A program made the translations under genes and the position numbers. This document shows positions 1 to 64,000 of a DNA stretch of 64,000 nucleotides, in pieces (positions within the stretch are counted from its first letter, which is position 1; every line of letters begins with the position of its first letter). This stretch comes from an uncultured Pelagibacteraceae bacterium. Lineage in GTDB: Bacteria > Pseudomonadota > Alphaproteobacteria > Pelagibacterales > Pelagibacteraceae. Under the pieces are notes generated by a model. The model was given only the letters and a program-made list of their open reading frames with translations. It was not told the DNA's origin and ran no database searches. The stretch spans positions 1-64,000 of the forward strand of contig CACKBP010000001.1 of assembly GCA_902598315.1 (NCBI GenBank), read 5' to 3'.

Positions 1-962
1 TTTCCATTTTTAGAAATGTAAGTTCTGTCTGGATTAAGTTTTCTTAAAATTCTTTTTCCATTTTTTTCAAAGGAAGAGGTTAAATTTCCTTTCATTAGAC
101 CCAACCAATTTTTGTAGCATTTGACTTTATCGTTAGCATCGACAGCTGCAACTGAGTCTTCGTTATCAACAATTGTAGATAAGGCTGACTCGACAATTAT
201 ATCTGAAATAGAAGCTTTATCAATTTTGCCTACATTTGTATTTGAGCTTAACAAAATGTCTATATGTAGATTATTATTTTTTATCAAAATAGAATTTGGG
301 TTATCCTTACTTCCATTAAACCCAATGAACTGATTATTGTTTTTTAGGAAATGTTTTTTTGACTCAGACAATAAAATTAACTTATCCTCTTCTATTTGAA
401 TTTTAGAGATCTCTTTCCAACTAGTTTGCACTAAAGGTATTTTACTGTCTAAAAATTCTCTAACGAAAATTATAACTTTTTTTGCTCTTTCTTGATCCCA
501 GTCTTTACTAATGCTACCTGGTATAACATCAGTTCCATATAATGCATCGTACAAACTTCCCCATCTAGCATTCGCAGCATTTAGCGCATATCGTGCATTA
601 TCAACTGGAACCACAAGCTGTGGCCCTGCTACAGAAGATATTTCATAATCAACATCAGATGTTTCAATTTTAAAGTCATTTTTTTCTTCAATTAAGTATT
701 CAATTGACTTTAAAAAGTCGATGTATTCGGTTTTATCAAGCTCTTTACCTTTTTTGGATTTATGCCAATCATCAATTTTTTTTTGTATTAACTCTCTCTT
801 TTTTATCAAAGCCTGGTTAATTGGCGATAGTTCATGCACTACCTCTGAAAATTTACTCCAAAAATTATCAACATCTAGATTAGTCCCGGGAATCACCTCA
901 TTATTTATAAACTCGAACAGTGAAGGACTAATTTTTAACCCATTTTTATCTAACATTTTCAT
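1..962 (-). CDS. glcB: Malate synthase G, N-terminal part (cut by window edge)
   Basis: Condenses glyoxylate with acetyl-CoA to malate in the glyoxylate route. Only the first 320 codons are visible; the rest of the protein (the family is usually a little over 700 residues, with the catalytic residues mostly in the missing part) lies beyond the left edge. The family is recognised from the N-terminal helical part, the segment VVPVDNARYALNAANARWGS and the stretch NWLGLMKGNL followed by RKLNPDRTY. The ATG at 962 is chosen because AAAGG lies 10 bases upstream; a second ATG at 956 is too far from it. It is divergent from accA with only 62 bases between the starts, which leaves no room for the glycine riboswitch known in front of this gene in SAR11. 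Confidence 0.93.
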   Translation of the reverse strand, partial: MKMLDKNGLKISPSLFEFINNEVIPGTNLDVDNFWSKFSEVVHELSPINQALIKKRELIQKKIDDWHKSKKGKELDKTEYIDFLKSIEYLIEEKNDFKIETSDVDYEISSVAGPQLVVPVDNARYALNAANARWGSLYDALYGTDVIPGSISKDWDQERAKKVIIFVREFLDSKIPLVQTSWKEISKIQIEEDKLILLSESKKHFLKNNNQFIGFNGSKDNPNSILIKNNNLHIDILLSSNTNVGKIDKASISDIIVESALSTIVDNEDSVAAVDANDKVKCYKNWLGLMKGNLTSSFEKNGKRILRKLNPDRTYISKNG

Positions 963-1024
963 AACATGCCGACCTTTACAATATTTTATAATATAATAAT
1001 ACTATTATAATTGTACCATTTAAT
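963..1024. promoter_or_regulatory. Divergent promoter region glcB/accA
   Basis: This 62-base spacer is almost pure A/T. On the + strand TATAAT occurs at 987-992, 992-997 and 1006-1011; on the - strand TATAAT occurs at 1009-1004. No clear -35 boxes accompany them. The purine-rich AAAGG serving glcB is at 973-977. Promoter use is inferred from the divergent starts; which -10 element is used cannot be decided. Confidence 0.45.
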
Positions 1025-2131
1025 ATGAAAAATTATTTAGATTTCGAAAAAGAAATTAAAGCCTTAGAGCAAGAAGTTGATGATTTAAAAAGCCCATTTG
1101 GATCAGGGGGTATTACCGAAGTTGATACTGAAAAGATCAAAAACACACAACAAGAGATTAACAAAAAATTGGAAGACATATACGATAATTTGAATAGTTG
1201 GCAAAAGACTCAAGTTGCTAGACACGAAGATCGTCCAAGAGCTAATTATTACATAAGAAAAATATTTTCAAAATTTACACTTCTGTCTGGTGATAGGTAT
1301 TTTGGAGACGACAAATCAGTAATTGCTGGCTTCGGCTTAATTGAAAATAAATCAGTTTTGATAATCGGCCAAGAAAAAGGTGAAGATTTAAACAGTCGTA
1401 TTGAAAGAAATTTTGGAATGATGCGTCCAGAGGGTTACAGAAAATGTATAAGATTAATGAAGCTTGCTGATAAATTTCAGATACCAGTTATAACTTTTAT
1501 TGATACACCCGGAGCATATCCAGGTTTAGGAGCTGAACAAAGGGGCCAGGCATCAGCGATTGCCAATTCTATAGAATGTAGTATGTCATTATCAGTTCCA
1601 AACATTTCAATAATCATCGGAGAAGGTGGTTCAGGTGGAGCTATAGCTTTAGCGTCATCAAATAAAGTTATCATGTTAGAGAACTCAATTTATTCTGTAA
1701 TATCTCCTGAAGGTTGCGCGTCTATACTTTGGCGTGATCCAAGTAAATCTCTTCAGGCGGCTGAGGCAATGAAACTCACAGCGAAAGATTTATTGAATTT
1801 AAAAATTATTGATGAAATTATACCAGAACCACTTGGGGGAGCTCATAGAGATCCCGAAACTATTGCTAATGAAATTAAATACTCAATTATAAAGCACCTG
1901 AAAGGTTTTGAAAATTTAAGCAAAGAAGAAATTTATGATCATAGAAAATCAAAATTTTTGCAAATTGGAAGGGATCAAGGTTTTAGTAAATCTTCATCTT
2001 TAAGTGATCAAGGTTTAAGTTACAAGGAGTCAGGTATTAACAAATTGAAATCTTATATAATTAAAAATAAATTAGTTTTCGCAGGCCTATCATTAGTAAT
2101 ATTCGCAAGTATATTAGCATTAATATCCTAA
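1025..2131 (+). CDS. accA: Acetyl-CoA carboxylase carboxyltransferase subunit alpha, with C-terminal membrane helix
   Basis: Alpha half of the carboxyltransferase that moves CO2 from biotin to acetyl-CoA, giving malonyl-CoA for fatty acid synthesis. The N-terminal coiled segment (residues 5-60), the carboxyltransferase core with FIDTPGAYPG (158-167), GEGGSGGAIA (199-208) and SPEGCASILWRD (227-238) are all present. At 368 residues it is about 50 longer than the usual 317-320. After the normal end near residue 320 there is a Ser-rich linker and then a hydrophobic run at 350-367 preceded by several lysines, which looks like a tail anchor. The start follows directly from the divergent spacer with glcB. 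Confidence 0.95.
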   Translation: MKNYLDFEKEIKALEQEVDDLKSPFGSGGITEVDTEKIKNTQQEINKKLEDIYDNLNSWQKTQVARHEDRPRANYYIRKIFSKFTLLSGDRYFGDDKSVIAGFGLIENKSVLIIGQEKGEDLNSRIERNFGMMRPEGYRKCIRLMKLADKFQIPVITFIDTPGAYPGLGAEQRGQASAIANSIECSMSLSVPNISIIIGEGGSGGAIALASSNKVIMLENSIYSVISPEGCASILWRDPSKSLQAAEAMKLTAKDLLNLKIIDEIIPEPLGGAHRDPETIANEIKYSIIKHLKGFENLSKEEIYDHRKSKFLQIGRDQGFSKSSSLSDQGLSYKESGINKLKSYIIKNKLVFAGLSLVIFASILALIS

Positions 2132-2212
2132 AGATGTTGCAAAAAAACAATTGCGTCAAATAATATAATTCTTCTATTGACTTTCATTAAGCAAATCTAT
2201 TAAAGAGACCAG

Positions 2213-2230
2213 AACTAACAATTGTTAGTT
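2213..2230. repeat. 18-base perfect palindrome in the cold-shock gene leader
   Basis: AACTAACAATTGTTAGTT is its own reverse complement. It ends 31 bases before the cold-shock ATG. A possible promoter precedes it (TTGACT at 2177-2182 and TATTAA at 2198-2203), which would place the palindrome at or near the mRNA 5' end, as an operator or a 5' hairpin. Confidence 0.5.
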
Positions 2231-2261
2231 AAAGTAAATAATAATAAGGAAAAAAGTAAAT

Positions 2262-2474
2262 ATGAGTACACTAAAAGGTAAAGTAAAGTGGTTCAATGGT
2301 ACCAAAGGTTATGGTTTCATTGAAAGAGAAGACAAAGAAAAAGACGTGTTCGTCCATTCTTCTGCTGTAAGAGAAGCTGGTTTAAAGTATTTAAACGAGG
2401 GTGATGAGTTAACGTTTGAAGTGGAGAGCACAGAAAAGGGTCCTTCAGCAGTAAAACTGCAGAAAACATCTTAA
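2262..2474 (+). CDS. Cold-shock-domain protein (CspA family)
   Basis: Small single-stranded nucleic-acid-binding protein, 70 residues, the normal size for the family. One OB-fold cold-shock domain fills the whole protein, with RNP1 KGYGFIE (residues 15-21) and RNP2 DVFVH (28-32). Such proteins melt RNA structure and in streamlined marine bacteria are often expressed at all temperatures. It stands alone, with a leader of up to about 130 bases after accA holding an 18-base palindrome, and an inverted repeat after the stop codon. AAGGAAAAA lies just before the ATG. Whether it is cold-induced cannot be read from the sequence. Confidence 0.95.
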
Positions 2475-2500
2475 TCTAAATTTCCAAAATCACTGATTAT

Positions 2501-2541
2501 CGGGACAATAATTTTAGTCTTTAACTATATTAATTGTCCCG
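2501..2541 (+). terminator. Inverted repeat after the cold-shock gene, possible terminator
   Basis: CGGGACAAT at 2501-2509 pairs perfectly with ATTGTCCCG at 2533-2541. The loop is long (23 bases) and no strong T run follows, so it may be a weak terminator or a 3'-end-stabilising stem instead. Confidence 0.4.
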
Positions 2542-2587
2542 CTAATTTAATCTTGAAAAAGTCTCAATTATTTTCTAAATAGTGAAT

Positions 2588-2668
2588 ATGATTACAAAAA
2601 AAGGAATCATCTCAACTTTAAGATCACATTCTCACAGAATGCACGCTAGGCTATTGCTTAGCTTATAA
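2588..2668 (+). CDS. Short ORF with clustered histidines, possible leader peptide
   Basis: This 26-codon ORF reads MITKKGIIST followed by LRSHSHRMHARLLLSL, with three histidines in six residues. It lies 49 bases before tRNA-His and the hisS-hisZ-hisG genes. The His-codon segment itself can form a 6-bp hairpin (2627-2632 with 2636-2641), followed at once by a second stem (2645-2651 with 2656-2662). There is no Shine-Dalgarno sequence and no T run after the stems. I do not recognise a family. It could be a histidine-sensing leader, part of a structured RNA, or chance. Confidence 0.3.
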   Translation: MITKKGIISTLRSHSHRMHARLLLSL

Positions 2669-2669
2669 T
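2664..2669 (+). promoter_or_regulatory. Candidate -10 box for the tRNA-His/his genes
   Basis: A consensus TATAAT lies 47 bases before the first tRNA base. No convincing -35 hexamer is found 16-18 bases upstream. If used, transcription would start after the short His-rich ORF, which would exclude that ORF from this transcript. Confidence 0.35.
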
Positions 2670-2716
2670 CAAAAATATATAAATTTAATAAAAATTAAGA
2701 TAAAAATAATAGGGAT

Positions 2717-2793
2717 GCAGCAGTAGCTCAGTTGGTTAGAGCACTAGTTTGTGGAACTAGGGGTCGGTGGTTCGAATCCACCCTGCTGTACCA
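2717..2793 (+). tRNA. tRNA-His (GTG), CCA encoded, no G(-1)
   Basis: A full cloverleaf can be drawn: acceptor GCAGCAG pairing with CTGCTGT, D arm, anticodon arm CTAGT/ACTAG with anticodon GTG at 2751-2753, T arm GGTGG-TTCGAAT-CCACC, then A73 and an encoded CCA. The first pair is G1-U72 and the base before it is T, so the G(-1) that marks tRNA-His in most bacteria is not encoded. This matches the unusual tRNA-His known from one group of alphaproteobacteria, which is read by a matching HisRS type. The hisS start codon lies only 4 bases after the CCA. Confidence 0.96.
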
Positions 2794-2797
2794 AACA

Positions 2798-4132
2798 ATG
2801 AAAAAAGAAAAAATGAGCAAACCGTCTAAAGATCTTCCATTAGGGTTTGTAGACAGACAAGAAAAAGAATTACTCGTACGTGATTTCATAATTTCTAACA
2901 TCAAAGAAGTTATGATTAGGTATGGTTTTCAATATCTTGAAACTCCAAGCTTTGAGTATAGTGATAGTATTGGAAAATACTTACCTGATAAAGAAAGACC
3001 TGACGAAGGAGTATTTTCATTCAAAGACGAAAAAAAGTGGCTATCTTTAAGATATGACCTTACAGCACCACTCGCCAGATACGTTGCAAAAAATTTTTTA
3101 GAAATTCCCAAACCATTTAAAAGATATCAACTTGGAACAGTCTGGAGAAATGAAAAACCCGGACCAGGAAGATTTAGAGAGTTTTTACAGTTTGATGCTG
3201 ATTATGTTGGAACAAAAAGTTTACAAGCCGATGCAGAGCTATGCGTTATGATTTCAGAAATTCTTGAAAAAAGCGGCTTAAGTAAATCTGAATATGTTGT
3301 AAAAATCTCATCAAGAAAAATTACGGAAGAATTATTTAAAAAAATAAATTTAAATAATAATCAACAAAAACTTACTATTTTAAGAGCTTTAGATAAAATT
3401 GATAGACTCGGATGGTCGGGTGTTAAAGAATTATTAGGTGAGGGTCGAAAAGATAAATCAGGAGATTTTACCAAAGGAGCAAATTTAAGTACTAAAAATA
3501 TAGAAATAATAGAAAATGAATTAAAAAAAAAATCACCCGAGACAGATGATTTAAAAGACATATTTAAATTATTCAAAGATTATGATTTTAATAATTTTGA
3601 ATTTGATCCCTCAGTCATAAGAGGACTAGAATATTATACAGGAGCTATATTCGAAGTTAATTTAAAATTTGATATTAAAAACAGTAAAGGACAAATAATT
3701 CAATTTGGATCTATTGGAGGTGGAGGCCGATATGACAACTTAGTGAATAATTTTGGAAATTACAATGCCCCAGCAACAGGTATATCTATAGGTTTAGACA
3801 GATTGGTTTATGCCTTAATGCAAAAAAAAGAATTTAATTTAAATCAATCAAAACCAGTTGTTATTTGTGTATTTGATAAAAATTTAATGAGAGAATACAT
3901 AAAGATACTGTCATTATTAAGAAAATCAGCAATTAACGCTGAAATTTATCCTGAAGAAAATAAATTAAAAAAACAAATGGAGTATGCAGATAAGATAAAA
4001 TCTCCAGCTGTCATTTTATATGGTGAAAATGAAATTAAATCTGGCAAACCAACTTTAAAAAATTTAAATACAGGTGAAGAGAAATCAATTGAAATTGAGG
4101 AATTAGTAAATGAAATCAAAAAAATTATCTAA
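2798..4132 (+). CDS. hisS: Histidine--tRNA ligase
   Basis: Charges tRNA-His with histidine; class II synthetase of about 444 residues. Motifs seen: the motif 2 region QLGTVWRNEKPGPGRFREF, the histidine-binding GLEYYTGAIFEV, the glycine-rich GGGGRYDNLV and motif 3 GISIGLDRLV, then an anticodon-binding C-terminus. The open frame runs back into the tRNA, so the start must be the ATG at 2798 (4 bases after the tRNA) or the ATG at 2813. The mRNA 5' end is therefore probably made by tRNA 3' processing. The 3' end overlaps hisZ by 23 bases. In family terms it should be the alphaproteobacterial HisRS that does not need G(-1), consistent with the tRNA next to it. Confidence 0.95.
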   Translation: MKKEKMSKPSKDLPLGFVDRQEKELLVRDFIISNIKEVMIRYGFQYLETPSFEYSDSIGKYLPDKERPDEGVFSFKDEKKWLSLRYDLTAPLARYVAKNFLEIPKPFKRYQLGTVWRNEKPGPGRFREFLQFDADYVGTKSLQADAELCVMISEILEKSGLSKSEYVVKISSRKITEELFKKINLNNNQQKLTILRALDKIDRLGWSGVKELLGEGRKDKSGDFTKGANLSTKNIEIIENELKKKSPETDDLKDIFKLFKDYDFNNFEFDPSVIRGLEYYTGAIFEVNLKFDIKNSKGQIIQFGSIGGGGRYDNLVNNFGNYNAPATGISIGLDRLVYALMQKKEFNLNQSKPVVICVFDKNLMREYIKILSLLRKSAINAEIYPEENKLKKQMEYADKIKSPAVILYGENEIKSGKPTLKNLNTGEEKSIEIEELVNEIKKII

Positions 4133-5147
4133 AAACATTATTAAAATTTTCAAAGCAAATGGTTTTGTTTTGTCAGAACCAGATGTGCTATTAGACTCCG
4201 AGTATATTATAGAGAGATCAGGAGAAAAATTTAGAAGTTCAATGCTTACTTTCGAAAGAGAGGACGGAAAAATTATGTGTTTAAGGCCAGATTTGACAGT
4301 AGCCTCATGTATTAAATTCTTACAAAAAAAAACTTCTTCAAAAATCTATTATTCAGGAAATGCTTACAGAAGATCTAGTAAAAAGGGTACTAACTTTATT
4401 AACGATCAACTAGGTATTGAGATTTTAGGCTCAAAAAATCAGATCGAAGATGATTTCAAAGTCATAAGTACCATTTTAAGCTCAGCTATAAAAATCAAAA
4501 AGAAAAAAGTTCATGTCAAAGTCGCAGATATCAGTTTATTTAAAAGTTTAATCAATGCTCTTGATATGCCAGAAAGATGGAAATTAAGATTAATAAGACA
4601 CTTTTGGAGACCAATTTATTTTGAAGAGCTCTTGAATCGACTAGAAAAAAATACTGATATTGATCAAGTTACTTTTGATACTGATAAAAGAAGATTTTAC
4701 GAAATGCAAAAAATGGATCAAAACAAGTTAGTCGCTGGAAGGTCCATATCTGAAATATTAAAAAGGTTTAATAAAAAAATTAAAGACCCCAGGTCTTTTA
4801 GTGACGGAAAACTTATTGTCCGAATTATAAAATCTTTTTTAAAAATAAACTGTAAGCTCTCAAAGCTTGATAAAACTCTACTGGATTTTATAAAAAAAAA
4901 TAATCTTAAAAAAAATGTATTTAAAGATTTTAAATCTATTCGTAATTTAAATAAGCTTAAGCAAGACGTAAATTTTATTGCTAATTTTGGAAGAGACGTT
5001 GAATATTATACTGGAATTGTATTTGAGGTATTTTCAGAAAAAAAAGAGTTTGCCAGAGGTGGCCGTTACGATGATTTATTAAAAAGCTTGGGGGCTAAAA
5101 AAAATATTCCCGCTGTAGGAGCAGCTATAAATCTTAAAAATATATGA
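4110..5147 (+). CDS. hisZ: ATP phosphoribosyltransferase regulatory subunit
   Basis: HisZ is a catalytically inactive HisRS-like protein that assembles with the short form of HisG to make active ATP phosphoribosyltransferase, the first step of histidine synthesis. The 345-residue product keeps HisRS-like landmarks: LRPDLTVASC, YYSGNAYRRSS, GRDVEYYTGIVFEV and ARGGRYDDLL, but has no anticodon-binding domain. It overlaps the end of hisS by 23 bases and the start of hisG by 4 (ATGA), so the three are clearly co-translated. The presence of the short HisG right after it supports the assignment over a second HisRS. Confidence 0.92.
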   Translation: MKSKKLSKNIIKIFKANGFVLSEPDVLLDSEYIIERSGEKFRSSMLTFEREDGKIMCLRPDLTVASCIKFLQKKTSSKIYYSGNAYRRSSKKGTNFINDQLGIEILGSKNQIEDDFKVISTILSSAIKIKKKKVHVKVADISLFKSLINALDMPERWKLRLIRHFWRPIYFEELLNRLEKNTDIDQVTFDTDKRRFYEMQKMDQNKLVAGRSISEILKRFNKKIKDPRSFSDGKLIVRIIKSFLKINCKLSKLDKTLLDFIKKNNLKKNVFKDFKSIRNLNKLKQDVNFIANFGRDVEYYTGIVFEVFSEKKEFARGGRYDDLLKSLGAKKNIPAVGAAINLKNI

Positions 5148-5809
5148 AAAATATTATTACTATTGGTTTACCCAGTAAAGGTCGACTAAAAGATAAAGCA
5201 ATATCTTTTTTTGAGAATAAGGGTTTAAAAATCATACAAAGTAAAAAGGAGAGAAATTATTTCGGTACTATTGAAAATAAATCTAATATTAAGATTATTT
5301 TTCTACATGCAAAAGAAATAATTCAACGACTTGGTGATGGGACATTAGATGCAGGTATTTCAGGTTTGGATCTTCTTAATGAGTCTAGTAAAAATTTACG
5401 TGATAAAATTAATATTAAAAATAAACTTGACTTTGGTAATGCGAATTTAGTTTTAGCAGTTCCAGATGACTGGATAGATGTTCAGACTATTGCCGATCTT
5501 GAAGAAATCTCTTTTGATTTCAGATCAAAAAGAAATAAAAGATTAAGAGTAGCAACTAAGTATCCAAATTTAACTAATAATTTTTTAATTTCGAAAGGGG
5601 TAACCCAGTATAAAATAATACCAAGTTTAGGAGCCACTGAAACATATCCTTTTATTGGCTCATCTGAAGTAATATCAGATATTTCTTCAACTGGAAAAAC
5701 TTTGGAGGATAATAACTTAAGAATTTTGAAAGACGGTTTAATATTAAAGTCTACAGCTTGTCTATTTGTTTCAAAAAAAAGCTTTTATAAGCTAAAATCT
5801 CTTCTTTAA
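5144..5809 (+). CDS. hisG: ATP phosphoribosyltransferase, short form
   Basis: Joins ATP and PRPP to make phosphoribosyl-ATP, the committed step of histidine synthesis. At 221 residues it is the short HisG that lacks the C-terminal regulatory domain and depends on HisZ, encoded just upstream. Landmarks are GLPSKGRL near the N-terminus, GDGTLDAGISG and the phosphate-binding segment near SDISSTGKTL. The start overlaps the hisZ stop as ATGA. No other histidine-pathway genes are in the window, so the rest of the pathway is encoded elsewhere. Confidence 0.94.
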   Translation: MKNIITIGLPSKGRLKDKAISFFENKGLKIIQSKKERNYFGTIENKSNIKIIFLHAKEIIQRLGDGTLDAGISGLDLLNESSKNLRDKINIKNKLDFGNANLVLAVPDDWIDVQTIADLEEISFDFRSKRNKRLRVATKYPNLTNNFLISKGVTQYKIIPSLGATETYPFIGSSEVISDISSTGKTLEDNNLRILKDGLILKSTACLFVSKKSFYKLKSLL

Positions 5810-5838
5810 CGATATGATAAAATAAAAAAAAGATTAAA

Positions 5839-6525
5839 GTGAACTTTCAATTAAACAGAGAAATGTGTAGGTTGATTATTTTTCAGAGAAATGAAATTCT
5901 AACTTCCTTACAAAAAAAGATAAGAAAATTATTTGGTAGATTATTGTTCACCCAGTTTTTTTCCTATTTTAATAATCTTAGTTATGTAGCTGAAAAATAT
6001 TTAGAAATTTCTATAGCAGAGTATACCTCGATAAAAAAGTTTTTAAAAAACGATGATAATAATATATTATCTATTGGTGGCGGTCTTGGAGGAGTTGAAT
6101 GTATAATGTTATCAAATCATAAAAATATTAAGATTGATATTCTAGAGAGAGATTTTATATCATCAAAAATAAAATATTTTTGGAATCCTGAAGAAGCCTA
6201 TAACAAACTTGATCTAACTAGAAAATTTTTAATTGAAAATTCAAAATATAATAAAAACTTCAAAGTTTATAATTTTGAAAAAAAAAATGAGATAAAAACA
6301 AAATATGACGTAATTATCTCCCTCTATTCTATGGACTATCACTATAATCTAAATATTTATAAAAATTTTATGTTAAAAAATACACATGAAAAAACAATTT
6401 TTATATTTGACACTATAAGAGCTAAGGAATTAAATAAATTTTTTAAAGATGTAAAAATCATTAAAACAATAGATAAGGAAATACATTCTTCCTGTAGGGT
6501 TATTTGCTATGGGTTAAAAAATTAA
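5839..6525 (+). CDS. Unrecognised protein with a methyltransferase-like fold
   Basis: Product of 228 residues from a GTG start (an ATG at 5863 is the alternative). I cannot name the family. The middle has a motif-I-like nucleotide loop, ILSIGGGLGGVE (about residues 76-87), followed by an acidic residue ending the next strand (IDILERD), as in class I SAM-dependent methyltransferases. Further on, YDVIISLYSMDYHY fits the strand before the active site. The N-terminal 50 residues are basic and helical. It follows hisG by 29 bases and ends just before a strong terminator, so it probably belongs to the his transcript. Substrate is unknown; lysine/asparagine content is as high as in its neighbours. 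Confidence 0.6.
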   Translation: MNFQLNREMCRLIIFQRNEILTSLQKKIRKLFGRLLFTQFFSYFNNLSYVAEKYLEISIAEYTSIKKFLKNDDNNILSIGGGLGGVECIMLSNHKNIKIDILERDFISSKIKYFWNPEEAYNKLDLTRKFLIENSKYNKNFKVYNFEKKNEIKTKYDVIISLYSMDYHYNLNIYKNFMLKNTHEKTIFIFDTIRAKELNKFFKDVKIIKTIDKEIHSSCRVICYGLKN

Positions 6526-6531
6526 AAAAAA

Positions 6532-6558
6532 ACGCCAAATAATGAGATTATTTGGCGT
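6532..6558. terminator. Strong two-way intrinsic terminator
   Basis: A perfect 12-bp stem (ACGCCAAATAAT at 6532-6543 with ATTATTTGGCGT at 6547-6558) has a 3-base loop, is preceded by a run of A and followed by a run of T. It can stop the rightward his/methyltransferase transcript and the leftward groESL transcript, which converge here. Confidence 0.9.
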
Positions 6559-6587
6559 TTTTTTAGTTATTCTGAAAAATGGGACTA

Positions 6588-8255
<1,668 letters not shown>

Positions 8256-8263
8256 CTATAAAG

Positions 8264-8560
8264 TTATTTTTTATTTTTAGAAATTCCCATTATGTCCGTC
8301 TCTTTCATAATGCTGTATTCCTTACCATCAATTTTAACTTCGGTTCCTGACCATTTTCCAAAAAGAACTATGTCACCAACTTTAACATCCATTGGCGATA
8401 CTTTACCATTTTCATTTTTTGCACCTGGACCTACTGCTACTACTTCTCCTTCTTGAGGTTTTTCTTTTGCTGTGTCAGGGATAATAATACCACCTGAAGT
8501 TTTTTCCTCGCTATCTAAAACTTTTATAAGCACTCTGTCGTGCAAGGGTCTAAATTTCAT
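8264..8560 (-). CDS. groS: Co-chaperonin GroES (10 kDa)
   Basis: Seven-subunit lid that closes the GroEL chamber. At 98 residues it has the normal length, with the N-terminal [10 protein letters not shown], the mobile loop [18 protein letters not shown] and the C-terminal [14 protein letters not shown] region. It heads the groES-groEL operon. AGGAGAA lies 6-12 bases before the ATG, and a sigma-32-like promoter lies 33-60 bases upstream of the start codon. Confidence 0.98.
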
Positions 8561-8592
8561 ATATATTCTCCTGTAAATTTAATGTAGTGCTG

Positions 8593-8620
8593 ATATGGTG
8601 AGTTTTACAAAGATTTCAAG
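8593..8620 (-). promoter_or_regulatory. Sigma-32-type heat-shock promoter of groESL
   Basis: On the - strand CTCTTGAAA (the core CTTGAAA is 8620-8614) is followed after 15 bases by CCATAT (8598-8593), close to the RpoH consensus CTTGAAA and CCCCATnT. No CIRCE inverted repeat (TTAGCACTC/GAGTGCTAA) is present, so HrcA control is not supported. Confidence 0.7.
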
Positions 8621-8691
8621 AGGCGAAAATCGTTAAAAAAAGACCCAGAAATACTATATTTTGTTATTCTAAGTATATTGAGGTACTAAAA

Positions 8692-9498
8692 TTGAGAGAA
8701 TTAAACCACTTATCTGAAATTTATGAAGTGTACGACACTTTTATAATTGACCTGTGGGGGGTGATGCACAATGGCATAACTTTAAACACTCAGGCAGTTA
8801 ATACAATTGAAAATTTGCAGAAAAATTACAAAAAAATTGTTTTCCTATCTAATGCCCCTAGGCCAAGTTCTAAAGTAGTATCATTTTTAAGAAAGCTGAA
8901 AATGAAAGAAAAATTTTTATCTAAAGTAGTAACATCCGGAGAAGCTGCTATGCAAGCTATAAATAAAAACAGATTTGGAAAAAAATTTTACCATTTAGGC
9001 CCAACCAGAGATAATTCAATTTTCCAAAAAGTGGAAAAAAATAAAACTAATTTAGAAAATTGTGAATTTATACTTTGCACTGGTCTATTTGATGAATATG
9101 AAAATGATCTAAATTATTATAAAAAATTACTTATGAAATATACTTCCAAAAAACTTATTTGCACAAATCCAGATCTCATTGTACATAAGGGTGATATTGA
9201 AGAGTTGTGCGCAGGATCAATCGCTAAAATTTTTGAGTCATTAGGAGGTAAAGTAGTCTATTATGGAAAACCTCATGAAGAAATTTATAAAATGTGCTTC
9301 GAAGAAGGAGAAAAAGTTTTAGCCATTGGAGACAATTTAAGAACAGATATTAAAGGTGCTAACAATTTAAACTTTGATAATTTATTTATTTATAATGGTG
9401 TTCATAGAAAAGAAATTAAAGATCAAAATGATATTTTAAAAATAATTAAAGAGTATGATGTTAAAATAAACTACTTCCAAAAAGAACTTAAATGGTAA
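8692..9498 (+). CDS. HAD-superfamily hydrolase, class IIA type
   Basis: Product of 268 residues starting at a TTG that is well placed 7 bases after GAGGT. The HAD nucleophile motif is DLWGVMHNG (residues 20-28), followed by FLSNAPRP (motif II) and the C-terminal GDNLRTDIKGANN (motif IV). The layout with a class IIA cap matches the alphaproteobacterial branch related to nucleotide and sugar phosphatases such as NagD. Exact substrate is unknown. It begins a six-gene run with ribF, ileS, lspA, a lipoprotein and pgi; a phosphatase next to ribF could act in flavin synthesis, but that is only inference. Confidence 0.85.
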   Translation: MRELNHLSEIYEVYDTFIIDLWGVMHNGITLNTQAVNTIENLQKNYKKIVFLSNAPRPSSKVVSFLRKLKMKEKFLSKVVTSGEAAMQAINKNRFGKKFYHLGPTRDNSIFQKVEKNKTNLENCEFILCTGLFDEYENDLNYYKKLLMKYTSKKLICTNPDLIVHKGDIEELCAGSIAKIFESLGGKVVYYGKPHEEIYKMCFEEGEKVLAIGDNLRTDIKGANNLNFDNLFIYNGVHRKEIKDQNDILKIIKEYDVKINYFQKELKW

Positions 9499-9499
9499 A

Positions 9500-10405
9500 A
9501 TGAAAATTATTAATGATTTAAAAATAATTAAAAAATATCAAAGAAGTGTTGTTGCAGTAGGGAACTTCGATGGTATACATTTAGGTCACCGAAAAGTAAT
9601 AAATCAAGGTAGACTAAAAGCAAAAAAAGAAAATTTAGCTTTCGGTGTTATTACCTTTGAACCCCTGCCAGTAATGTTTTTTAATAAAAATATAAAAAAC
9701 CATAGGATTAATTCACTCGATCAAAAAAAGAATGAATTGAAAAAATTAAATTTAGATTTTTTGATAATTATTAAATTTAACAAATTTTTTTCAAAATTGT
9801 CAGCTCAAGATTTTATAAAAAAGATAATTTATGAAAAGATTAAATGTAAATTCTTATATGTGAGCAATAATTTTAGATTTGGTAATAAAAGAAAAGGGAA
9901 TATTAACACCCTTAAAAAATATGCTAAGAAATTCGATTATAAAATAGTAATAACAAAACCTTTTAAAAAAAAATCTAAAATAATTTCATCTACAATCATA
10001 AGAAGACTAATATCAAATGGTGATATTAGTAAAACAAGCAATTTACTTTCAAGGAATTGGAGCATATGTGGAAGAGTTGTTAAAGGAGAAAAAAGAGGAA
10101 GAAAAATTGGCTTTCCAACATGTAATCTGGAAATTAAAGATTACGTGATACCAAAACTTGGAGTCTATTCAGTTGACGTAAAGATTAAAAATTTTATCAA
10201 GAAAGGGATCGCAAATATCGGCTATAGACCCACATTTAAAGGAAAAAAATTATTATTAGAGACAAATTTATTTGGATTTAAGGGAAATTTATATAATAAA
10301 TATATTGAAGTTAATTTTAAAAAATTTATTAGATCAGAGAAGAAGTTTAAAAATCTTGAATTTTTAAAAAAACAAATAAAAATTGATATAAATCAAGCGA
10401 GATAA
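9500..10405 (+). CDS. ribF: Bifunctional riboflavin kinase / FAD synthetase
   Basis: Makes FMN from riboflavin and then FAD. The 301-residue product has the N-terminal adenylyltransferase domain with GNFDGIHLGHRKVI (residues 17-30) and STIIRRL, and the C-terminal kinase domain with GRKIGFPTCNL and PKLGVYSVDV. Length fits the family. The gene starts 1 base after the HAD gene and ends 1 base before ileS, so it lies inside an operon. The order ribF-ileS-lspA is common in proteobacteria. Confidence 0.95.
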   Translation: MKIINDLKIIKKYQRSVVAVGNFDGIHLGHRKVINQGRLKAKKENLAFGVITFEPLPVMFFNKNIKNHRINSLDQKKNELKKLNLDFLIIIKFNKFFSKLSAQDFIKKIIYEKIKCKFLYVSNNFRFGNKRKGNINTLKKYAKKFDYKIVITKPFKKKSKIISSTIIRRLISNGDISKTSNLLSRNWSICGRVVKGEKRGRKIGFPTCNLEIKDYVIPKLGVYSVDVKIKNFIKKGIANIGYRPTFKGKKLLLETNLFGFKGNLYNKYIEVNFKKFIRSEKKFKNLEFLKKQIKIDINQAR

Positions 10406-10406
10406 A

Positions 10407-13136
10407 ATGTCCAAAGATACATTACAACTTCCAAAAACAGCTTTTTCAATGAAAGCAAGCCTTCCAAAGAAAGAACCTGAAATTTTGGAAAAATGGGAAA
10501 AAAATAATATCTTTAAAAAAATAAGGGCAAGTTCTAAAGGTAAAGAAAAATTCATCCTTCATGATGGTCCACCTTACGCGAATGGGCATATTCACATGGG
10601 CACAGCTTTAAATAAGATTTTAAAAGATATGATAACTCGTTTTCAACAAATGAGCGGTAAAGACTCTGTTTACGTGCCTGGTTGGGACTGTCATGGTCTA
10701 CCAATAGAATGGAAGATTGAAGAACAGTACAAAAAAAAGAAAAAAAATAAAGACGAGGTCCCTATTAAGGATTTTAGACAAGAATGCAGGGAATTCGCAA
10801 AAAGCTGGATTGATATTCATATCAAAGAATTTAAACGTTTGGGAGTATTCGGAGACTTTGAAAATTATTATTCCACAATGAGTTACGAAGCAGAGGCTCA
10901 GATTGTTAGAGAGTTGGGTAAATTTCTTTTAGATGGAAGTTTATATCAAGGTTTTAAACCAGTTCTTTGGTCTACTGTTGAAAAAACTGCTTTAGCTGAT
11001 GCTGAAGTAGAATATTTAGATCACACTTCTAATACTATCTACGTTGCATTTAAAGTCAAAGAGACTAATAAAGACTTTCTTAAGGATACAAGCATAATAA
11101 TTTGGACGACCACGCCATGGACTATACCTGCTAACAAAGCATTAGCTTTTAATAGTAATATTGAATACGCAATACTAGAAATTGACAATCTAGAACATTT
11201 TAAAGATAAGAGGATTGTTGTTGCAAAAAATTTAATTGAGTCAATAACTAAAGCATGTGAAATCAAAAGCTATAAAGAATTGAAGACTTTTAAGGGTTCT
11301 GAATTTATAGGAACAATATGCAGCCATCCATTCGTCAAAATGGATTTTGACTATGATGTTCCAATGTTAGATGCTCAATTTGTAAATTTGGAACAAGGAA
11401 CAGGTATTGTCCATTGCGCTCCAAGTCATGGTCCAGATGATTTTAATCTATGTTTAAAAAACAATATTCCATCTCTTTACACAGTTGATAACTCTGGAGT
11501 TTATACTAAGGAGGTACCTTATTTTACAAACACACATGTATTTAAAGCTGACTCGATAGTTATAGAAAAATTAAAAGAGCAAAATAAATTGCTTAAATCT
11601 GACAAACTTAATCATACTTACCCTCACTCTTGGAGATCTAAGGCTCCATTAATTTATAGAGCAACACCTCAATGGTTTATTTCAATGCAAAAAAATAAAT
11701 TAAGAGATAAAGCTATTAAAGCAATAAATGAGACTGTCTTCTATCCAAACAAGGGGAAGGATAGACTTTTGTCAATGATCGAGGGAAGGCCAGATTGGTG
11801 CGTTTCAAGACAAAGAGTCTGGGGAGTGCCATTGCCAATTTTTATAAATAAAAAAACAAAAGAGCCATTAAGAGATCAAAAAATTATAGATAGAATTGCT
11901 TCTATTTATGAAAAGCAAGGCTCCGATTGTTGGTTTACCGATGACGCAAAAATTTTTTTAGGTGATGACTATGATGCTAAAGATTATGAAAAACTTAACG
12001 ATATAGTTGAGGTATGGTTTGATAGCGGTTCAACACATAGTTTTGTTTTAGAAAAAAGAAAAGATTTAAAATGGCCTGCAGACATGTATTTAGAGGGATC
12101 TGATCAACATAGGGGATGGTTTCATTCTTCTTTATTAGAGTCGTGCGGAACTAGAGGAAAAGCACCATTTAAAAGCATTCTTTCACATGGTTTCGTTGTA
12201 GATGGCAAAGGTATGAAAATGTCAAAATCTATGGGTAACGTTATTTCTCCAGAAGATATTTTAAAAAATTATGGCGCAGACATACTTAGAGTATGGGCTT
12301 CAGCATCTGATTATGCAGAAGATTTAAGAATAGATAAAAATATTTTAATACAGCATGCAGAGTCCTATAGAAAAATAAGAAACACCTTTAGATTCATGCT
12401 CGGAAACTTAAAAGATAATTTTGAAAAACAAAAATTTGAAAAAATTAAACTTAATGAATTTGATGAATTAGAACAATTTATTTTACATAAATTATTTTTA
12501 ATTAATCAATCTGTAGACGAAAATTTGAAAAGTTACAATTTTCATAAACTATATAAAGATCTATTAAATTTTTGCACACTGGATCTTTCTTCTTTTTATT
12601 TCGATATAAGAAAAGATGTTCTGTACTGTGATAGTATAAATTCAAAAAAAAGAAAAAATTGTATAATTGTTTTAAACATAATATTAGAGAGCTTATTAAA
12701 GTGGTTTGCTCCAATTTTAGTTTTTACTACTGAGGAAATCTATAGTTTATTGAACAAAGATAATTCTGAAAGCATTCATGAAGATAATTTTGTGAAAATT
12801 CCTGCTGATTGGAAGAATGAAAAGTTAAATGAAAAATGGTCAAATTTATTTAAAATTAAACAAGAAGCAAATATTGCGATCGAAGAGAAAAGGGCTAACA
12901 AAGAAATCGGATCAAGTTTAGAGGCAGAAATAAAATTAATTTTAAAGAAAGATAAATTTGAACTTCTAGATAAATTAAATTTAGCAGATTATTTTATTGT
13001 TTCAAAAGCAGAGAAAGAATTATCAGATAACGATGATATTAAGATCGAAGTGAAAAAAGCTAAAGGACGAAAATGTGAGAGGTGTTGGAAAATTTTAGAG
13101 AAAAAATGTGAAAGATGTTCGAGAGTTCTCCAGTAA
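10407..13136 (+). CDS. ileS: Isoleucine--tRNA ligase
   Basis: Charges tRNA-Ile; class I synthetase of 909 residues, the size of the bacterial type. The HIGH-type motif appears as GPPYANGHIHMG near residue 50, the editing domain has WTTTPWTIPANKALAF, and the KMSKS motif as GKGMKMSKSMGN. The C-terminal zinc site is kept as two CxxC pairs (CERCW and CERCS), typical of the enzyme form found in most bacteria. It sits between ribF and lspA with gaps of 1 and 17 bases. Confidence 0.97.
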   Translation: MSKDTLQLPKTAFSMKASLPKKEPEILEKWEKNNIFKKIRASSKGKEKFILHDGPPYANGHIHMGTALNKILKDMITRFQQMSGKDSVYVPGWDCHGLPIEWKIEEQYKKKKKNKDEVPIKDFRQECREFAKSWIDIHIKEFKRLGVFGDFENYYSTMSYEAEAQIVRELGKFLLDGSLYQGFKPVLWSTVEKTALADAEVEYLDHTSNTIYVAFKVKETNKDFLKDTSIIIWTTTPWTIPANKALAFNSNIEYAILEIDNLEHFKDKRIVVAKNLIESITKACEIKSYKELKTFKGSEFIGTICSHPFVKMDFDYDVPMLDAQFVNLEQGTGIVHCAPSHGPDDFNLCLKNNIPSLYTVDNSGVYTKEVPYFTNTHVFKADSIVIEKLKEQNKLLKSDKLNHTYPHSWRSKAPLIYRATPQWFISMQKNKLRDKAIKAINETVFYPNKGKDRLLSMIEGRPDWCVSRQRVWGVPLPIFINKKTKEPLRDQKIIDRIASIYEKQGSDCWFTDDAKIFLGDDYDAKDYEKLNDIVEVWFDSGSTHSFVLEKRKDLKWPADMYLEGSDQHRGWFHSSLLESCGTRGKAPFKSILSHGFVVDGKGMKMSKSMGNVISPEDILKNYGADILRVWASASDYAEDLRIDKNILIQHAESYRKIRNTFRFMLGNLKDNFEKQKFEKIKLNEFDELEQFILHKLFLINQSVDENLKSYNFHKLYKDLLNFCTLDLSSFYFDIRKDVLYCDSINSKKRKNCIIVLNIILESLLKWFAPILVFTTEEIYSLLNKDNSESIHEDNFVKIPADWKNEKLNEKWSNLFKIKQEANIAIEEKRANKEIGSSLEAEIKLILKKDKFELLDKLNLADYFIVSKAEKELSDNDDIKIEVKKAKGRKCERCWKILEKKCERCSRVLQ

Positions 13137-13153
13137 ATTAGAAAGCCAATATT

Positions 13154-13642
13154 TTGATTGATCTTAAAGAAATAAAAACCAAAATAATTAATAAAGAAAA
13201 TTTTTATTTTCTAGCAGTTATTCTTTTAATTTTTGCTATAGACAGATACTCAAAAATCAAAATCATAAATAATTTTAGTGATACCAGTGTCTATCTTAAT
13301 GATTTTCTGAATTTTGACTTAATCTGGAATACAGGCATAGGATTTGGATTGTTTAAGTCGAATTCTTCAATATTTTATAACTCTATTTCAATTTTAATAG
13401 GACTTATAATTTTAGGACTTTTTTATTTTTCAATTAATTCCAAAAAGTTTGATAAAATAGTTTTTTCTTTAGTTATAGGCGGTGCATTAGGAAATTTCTA
13501 TGATCGAATCTCATATAAAGCTGTCCCTGATTTCATTGATTTGCATTATAACAATTTTCACTGGTTTACTTTTAATATTGCGGATATATTTATTACAGTC
13601 GGCATAATAAGTTATATTTTTAAGGATTTTTTAAAAAAATAA
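13154..13642 (+). CDS. lspA: Lipoprotein signal peptidase (signal peptidase II)
   Basis: Inner-membrane aspartyl protease that removes signal peptides from prolipoproteins. The 162-residue product starts at a TTG and has four hydrophobic segments. Family motifs are seen as FAIDRYSKI, WNTGIGFGLF, ALGNFYDR with the first catalytic Asp (about residue 117) and FNIADIFI with the second (about residue 144). It lies 17 bases after ileS and 1 base before a gene for a lipoprotein, a natural substrate. Confidence 0.94.
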   Translation: MIDLKEIKTKIINKENFYFLAVILLIFAIDRYSKIKIINNFSDTSVYLNDFLNFDLIWNTGIGFGLFKSNSSIFYNSISILIGLIILGLFYFSINSKKFDKIVFSLVIGGALGNFYDRISYKAVPDFIDLHYNNFHWFTFNIADIFITVGIISYIFKDFLKK

Positions 13643-13643
13643 A

Positions 13644-13964
13644 ATGATGAAAAAATTTAATATTCTAGTAGTTACTCAATTTATTTTATTAACTGCTTGT
13701 GCATCTGTAGATGACGCTAAAAAAGTTTTGAAAAATGAAAAAATTAGAACTACGGATGAATTTTTAGTTAAGAAAAAAGAACCTTTAGAATTACCACCTG
13801 ATTTTTCTGAAATTCCAAAGCCGGATTCAATATCGAAAAAAGATAAATCAATTAATGATGAAGAAAAAATTAAAAAGATCTTGAAAGCTCCAAATCAAAA
13901 AAATGTTAAATCAAAAAGTAATTCTTCAATCGAAGAGTCAATTCTTGAAAAGATTAGTAAGTGA
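13644..13964 (+). CDS. Small lipoprotein, DUF3035-like
   Basis: Product of 106 residues with a lipoprotein signal: a short basic start, hydrophobic core and lipobox LTAC with the lipidated Cys at residue 19. The mature part is highly charged and contains PLELPPDFSEIPKP, the proline-rich motif typical of the alphaproteobacterial DUF3035 family. Members are outer-membrane-associated and are sometimes linked with beta-barrel assembly, but function is not established here. It follows lspA by 1 base and overlaps the pgi start by 4 bases. Confidence 0.75.
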   Translation: MMKKFNILVVTQFILLTACASVDDAKKVLKNEKIRTTDEFLVKKKEPLELPPDFSEIPKPDSISKKDKSINDEEKIKKILKAPNQKNVKSKSNSSIEESILEKISK

Positions 13965-15175
13965 TAAACAAAAATTTAATAATTAAAAATCATATTCCAA
14001 AACAATACTACAACATTAATTTAGTAAAAAATTTTTCAAAAAAATTTGTAAGAGTAATGAAAGAAATTAATGATAATTTAAATAAAAAACAAACACTCAG
14101 TGTTTTAAATAAAAGGTTTAATTATAACTTTAAAATTGAGGATTTAACTAAATTTAGAACGTATAGATCAATTACAATCGTAGGTATGGGCGGATCAGTT
14201 TTAGGTTCGCAAGCTATTTACTTTTTTTTAAAAAATAAGATAAAAAAAAAAATTAACTTTATAGATAATCTTAATACTGAAGAGATTTTAAATTTTAAAA
14301 AAAAAAATAATCTTAAAAAAAATCTGTTTATTGTTATTTCTAAATCAGGAAATACAGTTGAAACAATTATAAATCTATTAAGTTTAAATGTTGTTAAGAA
14401 AAAAGCAAAAAACTTAATAATAATTTCAGAAAAAAAAAATAATTTATTATTTAAATTAGTTGAAAAATATAATTTATTTCACATTGAGCACAAAAATTAT
14501 ATTGGCGGCAGATACTCTGTTTTTTCTGAGGTTGGTATGGTTCCAGCGTATTTAATGGGATTAGATATCAGGAAATTTAAAAAAAATATCAATATTTTTT
14601 TAAGAAGTAATAAGAAAAAAATTCTGAAAGAAAATGCTATAAAAGCTGCATGCCTACTTAAAAAAAAAAAAATTACTAATATTATTTATTTAAATTACAT
14701 TCCAAAATTGGAAAAATTTCTTTTTTGGTCTCAACAATTAATTGCTGAAAGCTTAGGTAAAAAAGATAAAGGTTTTTTACCATTGATATCAAATGTTCCT
14801 AAGGATCATCATAGTTTATTACAACTTTATTTAGATGGCCCGAAAAATAATTTTTTCAATATATTTACTGATAAAGAAAAATCTAAATTAAAAGTTAATG
14901 CCCATAAATATCTAAAAGATATTAATTTTTTAGAAAAAAAAAGTGTCAGTAAAATTATAAATGCTCAAAAAAGAGCTCTATCAATAGTTTTGAAAAAGAA
15001 AAAAGTTCCATTAAGAGAATTTGAGATAAACCATTTTGATGAGGAAACTATTGGAGAATTATTTTCTTATTTTATTTTAGAGACTTTTATCGTTGGAAAA
15101 TTAGTTGATATTAATCCTTTTAATCAACCAGCAGTCGAGGGAGTAAAAAAATTGACAAAAAAAATTCTTAGTTAA
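13961..15175 (+). CDS. pgi: Glucose-6-phosphate isomerase
   Basis: Interconverts glucose 6-phosphate and fructose 6-phosphate. The 404-residue product is a shorter form than the roughly 550-residue enterobacterial enzyme. Landmarks: VGMGGSVLGSQA (glycine-rich start of the SIS fold), ISKSGNTVET (sugar-phosphate binding), IGGRYSVFSEVGMVPA and QQLIAESLGKK. It starts at a GTG that overlaps the lipoprotein stop, and its end overlaps the convergent rsmD by 8 bases. It is very lysine- and asparagine-rich. Confidence 0.93.
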   Translation: MINKNLIIKNHIPKQYYNINLVKNFSKKFVRVMKEINDNLNKKQTLSVLNKRFNYNFKIEDLTKFRTYRSITIVGMGGSVLGSQAIYFFLKNKIKKKINFIDNLNTEEILNFKKKNNLKKNLFIVISKSGNTVETIINLLSLNVVKKKAKNLIIISEKKNNLLFKLVEKYNLFHIEHKNYIGGRYSVFSEVGMVPAYLMGLDIRKFKKNINIFLRSNKKKILKENAIKAACLLKKKKITNIIYLNYIPKLEKFLFWSQQLIAESLGKKDKGFLPLISNVPKDHHSLLQLYLDGPKNNFFNIFTDKEKSKLKVNAHKYLKDINFLEKKSVSKIINAQKRALSIVLKKKKVPLREFEINHFDEETIGELFSYFILETFIVGKLVDINPFNQPAVEGVKKLTKKILS

Positions 15176-15728
15176 ATTTTGCGAATATTAGCTTAGACCT
15201 TCCATACTCTTTTGTCATTATAACATTAAGTATATCATCGTAGTTATCAGAGCTGCTAATTTCTCTGTGTAATACAATGATATGATCTTTAAAAAAAAAT
15301 TTTTTTTCTTTTATTAATCTTAAATTTAGCAAATAATTATTATCTAAATATGGAGGATCAAAAAAAAGTATATTGTATTTATGATTTAAATTTTCTTTAA
15401 TAAAAGCAGTAATATTTTCATTAATTAAATTAGATTGATTGGTCGTCTTTAAACTTTTTAAATTTTCTTTTAATATTTTAAATGTATGTATATTATTTTC
15501 AACAAAAGTGACTCTATTTGCTCCTCTGGATATACATTCTATCCCAAAAGATCCAAAACCGGAATACGCATCAAGTACTTTTGATTTTTCTATATCGATA
15601 CTTATAAGATTTGAATGAGCTAAAATATTAAAGATATTTTCTCTTACCGAATCTTTTAACGGTCTAGTATTTTTAATTTTTAAAAATTTTATTGATTTAC
15701 CTTTGAATTTTCCGCTGATAACTCTCAT
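15168..15728 (-). CDS. rsmD: 16S rRNA (guanine(966)-N2)-methyltransferase
   Basis: Methylates G966 of 16S rRNA in the small ribosomal subunit. The 186-residue product starts MRVISGKFKGKSI, typical of RsmD, and carries the SAM-binding VLDAYSGFGSFGIECISRGA and the catalytic DPPY motif in LFFDPPYLD. Its start lies 32 bases inside the end of purD in another frame, and its end overlaps pgi on the other strand, so the gene has no free sequence on either side. Confidence 0.93.
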   Translation of the reverse strand: MRVISGKFKGKSIKFLKIKNTRPLKDSVRENIFNILAHSNLISIDIEKSKVLDAYSGFGSFGIECISRGANRVTFVENNIHTFKILKENLKSLKTTNQSNLINENITAFIKENLNHKYNILFFDPPYLDNNYLLNLRLIKEKKFFFKDHIIVLHREISSSDNYDDILNVIMTKEYGRSKLIFAKFN

Positions 15729-16992
15729 TTTTATTTATTTCTCTCCACCCAATATCTCTTCTAAAGAAACCATGTTTCCAATTTAGTTTTAAGATCAAAT
15801 TAATAATTTTTTTTCTTACATGTAACAAATTATTACCTAGCGAGGTGATGTTTAAAACTCTTCCTCCATTTGAAAATACATTATTTTCTAAGACTTTAGT
15901 TCCTGCATGATATATAAACTCGTTTTTTTTTAATTTTAATTTATAAATATTTTTGATTATTTTATTGCTAGAATATTTTCCTGGGTAACCTTTTGAGCAA
16001 AGCACTATAGTCATGCTTTTCTTTTTTTTCCAATTTATCGATGTCTTCTTTAAATTATCATTAACCGTATTGACTATAATTTTTAATAAATCTGTTTTAA
16101 GTCTTGGCAATATTGCCTGACATTCAGGATCTCCCATTCTAATATTATACTCTATAAGATAAGGTTCATTATTTTTAATCATTAAACCAACATATAAAAA
16201 ACCTCTATAGAAAGTGTTTTTATTTTTTAAGGCTTTCAAAGTTGGCTTTATAATCTTATTTATTATTTTGTTTTCTACTTCTTTATTAATTATCGAAGCT
16301 GGTGAATAAGCTCCCATACCCCCAGTATTTGGTCCAGTGTCATTTTCTCCAACACGTTTATGGTCTTGAGCAGTACCAAAAAATTTAAAAGTGTTTTTAT
16401 CAACTATTATAAAATAACTTGCTTCTTCACCTTCTAAAAATTCTTCTAATACTATTTTATTTGATGATTTAAATTTTCCATTAAATATTTCATTAGAAAT
16501 ATTTATAATCTGTTTCTTTGTTTTACAAACAGTAACGCCTTTTCCAGCTGCTAAACCATCGGCTTTGACGACTAAAGGACAACTATGTTTCGATAAAAAA
16601 TTTAAAACATGTTTTTTATTTTTACAAATTTTATAATCAGCTGTTGGTATATGATTTATTTTACATAAATTTTTCATAAAAGCCTTTGAACCCTCTAGTT
16701 TTGAAGCGTATTTGTTTGGGCCAAAAACTTTAATCTTGTTTTTTGTTAAAAAATCCACAATACCCTTTACTAAAGGTTCCTCTGGTCCGACAATAACCAG
16801 ATCGATCTTGTAAAATCTTAAAATTCTAAGAACTTTCTTGAAATTAAAAATATCAATATTTATATTTACTGCAATTTTGTTTGTACCTGCATTCCCTGGT
16901 AAACATATAATATTTTTTGATAATTTAGATTCATATATTTTTTGACAAAGAGCATGTTCCCTCCCTCCACTGCCAATTAATGCAATATTCAT
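15697..16992 (-). CDS. purD: Phosphoribosylamine--glycine ligase (GAR synthetase)
   Basis: Second step of purine synthesis: joins glycine to phosphoribosylamine with ATP. The open frame extends to 17025, but the conserved N-terminus MNIALIGSGGREHAL begins at 16992, giving 431 residues, the usual size. Other landmarks are VIVGPEEPLVKGIVD, the ATP-grasp segment VVKADGLAAGKGV, DHKRVGENDTGPNTGGMGAY and IEYNIRMGDPECQ. Ribosome binding sequence is weak. The 3' end overlaps rsmD by 32 bases. Confidence 0.95.
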   Translation of the reverse strand: MNIALIGSGGREHALCQKIYESKLSKNIICLPGNAGTNKIAVNINIDIFNFKKVLRILRFYKIDLVIVGPEEPLVKGIVDFLTKNKIKVFGPNKYASKLEGSKAFMKNLCKINHIPTADYKICKNKKHVLNFLSKHSCPLVVKADGLAAGKGVTVCKTKKQIINISNEIFNGKFKSSNKIVLEEFLEGEEASYFIIVDKNTFKFFGTAQDHKRVGENDTGPNTGGMGAYSPASIINKEVENKIINKIIKPTLKALKNKNTFYRGFLYVGLMIKNNEPYLIEYNIRMGDPECQAILPRLKTDLLKIIVNTVNDNLKKTSINWKKKKSMTIVLCSKGYPGKYSSNKIIKNIYKLKLKKNEFIYHAGTKVLENNVFSNGGRVLNITSLGNNLLHVRKKIINLILKLNWKHGFFRRDIGWREINKNESYQRKIQR

Positions 16993-17023
16993 GTAAGTTA
17001 ATATATTGTATAGTTTATAGAAC

Positions 17024-17215
17024 ATGAAAAAAAAAGCTAAAGTTATTTACAAACATAACTCTTTCGAGGTCATAGAAGCAGGTGATTACGTATTATGCGC
17101 GATATCAGGAAAAGAAATATCTTTAAAAGATCTAAATTATTGGAATGTGGATTTACAAGAGGCTTATTTTTCTCCAGAGGAAGTAAACAAAAGATATAGA
17201 GAGACTATTAAATAA
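17024..17215 (+). CDS. DUF2093 family small protein
   Basis: Product of 63 residues: an N-terminal basic strand region, then GDYVLCAISGKEISL and LNYWNVDLQEAYFSPEEV. This pattern matches the small DUF2093 family, found mainly in alphaproteobacteria and of unknown function. It is divergent from purD (31 bases between the starts) and convergent with the lipid A acyltransferase 4 bases further on. Only one Cys is present, so a metal site is unlikely. Confidence 0.85.
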   Translation: MKKKAKVIYKHNSFEVIEAGDYVLCAISGKEISLKDLNYWNVDLQEAYFSPEEVNKRYRETIK

Positions 17216-17219
17216 AAAA

Positions 17220-18074
17220 CTATTTCCATCGATTATGAGTCCAAATCCATTGATGAGGATTTTTGGAAATCATATTTTCGATTATTTGATTTAATTTCTT
17301 AGTGAGTGATAATTTATCAGTATATTCATCTGTTTTGATCTCATCATAAAAATTTATGTTGAAATTTTCGTTATTAACTCTTTCAATAAAAACTGGAATA
17401 ATAGATAAATTATATTTTAAAGCTAATTGTGCTGGCAAAGTGGTTGTAAAAGCTGGTTTTCCAAAAAATTCAACTTTTTCTCCCTCACTTACTCTTTGGT
17501 CAACCATTAAAGCAATACAATGATTTTTTTTTAAGTATTCTATTGCATGTCTTACTCCATTGACACCTTTTTTAATTTGATTTTTGCAAACATATTTCTC
17601 TCTAAGATATTCCATGAATGGATTTAAAAAATAATTATTTAAAGGTCTATAAATAGTGGCAAGTTTAATATCGTTTTTTGTAATTGCCATTGACATTAAT
17701 TCAAAATTTGCGAAGTGTCCTGAAATAAATATTACTGGTTTTTTATTTTTTATACTCAATAAATTTTGTTCACCTGAAATTTTTATACTAGAATTATTTT
17801 TTTTAAAAAAATCTAAATGAATGTACTCAATAAATGTCATCCCGTAATTTTTCCACATATTTTCAATTATTTTTTTTTTTTCTTTATCAGATAAATCTTG
17901 ATTAAAAATCTTTAAATTTGATTCAATAATTTTTTTCGATTTAAAAATTGGAGCAATATTTAAAAAGATAAAAGAGAAAATTTTCCTACTAATTTTTAAT
18001 CCTAATAATTTTCCAACTAAGAAAAAAAAATAAATTAATATCGATTGGATAAAATATAAAAAAGGCTTTAACAT
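17220..18074 (-). CDS. Lipid A biosynthesis acyltransferase (LpxL/HtrB family)
   Basis: Adds a secondary acyl chain to lipid A at the inner membrane. The 284-residue product has an N-terminal membrane segment (about 5-25) and the catalytic H-x4-E motif in SGHFANFE (His at about 120), followed by the substrate region ATIYRPLNN and VDQRVSEG and the C-terminal WIWTHNRWK, typical of the family. It overlaps lpxK by 7 bases in a lpxK-acyltransferase run behind msbA and waaA. Whether it is LpxL or LpxM type cannot be decided by eye. Confidence 0.92.
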   Translation of the reverse strand: MLKPFLYFIQSILIYFFFLVGKLLGLKISRKIFSFIFLNIAPIFKSKKIIESNLKIFNQDLSDKEKKKIIENMWKNYGMTFIEYIHLDFFKKNNSSIKISGEQNLLSIKNKKPVIFISGHFANFELMSMAITKNDIKLATIYRPLNNYFLNPFMEYLREKYVCKNQIKKGVNGVRHAIEYLKKNHCIALMVDQRVSEGEKVEFFGKPAFTTTLPAQLALKYNLSIIPVFIERVNNENFNINFYDEIKTDEYTDKLSLTKKLNQIIENMISKNPHQWIWTHNRWK

Positions 18075-18997
18075 ATTTTTAATATTTTCTTAAAAAATTT
18101 TTTCTTTGAATTTAAAATAATATCAATTTTGGCAAATTTAATCGCCTTAAATTTGAAATTTTTTAATCTATGAAAATCTTTTTCTGTAGTCACTATTTGT
18201 AAATTATCTTTTTTTGCTTCTTTAATGATATTTGATAATTCTCCTTTTTTAAACTGATAGTGATCGGGAAATACGATTTTTTTTTTTATTTTTAATTTAT
18301 TATCAATAAGCAATTCAAAAAAATTTTCAGGATTTCCAATTCCAGAGAAGGCTAATAAATTTTTATTTTTGAATTCATTATAGTTTAAAAGTTTATATTT
18401 TGAGTGGATAAATAATGCATTTTTGTTGAATTTAATTATTCTTTTTTCAAATTCTTTATCCCTCCCTCCATTTATGAGAATTATTTCTGAATTCTTTATC
18501 GCGCTTAAGTTTTCTCTGAGCGGTCCAGAAGGAATAACAAAACCATTTCCGATAAGTTGTTTTTTATTAAAACATATAATATTTATATCTTTTTCAATTT
18601 TATTATCCTGAAATCCATCGTCGAGAATTACTACATTGAATTTCTTTCTCTCTGCATCTAAAATTGCAGCTCTTCTGTCTAAATTAAGAATAAGATTTTT
18701 AGAATATTTTTTTATTAAAGAATGTTCGTCATGGTGATCCTCATAATACTTTTTTACTATTACTGGTTTTTTTTTTAGTCTACTTAGTTCTTTGGCAATA
18801 TATATAGCCAGCGGTGTCTTGCCAGTTCCTCCAATATAAATATTCCCTACACAAATAATAGGAATATTGAATTTTCTCGATTTAAATATTTTTTTTATTT
18901 TGACAATAGACATGACAATTAAAGTTAATGGAAATAGTAAAATTGGAAAAAATAAACTTTTTTTGGAATACCAAAAGTTTGGTTTAATGAGTTTCAT
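18068..18997 (-). CDS. lpxK: Tetraacyldisaccharide 4'-kinase
   Basis: Phosphorylates the 4' position of the lipid A precursor. The 309-residue product has an N-terminal membrane helix, the Walker A variant GNIYIGGTGKTPLA, the DDGFQDNK motif (VILDDGFQ) that marks LpxK, and SGPLRE. It overlaps waaA by 14 bases upstream and the acyltransferase by 7 bases downstream, which points to tight co-expression of lipid A assembly genes. Confidence 0.94.
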   Translation of the reverse strand: MKLIKPNFWYSKKSLFFPILLFPLTLIVMSIVKIKKIFKSRKFNIPIICVGNIYIGGTGKTPLAIYIAKELSRLKKKPVIVKKYYEDHHDEHSLIKKYSKNLILNLDRRAAILDAERKKFNVVILDDGFQDNKIEKDINIICFNKKQLIGNGFVIPSGPLRENLSAIKNSEIILINGGRDKEFEKRIIKFNKNALFIHSKYKLLNYNEFKNKNLLAFSGIGNPENFFELLIDNKLKIKKKIVFPDHYQFKKGELSNIIKEAKKDNLQIVTTEKDFHRLKNFKFKAIKFAKIDIILNSKKKFFKKILKIC

Positions 18998-20267
18998 TTA
19001 TTAAAAATTTATCAATAATATTCATTGTATCAATTAAAGTTCTATTACCTAAATCATTAAAGGAGTTAGAGAAAGATTTATTTAGTTGCACCTCACTTTC
19101 TAGATCTTTAATTAGCTCTTTCGCTAAGTCATTTTCGGTATTTACCTGGCAAGAAATTTTATTTTTTTTTAGAATATTGTAGATTTCTTTAAAATTATAA
19201 ACAAAAGGTCCATGATAAATTTTACATCCCAATTTTGCTGCATCTATCGGGCTTTGACCACTATCGTTTTGAAGTCTTTTCAATAATGACTTGCCAACAA
19301 ATACACTTCTTGCAAATTTAAAATATTCAAGTAAAGAACCAAATGAGTTAATTATGATAACCTCTTTGTCTTCTGAAATTTTATCATTTCTATTTAGAAT
19401 TTGTGAATTTAGATTTAAATCTTCGCAGAGCATTTTAATTTTATTGTTCCTTTCTATATGTCTTGGAGCAATGATGGTAATAATATCTCTATATTTTTTT
19501 TTCAATTCAGTGTGAACATTCAAGCAGAAAAGTTCCTCACCTTCATGCGTGCTTGAGGCACACCAAAATTTTCTTTTGGTTAAAACTTTTTCATTGATAG
19601 TTTTGATATTCTCAATATTTGTATCATTAATAAGCTTTATATTTCCAACACTTAGTACATTTTTCACATTAAGCTTATTTAAAAAATTTTTTGTTTCTTC
19701 ATTGGAAGCTAAACAGAGTTTAAAATGACTAAAAATTTCCCGTGCAGATGTCTCAAACATCATCCACCTATTGAAAGATTTTTTTGTGAGCCTTGCATTT
19801 ATTAAAGCTAAAGGGATTTTATTTTTTTTTGCAAGATTTATAAGATTGGGCCATATTTCAGAATCAACTAAAAAAATTACGTTAGGTTTCCATTTATTTA
19901 AAAACTTACTTATTAAGAAGCGAACATCGACAGGAAAATACCTATGATTAACATTTTTTAAATGTTTAAATTTTTCTTCAGCAATTTTACCTGAACTAAA
20001 AGTAACTGATGTTACTAAGAAATCTAAATTTAAGTGTTTCTCATTTAATTTATTAATAATCGGGATAATACTATTCATTTCACCAATGGAAGCTGCATGG
20101 AACCAAATAAGTTTATTCTCTTTTTTCCTGGTAACGTCAAAACAAGATGAAAAAAGTTTTTCTTTATAACGAGTCTTATGCTCTTTACCTAAAATTTTTC
20201 TGTAGATAAAAAGAAGAACTATTAAAGGATAACTAATAAAAGTAATAATTCTGTATACTTTATACAT
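18984..20267 (-). CDS. waaA: 3-deoxy-D-manno-octulosonic acid (Kdo) transferase
   Basis: Transfers Kdo residues to lipid A at the cytoplasmic face of the inner membrane. The 427-residue product has an N-terminal membrane anchor (about 8-22), then WFHAASIGEMNSI, PVDVRFLISKFL, VDSEIWPNLI, and in the second glycosyltransferase half CASSTHEGEE, IIAPRHIERN and the GKSLL/GQSPIDAA region. It lies 8 bases downstream of msbA and overlaps lpxK. Mono- or bifunctional activity is not readable from sequence. Confidence 0.93.
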   Translation of the reverse strand: MYKVYRIITFISYPLIVLLFIYRKILGKEHKTRYKEKLFSSCFDVTRKKENKLIWFHAASIGEMNSIIPIINKLNEKHLNLDFLVTSVTFSSGKIAEEKFKHLKNVNHRYFPVDVRFLISKFLNKWKPNVIFLVDSEIWPNLINLAKKNKIPLALINARLTKKSFNRWMMFETSAREIFSHFKLCLASNEETKNFLNKLNVKNVLSVGNIKLINDTNIENIKTINEKVLTKRKFWCASSTHEGEELFCLNVHTELKKKYRDIITIIAPRHIERNNKIKMLCEDLNLNSQILNRNDKISEDKEVIIINSFGSLLEYFKFARSVFVGKSLLKRLQNDSGQSPIDAAKLGCKIYHGPFVYNFKEIYNILKKNKISCQVNTENDLAKELIKDLESEVQLNKSFSNSFNDLGNRTLIDTMNIIDKFLINETH

Positions 20268-20275
20268 TTCTTTAT

Positions 20276-22018
20276 TTATCTCAATTGTTTTTCGTATAGT
20301 GATTTATATATTTTACAATTTTGGATTAAATATTCGTGCTTACCAGAATTTATTATTCTACCTTGATTAAGAACAAAAATTTTATCTGCTTTATGTATTG
20401 TTGATAATCGGTGAGCAATTACTAAAGTTGTTTTGTTTTTTGTTAAATTTAAAATAGCGTTTTGAACAATCTCTTCAGACTCTGCATCAAGGGAAGAAGT
20501 CGCTTCATCCAATAAGATAATTGGGGATTCTTTTAATATAGCTCTTGCAATTGAGATACGCTGTTTTTGACCACCCGAAAGTCTCACCCCGTTTTCTCCT
20601 ACAATTGTATTATATTTGTTTGGTAATTTTTCTATAAACTCGTCAGCTGCTGCATACTTACAAGCTCTTTCAATATCTTCTTGGGAAGCACCCTCTTTTG
20701 CATATGCAATATTATTTTTGATCGTTTCATCGAAAAGTACAACATCTTGACTAACCATTGAAAGATTTTTTCTTAACGAATTCAAGGTTACTTCTTTTAT
20801 GTTTTGATTATCAATTTTAATATGGCCTTCTTGCGGATCATAAAACCTTGGTAAGAGATTTATGATAGTGCTTTTACCAGCTCCGCTATGCCCAACAAAA
20901 GCCGTCATCGTATTACCAGGTATCTCTAAATCTATATTTTTAATTGCTTTTTCATTAGTAGCTTCATACTTAAAACCAACATTTTCAAACTTTATAAAAG
21001 AGTTTTTTAAAATTAATTTAGGTAAACTTTTATTTTCTATAACATTTATTTTTCTATCAATAACACTACCAATTCTTTTAAAAGCAGCTGCGCCTTGGTA
21101 TGCTACCATATTAATTGTCGCTAAAGACCTTATTGGTTGGTAAGCAAGCATCATTGCCGCTAAGAAGGAGAAAAAATTATTTACTCCCAATTCTTCTGAT
21201 GCGATCAAAGATCCGGAAAAAATGATAAACCCTGCTATCATAAAACCTGTTAGGGTTTCCATAATTGGGGTGGCTCTAATCATAACATTGCCGATTTTAA
21301 TATTTCTTTCTACTAGATCATCTATAACTTTGTCTGCTTTTTGATTTTCTCTTTCTTCTTTTTGATAAATTCTTATCATTTTTGAGGCTTTCAAAATTTC
21401 GGTCAAGAAAGAGGCTAATTGTCCAGAAGATTCTCCAGCTTTACTAGTTGCCTTTCCAATTCTTTTTCCTAAAGATTTTGCTAGGCCTCCGGCCAAAGGC
21501 ATCATAATAATTGCAAATAAGGCAAGCTTCCAATTTTGATAAAACATCAATGACACTAAAGCAATAACAGAAAGACTATCTTTCATTAAATTTAATACAC
21601 CAGTTCCAATTAGATTTTGAACATGTTTTGTATCGAACATTATGTTAGAAATATATTTACCTGAGTGTCTATTTTCCAAGGTTTGAATATCTGATAAAAG
21701 AATATTATTAGCTATTTTCTTTTGTAATTTACCAGCAACTTCCTCACTTACTCTTATCATATTTACTCTCGCAAAAAATAAAGATAAGCCGCGACTAGCA
21801 AAAGTAATTACAATTAATAATGGTATTGCCCAAGCGTAAGTTTTGTCCTGTTCAATAAATATTTTTTTAACTGCAGGATCCAGCAACCATGCAATGGCAG
21901 AAGTACTCCCCGCTACAATTATAGACAAGAATAATGCTATAAAAATTCTCTTTAAATGTTTTTTTATATATTCTTTATATAGTCTTTTAATTATTTTAAA
22001 AACTTCGTCAAATTTCAT
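20276..22018 (-). CDS. msbA: ABC transporter, lipid A flippase type (MsbA-like)
   Basis: Half-transporter of 580 residues: an N-terminal domain with about six membrane helices, then an ATPase domain with Walker A GHSGAGKSTI, Q-loop region MVSQDVVLFD, signature LSGGQKQRISIARA, Walker B IILLDEATSSLD and the H-loop HRLST. Position directly ahead of waaA-lpxK-acyltransferase argues for lipid A-core export across the inner membrane. It starts 2 bases after ubiA ends, in the same direction. Another lipid or drug substrate cannot be excluded. Confidence 0.9.
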   Translation of the reverse strand: MKFDEVFKIIKRLYKEYIKKHLKRIFIALFLSIIVAGSTSAIAWLLDPAVKKIFIEQDKTYAWAIPLLIVITFASRGLSLFFARVNMIRVSEEVAGKLQKKIANNILLSDIQTLENRHSGKYISNIMFDTKHVQNLIGTGVLNLMKDSLSVIALVSLMFYQNWKLALFAIIMMPLAGGLAKSLGKRIGKATSKAGESSGQLASFLTEILKASKMIRIYQKEERENQKADKVIDDLVERNIKIGNVMIRATPIMETLTGFMIAGFIIFSGSLIASEELGVNNFFSFLAAMMLAYQPIRSLATINMVAYQGAAAFKRIGSVIDRKINVIENKSLPKLILKNSFIKFENVGFKYEATNEKAIKNIDLEIPGNTMTAFVGHSGAGKSTIINLLPRFYDPQEGHIKIDNQNIKEVTLNSLRKNLSMVSQDVVLFDETIKNNIAYAKEGASQEDIERACKYAAADEFIEKLPNKYNTIVGENGVRLSGGQKQRISIARAILKESPIILLDEATSSLDAESEEIVQNAILNLTKNKTTLVIAHRLSTIHKADKIFVLNQGRIINSGKHEYLIQNCKIYKSLYEKQLR

Positions 22019-22020
22019 AA

Positions 22021-22881
22021 TTATATGCTAGTTGAAAATAGTGCTAAAAAAAATAACAAGCCTGAGATATTATTTATTTTAAAAGCCTTAAAGCAGGATA
22101 ATGGGTCCTTTCTGTCAAATTTAAATATTTGATAGGATAAACTAATACCAAAAAAAATTAAAAAAAAAGTAAAGTAATTAAATCCAATAAAATTATTTAG
22201 AAGAGTAACTGATATTAAGAAAGCAATTAAATAATTCATAGTTACAAATTTTTTTATATTGTTTTTAAATTTTATCGAAGTTGATTTTAAACCGATAATT
22301 TCATCATCCGAAATATCCTGAGTTCCATAAATCGTGTCATATCCCAATGTCCAAAATATGGCCATTAGATATAAAATTAAAACTTCTGCAGTAACTTCGT
22401 TATTTAATGCGGAATAGGCCATTATTATTCCCCAATTAAAAGTTAGACCAAGAAATAATTGTGGCCAATAAGTTATCCTCTTCATAAAAGGATATGCAAA
22501 AGCCAAAACCATAGAACTCATTCCAAGCATAATAGTTAATAAATTAAATTGTAAAAGAATTAGTAAGGCTAAGAGACATAAAATAATTACATAAAAAAAA
22601 GACATAGCAACAGAAATTTTTCCAGCAGCGATCGGTCTAAGTTTAGTTCTTTCAACCTTCTTATCAAAATCTTTATCAACGATATCATTAAAAATACAAC
22701 CTGCGCTTCTCATTAATAAAGAACCAAAAAAAAATAATATTAAATAATAATAAAATAACGAGCTCAACCCGTTATGATTTTGAGCAAAAGCTAATCCCCA
22801 AGAGCAAGGCCAAAACAAAAGCATAAAACCAGTCGGCTTGTTTAATCTTGTCAAATCAATAAATATTTTAAGTCGATCCAT
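22021..22881 (-). CDS. ubiA: 4-hydroxybenzoate polyprenyltransferase
   Basis: Attaches the isoprenoid tail to 4-hydroxybenzoate in ubiquinone synthesis, in the inner membrane. The 286-residue product has about eight hydrophobic helices and both Asp-rich motifs: NDIVDKDFD (about residues 65-73) and the second motif YDTIYGTQD, plus RPIAAGKIS. It feeds the ubiquinone pool used by the bc1 complex encoded later in the window. It is separated by 53 bases from the divergent DUF2721 gene. Confidence 0.94.
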   Translation of the reverse strand: MDRLKIFIDLTRLNKPTGFMLLFWPCSWGLAFAQNHNGLSSLFYYYLILFFFGSLLMRSAGCIFNDIVDKDFDKKVERTKLRPIAAGKISVAMSFFYVIILCLLALLILLQFNLLTIMLGMSSMVLAFAYPFMKRITYWPQLFLGLTFNWGIIMAYSALNNEVTAEVLILYLMAIFWTLGYDTIYGTQDISDDEIIGLKSTSIKFKNNIKKFVTMNYLIAFLISVTLLNNFIGFNYFTFFLIFFGISLSYQIFKFDRKDPLSCFKAFKINNISGLLFFLALFSTSI

Positions 22882-22934
22882 GAAATACTACTTGTAAATA
22901 TCAAACACTATCTTCATAATCAATTTGATTCGAT

Positions 22935-23345
22935 ATGGATATTGATTACACAGTTGCAGCATTAATGTTTCCTGCAATACCTCTAATGATGACGATGTAC
23001 AGCAATCGTTTTCACACTTTAAGTGCATTAATTCGACAACTTCATGACAAATACACTTTCGAAAAAAAAGTTCCACCAGAATTAGAAAAACAACTTCATG
23101 TTCTAAATAAAAGAACTAATTATCTTAAATATGTTATGGGTTTCTCATCCTTTGGTTTCCTTTTTAATATGCTTACAGTCTTACTTTTGTATTTGGACTT
23201 AACATTTTATGCTAGGCTTAGCTTTGCGCTTTGCTGCGTATGTATGATAATTTCAATTTTCTTATTTTTACAAGAAGTTAGAATGTCTAATGAAGCATTG
23301 AAATATCATCTTAGTGACATGGACTCTATGAAAAAAGATTTATAG
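22935..23345 (+). CDS. DUF2721 family membrane protein
   Basis: Product of 136 residues with an N-terminal hydrophobic stretch (about 7-22), a charged helical middle (SALIRQLHDKY, then Glu/Lys-rich) and two further membrane helices (about 65-85 and 92-112). The segment containing NRFHTLSALIR and the spacing of helices fit DUF2721, a family of unknown function. It is convergent with the DUF1289 gene with a 1-base gap. Confidence 0.75.
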   Translation: MDIDYTVAALMFPAIPLMMTMYSNRFHTLSALIRQLHDKYTFEKKVPPELEKQLHVLNKRTNYLKYVMGFSSFGFLFNMLTVLLLYLDLTFYARLSFALCCVCMIISIFLFLQEVRMSNEALKYHLSDMDSMKKDL

Positions 23346-23346
23346 A

Positions 23347-23607
23347 TCAACCTTCTAAAAGTTTTTTTTTAAAAAGGGAAATTCCTTGGTTATTTTTGTG
23401 TTTGTAGGACTCTTCAAATGTATTTAATTGCCATCCCTGCATTCTTGATTTTATTTTTTTTAGGTTTTCTAACTTCCACTCTTCAGTAGTTTTTTCACTT
23501 TTCCATTGTTTTTTTTCTTCATTAGTTCTTGCACATCCGTAGCAGTAACCAGTAACAGGGTCAGTTCTACAAATACTGATGCAAGGAGAAATTATTTTTT
23601 TTGTCAT
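23347..23607 (-). CDS. DUF1289 family protein, probable metal/Fe-S site
   Basis: Small protein of 86 residues beginning with SPCISICRTDPVTGYCYGCA. The four cysteines in CxxxC...CxxC spacing are the hallmark of DUF1289, a family of unknown function thought to bind a metal or iron-sulfur cluster. It overlaps the start region of the quinone reductase gene end by 1 base and is the last gene of a five-gene leftward run (CDGSH protein, HAD enzyme, pirin, quinone reductase, this one). Confidence 0.85.
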   Translation of the reverse strand: MTKKIISPCISICRTDPVTGYCYGCARTNEEKKQWKSEKTTEEWKLENLKKIKSRMQGWQLNTFEESYKHKNNQGISLFKKKLLEG

Positions 23608-24581
23608 TAAGGAATTAAAATCGCTGGGCCTATTAATTTTCTTGCTTCTAGGTCTGCATGCGCATCTTTAGCGTCTACAAGTTTATATTTTTTTGAAATT
23701 TTAATTTTTAATTTTCCAAATTTAACTTTTTCAAAAATTTGATCAGCTCCAGCTTGAAGCTCTTTTCTATTAGTAAAATACTGACCTATTGAAGGTCTTG
23801 TTAAGTATAACCCCTTAGGTTGGATTTCTTTTGGAACATTTACAGGGTCTAAAGGGCCAGACGCATTTCCAAAACTGATCATCATACCCCTTGTTGAAAG
23901 ACACTCTAATGACCCATGAAATGTTTTTTTTCCTACCCCATCAAAAACTGCGGGGACTCCTTTATTATTTGTAATTTTCATAACCTCTTTTGCAAAATTA
24001 TCTTTCGTATAATTAATAACGTGAGAGTAACCATTTTCTTCAGCTATTTTGATTTTATTATCTGATCCAACTGTTCCAATTACTTTTGCTCCAATGCTAT
24101 TAGCCCACTGGGCAAAAATTTGACCAACTCCACCAGCAGCTGCATGAAAAAGAACTGTTTCACCAGCTTTTAGCTTGTAGGTTTTAGAGAGTAAATAATT
24201 CGTAGTTAAACCTTTAGTCATTAGAGTAGCAGCCAACTCATGCGAAATTCCATTTGGAACTTTAACAGCTATCTTTGCTGGAATAACTCTTTGTTGCGCA
24301 TAAGCTCCTAAAGGAATTGAGGCGTAAGCAATGTTATCGCCCTTATTAAATTCAGTAACATTTGAACCAACTTCGTCAATTTTTCCAGCAGCCTCTAAAC
24401 CAATTCCGCTTGGTAACTTAATGGGGTACAAACCAGATCTATGGTAAGTATCAATATAATTTAGACCAATCGCGTGATTAGTTACTTTAATTTCATCTGG
24501 TCCTGGAGTACCAACATTTACATCTTGAAGTTCTAATACCTCAGGACCTCCACTTTTTTTAATTACGATAGATTTTGGCAT
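23607..24581 (-). CDS. qor: NADPH:quinone reductase, zinc-free MDR family
   Basis: Medium-chain dehydrogenase/reductase of 324 residues, predicted to reduce quinones one electron at a time with NADPH. Landmarks are the N-terminal substrate domain GLNYIDTYHRSGLYP, the Rossmann motif AAAGGVGQIFAQWA and the conserved VFDGVGKKTF. The zinc ligands of alcohol dehydrogenases are missing, as expected for the quinone reductase branch. It lies 23 bases after the pirin gene. Confidence 0.9.
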   Translation of the reverse strand: MPKSIVIKKSGGPEVLELQDVNVGTPGPDEIKVTNHAIGLNYIDTYHRSGLYPIKLPSGIGLEAAGKIDEVGSNVTEFNKGDNIAYASIPLGAYAQQRVIPAKIAVKVPNGISHELAATLMTKGLTTNYLLSKTYKLKAGETVLFHAAAGGVGQIFAQWANSIGAKVIGTVGSDNKIKIAEENGYSHVINYTKDNFAKEVMKITNNKGVPAVFDGVGKKTFHGSLECLSTRGMMISFGNASGPLDPVNVPKEIQPKGLYLTRPSIGQYFTNRKELQAGADQIFEKVKFGKLKIKISKKYKLVDAKDAHADLEARKLIGPAILIP

Positions 24582-24604
24582 TTTACGGAAACGTACTTTA
24601 ACTT

Positions 24605-25447
24605 TTAATATTTAGCAAATGTTCCGTTATTATAATCTTGAATAGCCTCAAGTATTTCAGCTTTTGTGTTCATCACAAAAGGTCCACCCCTTGCAATAGG
24701 TTCACCAATTGGCTTACCAGCTATAAATAAAAATTCAGATTTCTTGCTTGCTTTAATTTTTAATTTAGTGCCTCGATGTAATAATATTAAGTTTGAGTCA
24801 GCTGTTTGATTGTGGTCTTTTTCCCCTATGTTTAATTCTCCTTTTAATAGATATACAAAAGAATTGTGTCCTGAAGGCACATCACAATTAAATTCTTTTT
24901 CTTCATTTAAAACTATATGAAAATATATTGGGTTAACGTTATGATTTTTTTCTGGCCCTTCAGCTTTTTCGTATTTACCTGCAATTACTTTTACGATTTT
25001 ATCACTATCTTTGTGTTCCCCAAGTTCGTTTCCTTTAATATAGAGGTATTCTGGCTTATTCTTTTTCATTTTAGCCGGCATGTTTATCCAAAGTTGAAAA
25101 CCTAATAATTTACCTTCTTTCATAGCAGGCATTTCGGAATGAATAATTCCTCTCCCAGTTTTCATCCATTGCACGTCTCCAGATGCCATAATACCTTTAG
25201 CTCCTGTGCTGTCTTGATGTTCAAACTCTCCGTTTAACATATAAGTTACTGTTTCTATTCCTCTATGTGGGTGGGGAGGAAAGCCAGCGACATAATCATC
25301 TTTATTTTCAGAACCAAATTCGTCAAGCATTAAAAATGGATCAATATAATCTGCTTCCGGAGTTCCTATACTTCTTTTTAATTTTACTCCTGCACCATCT
25401 GAAGCGTTTAAGGCTTTAATAATTTTTTTTACTTCAATTTGAGACAT
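24605..25447 (-). CDS. Pirin family protein
   Basis: Bicupin iron-binding protein of 280 residues. The N-terminal cupin carries the metal site in FPPHPHRGIETVTYML with the later HxE in IIHSEMP; the C-terminal cupin is less conserved, ending around GGPFVMNTKAEI. Bacterial pirins include quercetin dioxygenases and regulators of central metabolism; the true role here is unknown. It sits between the quinone reductase and a HAD enzyme, which suggests a redox or aromatic/quinone detoxification setting, by inference only. Confidence 0.9.
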   Translation of the reverse strand: MSQIEVKKIIKALNASDGAGVKLKRSIGTPEADYIDPFLMLDEFGSENKDDYVAGFPPHPHRGIETVTYMLNGEFEHQDSTGAKGIMASGDVQWMKTGRGIIHSEMPAMKEGKLLGFQLWINMPAKMKKNKPEYLYIKGNELGEHKDSDKIVKVIAGKYEKAEGPEKNHNVNPIYFHIVLNEEKEFNCDVPSGHNSFVYLLKGELNIGEKDHNQTADSNLILLHRGTKLKIKASKKSEFLFIAGKPIGEPIARGGPFVMNTKAEILEAIQDYNNGTFAKY

Positions 25448-25468
25448 AGAAATACTTATAATGAAACT

Positions 25469-26131
25469 TTAAACTTTATCAAGTAGCTGCGTTAAATTGC
25501 TGATTTCATTTTTGGGTTGAAAATCGAGGATATCGAATACTGAGTTATGCCTATTAACCCAGATGGAATTATATCCAAAGTTTCCACCACCTGAAACATC
25601 CCATGTATTCGCGCTTAAAAAAGTAATTTCATCAGATTTAATTTTATATTTTTTAATGGGTAATTCATAAACGCTTGGGTCAGGTTTATAAATTTTCACT
25701 TCTTCAATAGAAAAAAGATCATCAAAAAGATTATTTAACTTATTATTTTCAACTAATTCATATAGAAGATCAGGTGTCCCGTTAGAAAGTATAGCAAGTT
25801 TGAGGTTTTTCTTTTTTAAATTTTCCAAGACTCCTCTTACTTCAGGATAAGGAGATAAAACTTTGTAAAGACTAAGCAACTCATTTTTCATATTTTTGTT
25901 AATATTGAATACTTTCATTGATTTATCCAAACTGTCCTCAGTAATATCCCAAAAATTTTTATGCCTTTTCATTAAACTTCTAAGCCAAGTATATTCAAGC
26001 TGAGTAGTTCTCCAAAAATTTGCAAATATTTCCCACTTTGCTCCAATTTTATCTTTACATTTTTCAGCAGCTGAATTTACATCGAATAATGTACCGTAAG
26101 CATCAAACACTACTGCTTTTGTTTTCATCAT
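25469..26131 (-). CDS. Haloacid dehalogenase type II-like hydrolase
   Basis: HAD enzyme of 220 residues. The nucleophile Asp is at about residue 10 in VVFDAYGTLFD, motif II is LAILSNGTPD and motif III includes YKPDPSVYELP. The segments FLSANTWDVSGGGNFGYNSIWVNR and the R in the WRTTQLEYTWLRSL stretch match the L-2-haloacid dehalogenase branch, which removes halide from short 2-haloacids. Real substrate is unproven; other small acids or phosphates are possible. Gap of 3 bases to the CDGSH gene. Confidence 0.85.
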   Translation of the reverse strand: MMKTKAVVFDAYGTLFDVNSAAEKCKDKIGAKWEIFANFWRTTQLEYTWLRSLMKRHKNFWDITEDSLDKSMKVFNINKNMKNELLSLYKVLSPYPEVRGVLENLKKKNLKLAILSNGTPDLLYELVENNKLNNLFDDLFSIEEVKIYKPDPSVYELPIKKYKIKSDEITFLSANTWDVSGGGNFGYNSIWVNRHNSVFDILDFQPKNEISNLTQLLDKV

Positions 26132-26134
26132 TTA

Positions 26135-26371
26135 TTAAATATTATGCGAACCATCACATAATGGTTGATCATTTGTTTGTTTACATGAGCAGAAAAAAAC
26201 TTTTTTAGTTTGATCAGCTAAATATTTTAAAGGTGTAAATTCAGTTCCTTTATGTGAACCGTCACAAAAAGGCTGCTTAGAACTAATTCCACAAGTACAC
26301 CAAAAATAGGATTTTCCCTCTAACACATTAATACCTATTGGGGATTCTCCAGCTCTTTTACCTTTTTTCAT
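26135..26371 (-). CDS. CDGSH iron-sulfur protein with two cluster sites
   Basis: Small protein of 78 residues with two CDGSH motifs. Site 1 is C25, C27, C36, H40 (CTC...FCDGSH) and site 2 is C61, C63, C72, H76 (CSC...LCDGSH). Each three-Cys-one-His set binds a labile 2Fe-2S cluster in mitoNEET-type proteins. It is the first gene of the five-gene redox-type run reading leftward and is divergent from rsmE. Confidence 0.93.
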   Translation of the reverse strand: MKKGKRAGESPIGINVLEGKSYFWCTCGISSKQPFCDGSHKGTEFTPLKYLADQTKKVFFCSCKQTNDQPLCDGSHNI

Positions 26372-26417
26372 TAAAGCTCCTTTATATCTTCAACATTTGT
26401 TTATATTATAGTTGCTA

Positions 26418-27128
26418 ATGAATATTAGATTATATCATCCAGACAGTATACTAGAAAATAATACAAGTTTGTTAAGCAAAGAGCACACTCATTATGTTGT
26501 TAATGTTATGCGACTTAAAAGGGGCTCAAAATTAAATTTTTTTAATAAAAATGGAGAATGGAAAAGCGAAATAATTTTTTTAAACAAAGATAGAGTTGAA
26601 GTTAGGTTTTTGGAAAAAATTAAAGAAGTTAATAATTTATCTAAAACTGAGCTGGCTATTTGTTTAGTAAAAAAAAATCCAATGGATACTATTTTACAAA
26701 AAGCTACAGAGCTCGGTATAAGTAAAATTATTCCAATCGTTTCAGAAAGAACAGAAGTTAAAGAATTAAATCTTGATAGAGCAAAAAAAATAGTTATTGA
26801 AGCGACTGAACAATCTAATCAACTAGCGCCTCCAGAAATTATAGATGTAATTAAGTTAAAAGATTTTTTACAAACTTTTGATGAAAACTCAAAAATTTTA
26901 TTTGCAGATGTTAATTCAAAAGAAAACTTAAAAGCTGAAGATCTTAAAAACGTTAATTCCTGTTGTATACTAATTGGTCCAGAGGGAGATTTTTCTACAG
27001 TTGAACGTGAGTTAATACTTCAAAATAGAGCCGTAAAACCTTTTACGTTATCTAGAAACATTCTAAGGTCTGATACCGCTGTAATAAGCGCGATTTCATT
27101 AGTAAATTTTATCAATAACTTTCATTAA
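26418..27128 (+). CDS. rsmE: 16S rRNA (uracil(1498)-N3)-methyltransferase
   Basis: Methylates U1498 of 16S rRNA. It is a SPOUT-fold enzyme of about 236 residues: an N-terminal PUA-like RNA-binding part (MNIRLYHPDS, EHTHYVVNVMRLKRG), then KATELGISKIIPIVSERT, CCILIGPEGDFS and the knot region LSRNILRSDTAVI. I prefer the ATG at 26418; a TTG two codons earlier is also open. The gene stands alone ahead of the cytochrome oxidase operon. Confidence 0.94.
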   Translation: MNIRLYHPDSILENNTSLLSKEHTHYVVNVMRLKRGSKLNFFNKNGEWKSEIIFLNKDRVEVRFLEKIKEVNNLSKTELAICLVKKNPMDTILQKATELGISKIIPIVSERTEVKELNLDRAKKIVIEATEQSNQLAPPEIIDVIKLKDFLQTFDENSKILFADVNSKENLKAEDLKNVNSCCILIGPEGDFSTVERELILQNRAVKPFTLSRNILRSDTAVISAISLVNFINNFH

Positions 27129-27179
27129 TTGTCGCATTAATTGAAATTGTGAAATTGTCTAAAAGCTGTATAAAAACTC

Positions 27180-29608
<2,429 letters not shown>

Positions 29609-29609
29609 A

Positions 29610-30524
29610 TTGAGCCAGATAAGTATAAAAACTAGAAACTCTAAATTTGGTTTATCCTTAGACCTAAATTCATTTTTCAGTTTAATGAAACCAAGAGTAA
29701 TGTCGCTAGTTTTATTTACTTGCATGGTTGGTCTATTGATAGCTCCAATTAATGTAAATTTCACTTCCGCTTGTATTTCTCTATTAGCAGTAGCTATAGG
29801 CTCAGGCGCAGCTGGGGCTCTTAACATGTGGTACGAATCTGATTTAGATGCTTTAATGAGCAGAACTTGTTTAAGGCCCATTCCAACTGGAAAAATTAAA
29901 AAAGATCAAGCCTTATACTTTGGCATTACTTTATCAGCTTTGTCAGTAAGTATCATTTATTTTTCAGCTAATTTAATTTCTGCAATTTTATTAGCAACAA
30001 CAATTGCTTTTTATTTCTTTGTATATACAATTTGGTTGAAGAGGAAAACTTCACAAAATATTGTTATAGGTGGCGCTTCTGGAGCATTACCCCCTGTTAT
30101 TGGGTGGACAATAGCAACTGGAAATATTTCTCTAGAGCCGATAGTGCTATTTTCAATTATTTTCTTATGGACGCCATCACATTTTTGGGCGTTAAGTTTA
30201 TATAAATCAGGTGATTATAAAAGAGCAAAAATTCCAATGCTTCCTATAATTTCTGGAACTAAGACAACAAAGATAAATATTCTTGTCTACGCTTTGATTA
30301 TGTCACCAGCAGTTATAGCCCCTTACTTTTTTAATTTCGCTAGCATATTTTATTTAGCTATATCCTCAATTATGACCATGTATTATATCTACTTATGTTT
30401 TAAACTATATAGTTCTAAAATAGGCAAGGTTTCAAACAAAATTGCAAGAAAAATATTTATTTACTCAATTTTTTACTTATTTTTTATTTTTTTAATTTTA
30501 TTAATTGATAATATTCTAAAATAA
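29610..30524 (+). CDS. ctaB: Heme O synthase (protoheme IX farnesyltransferase)
   Basis: Adds a farnesyl tail to heme B, the first step toward heme A for the oxidase. The 304-residue product of the UbiA superfamily has about eight membrane helices, with LMKPRVMSLVLFT, the Asp-rich NMWYESDLDALMSRTCLRPI and SHFWALSLYKSGDYKRAKIPMLP. The start is a TTG at 29610, 1 base after ctaD. It lies in the oxidase operon before a small membrane peptide gene and ctaG. Confidence 0.95.
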   Translation: MSQISIKTRNSKFGLSLDLNSFFSLMKPRVMSLVLFTCMVGLLIAPINVNFTSACISLLAVAIGSGAAGALNMWYESDLDALMSRTCLRPIPTGKIKKDQALYFGITLSALSVSIIYFSANLISAILLATTIAFYFFVYTIWLKRKTSQNIVIGGASGALPPVIGWTIATGNISLEPIVLFSIIFLWTPSHFWALSLYKSGDYKRAKIPMLPIISGTKTTKINILVYALIMSPAVIAPYFFNFASIFYLAISSIMTMYYIYLCFKLYSSKIGKVSNKIARKIFIYSIFYLFFIFLILLIDNILK

Positions 30525-30525
30525 C

Positions 30526-30639
30526 ATGATGGATAAAAAGAAAAAAAATATGATTACTGCTTTGATATTAATCTTATTTATGATTTTTTTGTTTGTGCTA
30601 ACTTTTTACAATATTGGTATTTATAATAGAGAAATATAA
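30526..30639 (+). CDS. Small membrane protein of the cytochrome oxidase operon (CoxF-like)
   Basis: A 37-residue product begins MMDKKKKN and then has one strongly hydrophobic helix (about residues 9-29) and a short polar tail. The ATG is 1 base after ctaB and the stop overlaps the ctaG ATG by 1 base (ATAATG), so the frame is clearly held between the two genes. Short single-helix proteins are common at this place in alphaproteobacterial oxidase operons, where they are called CoxF; sequence similarity cannot be judged here. A role in oxidase assembly is inferred from position. Confidence 0.75.
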   Translation: MMDKKKKNMITALILILFMIFLFVLTFYNIGIYNREI

Positions 30640-31190
30640 TGAATATTAGCAAAAAAAACTTAACACCCATTGCCCTGGTATCAATATTTTTACTTATGCT
30701 AGGCTTATCTTTTGCAGCAGTTCCATTATATGATTTATTTTGCAGAGTAACAGGATTTGGTGGAACCACTCAAAATGCAGCTAACAAAGAAATTCCAAAA
30801 ATTATTGTAAATCAAGATTATAAAATGAGATTTGATACTAACATTAATAGTACTTTGGATTGGAAGTTTTATCCTGAGATGAATACCTTAAACTTAAAAC
30901 CAGGTGAAGTTCATACAGTTAAATTTAATGTTGAAAATCCAAGTAATGAAATTTCATCAGGGTCAGCAACATTTAATGTGTCTCCATCATCATTTGGTAT
31001 TTATCTAAATAAGATAGGTTGTTTTTGTTTTGAAAAACAAACATTGCAACCAGGTGAAAAAAAAGAGTTTGTCTTAACATTTTTCTTGGATCCTAAAGTA
31101 GTTGATGATAAAAAAACTAAAAATATGTCTGACGTAACTTTGTCTTTTACTTTTTTTTCATCAGGCTATTACGAAAAGAGAAATACATAA
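30639..31190 (+). CDS. ctaG: Cytochrome c oxidase assembly protein (Cox11/CtaG)
   Basis: Copper chaperone that delivers CuB to subunit I. The 183-residue product has one N-terminal membrane helix (about 8-28), then VPLYDLFCRVTGFGGTTQ with the first functional Cys, and the copper-binding CFCF motif in IGCFCFEKQTLQPGE on the periplasmic side. Length and topology are as expected. It is joined to the small membrane gene upstream and ctaE downstream by 1-base overlaps. Confidence 0.97.
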   Translation: MNISKKNLTPIALVSIFLLMLGLSFAAVPLYDLFCRVTGFGGTTQNAANKEIPKIIVNQDYKMRFDTNINSTLDWKFYPEMNTLNLKPGEVHTVKFNVENPSNEISSGSATFNVSPSSFGIYLNKIGCFCFEKQTLQPGEKKEFVLTFFLDPKVVDDKKTKNMSDVTLSFTFFSSGYYEKRNT

Positions 31191-31981
31191 TGTCAACAGG
31201 AAAACCAAAACACGATTACCATTTAGTCGACCCAAGTCCTTGGCCGATCTATGTTTCATTCGCCACTTTAATCTTAGCCTTTGGAGCAGTTTATTATTTT
31301 CACGCTAAAGCTCTTTGGTTACTATTAATTGGCTTTGCATTAGTAGTTTATGGTGCATTTATGTGGTGGAGAGATGTTATAGAAGAAGCAGAGCATAAAG
31401 GTCATCATACTCCTGTTGTTCAAATTGGACATCGATACGGTATGACATTATTCATTGCTTCTGAAGTAATGTTTTTTGTAGCATGGTTCTGGGCTTTTTT
31501 TAACGCAAGTTTATTCCCACCAGACTCTATTGGCGGTATATGGCCACCAGCAGATATAAAAACTTTTGATCCGTGGGATATTCCACTAATTAACACTCTA
31601 ATTTTATTGCTATCGGGAACTACTGTCACTTGGGCACATCACGCAATGTTAGAAAATGACCGGAAAGGATTGGTAAATGGTTTGATCGCAACAGTATTTT
31701 TAGGATTTATATTTTCTTGTTTTCAAGCTTATGAATATCATCACGCAACATTTACTTTAGATGGGGGAATTTATGGTTCCACATTTTATATGTCGACTGG
31801 TTTTCATGGCTTTCATGTAATTGTTGGAACAGTTTTTCTTGCGGTTTGTTTGTTTCGATCAATGAGAGGCCACTCGACGCCTCAACACCATTTTGGATTT
31901 GAAGCAGCAGCCTGGTACTGGCATTTTGTTGACGTAGTTTGGCTATTCTTATTTGCTGCGATCTATATTTGGGGAAGTTGA
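31190..31981 (+). CDS. ctaE: Cytochrome c oxidase subunit III
   Basis: Third core subunit of the aa3 oxidase, thought to stabilise proton uptake. The 263-residue product has seven predicted membrane helices. Motifs seen are HDYHLVDPSPWPI at the start, RYGMTLFIASEVMFFVAWFW with the conserved Glu, THHAML-like WAHHAMLEN, and the C-terminal AAAWYWHFVDVVWLFLFA. The start overlaps the ctaG stop by 1 base. Confidence 0.97.
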   Translation: MSTGKPKHDYHLVDPSPWPIYVSFATLILAFGAVYYFHAKALWLLLIGFALVVYGAFMWWRDVIEEAEHKGHHTPVVQIGHRYGMTLFIASEVMFFVAWFWAFFNASLFPPDSIGGIWPPADIKTFDPWDIPLINTLILLLSGTTVTWAHHAMLENDRKGLVNGLIATVFLGFIFSCFQAYEYHHATFTLDGGIYGSTFYMSTGFHGFHVIVGTVFLAVCLFRSMRGHSTPQHHFGFEAAAWYWHFVDVVWLFLFAAIYIWGS

Positions 31982-31988
31982 TCTCAAA

Positions 31989-32651
31989 TTGAAAAGAGCA
32001 TTTTTATTTCAACTATTCGTTATTTTATTTGTAACAATATTTTGTGCTTTAGGAACTTGGCAACTTTATAGATTGCAATGGAAGCTAGAACTTATTAGCG
32101 AAATAACTTTTGGATTAGACTCTAAACCAATAGAATACTCAAATTCAATTAAGAAAAATTATCAGAGAGTAAGCGCTAAAGGAAAATTTAATTTTGATAA
32201 GCAAATTTTCCTTTATAGCTTGAATGAAAGTGGAAAACCCGGATACGATGTAGTAACCCCATTTAGAACTGATAAGAATCAAAATGTTTTGATTAATAGA
32301 GGTTGGATTAAAAAAGAACTAAAAGATAATCCAAGTATAAATTTTAATGTAGAGTCTGATGAAGAGATAATTGGCCTTTTGAGAGAAATATATAAACCAA
32401 GTATATTTAAACCGAAAAATGACATTAAAAATAATATTTGGTTTTCATTAAATTTAGAAGATTTAAAAGAAGCTACAGGTGAGCAATTCAACAAATTTGT
32501 AATTTTTCTAGAAGATAATCAGGTTAAATCACCTTTACCAAAAAAGATAACAATAGATGTGCCAAATAATCACCTCAAATATGCTATAACGTGGTATGCA
32601 ATATCGATTTCGATAATTTTTTATTATTTATATTTTAGAAGAAAAAAATGA
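31989..32651 (+). CDS. SURF1 family oxidase assembly protein
   Basis: Assembly factor for cytochrome oxidase, implicated in heme a insertion. The product of about 220 residues has two membrane helices, one at the N-terminus (ending in GTWQLYRLQWKLELI) and one near the C-terminus (YAITWYAISISII), with a periplasmic domain holding NRGWIKK, all typical of SURF1. The open frame reaches back to 31953 inside ctaE, but a TTG at 31989, 7 bases after the ctaE stop, gives the usual N-terminus. Its stop overlaps thrC by 4 bases. Confidence 0.93.
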   Translation: MKRAFLFQLFVILFVTIFCALGTWQLYRLQWKLELISEITFGLDSKPIEYSNSIKKNYQRVSAKGKFNFDKQIFLYSLNESGKPGYDVVTPFRTDKNQNVLINRGWIKKELKDNPSINFNVESDEEIIGLLREIYKPSIFKPKNDIKNNIWFSLNLEDLKEATGEQFNKFVIFLEDNQVKSPLPKKITIDVPNNHLKYAITWYAISISIIFYYLYFRRKK

Positions 32652-34024
32652 ATTATTTTAGCACTAGGGATAAATCTTTGAAATTTAGTTTTAAAGATAT
32701 TTTCCTAAGAGGACTTGCTCCAGGCGGAGGGCTATTTTTACCTGCCAAAATAAAGAAGTATAATCAAGAAGAGCTAAATAATTTAAGTCATCTAAATTAC
32801 AATGAACTTGCTACAGAAATTATATTTAATTTCTGTTCAGATGAAATTAAAAAAGATGAATTAAGTTTAATAATTCAAAAATCATACAGCTGCTTTAAAG
32901 ATAAGGAAGTAGTTAATTTAAAAAAGATTGGAGAGATCGATCTTCTTGAGCTTTATCACGGGCCCACTTTAGCTTTTAAAGATATTGCAATGCAAGTAAT
33001 TGGCAATATGTATGACTATTTAGAAGTTGCTAAAGATAAAACCGTAAATGTCGTAGTAGCTACATCAGGGGACACTGGTTCGGCAGCTATTGCAGCATTA
33101 AGTAATAGAAAAAATATAAATCTTTTTGTACTGCATCCGCATAATAAAATTTCTAATATTCAAAGAAAAATAATGACAACAATTGGAGGAGCTAATATCT
33201 ATAATATAGCTATAGAAGGTTCATTTGATGATTGTCAAAAAATTGTTAAAGAGCTTTTTAATGAAGATAGTTTTAGATCAAAAATAAATATGTCTGGCGT
33301 AAATTCTATAAATTGGGCAAGAATTGTTTGTCAAATTGTTTATTACTTCTACTCTTTCTTTAAATTAAAAAAAACAAACATTAGCTTTTCGGTGCCAACT
33401 GGAAATTTTGGAGATGTTTATGCTGGATATGTAGCAAAAAAAATGGGTTTACCAATTAATAAACTTATAGTTGCTACAAATAAAAACGATATATTACAAA
33501 GAGTTATTAATACTGGTGAATATAAACCAGATATTGTAAAAGCAAGTATCACACCAAGTATGGATATCCAAGTCGCCAGTAATTTTGAGAGACTACTCTA
33601 TTACATATTAGATGAAAGTGATAGTAAAGTAGGGTCTTTAATGAATAATCTGTCATCTAAAAGTTTTTTTAATTTAGAAAAAAAAGAAATTTTTAAAATA
33701 AAAAAAGATTTTGAAGCAGTAAAGGTTACAGATGAAGAGACGGTAAGTATTATTGATGAGATTTACAAGGAATACAAATTTATAATTGATCCTCATACTG
33801 CTACTGGAGTAGGAGCAGCAAAAAGTTTTAAAAATTTAGGAGATATAGTTGTTCTTGGCACAGCTCATCCTTATAAATTCAGCGATACAATAAAAAAAAC
33901 TATAGGAAAAAATTTAGAATCACCTAAGCATTTAAAGCTGAATATAGATAAAAAGGAAATATTTGATATTGTTGGGAATTCAAATTTAGAAGTTAAAAAT
34001 TATATTTTGAGCAAAATACAATGA
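32648..34024 (+). CDS. thrC: Threonine synthase
   Basis: PLP enzyme converting O-phosphohomoserine to threonine. The 458-residue product is the longer type found in gammaproteobacteria and yeast. Landmarks: YFSTRDK near the start, the PLP Lys in GPTLAFKDIAMQ, VATSGDTGSAAI, SVPTGNFGDVYAGY and DPHTATGVGAA. It is coupled to the SURF1 gene by ATGA overlap and to the peroxiredoxin by another. The homoserine kinase gene thrB lies about 900 bases away on the other strand. Confidence 0.96.
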   Translation: MNYFSTRDKSLKFSFKDIFLRGLAPGGGLFLPAKIKKYNQEELNNLSHLNYNELATEIIFNFCSDEIKKDELSLIIQKSYSCFKDKEVVNLKKIGEIDLLELYHGPTLAFKDIAMQVIGNMYDYLEVAKDKTVNVVVATSGDTGSAAIAALSNRKNINLFVLHPHNKISNIQRKIMTTIGGANIYNIAIEGSFDDCQKIVKELFNEDSFRSKINMSGVNSINWARIVCQIVYYFYSFFKLKKTNISFSVPTGNFGDVYAGYVAKKMGLPINKLIVATNKNDILQRVINTGEYKPDIVKASITPSMDIQVASNFERLLYYILDESDSKVGSLMNNLSSKSFFNLEKKEIFKIKKDFEAVKVTDEETVSIIDEIYKEYKFIIDPHTATGVGAAKSFKNLGDIVVLGTAHPYKFSDTIKKTIGKNLESPKHLKLNIDKKEIFDIVGNSNLEVKNYILSKIQ

Positions 34025-34506
34025 GAATAAAAATAGGAGACAAACTACCTAACTCGGAATTATTTTACATTGATCAAAATAATGATGTAAAAAAAATTAA
34101 TATATTAGATCTTTGCAAAAGCAAGACTATTATTTTAGGTATGCCTGGTGCTTTTACAAAAACTTGCTCAGCACTTCATCTTCCTGGGTATATAAAAAAT
34201 TATGAACTAGCTAATAAAAAAGGAATATCTAAAATTGTTTGTATTGCTGTGAATGACCCTAATGTAATGAAGGCCTGGGGTGAAAATCAAAATGCTGGAA
34301 GTAAAATCTTCATGGCTGGCGATCCTTTTCTCAAATTTACAAAAGCTATCGGAGCAGAAGTAGATAAATCCGAGAAAGGATTAGGAATTAGATCTAATCG
34401 CTACACTATGTTGGTAGAGAATGGTGAAGTTAAAAAAATAGAGGAAGAAAAAGAAACAGCTACTTGTGAATTATCTTCAGCTGAAAGTTTTTTAAAATCT
34501 ATTTAG
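34021..34506 (+). CDS. Peroxiredoxin (Prx5 type)
   Basis: Thiol peroxidase that reduces hydrogen peroxide and alkyl hydroperoxides. The 161-residue product carries the peroxidatic Cys at residue 49 in GMPGAFTKTCSALHLPGY, the Prx5 signature, and a second Cys in ATCELSSAE near the C-terminus. It overlaps thrC by 4 bases and the end of the convergent rnhA by 8. The likely role is protection against peroxide from respiration. Confidence 0.92.
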   Translation: MRIKIGDKLPNSELFYIDQNNDVKKINILDLCKSKTIILGMPGAFTKTCSALHLPGYIKNYELANKKGISKIVCIAVNDPNVMKAWGENQNAGSKIFMAGDPFLKFTKAIGAEVDKSEKGLGIRSNRYTMLVENGEVKKIEEEKETATCELSSAESFLKSI

Positions 34507-34921
34507 TTCTCGAAACTGCTAATTCATCAACAAGATTATTATATTTGTTGTCAGCGTGCGCCTTAACCCATTTCCAAGTAACTTTATGTTTTAGACAAGC
34601 ATTATCCAATTTAACCCAAAGATCTTTATTTTTAACTGGCTTCTTGTTAGAACTTTTCCAATTATTAACTTTCCATTTTTTAATCCAATCGGTTATTCCA
34701 TCTTTTACATATTTCGAGTCAGTAAAAATTGTAATCTCTGATTTCTTTTTTATTTTTTTTAATGCCATAATTGGAGCCATTAATTCCATCCTATTATTAG
34801 TTGTATTATTTGCGCTTCCAGAAATACTTGATTGATTAGAATCATCTAATATAATTGCAGCCCAACCCCCTCTCCCAGGATTTCCAGAGCAAGCACCATC
34901 AGTATAAATTTTTAATTTCAT
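34499..34921 (-). CDS. rnhA: Ribonuclease HI
   Basis: Cuts RNA in RNA-DNA hybrids. The 140-residue product has the standard length and the four acidic catalytic residues in context: YTDGACSGNPGRGGW (Asp near residue 7), NRMELMAPI (Glu), FTDSKYVKDGI (Asp) and the C-terminal NNLVDELA (Asp). It is the last gene of the long leftward run from dciA; its start abuts the thrB stop by a 1-base overlap and its end overlaps the convergent peroxiredoxin. Confidence 0.96.
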   Translation of the reverse strand: MKLKIYTDGACSGNPGRGGWAAIILDDSNQSSISGSANNTTNNRMELMAPIMALKKIKKKSEITIFTDSKYVKDGITDWIKKWKVNNWKSSNKKPVKNKDLWVKLDNACLKHKVTWKWVKAHADNKYNNLVDELAVSRTK

Positions 34922-35889
34922 TAAAAGAAATAATCCTCATGATTTTTTGCATTCTTATGAAATTCTAATCTTTTTAAATATTCCATTGGATCTTTAATTT
35001 TAACTATTGCTCCTTCTACTTTATTTAATGCATCGAATACTCGAGTTAGTAAGAATCTCAATGCAGCACCTTGAGATAAAACCTTAATATTATTCAATTC
35101 TTCGTGGGACAATTTTCTTACAGATGTATATCCGTCTATAAAATTCTTTGCTTTAGTTACGTTAAAACTTAAATTACTTTTTAGACCATCAAAACACAAA
35201 GCGTTAAAGCAAATAGCTATTTCAAACGCAAAAAAATCTTCACATGAAAAATAAAAGTCAATTACACCACTAAATTTATCTTGAATAAAAAAAATATTAT
35301 CTTGAAACAAATCTGCATGTATAATTCCTCTTGGCAGATTTTTTGGCCAATTTTTTTCAACATCATTAAGATTTTCTTCAATTAATCTTGGTAGATCTTT
35401 ATGTATATTTTCACACTTATCTTTGACTGAATTAAATATTTTTCTCCATGAATTTACGGATAGATCATTTTGTCGTTTTAATTTTAAATTCTTTGTGAGT
35501 TCATGCATTTTAGCTATTTCAGATCCGATTGATTTACAATTTGCTGGAGATAAATTTTGTTTTGCCTTTCCATCAAGAAATGACACAATCATTAATTTTT
35601 TACCCTCAAAATTTGTAATAGTTTCGTTATTATTATTAGAAATAGGAGCAGGGCATTTAAAGCTAGCTTTATTTAAAGATGACATTAGATTAGAAAAAAA
35701 AGGAAGATCAGCAGATTTAACTCTTTTTTCGTAAATAGTTAATATGAATTTTTTTTTATTAACCGATAAAAAATAATTTGTATTTTCAATACCTTCTTCA
35801 ATTCCTTTGAACAAGTCCAACTTACCTAAACTATAATTGGATAAAATTTCCTCAATTTTTTTTTGATTTAACTTTGTGTAGACAGCCAT
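34921..35889 (-). CDS. thrB: Homoserine kinase (ThrB2, choline-kinase-like type)
   Basis: Phosphorylates homoserine for threonine synthesis. The 322-residue product belongs to the aminoglycoside/choline kinase fold used for this step in many alphaproteobacteria, not the GHMP type. Seen are GIENTNYFLSV, the catalytic loop GIIHADLFQDNIFF and GVIDFYFSCEDFFAFEIAI. It overlaps ispH upstream and rnhA downstream by 1 base each. Together with thrC across the convergent boundary it completes threonine synthesis from homoserine. Confidence 0.92.
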   Translation of the reverse strand: MAVYTKLNQKKIEEILSNYSLGKLDLFKGIEEGIENTNYFLSVNKKKFILTIYEKRVKSADLPFFSNLMSSLNKASFKCPAPISNNNNETITNFEGKKLMIVSFLDGKAKQNLSPANCKSIGSEIAKMHELTKNLKLKRQNDLSVNSWRKIFNSVKDKCENIHKDLPRLIEENLNDVEKNWPKNLPRGIIHADLFQDNIFFIQDKFSGVIDFYFSCEDFFAFEIAICFNALCFDGLKSNLSFNVTKAKNFIDGYTSVRKLSHEELNNIKVLSQGAALRFLLTRVFDALNKVEGAIVKIKDPMEYLKRLEFHKNAKNHEDYFF

Positions 35890-36833
35890 TAATTGAGTTC
35901 TTTCGGCAATTTAAATACAACCTTTTCTTCCGCAACTATTACTTCTTCAATAGAAACATTTCTATCTTTTCTTAAACTGTTCAACAAAGTTTGAACAAGC
36001 TTTTCTGGTGCAGACGCTCCAGAGGATATCCCGATAGTTTCAGAATTTTCTATTTCGTTAAAAGGAATTTCTTTTTCAGAATGCATTAAATGTGAATTAT
36101 TACAACCTGCTTTTTTTGCAACTTCAACTAATCTGACAGAATTAGACGAGTTACGGCTACCTACTACAAAAAACATATCACACTTAGAAGCAATCTCTTT
36201 TACTGCGGACTGTCTGTTAGTAGTTGCGTAACATATGTCTTCTTTAATAGGGCTTTTAATTTTTGGAAATTTGTTTTTGAGAGCTTCAATTATTTCAGCC
36301 GTATCATCTACGGACAGGGTTGTTTGAGTAATATATGCAATAGGTTTTTTAAAATCACTTTCTTTTAGCAGATCAACATCATTTTTCGTCTCGATTAGTT
36401 TAATCGATCCTTTTGCAAGCTGACCCATTGTACCAATAACTTCAGGGTGATTTTTATGTCCGATTAATAATATATCGAAACCATTTTTATTCAATTGCTC
36501 CGACTCTCTGTGAACTTTTGAAACTAATGGACAAGTTGCATCTACATAGTACAAATTTTTTAACTTAGCCTCTTCTGGGACTGACTTCGGTACTCCATGA
36601 GCTGAGAAAATTATAGGTCTACTTACGTCATCTACATCAGATAATTCATCAACGAATATTGCACCTTTTTCTTTTAACTCTTCAACAACCTGCTTATTGT
36701 GAACTATTTCATGACGAACATATACCGGAGCGCCAAACTTGCTGATAGATTTTTCAACTATTTCAATTGCTCTTTTAACTCCAGCACAAAATCCTCTTGG
36801 TGACGCTAAATAAATTTTAAGTTCTTTTTTCAT
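35889..36833 (-). CDS. ispH: 4-hydroxy-3-methylbut-2-enyl diphosphate reductase
   Basis: Last step of the MEP pathway, producing IPP and DMAPP. It is an iron-sulfur enzyme of 314 residues with three conserved Cys sites: GFCAGVKRAIEI, DATCPLVSKVHRE and CYATTNRQ, plus GHKNHPEV and SSGASAPE. It overlaps the blh gene by 17 bases, so the isoprenoid precursor step is coupled directly to the carotenoid/retinal genes upstream in the same run. Confidence 0.97.
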   Translation of the reverse strand: MKKELKIYLASPRGFCAGVKRAIEIVEKSISKFGAPVYVRHEIVHNKQVVEELKEKGAIFVDELSDVDDVSRPIIFSAHGVPKSVPEEAKLKNLYYVDATCPLVSKVHRESEQLNKNGFDILLIGHKNHPEVIGTMGQLAKGSIKLIETKNDVDLLKESDFKKPIAYITQTTLSVDDTAEIIEALKNKFPKIKSPIKEDICYATTNRQSAVKEIASKCDMFFVVGSRNSSNSVRLVEVAKKAGCNNSHLMHSEKEIPFNEIENSETIGISSGASAPEKLVQTLLNSLRKDRNVSIEEVIVAEEKVVFKLPKELN

Positions 36834-37722
36834 TTTTTTCTAAAAGATATTCTAACAATATATGCGGAAAAGTAAGTGACGCCAAACCAATAAATATTAC
36901 CTTATAAATAGCCTCATCAAGCTTATAAAAATTATTTAAAAAATATATTGCAAATAAAAAAATTACTGCAGTTACAAAAGTTAAAGGGATAGCTTTAATT
37001 ATAAATCTTTTAAGTCCTGGCTTGAAAGATCTATCCAGCTCAAAAATAAGAGTAATAGAATGCCTAATTGAGTGAAGAAAACAAAAATAAAGAGTGAAAG
37101 CCAAAATAGGCGACAAAAAAAGATTTAGTATTATTAAAGAAAAGAAGTCCATGATCATGACAACTTTTAAATTCGTGCTTTCTTTTTTTGAAATGTACAT
37201 AGATGATAAAAAACCAAGACATAACATTCCAATTAAAAATTCATTACTAAAAAATCCTGCCTCAAAAACTTTAAAATTTAAAATCCTAAATATTTCATTA
37301 GTTTCTTCTCTCTTTAAAAATAATGGAGCCATAATTACTGTTGATCCTTTTAAGAAGAATAAAAACTCGCTTATAAAAAACTTTTTTCTAAAAATAAATA
37401 CTGTATCTTCTTTTCCAAAATGATAGGCAGCCACAATCAAAAATAGTAATAAAATTGTATTGGGAAATATTAACCAAAATATTATGATCAATGATGCAAT
37501 TAATACATAGGCAGTATAAAAAAATGCAGTTTGTTTGTATCCAAATAATTTTAAAAGCTTTTTTCCTTTTATATTATCTAAAGCACCGTGAGAAATTCCC
37601 AAAATTAAAATTAAAAACAAGCAAAATATAACTGGTTCAAAATTGAGCATTATATAAAGAGGACTTATCAAAATACAAAAATTAAAAAATATAATTGAGT
37701 GCTTGAAGTTAATATTTTCCAT
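36817..37722 (-). CDS. blh: Beta-carotene 15,15'-dioxygenase, Brp/Blh family
   Basis: Cleaves beta-carotene into two retinal molecules, the chromophore of proteorhodopsin. The 301-residue integral membrane protein has about eight hydrophobic helices and the scattered conserved histidines of the family: ISHGALDNIKGKK, AAYHFGKED, FLHSIRHS and FPHILLEYLLEK. It follows crtY with a 1-base overlap and precedes ispH with a 17-base overlap. Retinal production is the only known role for this family in marine bacteria of this kind. Confidence 0.95.
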   Translation of the reverse strand: MENINFKHSIIFFNFCILISPLYIMLNFEPVIFCLFLILILGISHGALDNIKGKKLLKLFGYKQTAFFYTAYVLIASLIIIFWLIFPNTILLLFLIVAAYHFGKEDTVFIFRKKFFISEFLFFLKGSTVIMAPLFLKREETNEIFRILNFKVFEAGFFSNEFLIGMLCLGFLSSMYISKKESTNLKVVMIMDFFSLIILNLFLSPILAFTLYFCFLHSIRHSITLIFELDRSFKPGLKRFIIKAIPLTFVTAVIFLFAIYFLNNFYKLDEAIYKVIFIGLASLTFPHILLEYLLEKNEKRT

Positions 37723-38789
37723 TAATTAAACAATGCTTTTAAAAAAATTATTTTTGGCATTTTGCTAATAATATTTATATCTTCAATTATGTTACTTTTA
37801 TTTGATAAAAATTTTATAATGGTATTTGAAGAAGTTTTAAACATATTAAAAAAAATTTTAGGCATCTTTTCTGGATTTTTTTTTAATACTCTAAGAAATA
37901 CTTTATCTAAAAATTGATATTTTTTTCCTATGGAGAATATTTTTGCTTTATTAATATTGTGAATGTTTTTTACAATATAACGACTATGTTCTTGAATGTT
38001 TAAGAAAGTGTAACCTGTACTTAACCGAGTCATTCCTCCAGCTGATCCAATATTAATTATTTTATCATTATTTCGTAATGATGGAGAAAAGAGTGGTATA
38101 GCTCCTTTTTCAGTAAAATTTATTTTATATTTTTTTATACCTAGATTATTCTCAATATAATTTTCTAATTGAAGGTCATAATCTCTGAGGCTCTGATCCT
38201 CTAAATTTGATAACCAAGTAGTTTCAACTAAAGCTTTATTTCTGCTGAATGGCAATGTATAAAAAAAATGTACATCTTTTCTCTGATCACAATTAAAATC
38301 CATTAAGTTTATTATTTCCTCATCAAAAATATTCTTAGGGGTCTCTATCTCGATACCTTGAAAGTGTTGCCATAACTTAGATTTATCAAGTTCTTTTTCA
38401 AATATACTATTAAAAATTATTGAATTTTCTGAATTGACTTCGTTTAGATTTCTGAAAAAACTAATATTGGAATTTGAAGAGAGTTTGGAATTTATCTTTT
38501 TATAAAATTTTCCACTATCGATACTTTGGTAAGGAAATTTTTTATTTGTTAATTCATTTGAGTTTTCAGCAGTATTAATTGTAAAATTATTCCAACTTTT
38601 TATTACACAATCTTCAAAATTATGATCAAATACTTTCCAGAATGACCAAGTTTTATCTCTCTTATACTCTTCACGGGTTTCAATTATTGCTAAAGTTCTC
38701 TCCTTTAACTTATCATTTATTTCAAGCTCGTAGGCCAAAGATAAACCCGCGCAGCCACCTCCAACAATTATATAATCAAATTCTTTCAT
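37722..38789 (-). CDS. crtY: Lycopene beta-cyclase
   Basis: Closes both ends of lycopene to make beta-carotene. The 355-residue flavoprotein has the N-terminal dinucleotide-binding motif YIIVGGGCAGLSLAYEL, then WSFWKVF, the segment PFSRNKALVETTWLS and the C-terminal GSAGGMTRLSTGYTFLNIQ, all typical of CrtY. It overlaps crtB by 14 bases and blh by 1, in the order crtI-crtB-crtY-blh. Confidence 0.95.
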   Translation of the reverse strand: MKEFDYIIVGGGCAGLSLAYELEINDKLKERTLAIIETREEYKRDKTWSFWKVFDHNFEDCVIKSWNNFTINTAENSNELTNKKFPYQSIDSGKFYKKINSKLSSNSNISFFRNLNEVNSENSIIFNSIFEKELDKSKLWQHFQGIEIETPKNIFDEEIINLMDFNCDQRKDVHFFYTLPFSRNKALVETTWLSNLEDQSLRDYDLQLENYIENNLGIKKYKINFTEKGAIPLFSPSLRNNDKIINIGSAGGMTRLSTGYTFLNIQEHSRYIVKNIHNINKAKIFSIGKKYQFLDKVFLRVLKKNPEKMPKIFFNMFKTSSNTIIKFLSNKSNIIEDINIISKMPKIIFLKALFN

Positions 38790-39624
38790 TCAAATTAATC
38801 TCTTGTTCTAAAATATTATGATTTAATTGATTGTCGTAATTTAAATTTTTTACGAATAATAACTTAATAAAGTCAATAATAGATAAAAAAGTCTGAATTA
38901 CCTTTTCAAAAACTGGGACATAGATTTTGCCGGCTTTATTATAATTATCTATGTTATTTTGTTTGAGAATGTAGTCACCTATTTTTCTATAAACTCGTCT
39001 TGCGACAATAACTGAAAATCTAGAATTAACTGGTATACTACTAATAGATGTAAACGATTTTTCGTAAAATGCTTGAGACTCATTTATAACAGCTCGAATT
39101 GATGAAAAATCATGTTTAATATACTGTCTATTCCGAGCTTTATCCTCACAAACGTCTCTAGCAATATTAGTAAGCTGCATGGCTATACCAAGATCAATCG
39201 CACCTTTTAAAGCTTCCTTATTTTTTACTCTCATTATTTTTGACATCATTAATCCAACTGTTCCGGCAACTCTATAAGAATAAACAAGTAAATCTTTTTT
39301 TGATTTAATCACTACTTTTTCCTCCAAGTCTGTTTCAACTCCATCAAATAGATCAATTACTATTTGATAAGAAATACCTTCATTATCAATTAGTGACCAC
39401 ATATCTTTTATAATTAAATTATCTAGATTTTTATTCTCAAAATCTTTTTTAAATTTTGAGAAAATTCCTTTCTTTACACTTAAATTATTATCATCATCAA
39501 CTATATCATCTAATGTTCTACAGAAATTATATAAAGATGAACATTTGTCTAATGTATTACTCGAAAGAAAAAAACTTGCCCAATAAAAAGATTTAGCATG
39601 TTTTTTTAATAAATTGCTTTTCAT
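38776..39624 (-). CDS. crtB: Phytoene synthase
   Basis: Joins two geranylgeranyl diphosphates head to head into phytoene. The 282-residue product has both Asp-rich motifs of the squalene/phytoene synthase family: the first in RTLDDIVDDDN (about residues 36-46) and the second in NIARDVCEDKARNRQYI. The start abuts the crtI stop (1-base overlap). Its substrate requires a GGPP synthase (CrtE), which is not in this window. Confidence 0.96.
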   Translation of the reverse strand: MKSNLLKKHAKSFYWASFFLSSNTLDKCSSLYNFCRTLDDIVDDDNNLSVKKGIFSKFKKDFENKNLDNLIIKDMWSLIDNEGISYQIVIDLFDGVETDLEEKVVIKSKKDLLVYSYRVAGTVGLMMSKIMRVKNKEALKGAIDLGIAMQLTNIARDVCEDKARNRQYIKHDFSSIRAVINESQAFYEKSFTSISSIPVNSRFSVIVARRVYRKIGDYILKQNNIDNYNKAGKIYVPVFEKVIQTFLSIIDFIKLLFVKNLNYDNQLNHNILEQEINLNERI

Positions 39625-41090
39625 TAAAATAATTTATCTAAAACTTTTGCTGATGAAAGAACCCCGGGCATACCAGCGCCTGGATGCGTGCCAGCACCTA
39701 CAAAGTATAAATTTTTGTAAATTTCAGATTGATTATGAAATCTAAAATAAGCCGACTGAGAAAATTTCGGTTGAATTGAAAATCCAGATCCATAAAGAGT
39801 TGCTAGATCTATTTCAAAATAGTCAGGTGTTAAATAAAAATCGCTTACCACATTTTCTTTAATTCCAGGTAAAACAGTTTTATCCATTTTATCTAAAACT
39901 AAATCTTTAAATTTATCACCTTCTGCAATCCAATTAACTTTTGATAAATTATTTGGAACTGGAACCAATACGTAAAAAGCATCTTGTCCTTCTGGAGCCA
40001 TATTAGGATCTGTTGCAGATGGTCGATGTAAATAATAGCTTATATCATCTGAGAGTATTTTCTTTTCAAAAATTTTATCAAGATGCTTCTCATAAGCTTC
40101 TCCAAAATAAATTGTGTGATGCGCAACATCTTTATATTTTTTTTTAGATCCAAAATAATAAACAAATAAACCCATTGAATAATCCATTCTTTTCATTTTC
40201 TGTTTAAATAAAAAATCATAATCTTCCTTTGACTTTATCAAGTTATTGTAAACATTTGGTGGATCAGAATTACAAATTACATAATCGCTATTAATTATTT
40301 TTGAATTATTAATTTTAACACCTTTAATCTTTTTGTTCTCTGTAAGTATTTCTGTAACTTCAGCGTTTTTAATAATTTTGATATTTTCCTCAATCATAAG
40401 TTTTTCTAGAGCCTTAACAACACTTCCTGTTCCTCCCATTGAATAGTGAATACCCCATTTTTTCTCTAAAAATAAAATCAATGTATATATTGAAGTAGTA
40501 CTGAAAGGATTCCCGCCTACTAAAAGAGGGTGCATACTAAATACTCTTCTTAATTTTTCATTGGATATATAGTTCGAAACCAAACTATAAACAGACTTAT
40601 AACTTTTTAATTTTAATAAAGATGGAATTTGTTTCATCATAAATACCAAATTATTAAAGGGTTTGTCAGATAAATCTGTAAAACCTTTATCAAAGATTTT
40701 TTCAGTAAAATTTACTAAATTTTTATATCCCTCAAAATCATTGGGATTAAATTTTTTAACTTGCTGCTCCATAGATTTATCATTACCATTGTAGTCGAAT
40801 GTATCGCCATTGCTAAATACAAATCTGTACCACAAATCTAAAGGCACTATTTCAACATAGTCAGAAATATTTTTATTAAATAAAGAAAATAATTCTTCAA
40901 ATAGATATGGCGCAGTTATTACTGTTGGACCGCCGTCGTAAATAAACTGATCTTTTTTAAAAACTCTTGCTCGTCCACCCAGATCAGGATGTTTTTCTAC
41001 CAAAGTAACTTTATAGCCTTTAGCTTTTAATCTAAGCGCTGCAGCCAACCCTCCAAAACCTGATCCAATAACAATTGTTTTTTTTGCCAT
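39624..41090 (-). CDS. crtI: Phytoene desaturase
   Basis: Introduces the double bonds that turn phytoene into lycopene. The 488-residue flavoprotein has the N-terminal FAD motif VIGSGFGGLAAALRL, FIYDGGPTVITAPYLFEELF, and the C-terminal bacterial desaturase signature FVGAGTHPGAGMPGVLSSAK. It starts 16 bases after the atpF stop in the same direction, with no terminator between, so retinal synthesis probably shares a transcript with ATP synthase Fo genes. Confidence 0.97.
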   Translation of the reverse strand: MAKKTIVIGSGFGGLAAALRLKAKGYKVTLVEKHPDLGGRARVFKKDQFIYDGGPTVITAPYLFEELFSLFNKNISDYVEIVPLDLWYRFVFSNGDTFDYNGNDKSMEQQVKKFNPNDFEGYKNLVNFTEKIFDKGFTDLSDKPFNNLVFMMKQIPSLLKLKSYKSVYSLVSNYISNEKLRRVFSMHPLLVGGNPFSTTSIYTLILFLEKKWGIHYSMGGTGSVVKALEKLMIEENIKIIKNAEVTEILTENKKIKGVKINNSKIINSDYVICNSDPPNVYNNLIKSKEDYDFLFKQKMKRMDYSMGLFVYYFGSKKKYKDVAHHTIYFGEAYEKHLDKIFEKKILSDDISYYLHRPSATDPNMAPEGQDAFYVLVPVPNNLSKVNWIAEGDKFKDLVLDKMDKTVLPGIKENVVSDFYLTPDYFEIDLATLYGSGFSIQPKFSQSAYFRFHNQSEIYKNLYFVGAGTHPGAGMPGVLSSAKVLDKLF

Positions 41091-41106
41091 ATGTTTATGG
41101 CCTATT

Positions 41107-41604
41107 CTAACTAGATTTCTTCTTAAGTGCTAATTTTGTTTCTTCGATGCTAGAAGTATAAATTTTATCTAATTTACTTTTATCCATAGAGTTTTTAATC
41201 AATTTTTCCACAGATTCTAGGGCAATTTTAACCGATGCATTTTTAATATCCTTTTCAGCTTGATTTTTAAGTTGTCTAATTCTCTCTTCAGCATTTTTTT
41301 TCCTATTTTCCATCAAATTGTGAAACTCTTTATTTACTCTAATGACATTTTTTTCTGCTTCTTCACTTGCTTTATTTATCATCTCCCTTACTTCTTTTTT
41401 TGAATTACTGATTTTTTTTTCGTGTTCGGTTAAAATGTTCTTAGCATCTTCCTTTAGTTTCTCAGCCTCATTGATTTGATTCTTAATCTTCAAAATATTT
41501 TGTTCAAGAGTTTCTCTAATTTTTTGTGGAATTTTAAAATATGCAAGAATTCCTAAAAAAATGAGGAAAGAAATAGTAACCCAAAAGGTTGCATCCATTG
41601 TCAT
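41107..41604 (-). CDS. atpF: ATP synthase Fo subunit b
   Basis: Peripheral stalk subunit linking Fo to F1. The 165-residue product has one N-terminal membrane helix (about 5-22), followed by a long charged helix with high Lys/Glu content that forms the stalk. It is the last gene of the atpI-B-E-F'-F set and overlaps the b' gene by 4 bases. The F1 genes are not in the window, matching the split ATP synthase operons of alphaproteobacteria. Confidence 0.92.
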   Translation of the reverse strand: MTMDATFWVTISFLIFLGILAYFKIPQKIRETLEQNILKIKNQINEAEKLKEDAKNILTEHEKKISNSKKEVREMINKASEEAEKNVIRVNKEFHNLMENRKKNAEERIRQLKNQAEKDIKNASVKIALESVEKLIKNSMDKSKLDKIYTSSIEETKLALKKKSS

Positions 41605-42197
41605 AAATATTTACTCATATTTTTTTTGGAAATATCCTCAACTATCGCTCTAATGCTGCTTTCATTAAGCTTATCGCCTGAGATATTTTCAATAATATTC
41701 GAAACGACACTTCCTGAAATGCTCTGAATAGAGGATAAAGAATTTTTTTTAAGATCTGAAATTTCTTTTTGTGCTTTTAAAATTTCTTTCTCGATGTCTT
41801 TTTCGATTGACTCTTTTTTTGCCTGGATATCTTTATCTAAAATATTTTTAGAGTCTAAATGTATTTTTGAAACTTCTTTTTTAGCGTTCTCTAAAATAAC
41901 AGCGTATTCTTTTACTTTTGCTTCAGACTGCTCTTTAAATTTATTTGCGTTTTCTATGTCCTCTTTAATTTTATTTTCTCTGTTATCTAAATTATCTTTA
42001 ATTTTTGGTAAGTAGAATCTTGATATAGAAATATAAAGAATTGCAAAAACTAATATTAACCAGAATGCTTGAGATGCCCAATAAGTTGGATCCAGCTGAG
42101 GCATTCCAGCCTCAGCCGCAATCAAATTAGTATTTATAGCTATAATAGCTATTAATAAACTTAAAAAACTTTTCATATTTAATTTACTAAAATGCAA
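41601..42197 (-). CDS. atpG: ATP synthase Fo subunit b'
   Basis: Second, diverged peripheral stalk subunit (b', a gene also named atpF' or atpX). The 198-residue product has two hydrophobic stretches: about residues 10-28, which looks like a cleavable signal sequence ending in IAAEA, and the true membrane helix at about 44-60 (WASQAFWLILVFAILYISI). A long charged coiled region follows. The frame as given overlaps atpE by 11 bases; an ATG seven codons later (42176) would leave a 10-base gap and is equally possible. Confidence 0.88.
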   Translation of the reverse strand: MHFSKLNMKSFLSLLIAIIAINTNLIAAEAGMPQLDPTYWASQAFWLILVFAILYISISRFYLPKIKDNLDNRENKIKEDIENANKFKEQSEAKVKEYAVILENAKKEVSKIHLDSKNILDKDIQAKKESIEKDIEKEILKAQKEISDLKKNSLSSIQSISGSVVSNIIENISGDKLNESSIRAIVEDISKKNMSKYL

Positions 42198-42414
42198 ATA
42201 AAATAATTAAAGCCACTACAAGTCCAAATAATCCAGTAGCTTCTGCTAAAGCAAATCCCAACAATAGATTAGGGAATTGTTTTTGAGCTGCAGATGGATT
42301 TCTCATTGCTCCAGATAGGTAGTTACCGAAAATAATTCCGATACCTACACCAGCTCCAGCTAATGCGATTGCAGCAAGACCTGCTCCAATCATTTTTGCC
42401 GCTTCTAACTCCAT
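42187..42414 (-). CDS. atpE: ATP synthase Fo subunit c
   Basis: Ring subunit that carries protons through Fo. The 75-residue product is two membrane helices joined by the polar loop RNPSAAQKQFPN. The ion-binding carboxylate is Glu58 in ALAEATGLFG, and the first helix has the glycine-rich packing pattern GAGVGIGIIFG. The residues around Glu58 do not show the sodium-type pattern, so it should be proton-coupled. Located between atpB and the b' gene. Confidence 0.97.
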   Translation of the reverse strand: MELEAAKMIGAGLAAIALAGAGVGIGIIFGNYLSGAMRNPSAAQKQFPNLLLGFALAEATGLFGLVVALIILFAF

Positions 42415-42432
42415 TTTTCCTCCTTTTTTTGT

Positions 42433-43167
42433 TTAATGGTGTAAATTCAATGCATCATTCAAATAGATGCAGGTTAGTATTGCAAAAACATACGCTTGTA
42501 GAAAAGCCACAAGAATCTCTAAGCCTGTTAGTGCCACTGAAAAACCAAGCGGTAACCAGCCGCCTAATATTCCTAAACTTACAACGAAACCTCCAAAAAC
42601 TTTTAACATTGTGTGACCTGCCATCATATTTGCAAACAATCTTACTGATAAACTCACTGGTCTACTAAGATATGAAATAATTTCTATGATAGTAATTAAA
42701 GGTAAAAGTACGGCTGGAACTCCACTTGGTACAAATATACTCAAGTATTTAAAACCATGTTTTATAAAACCAATTATTGTTACAGCTATAAATATAAATA
42801 AAGCCATAATTAAAGTTACAATAATATGACTTGTAACCGTAAATGAGTATGGGAGCATTCCAACCATATTACAAAATAAGACAAACATAAATAAACTGAA
42901 TATAAATGGAAAATAAGGCTTAGCTTTTGACCCAGCAGTATCACTAATCATTTTTGCTACAAAGGTGTAAAACATTTCAGCAATTAATTGTAATTTATTG
43001 GGAATAATTTTCTTTTCTTTAGATCCTAGAAATAGAAATAATATGATTGTAGTTGCACTGATTACCATGAATAAACTAGCATTTGTAAAGGACAAATCTA
43101 CACCTGCTATTTTAATTTCAGGCCCAATTCTATGGACTGTGAATTGCTGCATCGGATTGCTCGCCAT
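42433..43167 (-). CDS. atpB: ATP synthase Fo subunit a
   Basis: Stationary proton-channel subunit. The 244-residue product has five to six membrane helices, with the essential Arg in SLSVRLFANMMAGH (helix 4) and the C-terminal LEILVAFLQAYVFAILTCIYL. FTVHRIGPEI at the start is typical of the alphaproteobacterial type. It lies 9 bases after atpI and 18 bases before atpE. AAAGGAGG-type sequence lies before atpE rather than here. Confidence 0.96.
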   Translation of the reverse strand: MASNPMQQFTVHRIGPEIKIAGVDLSFTNASLFMVISATTIILFLFLGSKEKKIIPNKLQLIAEMFYTFVAKMISDTAGSKAKPYFPFIFSLFMFVLFCNMVGMLPYSFTVTSHIIVTLIMALFIFIAVTIIGFIKHGFKYLSIFVPSGVPAVLLPLITIIEIISYLSRPVSLSVRLFANMMAGHTMLKVFGGFVVSLGILGGWLPLGFSVALTGLEILVAFLQAYVFAILTCIYLNDALNLHH

Positions 43168-43176
43168 ATCAACTTT

Positions 43177-43461
43177 CTAGTCTTCTTTTTGCATCCTATT
43201 AGCTGCTCGAATTACATTTAGCATTCCTGCAGCAGCTCCCAAAAAAAAGAAAATTATTATTAACCAAGGTTTAGTACCAAACCAGCTATCTAAAATAAAC
43301 CCAATAATTGTCCCAACTGCTACTGCAGCGACCAATTCTGTGCCCAATTTAAAAGCGCTACCCATAAATGATCCGCGTTTTTCGTTAACTTCATCTAAAT
43401 TTTTTTTTATTTTAGATTTTGCAATTTTTAAGCGAGTTTTAAATTCTTCAGGAATTGTCAT
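43177..43461 (-). CDS. atpI: ATP synthase accessory protein AtpI
   Basis: Small membrane protein of 94 residues at the head of the Fo genes, thought to assist c-ring assembly or ion supply. The N-terminal third is charged; two membrane helices follow (about 38-58 with GTELVAAVAVGTIIGFILD, and 64-83 with PWLIIIFFFLGAAAGMLNVIR), the family pattern. It starts 8 bases after the smc stop, so smc and the ATP synthase genes are probably read together. Confidence 0.9.
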   Translation of the reverse strand: MTIPEEFKTRLKIAKSKIKKNLDEVNEKRGSFMGSAFKLGTELVAAVAVGTIIGFILDSWFGTKPWLIIIFFFLGAAAGMLNVIRAANRMQKED

Positions 43462-43469
43462 TTTTTAAA

Positions 43470-45914
43470 TTATGCGACCAACTCCTCTGCTCTTTGTAAA
43501 TCAACTGATACTAATTGACTAACTCCCTGTTCAGCCATTGTAACCCCGTACAGTCTATCCATTCTCGACATAGTCAAGGCGTGGTGAGTGATTATTATAA
43601 ATTTAGTATTTGTGATTTTTGTTAGGTCATCTAATAAACCACAAAATCTTGTTACGTTAGCATCATCCAAAGGAGCATCTACTTCGTCTAAAACACAAAT
43701 TGGAGATGGATTTACTAAAAAAACCGCGAATACTAAAGATAGAGCTGTTAATGCCTGTTCTCCACCTGAAAGAAGAGTGATCGACTGTAGCCTTTTTCCT
43801 GGAGGTGATACAAACATTTCTAAACCTGCTTCAAGTGGATCATCAGAGTCCACTAGTTCGATCTTAGCTGTTCCTCCATTAAATAGTTTTGTATAGACTT
43901 CATTAAACTTTCTATTAACTTTAGTATAAGCTTCCAAAAGCCTCTCTCTACCTTTTTGATTTAGTTCGTCAATACTTGTTTTTAATTTTACGATTGCAGA
44001 GTACAAGTCAGCTCGATCATCCTCCATTTTTTTTATTTCGGTTTCATATTTTTTTGTTTCTTCATCTGCTCTAAGATTTACCGATCCAAGAGAATCCCTT
44101 TGTTTTTTCGTTTTTTCAATTTTTTCAGTCTGTTCATCAATTGTAGGCAGATTATTTAGTTCAAAATTAATTAGATCTGATTGTGAAAGTATTAATGACT
44201 CATTTTCAATACTAAGTTCATTTTTAACAGAATACAATAAATCTCTTTTTCTACTTTCCATGCCCTCTACAGTAGCCTCATTTCTTGCCTTATTTTCCTT
44301 AAGATCGGAAATTTTTAATTGAATTTCTCTTAAGTTTTCGTTGATAGAGCTGAATTTTTCTTCTGCATCTTTTAATTCACTCTCTATTTCCTCATTTCTC
44401 TTTTTTATATTTTCAAGATTTTGTAAATTTTGACCTTTAGAAGTTGCTATTTTTTCTGGATTTTTTTGATTTTCATTTATTTCATATTTTATTTTATTTT
44501 TCCTGTCATTTAATTCAGAAATCATTTTTTCTGAATTAGATTTTAAATTTCTCCAGTTTTCTAATTCTATATCAATATTTTTAATTCTTTCTTTTCTTTT
44601 GATAGAGTCGCTTTCTATAGATTTATTTTTACCATATTTTTCTGCATATTCCTCTTGTGATAAAGTAATTTTTTTGACAAGTTGCTTTAATTCTTTAAAA
44701 GTTTCTTTAGAAAGCTTTCTTTCTTGATCTATATCTTCCTCAATTTTATTTAACATACTATCTAATTCATTTTGCAAATCATTTAATTCATTTTTTGATA
44801 ATTGAAGCTCTTTTGAGGAACTTTTTTCTACATCTAACAATTTACTCTCTGTCGTTAAAAGATCGCTTTTTTCTTTTGAGATTCTTTTTTCATTTAAATC
44901 TGCATCTAAGGATATGCTTTTTTCTCGTTCTAAATCAGATTCAACGGTTTTGATTGATTTTTCGAGTTTTTCTTGAAGAGACTTTACTCTTGCCTCTTCC
45001 TCAACAAGATTTGACATGTCTAAATTTAATTTCTGAAGAGTTGCAACACTTTCAATTTTTTTGTCTCTTAAGGGCGAAAGTTTTTTATTCTCTTCTTCTA
45101 GCAAAGTATTATTATGATTATAATCGATATTAATTGCACTAATTTCATCATCTAACTCACTTAGCTTTTCTTGAATTTTTTTCTTTTCTAGGTCAATTTC
45201 TCTAATCTTTAAAAAATATAATCCTGCCTCAACTTTTTTTATTTCATTTGATATTTCTTTATATTTTGTAGCTTCCTCTGCTTGTTTTTTTAAATTATCT
45301 AGTTGTCTTTGTTGTTGTCTTTTTAATTCATCAGCCCTTTTAAGATTATTTTCTGCAGCACTTAATCTAGTTTCTGCTTCATGTCTCCTAGCGTGAATAC
45401 CAGAAATACCTGCGGCCTCTTCGAGAATTGATTTTCTCTCAATCGGTTTTGCTGTAACTAATTGTCCTATTCTTCCTTGGCTTATTAAAGAAGGGGAGTG
45501 GGCGCCTGTGGAGAGATCAGCAAAAAAAGTTTGAACATCTCTGGCTCTAACTTCTTTATCATTTATAAAATATTTTGAACCTTTATCTTTTTCAATTTTT
45601 CTTTTTATTGTTATCTCATCAAACTCCTTGTACTGAATAGGGCCACTTTTTTCAATATTATCTAACAATAATGCAACTTCCGAAATATTTTTTGAAGGCC
45701 GATTAGACGTACCAGAAAAAATTACATCTTCCATTCCAGAACCTCTCATACTTTTCGCTGAATTTTCTCCCATACACCATCTTAGTGCCTCCACAATATT
45801 TGACTTTCCACATCCATTAGGTCCGACTATTCCAGTAAGACCCTTTTCAATCAAAACAGTAGTTTTTTCAGAAAAAGACTTAAATCCTGTCATTTCTAAA
45901 TTTTTAAACTTCAT
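43470..45914 (-). CDS. smc: Chromosome condensation ATPase SMC, short form without a visible hinge
   Basis: SMC proteins organise the chromosome as ring-forming ATPases. The N-terminal head (1-175) has Walker A GPNGCGKS (31-38) and QGRIGQLVTAKP; the C-terminal head (about 650-814) has the signature LLSGGEQALTALSLVF (714 on), Walker B ICVLDEVDAPLDDAN and the H-loop ITHH. Both heads are well conserved. Between them lie only about 465 residues of Glu/Lys-rich coiled coil, with no segment like the roughly 150-residue hinge domain; the only helix break is near residues 481-495 (ENQKNPEKIATSKG). Usual length is about 1,150, here 814. No frameshift is evident. It abuts the DsbA-like gene (0-base gap). 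Confidence 0.93.
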   Translation of the reverse strand: MKFKNLEMTGFKSFSEKTTVLIEKGLTGIVGPNGCGKSNIVEALRWCMGENSAKSMRGSGMEDVIFSGTSNRPSKNISEVALLLDNIEKSGPIQYKEFDEITIKRKIEKDKGSKYFINDKEVRARDVQTFFADLSTGAHSPSLISQGRIGQLVTAKPIERKSILEEAAGISGIHARRHEAETRLSAAENNLKRADELKRQQQRQLDNLKKQAEEATKYKEISNEIKKVEAGLYFLKIREIDLEKKKIQEKLSELDDEISAINIDYNHNNTLLEEENKKLSPLRDKKIESVATLQKLNLDMSNLVEEEARVKSLQEKLEKSIKTVESDLEREKSISLDADLNEKRISKEKSDLLTTESKLLDVEKSSSKELQLSKNELNDLQNELDSMLNKIEEDIDQERKLSKETFKELKQLVKKITLSQEEYAEKYGKNKSIESDSIKRKERIKNIDIELENWRNLKSNSEKMISELNDRKNKIKYEINENQKNPEKIATSKGQNLQNLENIKKRNEEIESELKDAEEKFSSINENLREIQLKISDLKENKARNEATVEGMESRKRDLLYSVKNELSIENESLILSQSDLINFELNNLPTIDEQTEKIEKTKKQRDSLGSVNLRADEETKKYETEIKKMEDDRADLYSAIVKLKTSIDELNQKGRERLLEAYTKVNRKFNEVYTKLFNGGTAKIELVDSDDPLEAGLEMFVSPPGKRLQSITLLSGGEQALTALSLVFAVFLVNPSPICVLDEVDAPLDDANVTRFCGLLDDLTKITNTKFIIITHHALTMSRMDRLYGVTMAEQGVSQLVSVDLQRAEELVA

Positions 45915-46508
45915 CTAAAGATTTTTTTCTAAATTTTTCTTAAATTGTTTATAATTAATTTTTCCTCTATATTTTTTTTCGTTGATAAATATAGTTGGAG
46001 TAGACTCAATTTTATACTTCCTTTGTGCCTCTATTCTTTGAGCCAATACATCGTCTTGAGATTTGTCGTCTGCCAAACAATTATCCATTTTTTCTTTTTT
46101 TAAATTAAATTCTAAACCAATTTCTTTAATCGAGTCATTAATCTTTTTTATATCAGATCCAACTGCCCATGTTCCCTGTTTTTCGTAAATTTTACTTAAA
46201 AGTTGAAATCTTTCAGAATTATCACCATGACATCTTAAAATTATTTCTGCATTAAGAGCCGCAAGATCTAAAGGAAAAGGATGATGTTCGAATTTTACAA
46301 GGCCTTTGTCAATAAAATCTTTTTTCAATTTATAATAAATTTTTGAATGAAAATTAGCACATGCAGGACAAGTTAAAGATGAAAAAACTTTTATTGTTAT
46401 CTTGGCATCAGATTTACCTTCACTTAAAATTTTACTTTCAGCATTCAAAGAAAAAGTAATAAAAAGTAAAAATATTATATTATAAAATTTTTTATTTGTT
46501 TTTCTCAT
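45915..46508 (-). CDS. DsbA-family periplasmic thiol-disulfide protein
   Basis: Product of 197 residues with a signal peptide (MRKTNKKF then hydrophobic to about residue 22). The thioredoxin-fold active site is C47-P-A-C50 in SLTCPACANF, and the cis-Pro loop is STPTIFINEK. The helical insert and the C-terminal KYRGKINYKQF fit the DsbA/BdbD branch that forms disulfides in exported proteins. It overlaps dciA by 17 bases and ends where smc starts. Confidence 0.92.
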   Translation of the reverse strand: MRKTNKKFYNIIFLLFITFSLNAESKILSEGKSDAKITIKVFSSLTCPACANFHSKIYYKLKKDFIDKGLVKFEHHPFPLDLAALNAEIILRCHGDNSERFQLLSKIYEKQGTWAVGSDIKKINDSIKEIGLEFNLKKEKMDNCLADDKSQDDVLAQRIEAQRKYKIESTPTIFINEKKYRGKINYKQFKKNLEKNL

Positions 46509-46977
46509 TATATGCTTTTAAAAAATTGCTTAGTGAACTTTTAAGTTGTCTATTATCCACTTTTTTTATTTTATCCTCGATTATTTTCAAATTTTTAATT
46601 TTTGGTAAAATATTACTCTCTTTTCTTATTTTATTTTGAACAATTTTAAGAGTAATATTTTTTATACAATTGTACCCAAAAAAACTATTTATTTTATCAA
46701 TTATCTCGTTTTTTTCATATTCAACTTCAATCTCTTTACCATGTGTTACGTTTAAAACCAAAGTCCCGTCTCTAAAATCCTTACCCATTTTGACTGTAAT
46801 TGGATAACATGCATTTGAAGTTTTCTTACTGACCATCTTTGTCCAGTTATCAACTAAGCTGGAATAGTTATAACCACCTTTTCTCAAATATTTCTTTAAA
46901 GTTTTGGGAATCGAGCTTGAAAATGGACGTAGGCCTTGTATGAAAGACTGCGTTTTACTATTATTTTTGTTATGCAT
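46492..46977 (-). CDS. dciA: DciA/DUF721 family protein
   Basis: DciA helps load the replicative helicase DnaB in most bacteria that lack DnaC. The 161-residue product has the DUF721 domain in its N-terminal two thirds (SSLVDNWTKMVSKKTSNACYP, then GTLVLNVTHGKEIEVEYEKN, a KH-like fold) and a Lys-rich tail. Its ATG shares the hexamer ATGCAT with the divergent mutY start. It is the first gene of a long leftward run through smc, atp and crt genes. DciA role is inferred from the family. Confidence 0.85.
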   Translation of the reverse strand: MHNKNNSKTQSFIQGLRPFSSSIPKTLKKYLRKGGYNYSSLVDNWTKMVSKKTSNACYPITVKMGKDFRDGTLVLNVTHGKEIEVEYEKNEIIDKINSFFGYNCIKNITLKIVQNKIRKESNILPKIKNLKIIEDKIKKVDNRQLKSSLSNFLKAYNEKNK

Positions 46978-47973
46978 ATAAATCCAACTTTATCAAAAAA
47001 AATTTTAGCATGGTATGATAATAACAAAAGGAACCTGCCTTGGCGTGTTAGCAAAAAGTCACCTAAAAAGCTATATTATAGGCTTCTAAGCGAATTTATG
47101 TTGCAACAAACACAAGTAAAAACAGTTGTTCCATATTTTTATAAGTTCACAAAAAAATTCAAAACTTTAAAAGCTCTATCTAAAAGTAACGAAAAAGACA
47201 TTCTAAAAATGTGGGAAGGGTTAGGTTATTATAGGAGAGCTAAAAATCTCTTAGAATGTTCTAAAAAGCTAGTAAACGATTATGAATCTAAAATTCCAGA
47301 AACAATAGATGAGATAAAAAAATTACCTGGTATTGGTGAGTACACTGGAAATGCATTATTAGGGTTGGTTAATGATAAACCAAGTGTGGCTCTAGACGGC
47401 AATGTAAAAAGAATTTTTTCAAGAAATCTTAATAAAGAGGAAAATAAAATAAATTTTAATAAATTTATAGAGGCAAATAAAAAAAAACTTTTTAACACAA
47501 ATCGTAATGCTGATTTTGTTGAAGCTTTAATGGAATTTGGTGCATTAGTGTGCAAACCAAAAAACCCAAATTGTCTTACTTGCTGTTTGAATAAATCCTG
47601 TAAGTATTTTAAGTCTACTAATAAAATTAAAGGTATTAAGAAAAAAATGATTAGAAATAAAAATTACGATATTTTTTGTTACATAAATAAGAAAAAACAA
47701 ATTGCATTAACAAAAAATAATCAATTAGGTTTTTTAAAAAATTTTAATATTCCGGTAATTAAAGAGTCAATTAATCCACCAATTAGAAAAAATTGGAAAC
47801 ATCTTAAAAGTTATAAAAATTCTATTTCAAACCTAAAATTAAATATTAACCTATACTATAGATTTTCTGATAAAATTCCTCGTGCTTGTAGCTGGTATTC
47901 ACTTGAAAAAAATAAAGAATTTATTCCGAGTTTTACAAAAAAAATATTTAGACAAGTATCAACTTTATTTTAA
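46972..47973 (+). CDS. mutY: A/G-specific adenine glycosylase
   Basis: Removes adenine mispaired with 8-oxoguanine. From the ATG at 46972 the product is 333 residues; the frame is open further upstream but the family N-terminus begins here. Seen are the catalytic Glu41 in SEFMLQQTQV, helix-hairpin-helix LPGIGEYTGNA, catalytic Asp142 in ALDGNVKR and the 4Fe-4S ligands C194, C201, C204 and C210. The C-terminal NUDIX-like domain is short and poorly conserved. The start overlaps the divergent dciA start. Confidence 0.95.
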   Translation: MHINPTLSKKILAWYDNNKRNLPWRVSKKSPKKLYYRLLSEFMLQQTQVKTVVPYFYKFTKKFKTLKALSKSNEKDILKMWEGLGYYRRAKNLLECSKKLVNDYESKIPETIDEIKKLPGIGEYTGNALLGLVNDKPSVALDGNVKRIFSRNLNKEENKINFNKFIEANKKKLFNTNRNADFVEALMEFGALVCKPKNPNCLTCCLNKSCKYFKSTNKIKGIKKKMIRNKNYDIFCYINKKKQIALTKNNQLGFLKNFNIPVIKESINPPIRKNWKHLKSYKNSISNLKLNINLYYRFSDKIPRACSWYSLEKNKEFIPSFTKKIFRQVSTLF

Positions 47974-49103
47974 TGAAAAAAAAAATAGCAATCATTGGCG
48001 CTGGTATAGCAGGTTTAACTTTTGCAAATTTGATTAAGAAAAATTCTGATCATGAGTTTATGCTGTATGAAAAACAAGAAAGCTTATCCCTTGATGAAGG
48101 GTTTGGAATTCAACTTTCAACGAATAGCATTAAAATTTTAAATCAAATTGACTTTAATAAGATAAACGATATGAAAATATTTCAACCCAAAGCAGTTGAT
48201 TTTTATAATATTCAAAATAAAAAAATTTGTGATTTAGATTTAACACAATTTAATACAGATCAGAGCAAATATACAACATTGCAAAGATCAACCTTAATAG
48301 AGTTTTTAAAAGATGAAGTTTATACTCAACACCTAAGATTCGGAAAAAAAATAAAAGAAGTTTCTGAACTAAAAGGCAAGGTGCTTATCAAATTCGAAGA
48401 TAACACAAACGATCTTGTTGACATAGTTATCGGAGCTGATGGAATTTTTTCAAATACAAAATCTTTCTTTGAAAAGAAAAAAAATGAACCTAAATTTAAA
48501 AAAGCAGTAGCTGTTAGAACGATGCTTAAATCAAAATCTAATCTTATGATAGATGAAGAAAATATTAGTCTTATGATGGGAAAAAATTGCCACGTTGTTA
48601 TTTATCCCGTAAATAAAAACAAAGAACTAAATGTTGTTTGTATTATTAGAGAAAAAAAATATGATCCTGATAATATTAAATCATTGGTTGGTAAAGTTGT
48701 TGTACAAAATTCTGATTTAGAAAAAGTTTTTGAAGGAAATTTGAGCTCTTGGCCTTTATATTCCACGCCTTCAATACTTCCATCTACAAATAGTAAAGTT
48801 TTTTATATAGGAGATGCTTTTAATGGATTTTTACCAACTTTAGCTCAAGGCGCAGGGCAATCGATAGAGAGTGCCTATGAGTTATTTAATTTAATTAAAG
48901 AAGATAAGACAGAAATCCAGAACACTTATTTTCAAGAGAGATCTAGAAGAGCAAAGATAGTAAAGAGAAGATCGAATATTAATTTTTTTGCTTTCCATTT
49001 TTCTAGCTCAATTATGCAAGTAATTAGGAACTTTTTTATAAAATTTTTAGTTAAAAGAAGGAGTTTTATTAGTTCTTATTTAGGCACAGTATATAAAAAC
49101 TAA
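47973..49103 (+). CDS. FAD-dependent monooxygenase (aromatic hydroxylase family)
   Basis: Flavoprotein of 376 residues with the N-terminal AIIGAGIAGLTFANL, the middle DG motif VIGADGIFSNTKS and the C-terminal FAD motif FYIGDAFNGFLPTLAQGAGQSIESA. This is the p-hydroxybenzoate hydroxylase-type layout shared by ubiquinone ring hydroxylases and salicylate-type hydroxylases. A role in ubiquinone synthesis is possible but unproven. Its ATG overlaps the mutY stop by 1 base and its end overlaps the convergent ccrM by 4. Confidence 0.85.
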   Translation: MKKKIAIIGAGIAGLTFANLIKKNSDHEFMLYEKQESLSLDEGFGIQLSTNSIKILNQIDFNKINDMKIFQPKAVDFYNIQNKKICDLDLTQFNTDQSKYTTLQRSTLIEFLKDEVYTQHLRFGKKIKEVSELKGKVLIKFEDNTNDLVDIVIGADGIFSNTKSFFEKKKNEPKFKKAVAVRTMLKSKSNLMIDEENISLMMGKNCHVVIYPVNKNKELNVVCIIREKKYDPDNIKSLVGKVVVQNSDLEKVFEGNLSSWPLYSTPSILPSTNSKVFYIGDAFNGFLPTLAQGAGQSIESAYELFNLIKEDKTEIQNTYFQERSRRAKIVKRRSNINFFAFHFSSSIMQVIRNFFIKFLVKRRSFISSYLGTVYKN

Positions 49104-50173
49104 TTTTGTTTTTCCGAGATAAATTTTTGCCTTAAACTATCAATTATTACAGTTGATCCATTAAGATTATAATGCCAATAAGTCCAACCGTTATAACTTT
49201 CTGCTCCCATTATCTTTGCTGCAATCTTATGTATTGAACCTGCAATATCCTTGTATTTTATACTTCCATCTGCCCTTATTTTTGCATTAATCTTTTTCTT
49301 CGGATCAAATAAAGATGTTCCAGGCTTAATTATTCCTAATTCCACAAGCGAACCAAAAGGTACTCTAGGTTTTGATTTATTATTTCCAATAGTATCTAGA
49401 TAGTCATCAGCTATTTTTTTAGTTTTATTAATTCTCTTATTAGCTGCAATAAAATATTTTTTATCTTTCTCGATTCCATAGTAATTTCTTCCTAGCTTTT
49501 TGGACACAACTGCTGTGGTCCCAGTACCTAAAAAGGGATCAAATATCGTATCACCTTTATTAGTAGTTGCTAATATAATTCTATGAAGAAGGGCTTCTGG
49601 CTTTTGAGTGGAATGTATTTTTTTTCCATTTTTCTTCAGTCTCTCTTTCCCATTACAAACAGGTAATGTCCAATCCGATCTCATTTGCAAATCATCGTTA
49701 AAACACTTAAGAGATTGGTAATTAAAAGTATATTTTGATTTTTTATTTTTTGAAGCCCAAATTAAAGTTTCATGAGCATTAGTAAATCTTGTTCCCTTAA
49801 AATTAGGCATTGGATTATTTTTTCTCCAAATAACGTCATTAAGCAACCAATAACCTAAATTTTGCAAGTGATAACCTAGCCGGAAAATATTGTGATAGGA
49901 TCCCATTACCCAAATAGATCCATCATCTTTTAAAATTCTTTTACATTCTGTTAACCAAGACTTACAAAATTCATCGTAATGTTTGAAACTATTAAACTGA
50001 TCCCAATTATCATTAACACCGTTTACTTTACTAGAATCTGGACGTGTTAATTTTTCACCAATCTGCATGTTGTAAGGTGGATCAGCAAAAACTAAATTAA
50101 AAGTTTTGTCTGGAATTTTTTTTAATTCTTTTAAACAATCGCCATTAATTAATTTATTAGAAAATTTCAACAT
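49100..50173 (-). CDS. ccrM: Cell-cycle DNA methyltransferase, GANTC type
   Basis: Methylates adenine in GANTC and in alphaproteobacteria links replication to gene expression. The 357-residue beta-class enzyme has the catalytic DPPY at 31-34 (LVFADPPYNM), the SAM-binding DPFLGTGTTAVV later on, and the C-terminal domain special to CcrM (RVPFGSLVELGII, then IRADGSIKY and SYNGWTYWHY). Four GANTC sites lie in the 78 bases upstream, two of them in a perfect inverted repeat 6 bases before the ATG, which suggests autoregulation by methylation. No restriction partner is nearby. Confidence 0.95.
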   Translation of the reverse strand: MLKFSNKLINGDCLKELKKIPDKTFNLVFADPPYNMQIGEKLTRPDSSKVNGVNDNWDQFNSFKHYDEFCKSWLTECKRILKDDGSIWVMGSYHNIFRLGYHLQNLGYWLLNDVIWRKNNPMPNFKGTRFTNAHETLIWASKNKKSKYTFNYQSLKCFNDDLQMRSDWTLPVCNGKERLKKNGKKIHSTQKPEALLHRIILATTNKGDTIFDPFLGTGTTAVVSKKLGRNYYGIEKDKKYFIAANKRINKTKKIADDYLDTIGNNKSKPRVPFGSLVELGIIKPGTSLFDPKKKINAKIRADGSIKYKDIAGSIHKIAAKIMGAESYNGWTYWHYNLNGSTVIIDSLRQKFISEKQN

Positions 50174-50179
50174 TTTCTA

Positions 50180-50251
50180 GATTCAACTTCAAATTGAATC
50201 AAGGGTCAAATGATTTTAGAAAAAAAATGAGTCCTCTTGTGTTTGAGATTC
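50180..50251 (-). promoter_or_regulatory. Cluster of four GANTC sites in front of ccrM
   Basis: GANTC sites occur at 50180-50184 (GATTC), 50196-50200 (GAATC), 50229-50233 (GAGTC) and 50247-50251 (GATTC). The first two form the perfect inverted repeat GATTCAA / TTGAATC with a 7-base spacer (50180-50200), 6 bases from the ATG. A TAAAAT at 50218-50213 on the - strand could be the -10 box, which would put the inverted repeat in the leader. Confidence 0.65.
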
Positions 50252-50821
50252 TTAACTCGACAATATCTTGTGTATTGGTTTAAAACCTTTTCTATGGTGC
50301 GAGGTTACACCAAATTTTTTTAATCCCTCAAGATGAGCTTTAGTACCATAACCAAAATTTCTCTCCCATGCATAATTAGAAAATTTTTCAGATAATCTTA
50401 TCATAAACCTGTCGCGATAAACTTTTGCAATAATTGAAGCTGCACTAATAACTTTTATTTTCTCATCTCCATTAATAATCGTTTTACAATTTTTTAAACC
50501 TTTTGGCACAAAATTTCCATCTATCAATATTAAGTTTGGTTTTATTTCAAGATTTTCGATTGCTCTTTTCATCGAAAGGAGTGACGCACCTAAAATATTA
50601 AATTTTAAAATTTCATCCACAGATGCTATTCCAATTGAAAAGAAAGAGTTTATTTTAATATGATCAGAAATTTCTTGTCTTTTTTTAAATGAGATTTTTT
50701 TAGAGTCTCTCAAAAGATTTAATTTTATACCATCTTTTAATATTACGGCTGCAGACACTACCGGACCCGCAAGACAGCCTCTCCCAACTTCATCTACACC
50801 TGCTGTAAATAATTTGTTCAA
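50252..50821 (-). CDS. rnhB: Ribonuclease HII
   Basis: Cuts at ribonucleotides embedded in DNA and in RNA-DNA hybrids. The 189-residue product starts with the family signature AGVDEVGRGCLAGPVVSAAVI (Asp and Glu of the active site), followed by LRDSKKI, LIDGN and ISAASIIAKVYRDR, and FGYGTKAHLEGL. It begins directly after the uracil-DNA glycosylase stop (0-base gap) and ends next to the GANTC cluster of ccrM. The order RNase HII next to ccrM is common in alphaproteobacteria. Confidence 0.96.
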   Translation of the reverse strand: MNKLFTAGVDEVGRGCLAGPVVSAAVILKDGIKLNLLRDSKKISFKKRQEISDHIKINSFFSIGIASVDEILKFNILGASLLSMKRAIENLEIKPNLILIDGNFVPKGLKNCKTIINGDEKIKVISAASIIAKVYRDRFMIRLSEKFSNYAWERNFGYGTKAHLEGLKKFGVTSHHRKGFKPIHKILSS

Positions 50822-51517
50822 TTAAATTTTTAATTTATTTTTTTTATCTCTTATCATTTTTAAATCTATCCATGCCATCTTCTTTTGGGCTGGTTGTCTC
50901 ATTAAGAATGCAGGATGGAAAGTTACAAGCACAGACGTTTTACAATTTCCAAACTTTTTTTCTATCCATTGACCCCTCATTTTTGAAATTACTACATCAT
51001 TTCCTATAATAGCATTCATGGCTGTGCTTCCTAATAAAACTAATATTTTTGGATTTATTATCTCAATATGTTTTGTAATAAAAGGAAGATACCTTTCAAC
51101 TTCTTTAGGATTAGGCCTTCGATTTTCTGGAGGTCGATAGTTAACAATATTTGAGATATAAACTTTTTTCCTATCTAGACCGATAGCTAAGAGCATTTTA
51201 TCTAATAATTGACCAGCTCTTCCCACAAAAGGTAGCCCTTCCTGATCTTCATTTGCACCGGGGGCCTCACCAATAAGCATTATTTTTGATTTAGGATTAC
51301 CATCGCTAAATACAATATTTTTTGCCTGGTTTTTTAAATCACAATTTTTTTGATTAATAATTGAATTTTTTAGGGTTTCTAAGCTTTTAGCTTTATCTTC
51401 TGATATTTCAAAATTATCTTTTTTAAATCTATTAATTGCCTTATTATTGTAAATTAAATTATAATTAATAAACTTGTAATATTTCAGCAATTTTATTGAA
51501 TTATTTTTTTTTAACAT
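50822..51517 (-). CDS. Uracil-DNA glycosylase, family 4-like, without the Fe-S cysteines
   Basis: Removes uracil from DNA. The 231-residue product has the family motif LIGEAPGANEDQEGLPFVGRAGQLL, the segment YRPPENRRPNP and the second catalytic motif TFHPAFLMR. Aligned by eye with family 4 enzymes, only the second of the four cluster cysteines remains (in KNCDLK); the first is Gln, and those in the positions of VNYRPP and VERYLPF are Tyr, so a 4Fe-4S cluster is unlikely. It starts 3 bases from the divergent TPR gene and abuts rnhB. Confidence 0.9.
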   Translation of the reverse strand: MLKKNNSIKLLKYYKFINYNLIYNNKAINRFKKDNFEISEDKAKSLETLKNSIINQKNCDLKNQAKNIVFSDGNPKSKIMLIGEAPGANEDQEGLPFVGRAGQLLDKMLLAIGLDRKKVYISNIVNYRPPENRRPNPKEVERYLPFITKHIEIINPKILVLLGSTAMNAIIGNDVVISKMRGQWIEKKFGNCKTSVLVTFHPAFLMRQPAQKKMAWIDLKMIRDKKNKLKI

Positions 51518-51520
51518 ACT

Positions 51521-53221
51521 ATGCCTATTTTTAAGATATTTTGTAAACTTACATTACAGTTTATATTTGTCATTGTTTTTATTTTTTTTTCCACACTTCA
51601 AGCTAAAAACTTGGATAAATTTGATAAAGCAGACAAAATTTCTGATTATTTTTCAGGTATATTACTTTTAAATCAAAGCAAATATACAGACTCTTATAAT
51701 TATTTAAAAAGACTAGATGGTCTTGAAAAGAGCCATATAAATTTCACTAAAAAATTTATTTATTCTTCAATTAATTCTAGAAATTTTAATGATGCTTTTA
51801 TTTTTGCAAAAAAATTAGACAAGGATCAAAAAAATAGTTTTGAAACCGATATCATAATTGGAGTCAATTATTTAAAAAATTCAAATTTTGAACTAGCTAA
51901 AAAGTATTTTTTTAAGGCTAAAGAAAGAAATTCTATATCTATCCTTAATAATTACATCGCAAATACTTTATATCTTTGGTCTGATTTAAGAGATAATAAT
52001 TTGGAAAAGGCGAAAATTAATTTAAACCAACTGGATAATAGATTTGAAAACATAAAAAAAATTCAAGATGTTTTTTTGAATTGTTACTTTGATAGTAAAG
52101 AAACTAGTTTTCTTTATGACAGTCTGATATCAGATCAGAAAACAGATTTTTCAAGATACAATTATTTTTACGCTAGATATTTAGATAATCAAGGTGATAA
52201 AATTAAAGCTAAAAAAATTGTTGAGACAGCATTAAAGAAATATCCTAGAAACTTAATACTAAATCAATATAAAATCGACTTAGATCTTAAAAAAACTAAA
52301 CCAAATTTTGATTGTAAAAAAGAAAATGAAGTTGTAGCAGAATTACTTTATATTGGTGCCAATGCCTTGTCCTCTCAATCATTTTTTCAATTATCTAATT
52401 TCTATTTAAATTTATCAAAATATCTAAACAAAAATTTTCATTCATTTGATACTTTATTAGCTGAAAATTATTACAAAATTGATGATTTAAGAACGGCAAA
52501 AGAAATTTATCAAAAAATAATTAAAAATGGCGATGCTTTTAATTGGTACTCAAATAAACAGATTTCAAGAATATTAATTCAGGAAAATAAAAAAGAGGAA
52601 TCTCTAAAATTACTAAATAAGTCTTACAATGAGCTCACCACAAAAGGTATTTATGAAATGTATGACTATGCTGAGTTTTTAAAAAATAATGATAACTTCG
52701 CTGAATCAATAAAATACTATACAAAAATTTTAAATAAAATTAGTGTTGACCATCCGCTATTTCCAGAAGTAACTGATGGTAGGGGTGTTGCATACGAGAG
52801 GAATGGCGAGTGGGATAAAGCCGAGAAAGATTTGCTTGCCTCTTTAGATGCAAGACCCAATCAAGCTTATGTTATAAATTATCTCGCATATTCTTGGATT
52901 GAGCAAGGAGTTAAAATTGAAAAATCTCTTGAAATGTTAGAGGAGGCAAATAAAATCAAATCGAATGATCCGTATATTATAGACTCGCTTGGATGGGCCT
53001 TATTCAAATTGAAAAGATATAAAGAGTCTAAAAAATATTTACAGCTTGCAGTTAGGCTAATGCCAGCAGATCCTATTGTAAATGATCACTACGGAGATGT
53101 TCTGTGGAAAAATGGTAATAAGCTTCAAGCTAGATATTATTGGAAATATGTTTTGAGTCTTGATGATGCAGTAAAAGATTTAAAAGATATCATTGAGCAA
53201 AAATTAATAAAAGGCCTATAA
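51521..53221 (+). CDS. Exported tetratricopeptide repeat protein
   Basis: Product of 566 residues with an N-terminal signal or anchor (about 7-26, ending STLQAKN) and then mostly helical repeats. Clear TPR units lie in the C-terminal part, for instance GRGVAYERNGEWDKAEKDLLASLDARPN (about 430 on), the following YLAYSWIEQG unit and SLGWALFKLKRYKESKKYL. It probably acts as a scaffold in the periplasm or outer membrane; function unknown. The gene ends exactly where ispE begins, and its ATG is 3 bases from the divergent uracil-DNA glycosylase start. Confidence 0.85.
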   Translation: MPIFKIFCKLTLQFIFVIVFIFFSTLQAKNLDKFDKADKISDYFSGILLLNQSKYTDSYNYLKRLDGLEKSHINFTKKFIYSSINSRNFNDAFIFAKKLDKDQKNSFETDIIIGVNYLKNSNFELAKKYFFKAKERNSISILNNYIANTLYLWSDLRDNNLEKAKINLNQLDNRFENIKKIQDVFLNCYFDSKETSFLYDSLISDQKTDFSRYNYFYARYLDNQGDKIKAKKIVETALKKYPRNLILNQYKIDLDLKKTKPNFDCKKENEVVAELLYIGANALSSQSFFQLSNFYLNLSKYLNKNFHSFDTLLAENYYKIDDLRTAKEIYQKIIKNGDAFNWYSNKQISRILIQENKKEESLKLLNKSYNELTTKGIYEMYDYAEFLKNNDNFAESIKYYTKILNKISVDHPLFPEVTDGRGVAYERNGEWDKAEKDLLASLDARPNQAYVINYLAYSWIEQGVKIEKSLEMLEEANKIKSNDPYIIDSLGWALFKLKRYKESKKYLQLAVRLMPADPIVNDHYGDVLWKNGNKLQARYYWKYVLSLDDAVKDLKDIIEQKLIKGL

Positions 53222-54061
53222 ATGGTCCTAAAATCATACGCTAAAATAAATTTGTCTTTATCAGTTAATAAAAAATTGAAAAGTGGATTTCACGATATTC
53301 AATCAATTTATTGTTTAATAGATCTTAATGATAAAATTTTAGTAAAAAAAATAAAAAATAATCATTCTGACGTAATTTCATTTAGCGGGCCTTTTTCCAA
53401 GCATGTCAATAAGTCTGACAATTCAATTCAAAAAATATTAAGTTTAATGAGAACAAATAAACTTATTAAAGGTTATTACTCAATAAAAGTTCAAAAGAAA
53501 ATCCCTGTATTTGGAGGTTTTGGAGGTGGGACTAGCAATGCAGCTACATTACTTAAAGAACTAACAAAAAAAAAAATTGATAAAAAAATCTTTAATAAAA
53601 TTATCAATGTTATAGGTTCTGACCTAAGACTTTTTTCAACAAATCACGGCTTTCAAAAGAGTCTGAAATCTATAATTCAGCTAAAAAAGAAACATAAATT
53701 TTATTTTTTGCTTGTGTTTCCAATGATTAATAGCTCCACTAAAAACGTATACTCAAATATAAAAAAATACTCAAAATCAAATAATTTACAAAAAACAAAT
53801 GTAGATCTAAAAGAAAATTTCATTAATTATCTTAAAAATTCTAATAATGATCTACAATCAATTGTTGAAAAACAACATCCAATAATAAGGCAATTATTAA
53901 TTAAAATTAGCAGCACAAAAGGTTGTCACTTTTCAAGAATGACTGGTTCGGGATCTGCTTGTTTTGGACTTTATACTAATAAGAATTGTACAAAAGTCGC
54001 ACTTAAAAAATTAAGAAAGAAATACCCAAAATTTTGGATATCGACTGCAAAAACTATTTAA
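53222..54061 (+). CDS. ispE: 4-diphosphocytidyl-2-C-methyl-D-erythritol kinase
   Basis: Fourth step of the MEP isoprenoid pathway, a GHMP kinase. The 279-residue product starts with KSYAKINLSLSV, has the ATP loop PVFGGFGGGTSNAATLL, and the C-terminal GHMP motif RMTGSGSACFGLY. Its length is normal. It starts at the first base after the TPR gene stop and is followed after 35 bases by tRNA-Gln. With ispH it shows that isoprenoids are made by the MEP route. Confidence 0.94.
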   Translation: MVLKSYAKINLSLSVNKKLKSGFHDIQSIYCLIDLNDKILVKKIKNNHSDVISFSGPFSKHVNKSDNSIQKILSLMRTNKLIKGYYSIKVQKKIPVFGGFGGGTSNAATLLKELTKKKIDKKIFNKIINVIGSDLRLFSTNHGFQKSLKSIIQLKKKHKFYFLLVFPMINSSTKNVYSNIKKYSKSNNLQKTNVDLKENFINYLKNSNNDLQSIVEKQHPIIRQLLIKISSTKGCHFSRMTGSGSACFGLYTNKNCTKVALKKLRKKYPKFWISTAKTI

Positions 54062-54096
54062 ATTCATTTATTTATGATATATCTGTCCTCAATAAT

Positions 54097-54170
54097 TGGG
54101 GCATAGCCAAGCGGTAAGGCAGCGGTTTTTGATACCGCCATCCTAGGTTCGAATCCTAGTGCCCCAGCCA
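54097..54170 (+). tRNA. tRNA-Gln (TTG), CCA encoded
   Basis: Cloverleaf: acceptor TGGGGCA with TGCCCCA (the U1-A72 pair is typical of tRNA-Gln), anticodon arm GCGGT/ACCGC with loop TTTTGAT and anticodon TTG at 54129-54131, T arm CTAGG-TTCGAAT-CCTAG, discriminator G and encoded CCA. The cca gene begins 7 bases after the CCA. Confidence 0.96.
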
Positions 54171-54177
54171 TGGATTT

Positions 54178-55440
54178 ATGCTTAATCTAAAATTTAATTT
54201 TTTACAAAATATCAAGAGTTTTATTTTTCCTTTTTATAAAAACAAAGATCTAAAATTTATTTTTAAAAAATTGCAGGAGGGCACACCAGAAGAGAGAGTA
54301 GTTGCTCGATTTGTTGGAGGATGTGTAAGAAAATATATATCAAAACAAAAAATTGACGATATTGATATAGCTACAATTTTAACCGCTGATGAGGTTAAAG
54401 AGAAGTTTAAAGGTACAAATTTAAAGGTAATTGAAACTGGATTAAAGCACGGCACCGTAACAGTTGTATCTGATAGCCATAAAGTTGAAATAACCACATT
54501 AAGAAAAGATATCAAAACAGATGGAAGGCATGCAGAAGTTGAGTATACGGATGACTGGAATTTAGACTCTGAACGAAGAGACTTTACTATTAATGCTATT
54601 TATTTAGATATAAATGGAAAAATTTTTGATCCTCAGAGGGGTACTTTCGATCTTAAGAATAATACTGTCAAATTTATTGGAGACCCGCAAAAAAGAATTG
54701 AAGAAGATTATTTAAGAATAATTAGATTTATAAGATTTAAAATAATGTACGACATGAGAGTAGAACCAACTACTAGCAATGCAATTAAACAAAATTTGGA
54801 TGGAATAAAAAAGATTTCTAAGGAAAGGGTTCTTGTTGAATTACTTAAGATTTTAGACCTTAAAAATATTTTAAAAATAAACGAAAGTTCTAATCTTAAA
54901 GAAATTTTTTCATTGATATTTCCTGAATTTTTATACTTAAACAGGTTAGAACGGCTTAAAAAAGTATACGATTTTTCAGAATTAAATAGAGATATTTTGC
55001 TTTCAGTATTACTAATTGATGAAAAAGATAATCATGAATATTTTATACATAAGTATAATGCTTCCAATAAAATAAAAGAGAACTTAGGAAAATTTAATAA
55101 GAATTTCGCAGAATTGAAAAACAACAAAGATTTTTTCGAAAAAGATTTAATTAAAAATGCCTATACTAATGGTAAAAATCATTTAATAGCTCTAAATTTG
55201 ATTAACTTTTCAATAAATTCAAAAGTGAAAATTAAAGATTTTTCTAAGACTCTTAATAAAATTTTAAAAATTGAGGTGCCTATATTTCCGATTGATGGCG
55301 AGACATTAAAACAAAAAGGGATGCATGAGGGACAGACTTTAGGGAATGTTTTAAAAATTTTGGAGAAAGAGTGGATAAATAACAATTTTAAAATCTCGAA
55401 TGAGAGAGTTGAAGAAGTAATTAAAGTAAATTTCAATTAA
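54178..55440 (+). CDS. cca: CCA tRNA nucleotidyltransferase / poly(A) polymerase family
   Basis: Adds or repairs the 3' CCA of tRNAs. The 420-residue product has the nucleotidyltransferase head with RFVGGCVRKYI and the catalytic DDIDIAT, then KHGTVTVV, the RRDFTINAIYLD motif and the RNA-binding EEDYLRIIRFIRF. The C-terminal half is helical and diverged. The only suitable start is 7 bases after the mature 3' end of tRNA-Gln, so its mRNA leader is likely set by tRNA processing. Poly(A) polymerase activity cannot be excluded. It overlaps the convergent greA by 4 bases. Confidence 0.92.
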   Translation: MLNLKFNFLQNIKSFIFPFYKNKDLKFIFKKLQEGTPEERVVARFVGGCVRKYISKQKIDDIDIATILTADEVKEKFKGTNLKVIETGLKHGTVTVVSDSHKVEITTLRKDIKTDGRHAEVEYTDDWNLDSERRDFTINAIYLDINGKIFDPQRGTFDLKNNTVKFIGDPQKRIEEDYLRIIRFIRFKIMYDMRVEPTTSNAIKQNLDGIKKISKERVLVELLKILDLKNILKINESSNLKEIFSLIFPEFLYLNRLERLKKVYDFSELNRDILLSVLLIDEKDNHEYFIHKYNASNKIKENLGKFNKNFAELKNNKDFFEKDLIKNAYTNGKNHLIALNLINFSINSKVKIKDFSKTLNKILKIEVPIFPIDGETLKQKGMHEGQTLGNVLKILEKEWINNNFKISNERVEEVIKVNFN

Positions 55441-55913
55441 ATATATTCAACATCTAGGATTTCAAAGTTTCTCTCTCCAGATGGCGTAGCTACACTTATC
55501 ATCTCACCTTTATTTTTACCTATTAGAGCTTTACCGATTGGACTTTTAAAAAAAATTAAGTTCTTTTTTATATCCGCTTCATCCTGGCCCACTAGTCTAT
55601 AAGAAATTTTTTTATCTGTTTCTAAGTCTTGAACTTTTACGGTTGATCCGAAAATTACTTTTCCATTATTTTCTATTTTTGTGACATCAATTACATTTGC
55701 TCTGGCAATTATATCGTTAATAGCAATTACACGGCTTTCTATTAATGCTTGCTGTTCTTTTGCAGCGTGATATTCAGCGTTCTCTTTTAAATCTCCATGA
55801 GATCTTGCTTCGGCTATAGCTTCTACAATTTTTGGCCTTTGAATGTTTTTTAGATCTTCTAATTCTGCTTTTAAATTTTTAAGACCGCTTACTGTGATTG
55901 GTTCTTTATCCAT
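55437..55913 (-). CDS. greA: Transcription elongation factor GreA
   Basis: Rescues backtracked RNA polymerase by stimulating transcript cleavage. From the ATG at 55913 the product is 158 residues, the standard GreA length; the four extra codons upstream would overlap hemF. The N-terminal coiled coil carries the acidic tip in GDLKENAEYHAAKEQQ, and the C-terminal FKBP-like domain ends with SPIGKALIGKNKGE. It follows hemF by 2 bases. Confidence 0.96.
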   Translation of the reverse strand: MDKEPITVSGLKNLKAELEDLKNIQRPKIVEAIAEARSHGDLKENAEYHAAKEQQALIESRVIAINDIIARANVIDVTKIENNGKVIFGSTVKVQDLETDKKISYRLVGQDEADIKKNLIFFKSPIGKALIGKNKGEMISVATPSGERNFEILDVEYI

Positions 55914-55915
55914 AA

Positions 55916-56740
55916 CTATTTCCACTTTGCTTCAGGAGGAAGTGACATTAATATTGAATTAATATTTCCTCCTGAGTTTAATCCAAACCTTGTGCCTCTA
56001 TCATACAAAAGATTGAATTCTACATATCTTCCCCTTTTGAAGTACTGTTTCTCTTTGTCTTTTTTTGTCCATTTAACTTTTTCTTTTCTTTTTATAATTT
56101 TTTTTGAGATTTCTATAAAAGAAAGACCAAGCTCTCTTACAAATTTGAAGTTTTTAATCCAATCTTTGGTTTCATAGTCAAAAAAAATACCACCAATACC
56201 TCTAGCTTCTTTTCTGTGTGGTAAATAAAAATATTCATCACACCATTTTTTATACTTTTTATAATTTTTTTTATTTTGAATGCATACTTTTTTTAAATCA
56301 TCATGTATCATTTTTTTTTCTTTTAGATCTTCATAGCTTGGTGTTGCATCCATCCCCCCACCAAACCACTCTTTAGAAGTTACTATAAACCTAGTATTGA
56401 AATGTATTGCAGGCATTTTAGGGTTTCTCATATGAGCTACCACAGAAACTCCTGAGGCCCAATATTTACCTTTTTTTTCTGCACCTAATAATTTTGATCT
56501 AAATTGTTTAGGAAAAATTCCTGAAACAGTTGATTTATTTACTCCAACTTTATCAAATATTTTTCCTTTCGATAATAAAAACGAAGTTCCGCCACCCTCA
56601 TTTTTTTTATTTTTACTCCAATTTCTTTTCGAAAATTTTACTTTATTTTTTTCAAGATATTCGAATTCTTTACAAATTTGAATTTGTAAATACGAAAACC
56701 AGCTATCAGCCATTTTTTTTTTAAAGTCAGAGGCAATCAT
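55916..56740 (-). CDS. hemF: Oxygen-dependent coproporphyrinogen III oxidase
   Basis: Converts coproporphyrinogen III to protoporphyrinogen IX using O2, so heme synthesis here needs oxygen. The 274-residue product shows NKSTVSGIFP, HMRNPKMPAIHFNTRFIV, WFGGGMDATPSY, HRKEARGIGGIFFDY and the C-terminal YVEFNLLYDRGTRFGL, the family landmarks. It overlaps trmL by 4 bases upstream. It supplies heme to the cytochromes encoded in this window. Confidence 0.97.
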   Translation of the reverse strand: MIASDFKKKMADSWFSYLQIQICKEFEYLEKNKVKFSKRNWSKNKKNEGGGTSFLLSKGKIFDKVGVNKSTVSGIFPKQFRSKLLGAEKKGKYWASGVSVVAHMRNPKMPAIHFNTRFIVTSKEWFGGGMDATPSYEDLKEKKMIHDDLKKVCIQNKKNYKKYKKWCDEYFYLPHRKEARGIGGIFFDYETKDWIKNFKFVRELGLSFIEISKKIIKRKEKVKWTKKDKEKQYFKRGRYVEFNLLYDRGTRFGLNSGGNINSILMSLPPEAKWK

Positions 56741-57186
56741 TTAAGTAAATTATTTTGCCTTAAAGCTTCAGATGCTATTATTGCAACACTCATGGCAACA
56801 TTAAGAGATCTAGTTTTTTTGTTCATAGGAATTCTTATTTTGTTTTTAAGCATTCGATGTATCTCTTCTGGTACCCCAGCACTTTCTTTTCCAAATAAAA
56901 GCATATCATTCTTTTTAAATTTAAACTTATGATATAATTTTTTCGCCTTAGTTGTCATTAAAACTATTCTTGATTTCTTATATTTTTTTATGAATACCTC
57001 AAAGCCGTTGTGCCGAACGATCTTACTTAAACCAGCATAATCCATAACTACTCTTTTAAATCTATTATCGTTTAAATTAAAACCACATGGTTCTATCAAA
57101 TGAATAGTCAAATTCAGGCATGCTCCTAATCTGATAATTGCTGCAGTATTTTGAGGGATATCAGGTTTGTAAAGTACTATGTGCAT
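56737..57186 (-). CDS. trmL: tRNA (cytidine(34)-2'-O)-methyltransferase
   Basis: SPOUT-fold methyltransferase acting on the wobble base of certain leucine tRNAs. The 149-residue product starts with MHIVLYKPDIPQNTAAIIR, and has the knot motifs LLFGKESAGVPEEI and IPMNKKTRSLNVAMSVAI. Length is normal. It is divergent from petA with 89 bases between, and overlaps hemF by 4 bases. Confidence 0.94.
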   Translation of the reverse strand: MHIVLYKPDIPQNTAAIIRLGACLNLTIHLIEPCGFNLNDNRFKRVVMDYAGLSKIVRHNGFEVFIKKYKKSRIVLMTTKAKKLYHKFKFKKNDMLLFGKESAGVPEEIHRMLKNKIRIPMNKKTRSLNVAMSVAIIASEALRQNNLLK

Positions 57187-57275
57187 TATTTAAGCTTAAT
57201 TTATGTGTCATTCTGACCCTAGAAATCTTTAAAATATGGTTTTATTTAATAATTACATTATAAGCACTAACATAA

Positions 57276-57797
57276 ATGAGCAAAGAAGAAAAAAAAGTCA
57301 ACAGAAGAGATTTTTTATTTACGGCTAGTTATACAGTTGGAGCAGTGGGTGTTGGAGCAGTTATTTGGCCAATGATTGACCAAATGAATCCTGATAAAGC
57401 TCAACAAGCCTTAGCTACGACAGAAGTTGACATAAGCAAGATAGAACCTGGCAAATCTATTACCGTTTTATGGAGAGGAAAGCCGGTATTTTTAAAAAGA
57501 AGAACTTCAGAAGAAATAGCAGAGGCCAGAGCAGTAAACTTGGACGATTTGCCTGATCCTCAAAAAGATGAGGATAGAGTAAAAGAGGGTAGAGACGAAT
57601 GGTTAGTCATGTTAGGAGTTTGTACACATCTTGGATGTGTGCCATTAAAAGACAAAGGTGATTTTAACGGTTGGTTTTGCCCCTGTCATGGTTCACATTA
57701 CGATGTATCTGGCAGGATAAGAAAAGGACCAGCACCAACGAACATGGAAATACCAAAGTTTGAATTTGTTGATAGTAATACAATTAAAATTGGATAA
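57276..57797 (+). CDS. petA: Ubiquinol-cytochrome c reductase, Rieske iron-sulfur subunit
   Basis: Carries electrons from ubiquinol to cytochrome c1. The 173-residue product has a Tat-type N-terminus (VNRRDFLFTA) and one membrane helix (about 15-32). The 2Fe-2S ligands are C116, H118, C135 and H138 in CTHLGC and CPCHGSH, with C121 and C137 as the disulfide. It is the first gene of petABC. Confidence 0.98.
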   Translation: MSKEEKKVNRRDFLFTASYTVGAVGVGAVIWPMIDQMNPDKAQQALATTEVDISKIEPGKSITVLWRGKPVFLKRRTSEEIAEARAVNLDDLPDPQKDEDRVKEGRDEWLVMLGVCTHLGCVPLKDKGDFNGWFCPCHGSHYDVSGRIRKGPAPTNMEIPKFEFVDSNTIKIG

Positions 57798-57803
57798 GAA
57801 ATT

Positions 57804-59063
57804 ATGAGTGAACACGAATATGTACCAAAATCTAAAGCAGGGAAATGGCTTAACGACCGTTTACCATTGCTTACTCTAGGAGCACATCTAACAGATTATC
57901 CTACTCCAAAAAATTTAAATTATTGGTGGACCTTTGGAGGAATTTTAACTTTTTGTTTGTTAACACAAATTGTTACTGGAATAGTTTTAGCGATGCATTA
58001 TGTTGCTCACGCAGATTTAGCTTTTGCAAGTGTGGAACACATAATGAGAGACGTTAATTATGGATGGTTAATTAGATATATTCACAGTAATGGAGCTTCA
58101 ATGTTTTTCTTAGCAGTTTATATTCATATTTTTAGATCTTTATTTTATGGATCGTATAAATCACCTAGAGAGGTAATTTGGATTATTGGTCTTATGATTT
58201 ACTTATTAATGATGGCAGCAGCTTTCATGGGCTATGTTTTGCCTTGGGGTCAAATGAGTTTTTGGGGCGCAACAGTTATAACAAATTTATTTAGTGCTAT
58301 TCCATTAGTTGGAGACAGTATCACAACTTGGCTTTGGGGAGCTTATTCTGTTGATAATCCTACATTAAATAGATTCTTCAGCTTACATTACTTGATTCCA
58401 TTTTTAATCTTAGGATTGGTTGTTTTACACATTTGGGCTTTACATGTTCCTGGAAACAATAATCCTGTTGGTATAGACATAAAGAAACCATCCAAGGATA
58501 CGGTTCCTTTTCATCCGTACATTACAATTAAAGATGCTTTTGCTCTTTTAGTTTTTATGATTATATTTGCTGGGTTTGTTTTCTTTACACCAAATGTTTT
58601 AGGACATTCAGACAATTATATTCCAGCTAACCCATTAGTCACTCCTGCACATATAGTGCCTGAATGGTATCTGCTTCCATTCTATGCAATTTTAAGATCA
58701 GTACCTGACAAATTAGGAGGTGTAATTTTAATGTTTAGTGCGATTTTTATTTTGTTCGTTTTACCTTGGCTTGATACATCAAAAGTAAGATCTGCAGTTT
58801 TCAGACCAATATACAGACAATTTTTCTGGATACTGGTTATAGATGTTCTGATGCTTGGTTATGTAGGCGCGATGCCAGCTGAGGGAGTTTATTTAGTATT
58901 AGCTAGAGTAGGAACTATTTATTATTTCTTACATTTTATTGTTGTTATGCCAGTAGTTGGTTATTTAGAAAAAACCGATCCGATACCAATGAGTATTTCA
59001 GAGCCAGTTATGTCTGGCGGCGCTGAACCATCTATAGCTAGGAAGGTTAATGACAAAGTCTAA
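57804..59063 (+). CDS. petB: Cytochrome b of the bc1 complex
   Basis: Membrane core of the bc1 complex with both quinone sites and two b hemes. The 419-residue product has eight membrane helices. Seen are the heme ligand histidines in AMHYVAHAD and [11 protein letters not shown], the motif [14 protein letters not shown], the second pair of ligands in FSLHYLIPF and [11 protein letters not shown], and the PEWY motif in [13 protein letters not shown]. It begins 6 bases after petA and overlaps petC by 14 bases. Confidence 0.98.
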
Positions 59064-59832
59064 ATTAGGATTATCTGTTTTATCTTTGTTATTACTAATC
59101 TCATTTAAACCATTACAAAGCGCCGAAATGGTAGACCCAATAAAGGTAGATTGGAGTTTTAAAGGTTTAACAGGAACTTTCGATAGAGCATCATTACAAA
59201 GAGGTTTTCAAGTCTATAAAGAAGTATGCGCCTCTTGTCACTCAATGCAATATCTTAGTTACAGAAATCTAGGAGAGCCTGGTGGACCCGAGTTTTCAGA
59301 GCAAGAAGTAAAAGCTATAGCTGCTAGTTTCGAAATTGAAGATGGTCCTGACGCTCAAGGAGAAATGTTTACTAGACCAGGAAAGCCATCAGATAAATTT
59401 AAAAGCCCATACCCAAATGTTCAAGCTGCAACAGCAGCGAATGGTGGAGCATACCCCCCAGATATGTCAGTTTTAGTTAAAGCAAGAAAAGGTGGAGCAA
59501 ACTACATTTATTCGGTATTAGTTGGTTATGAAGACCCACCCCCAGGAGTAAAACTCGATGACGGTGTTTATTATAATAAATATATGGCTGGTAATAAGAT
59601 TAAAATGCCTAACAATTTGATGGATGGTTTGGTCGAGTATGCTGATGGGACGGAGTCTACTGTAGATCAAATGGCTAAAGATGTAACAACTTTTCTAGCG
59701 TGGGCAGCTGAGCCTGAACTTGAAGAAAGACACAAAACTGGAGTAAAGGTAATTATTTATTTAGTGCTTTTAACATTATTAGTTTACTTAAGTATGAAAA
59801 AAATATGGTCAAGGATTGACACGGAAGTATAA
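59050..59832 (+). CDS. petC: Cytochrome c1
   Basis: Heme c subunit of the bc1 complex, passing electrons to soluble or bound cytochrome c. The 260-residue product has a signal peptide (to about residue 25), heme attachment C60-A-S-C63-H64, the axial Met region near [13 protein letters not shown] and a C-terminal membrane anchor (about 232-250). Its start lies inside petB (14-base overlap) and its end overlaps the convergent ychF by 24 bases. Confidence 0.97.
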
Positions 59833-60879
59833 AACATCTCCATCTTTAACAATATAATCTTTACCTTCAATTCTTAGCTTGCCATTTTCTTTACATTTTT
59901 CTGTACTACCGAATTTTATAAAATCATCACAAGAAACAGCCTCTGCTCTAATAAAATTCTTTTCAAAATCTGTATGAATTACACTAGCGGCTATAGGCGC
60001 GGTAGTATTTTTTTTTACTGTCCAGGCTCTGCTCTCTTCAGGACCCGAAGTAAAAAAAGTGTCTAACATCAAAAGGTCATAACCCTCCTTTATCAGTTTA
60101 TTTAGACCAGTTTTATTTAAACCAATATCTTGCATAAACGTTTCTTTTTCATTTTTATCAAGACCAGAAAGTTGATCTTCTATATCAGCGCAGATATTAA
60201 TTATTTTTTCATTAGGGTATTTGTTTTTTACTGCTTCAGTATAAATATTTCCAACAGACAAATTTTTCTCGTCTACATTGCAAACTATAATTTTTGGCTT
60301 GATACTTAGCAAACCAATACTAGATAGAAATTTTTCTTCCCCCATGTCATTTGCTTTAATTTCTAAACCTTTACTTAGAGTTTCTAATTTTTCTTTTAAA
60401 ATCTTTACCTCTTTTTCCTCAAGTGATTTTTTTTTATTTTTTTCTAATTTCTTTTGTATAATGTCGATATCTGAAAGAATAATCTCAGTTTTTATAGTTT
60501 CGAGATCATCTGCAGGACTAATTTTCGAATTTACATGGGTAATATTTTCTGATTCAAAACATCTTACCAAATGTATTATTGCATCTACCTCTCTAATATG
60601 TGATAGAAATTTATTACCTAATCCCTCACCCTTTGACGCTCCTTTAACCAATCCTGCTATATCAACGAAAGTTATAGTTGTATAAATTTTTTTTTTTGAA
60701 TTTGAAAGTTCAGCTAATTTATCAAGTCTTTCATCAATCACATCTACAACGCCGATATTTGGGTCAATTGTACAAAAAGGAAAATTTGCGGCTTCAGCAT
60801 TTTTTGAAGCTGTAAGTGCATTAAATAAAGTGGACTTACCTACATTAGGCAAACCAACTATTCCACATTTAAATCCCAT
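59809..60879 (-). CDS. ychF: Ribosome-binding ATPase/GTPase YchF
   Basis: Obg-family nucleotide-binding protein that associates with ribosomes and responds to oxidative stress in other bacteria. The 356-residue product has the P-loop GLPNVGKSTLFNAL, the switch II region DIAGLVKGASKGEGLGNKFL, the NVDE motif in place of NKxD, and the C-terminal TGS domain with ARAWT-like SRAWTVKKNTTAP and [10 protein letters not shown]. It overlaps pth by 11 bases and runs into the end of petC. Confidence 0.97.
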   Translation of the reverse strand: MGFKCGIVGLPNVGKSTLFNALTASKNAEAANFPFCTIDPNIGVVDVIDERLDKLAELSNSKKKIYTTITFVDIAGLVKGASKGEGLGNKFLSHIREVDAIIHLVRCFESENITHVNSKISPADDLETIKTEIILSDIDIIQKKLEKNKKKSLEEKEVKILKEKLETLSKGLEIKANDMGEEKFLSSIGLLSIKPKIIVCNVDEKNLSVGNIYTEAVKNKYPNEKIINICADIEDQLSGLDKNEKETFMQDIGLNKTGLNKLIKEGYDLLMLDTFFTSGPEESRAWTVKKNTTAPIAASVIHTDFEKNFIRAEAVSCDDFIKFGSTEKCKENGKLRIEGKDYIVKDGDVLYFRVNP

Positions 60880-61441
60880 TAAGATTTTGATTAACTTTAC
60901 TTGAAAACAAATCTATTTTTTTGTCTATAAGTGTAGGTATTTGTTTAACAATATTCTCTGTAATTTCATTTATTTTTTCCTCTTCATCCTCTTTAAAATC
61001 CTCTAAAACATGATTGTTAACTTTCTTTTTTTGCTTTGGATGTCCTATACCTATTCTAACTCTTGAGTACTCTTTTCCAATAAATTTATCAATAGACTCG
61101 ATACCATTGTGACCAGCGCTACTTCCACCAAATTTTGCTTTTACCTTACCAAAATCAATATCCATATCATCATGAAAAACTATGACGTCCTTTGCGTCAA
61201 TTTTAAAATAATCAATTAATTCCTTAATTGCTGTTCCAGAATTATTCATAAAGGTTAATGGTTTTATCGCATAAATTTTTTTTTCGTCGATATTCCCAGT
61301 AGTTAACAAACCTTTAAATTTGGGTTTTTGTTTTGAAAGTTTAAAGTGTGAGTTTATAGCATCAATTATTTTAAATCCGATATTATGTCTGGTATTTGTA
61401 TAATTAGATCCAGGATTTCCTAATCCAACAAGTAAAAGCAT
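60869..61441 (-). CDS. pth: Peptidyl-tRNA hydrolase
   Basis: Recycles peptidyl-tRNA dropped from ribosomes. The 190-residue product has the family motifs VGLGNPGSNYTNTRHNIGF (with catalytic His), KPLTFMNNSG, VFHDDMDIDFGK (with catalytic Asp) and SAGHNGIESI. It is placed 5 bases after rplY and overlaps ychF, the usual rplY-pth-ychF order of proteobacteria. Confidence 0.97.
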   Translation of the reverse strand: MLLLVGLGNPGSNYTNTRHNIGFKIIDAINSHFKLSKQKPKFKGLLTTGNIDEKKIYAIKPLTFMNNSGTAIKELIDYFKIDAKDVIVFHDDMDIDFGKVKAKFGGSSAGHNGIESIDKFIGKEYSRVRIGIGHPKQKKKVNNHVLEDFKEDEEEKINEITENIVKQIPTLIDKKIDLFSSKVNQNLNGI

Positions 61442-61446
61442 ATTAA

Positions 61447-62199
61447 TTATTTCTTTTCAGGAGGTTTCTTTTCGGTGGTTTTTTTTTCTTCAGGCTTTTT
61501 GTCTGCAGCACCGTCTTTAGTTTTTTCATCTTTTTTAGCCGCCTCCCCATCTTTCGGAGCTGCTTCTGTAGCCTCAGCGTTTGCCTCTCCATCAGCGCCT
61601 TCAGTTGCAACCTCTTCGGCAGGTTTCTCCGGCTCTTTGATTATTGTTGGTGCAGCAACTGTAGCGACAACGAAATCACGATCAGTTATTGTTGGAGTAA
61701 CATTATCAGGTAGTTTTACTGAAGAGATTTTAATGCTGGTTCCTATATCACTGCCAGTTAAATCAAATACTATTTCATTTGGAATACTTTCAGCTGGACA
61801 TTTTAATTCTACTTTTCTCCTTACAATGTTTAAAACACCACCCCTTTTCAATCCTGGAGAGTCAGGATGATTTATAAATTTCACAGGAATTTCTAAAATT
61901 ATCTTTTTTCCAGTTAAAATTCTCATAAAATCAATGTGTATTGGTTCCTCAGTTACTACATGAAACGATACATCTCTTGGAATAACTTTTTCTTTTTTTC
62001 CGTTAATTTCTAATTCCAACACCTTAGATAAAAAGGTATCTGATTTTACTAAGTTAGATATTTCTTTTTTATTTATTGAAATGTTTTGGTTTGGAGTATT
62101 GCCTCCATATAATATGGCTGGCACAAATCCTTCAGTTCTTAGTTTATTATTTGAGCCTGAGGATAAATTGTCTCTTTTTAATGCCTTTAAATTAGTCAT
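61447..62199 (-). CDS. rplY: Ribosomal protein L25 (CTC form)
   Basis: Binds 5S rRNA in the large ribosomal subunit. The 250-residue product is the long CTC type: an N-terminal L25 domain (about 1-90, AILYGGNTPNQN, VSFHVVTEEPIHIDFMRI) and a second beta domain (about 95-190, GVLNIVRRKVELKCPAESIP). The last 60 residues form a low-complexity tail, first Ala/Glu-rich and then Lys/Pro/Glu-rich, encoded by DNA with clearly higher G+C than its surroundings. The tail is probably disordered. Confidence 0.95.
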   Translation of the reverse strand: MTNLKALKRDNLSSGSNNKLRTEGFVPAILYGGNTPNQNISINKKEISNLVKSDTFLSKVLELEINGKKEKVIPRDVSFHVVTEEPIHIDFMRILTGKKIILEIPVKFINHPDSPGLKRGGVLNIVRRKVELKCPAESIPNEIVFDLTGSDIGTSIKISSVKLPDNVTPTITDRDFVVATVAAPTIIKEPEKPAEEVATEGADGEANAEATEAAPKDGEAAKKDEKTKDGAADKKPEEKKTTEKKPPEKK

Positions 62200-62248
62200 A
62201 AATTTATTGAAAGCGGTATATAACCCATGATCTGTATCAAAACAAGTA

Positions 62249-63181
62249 TTAATTAAATAAATCCGATACTGAATTAGAGTTAGATATTCTTTTAATTGCT
62301 TCAGACATCAGTGAGGATATCGATAAAACCTCAATTTTACTGTTATTATTAATTTTTTTGGAATTGTCTATTGTATCAGTAACAATAAGTTTCTTAATTT
62401 TTGAATTTTTAATTTTTTTTGCCGCATCACCGCTAAGCACGCCGTGTGAAATAAAAACATACACCTCATTTGCACCACTTTTTTTTAAAGCATCAGCCGC
62501 ATTTACTATGGTACCGCCGCTATCAATAATATCATCTACTATTACACAAGTTTTATTTTTAACATTTCCTAGAATATTCATTACCTCAGATTTTCCTGGA
62601 GCAGGTCTTCTTTTGTCAATGATTGCAAGGTCGGCTTTTATCCTTGTTGCTAAGTCTCTAGTTCTAGCCACACCTCCAACATCTGGCGATACACAAATTA
62701 AATTTTTAGTATTTAATTTTTTTTTAATATATTTTGCAAATAAAGGTGCAGTATATAAGTTGTCAACCGGCATATCAAAAAACCCTTGTATTTGACCAGC
62801 GTGTAAATCAACAGTTACAACTCTTGTTGCTCCGGCATTGGTAATTAAATTAGCAACAATTTTTGCAGAGATGGAAGTTCTAGGCGCTACTTTTCTATCT
62901 TGCCTGGCATATCCAAAGTAAGGAATTACTGCTGTGATAGTTTTTGCTGAAGACCTTTTAAGTGCATCTATTACTAGTAACAGCTCCATTAAATTATCAT
63001 TAGCAGGATTACAAGTTGATTGAATTACAAAAACACTATTCCCTCTTATATTTTCGTTAATTTCTATATAAATTTCACCATCAGCAAATCTTCTTATATT
63101 ACTGTTAATAAGTTTTAATTTTAAATTTTTTGCAATACTCTTACTGAGTTTAAGATTACTTGTTCCAGATAAGATTTTCAT
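62249..63181 (-). CDS. prs: Ribose-phosphate pyrophosphokinase
   Basis: Makes PRPP from ribose 5-phosphate and ATP, feeding purine, pyrimidine, histidine and NAD synthesis; PRPP is used by HisG and the purine pathway (PurD) encoded in this window. The 310-residue product has NVFVIQSTC-like SVFVIQSTCNPANDNLMELL, IPYFGYARQDRK, VTVDLHAGQIQGFF, VSPDVGGVARTR and the PRPP loop VIVDDIIDSGGT. Length is normal. It is separated from rplY by 49 bases without visible features. Confidence 0.97.
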   Translation of the reverse strand: MKILSGTSNLKLSKSIAKNLKLKLINSNIRRFADGEIYIEINENIRGNSVFVIQSTCNPANDNLMELLLVIDALKRSSAKTITAVIPYFGYARQDRKVAPRTSISAKIVANLITNAGATRVVTVDLHAGQIQGFFDMPVDNLYTAPLFAKYIKKKLNTKNLICVSPDVGGVARTRDLATRIKADLAIIDKRRPAPGKSEVMNILGNVKNKTCVIVDDIIDSGGTIVNAADALKKSGANEVYVFISHGVLSGDAAKKIKNSKIKKLIVTDTIDNSKKINNNSKIEVLSISSLMSEAIKRISNSNSVSDLFN

Positions 63182-63227
63182 GAAATATAATTATTTATAC
63201 ATTTATTTTTACTTCTTTTCAAATTAA

Positions 63228-63980
63228 TTAAATTAATCCAATGACTGAAATACATCTACCATAATCATTTTGCTTTAATTTAAATGATCTTCTATAGCTA
63301 AAAAAATTATTTTTTTCTTTAAAAGTATCTCTATTCACATGATCTATGTACACATTTAATTCTAAAAGCCTATCAGCAACGAATCTTCTTAAATTGAATA
63401 TTTTTTTTCTTTTGTTTTTTTTAGAAAAATATACTTTATTTCTTTTTGATCTTTGTAAAAATTTTTTATAAAAATTCGTGTCAACCTCATAATTCATTTT
63501 TCCAATACATGGCCCGATACTTGCATAAATTTTTTTCTCTGGATCAGATTTCCTTATCGCTAAAATAGTATTTTTAATTATTCCAGACAGTGCGCCTTTC
63601 CAGCCAGCATGTATACAACCAACTGTTCTCTTTTTTTTATCGTATATTAAAATTGGCACGCAATCTGCTGTAACTACTCCTAACAATACGCCTTTCTCTT
63701 TAGTAAACATTGCGTCTGAATTAATATTTTTTCTTAAATTACTTTTACGAATTTCAATTACTTTATTACTATGCGTTTGATGCATTAATATAATATTATT
63801 TTTATTAAATTTCATTTTATTAGTAACTATCATAAGGTTTTTCTTAACATTTTCTTTTTTATCGTTCGATCCTCGACCACAGTTCAGGCTTCTATACATG
63901 CCTGAAGACAAACCACCTTTTCTCGAAAAAAAACAGTGTTTTATCTCTTTAAATTTTTTTAATCTTTTTGAATAGAACAT
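63228..63980 (-). CDS. pgeF: Peptidoglycan editing factor PgeF (laccase-domain, YfiH family)
   Basis: Cytoplasmic zinc/copper-type enzyme of the YfiH family; in E. coli it removes wrong amino acids from peptidoglycan precursors, while other members were described as polyphenol oxidases or purine nucleosidases. The 250-residue product shows FFSRKGGLSSG, MHQTHSNKVI (first His), VVTADCVPILIYD (Cys) and GCIHAGWKGALSGI (second His), the full metal site. Its ATG overlaps a possible upstream stop codon as TAATG at 63982-63978. Confidence 0.9.
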   Translation of the reverse strand: MFYSKRLKKFKEIKHCFFSRKGGLSSGMYRSLNCGRGSNDKKENVKKNLMIVTNKMKFNKNNIILMHQTHSNKVIEIRKSNLRKNINSDAMFTKEKGVLLGVVTADCVPILIYDKKKRTVGCIHAGWKGALSGIIKNTILAIRKSDPEKKIYASIGPCIGKMNYEVDTNFYKKFLQRSKRNKVYFSKKNKRKKIFNLRRFVADRLLELNVYIDHVNRDTFKEKNNFFSYRRSFKLKQNDYGRCISVIGLI

Positions 63981-64000
63981 TATTTAAAGCCATGGAAATT
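63980..64000 (-). CDS. Possible last codons of an upstream gene
   Basis: One frame at the right edge reads six codons and then TAA, which overlaps the pgeF ATG by 1 base in the compact style of the rest of the window. In many alphaproteobacteria a SAM-dependent methyltransferase gene stands here, but too little sequence is visible to identify anything. Confidence 0.3.
   Translation of the reverse strand, partial: NFHGFK

Follow-up and report, generated by a model that had tools for sequence, protein, structure and literature searches.

Conserved GANTC sites in the predicted core promoter of ccrM across Pelagibacterales point to a possible CtrA-free methylation switch in SAR11 bacteria

We looked at the region upstream of ccrM in a 64,000-nucleotide stretch of DNA (hereafter the window) from a SAR11 (Pelagibacteraceae) genome, whose nearest relatives are Pelagibacteraceae single-cell genomes. 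The gene had been named ccrM in an initial annotation made from the sequence, and both its Pfam domains (N6_N4_Mtase and RAMA) and its top NCBIfam model, CcrM (E 8e-170), agree with that name; the match of 564 bits is under the cut-off of 830 of this Caulobacter-tuned model. The spacer between ccrM and its neighbour rnhB is 78 bp long (50174-50251), with the ccrM ATG at 50173 on the minus strand and the rnhB end at 50252. A site scan found GANTC at 50180, 50196, 50229 and 50247, the four positions first reported, and the repeat GATTCAA-N7-TTGAATC proved to be a perfect inverted repeat 6 bases from the ccrM ATG, as claimed. Genera are labelled g1 to g11 and families f1 and f2, the window belonging to g1. 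The features of the locus are as follows:

49100 to 50173, minus strand: ccrM, adenine DNA methyltransferase of 357 aa with N6_N4_Mtase and RAMA domains
50173 to 50174, minus strand: predicted transcription start, about 7 nt past the -10, on the first base of the ATG or the base preceding it, placed from the distance between -10 and ATG
50180 to 50184: GANTC over the putative -10, forming the right arm of the inverted repeat and retained by 80 of the 88 species of the genus
50181 to 50186, minus strand: putative -10 hexamer TTGAAT, without A at position 2, invariant in 88 species and overlapping the right GANTC arm
50182 to 50198: 17-bp palindrome TTCAAY-N5-RTTGAA (TTCAATTTGAAGTTGAA on the minus strand), candidate operator of a dimeric regulator
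50196 to 50200: GANTC 3 bp downstream of the putative -35, forming the left arm of the inverted repeat and retained by 80 of the 88 species of the genus, with an equivalent in 34 of 36 g6 species
50204 to 50209, minus strand: putative -35 hexamer, TTGACC in 94 of 95 loci, with 17-bp spacing to the -10 in 95 of 95
50210 to 50228, minus strand: T-tract followed by an A-tract, adjoining the -35 on its upstream side and UP-element-like, with near-invariant T and A columns
50229 to 50233: upstream GANTC about 20 bp before the -35; 51 of the 86 unique spacers of the genus hold a GANTC in that stretch, and 4 middle bases occur
50247 to 50251: upstream GANTC abutting the rnhB stop codon; that stretch holds a GANTC in 57 of 86 unique same-genus spacers
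50252 to 50821, minus strand: rnhB (ribonuclease HII), upstream neighbour of ccrM on the same strand

The four sites had been described as an excess over expectation, and their non-random nature is confirmed and stronger than first described. GANTC is depleted in the window as a whole (103 observed against 175 in dinucleotide shuffles), and the ccrM spacer contains four sites where 0.13-0.15 are expected. The Poisson probability of at least four is 0.9-1.9e-5 for this one spacer and weakens to about 1e-2 once the choice of one spacer from 64 kb is counted; the conservation data are independent of that caveat. All 38 spacers of the window together hold eight GANTC, four of them in the ccrM spacer, and other clusters of equal length in the window reach two GANTC at most. 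Moreover, the layout GANTC-N11-GANTC, a pair 16 bp apart, occurs at a single place in the 939-kb genome. When the region upstream of ccrM was compared across SAR11, GANTC was found to recur through most of Pelagibacterales.

Among 79 ccrM genes from 80 g1 loci, 77 have a GANTC no more than 45 bp from the start and 65 have two; of 612 other genes at these loci, 12 have such a site. Both core sites were kept in 72 of the 86 unique g1 promoters, one in 12 and none in 2. The site between -35 and -10 is also found in g6, where it is GANTC in 34 of 36 species with A, C, G or T as middle base, and where it slides by 1 bp between lineages to lie 2 or 3 bp from the -35; a GAGTC over the -10 is kept in 35 of these 36 species. 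Such drift of the middle base and such sliding, with GANTC itself kept, would be the signature of selection for methylation, and among the explanations considered only selection for GANTC seems to account well for them. Sites 2-4 bp past the -35 were seen in g1, g6, g7, g9 and most of f2, and sites touching the -10 in g1, g6, g10, half of g8 and all of f2; the second family shows a comparable placement at about 57-60% CcrM identity. Two observations were made in passing. In g9 (L109-L112, L144-L146), the palindrome and the left GANTC are kept, but each of the six genomes seen reads GAATT in place of the right GAATC; one methylation site has been lost throughout the genus. In a complete g8 genome (G175:C1:621783-622831; L169, L172), ccrM appears to be split in two: residues 4-299 and residues 289-353 match separate stretches with stops between them, and its C-terminal RAMA part looks broken or mis-sequenced.

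The conserved element upstream of ccrM is very probably a promoter, judging from its layout. TTGAC, 17 bp, TTGAAT, 6-7 bp and the start codon follow one another in 95 of 95 g1 loci. The same plan, TTGAC with a -10-like hexamer 17 bp further on and close to the start codon, was found in ten other genera and in two families, and it persists although CcrM identity drops to about 57% (at loci L168 and L211, the promoter is visible just upstream of the TTGAC picked by the script). The -10-like hexamer is TCTAAT in g6 and g10, TCTATT or TTTATT in g5 and g8, and CATATT in most of f2; the TTGAAT of g1 occupies the same position as TCTAAT/TCTATT in g6, g10, g5 and g8. A consensus promoter scan called no -10 at the g1 TTGAAT, in which the A at the second position is missing. 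This distance from the consensus fits an activator-dependent promoter and is also the main weakness of the promoter assignment. The conserved T-tract and A-tract upstream of the -35 resemble an UP element. Since the start predicted for g1 and for most f2 loci coincides with the ATG or lies a few bases from it at most, a leaderless mRNA is expected there, and the ccrM mRNA of g1 is probably leaderless; the promoter position in g6 would give a leader of roughly ten bases. The sites had initially been assigned to the leader of ccrM, and this did not hold: the two best conserved ones lie in the core promoter, one 3 bp after the -35 and the other over the -10. In this they differ from those of Caulobacter ccrM, whose two GANTC are said (Stephens et al. 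1995) to lie 3' of the promoter.

We then considered the proteins that could act on these sites. GcrA is a reader of methylated GANTC at promoters, to which it binds in a methylation-dependent manner (PMC3667746). The protein is encoded in 29 of the 30 genomes searched, which include all 11 genera, the single miss being a fragmented g7 assembly. CtrA turns on ccrM transcription in Caulobacter (PMC2217572). Ca. P. ubique is reported to lack this regulator (PMC2877005, PMC7987155), and reading of the ccrM spacer gave no CtrA box (TTAA-N7-TTAA). Few GcrA targets have been predicted in Ca. P. ubique (PMC7987155). In the window's genome, the pattern TTGAC-N1-10-GANTC, the only layout tried, gave 36 matches against 47 in the reversed control, and thus no sign of a GcrA promoter class of that layout beyond ccrM. 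Almost no GANTC was found upstream of gcrA in the stretches read (L108, L235-L263; the start codon could not be placed in every locus), so methylation feedback would act on ccrM and not on gcrA.

Altogether, we propose, with a probability of about 0.6, that the core promoter of ccrM carries a methylation-sensitive autoregulatory switch that is read by GcrA and free of CtrA. According to this model, which is built on sequence comparison, sigma70-RNA polymerase would use TTGACC, the 17-bp spacer and the poor -10 TTGAAT to produce a leaderless ccrM mRNA. Because the core GANTC sites lie inside this promoter, the one 3 bp after the -35 and the one overlapping the -10, CcrM would methylate its own promoter. 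Replication would leave both core sites hemimethylated until CcrM restores them, and GcrA would most likely relay the methylation state to sigma70-RNA polymerase. GcrA and RNA polymerase would respond to hemimethylation, and the accumulation of CcrM would bring back full methylation, closing a feedback loop without CtrA. The distance between ccrM and parB is about 180-340 kb in ten single-contig genomes with chromosomes of 1.2-1.5 Mb; provided that parB sits on the origin side, the fork would reach ccrM part-way along the arm. The initial proposal that CcrM senses the methylation of its own upstream region is thus kept in part: conserved GANTC and GcrA are both there, and the sensing would take place in the core promoter instead of a leader, with repression by full methylation and once-per-cycle control as possible features. 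Against the switch stand both g5 genomes and 2 of the 4 g8 genomes, which have GcrA and CcrM but no core-promoter GANTC, as well as the inner bases of the palindrome, on which the constraint is stronger than on the GANTC-defining bases.

Among the closest known arrangements is that of the Caulobacter ctrA P1 promoter, and in the simplest form of the model ccrM itself would carry a switch of the ctrA P1 kind. GANTC between -35 and -10 defines a distinct timing class in Caulobacter, and ctrA P1, with its GANTC at -28/-29, is activated by hemimethylation (PMC4287350). The SAR11 promoter likewise belongs to a cell-cycle gene and has a GANTC just past the predicted -35, at about -26, with sites between or touching the predicted -35 and -10 and with GcrA encoded in the genome. 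It differs in that P1 has one GANTC and controls ctrA, whereas in SAR11 the gene is ccrM, the core GANTC are usually two, and a palindrome and a predicted leaderless start are present. As for Caulobacter ccrM, methylation most probably acts on it too (PMC3973325), and this probable control by GANTC methylation of its own control region is the likeness to the SAR11 gene (PMC3973325; PMC2217572), in which GANTC of the control region is conserved beyond chance. Contrarily, transcription of ccrM is CtrA-driven in Caulobacter, and no CtrA box is visible in the ccrM spacer of the window. The GcrA targets mipZ, ftsZ and podJ also have GANTC in or next to the core promoter, two of them juxtaposed in mipZ (PMC3667746); a comparable class was not seen in the SAR11 genome with the one pattern tried.

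Methylation could also serve as a constant activating mark, GcrA on fully methylated sites keeping ccrM on in a positive feedback that checks maintenance, without any timing by hemimethylation. GcrA prefers fully methylated over hemimethylated GANTC (PMC3667746), full methylation gives the highest activity of ftsZ in Caulobacter (PMC8116508), and the poor -10 of g1 suggests a promoter in need of an activator. However, hemimethylation activates ctrA P1, whose GANTC has almost the same location (PMC4287350, PMC8116508), and transcription of Caulobacter ccrM is said to take place from hemimethylated DNA exclusively (PMC2217572). We regard a constant mark as rather unlikely and prefer methylation-sensitive control through GcrA, in which, on the simplest model, hemimethylation would be the trigger.

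The inverted repeat was first read as a pair of GANTC. The sites are indeed conserved, but the repeat of g1 seems to be kept for a reason beyond GANTC. The most rigid feature of g1 is ATTCAATTT-N3-GTTGAAT, with zero changes in 88 species on the ccrM tree, against eight at the outer G and eight at the outer C by which GANTC is completed; as a yardstick, third codon positions change about 12 times on the same 88-species tree. Since the inner bases of the palindrome tolerate less change than the outer G and C, a second operator is probably superimposed on the GANTC pair in g1, and a second dimeric regulator, perhaps NtrX, would probably bind TTCAAY-N5-RTTGAA, fused there with that pair. The sequence (A)TTCWAY-N5-GTTGAA was found at ccrM in g5, g8, g9 and g10, including genomes without any remaining GANTC, and g6 has an almost invariant TTCAATC-N4-GGTTGAC over the -35, in which N4 prefers A/G before GG. 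The position of the palindrome relative to the promoter varies by genus, and this overlap with different promoter parts likens it to repressor operators. In the window's genome, the perfect palindrome occurs at ccrM only; there were 39 copies with one mismatch, as compared with 20 in the control, almost all of them within genes, and a regulon of the palindrome was not retained. We tentatively suggest, at well under even odds, a composite switch of g1 dedicated to ccrM alone, with the operator palindrome fused base for base with two GANTC and the -10; a protein dimer, methylation and RNA polymerase would then compete over the same 21 bp, in place of the CtrA-based timing known from other Alphaproteobacteria.

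If the palindrome were instead the main element, a dimeric regulator, with the response regulator NtrX as candidate, would repress ccrM, and the core GANTC of g1 would be partly a by-product of the outer bases. This is consistent with the unchanged inner bases, with the persistence of the palindrome at ccrM in g5 and g8 despite the loss of GANTC there, and with its overlap of different promoter parts in different genera. Moreover, the CA-N9-TG core of the 17-bp palindrome has the geometry of the Rhodobacter sphaeroides NtrX motif GCA-N9-TGC, ccrM transcripts are higher in Sinorhizobium meliloti ntrX mutants (PMC9223101), and NtrX is present in SAR11 (PMC13198564). However, such a reading leaves unexplained the g6 GANTC with its varying middle base, the palindrome being elsewhere there, and the GANTC of g7 and f2, both without palindrome. 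A single perfect copy, with one-mismatch copies almost all coding, would be odd for a global regulator like NtrX. As to the motif, CAA-N7-TTG matches the exact letters of neither GCA-N9-TGC nor the CAA-N2-5-TTG of Brucella and Sinorhizobium, whose spacing range it exceeds, and its geometry fits Rhodobacter only. A palindrome acting as the main element appears doubtful to us, and we keep the GcrA-read switch as the preferred reading.

The inverted repeat could further act as an RNA hairpin that controls translation of a read-through rnhB-ccrM mRNA, and it does fold into a 9-bp hairpin just before the AUG; this is very improbable, given an ordinary fold energy (z -0.36), a fixed T-T mismatch in the stem and no compensatory changes in g5 and g8, a repeat far from the ATG in g6, and a strict 17-bp spacing to TTGACC, which is a constraint on DNA and not on RNA. 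The search for known RNA families gave only a sub-threshold match to the Rfam family ToxI inside rnhB (50279-50316, minus strand; 23 bits versus 50), which is probably due to chance. Finally, chance clustering is hardly credible, even for a site of five bases with one free position in one spacer chosen out of 64 kb, in view of a P of about 1e-5 for the spacer, the strong conservation across species and genera, by which it is refuted for the core sites, and the enrichment of the upstream sites as well (on average 1.26 GANTC in the 48 bp before the -35 in g1, versus 0.10 in shuffles).

Apart from ccrM, thyX, which encodes the thymidylate synthase ThyX, has GATTCAATA directly in front of its start codon in four of the four genomes examined, from three genera (G000:C1 near 119794, L185:1496-1520; L292, L300, L301). 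In Caulobacter, thymidylate synthase is an essential gene with a conserved promoter GANTC and its expression falls without CcrM (PMC3973325). thyX may be a second CcrM-linked gene in SAR11.

SAR11 is among the most abundant bacterial groups and has few transcriptional regulators and no reported CtrA. As to how these bacteria time DNA methylation, a conserved 30-bp promoter with CcrM sites makes a CtrA-free loop directly testable. The drift between genera, with sites sliding, being lost or fused with another operator, would provide a natural record of how such a switch evolves.
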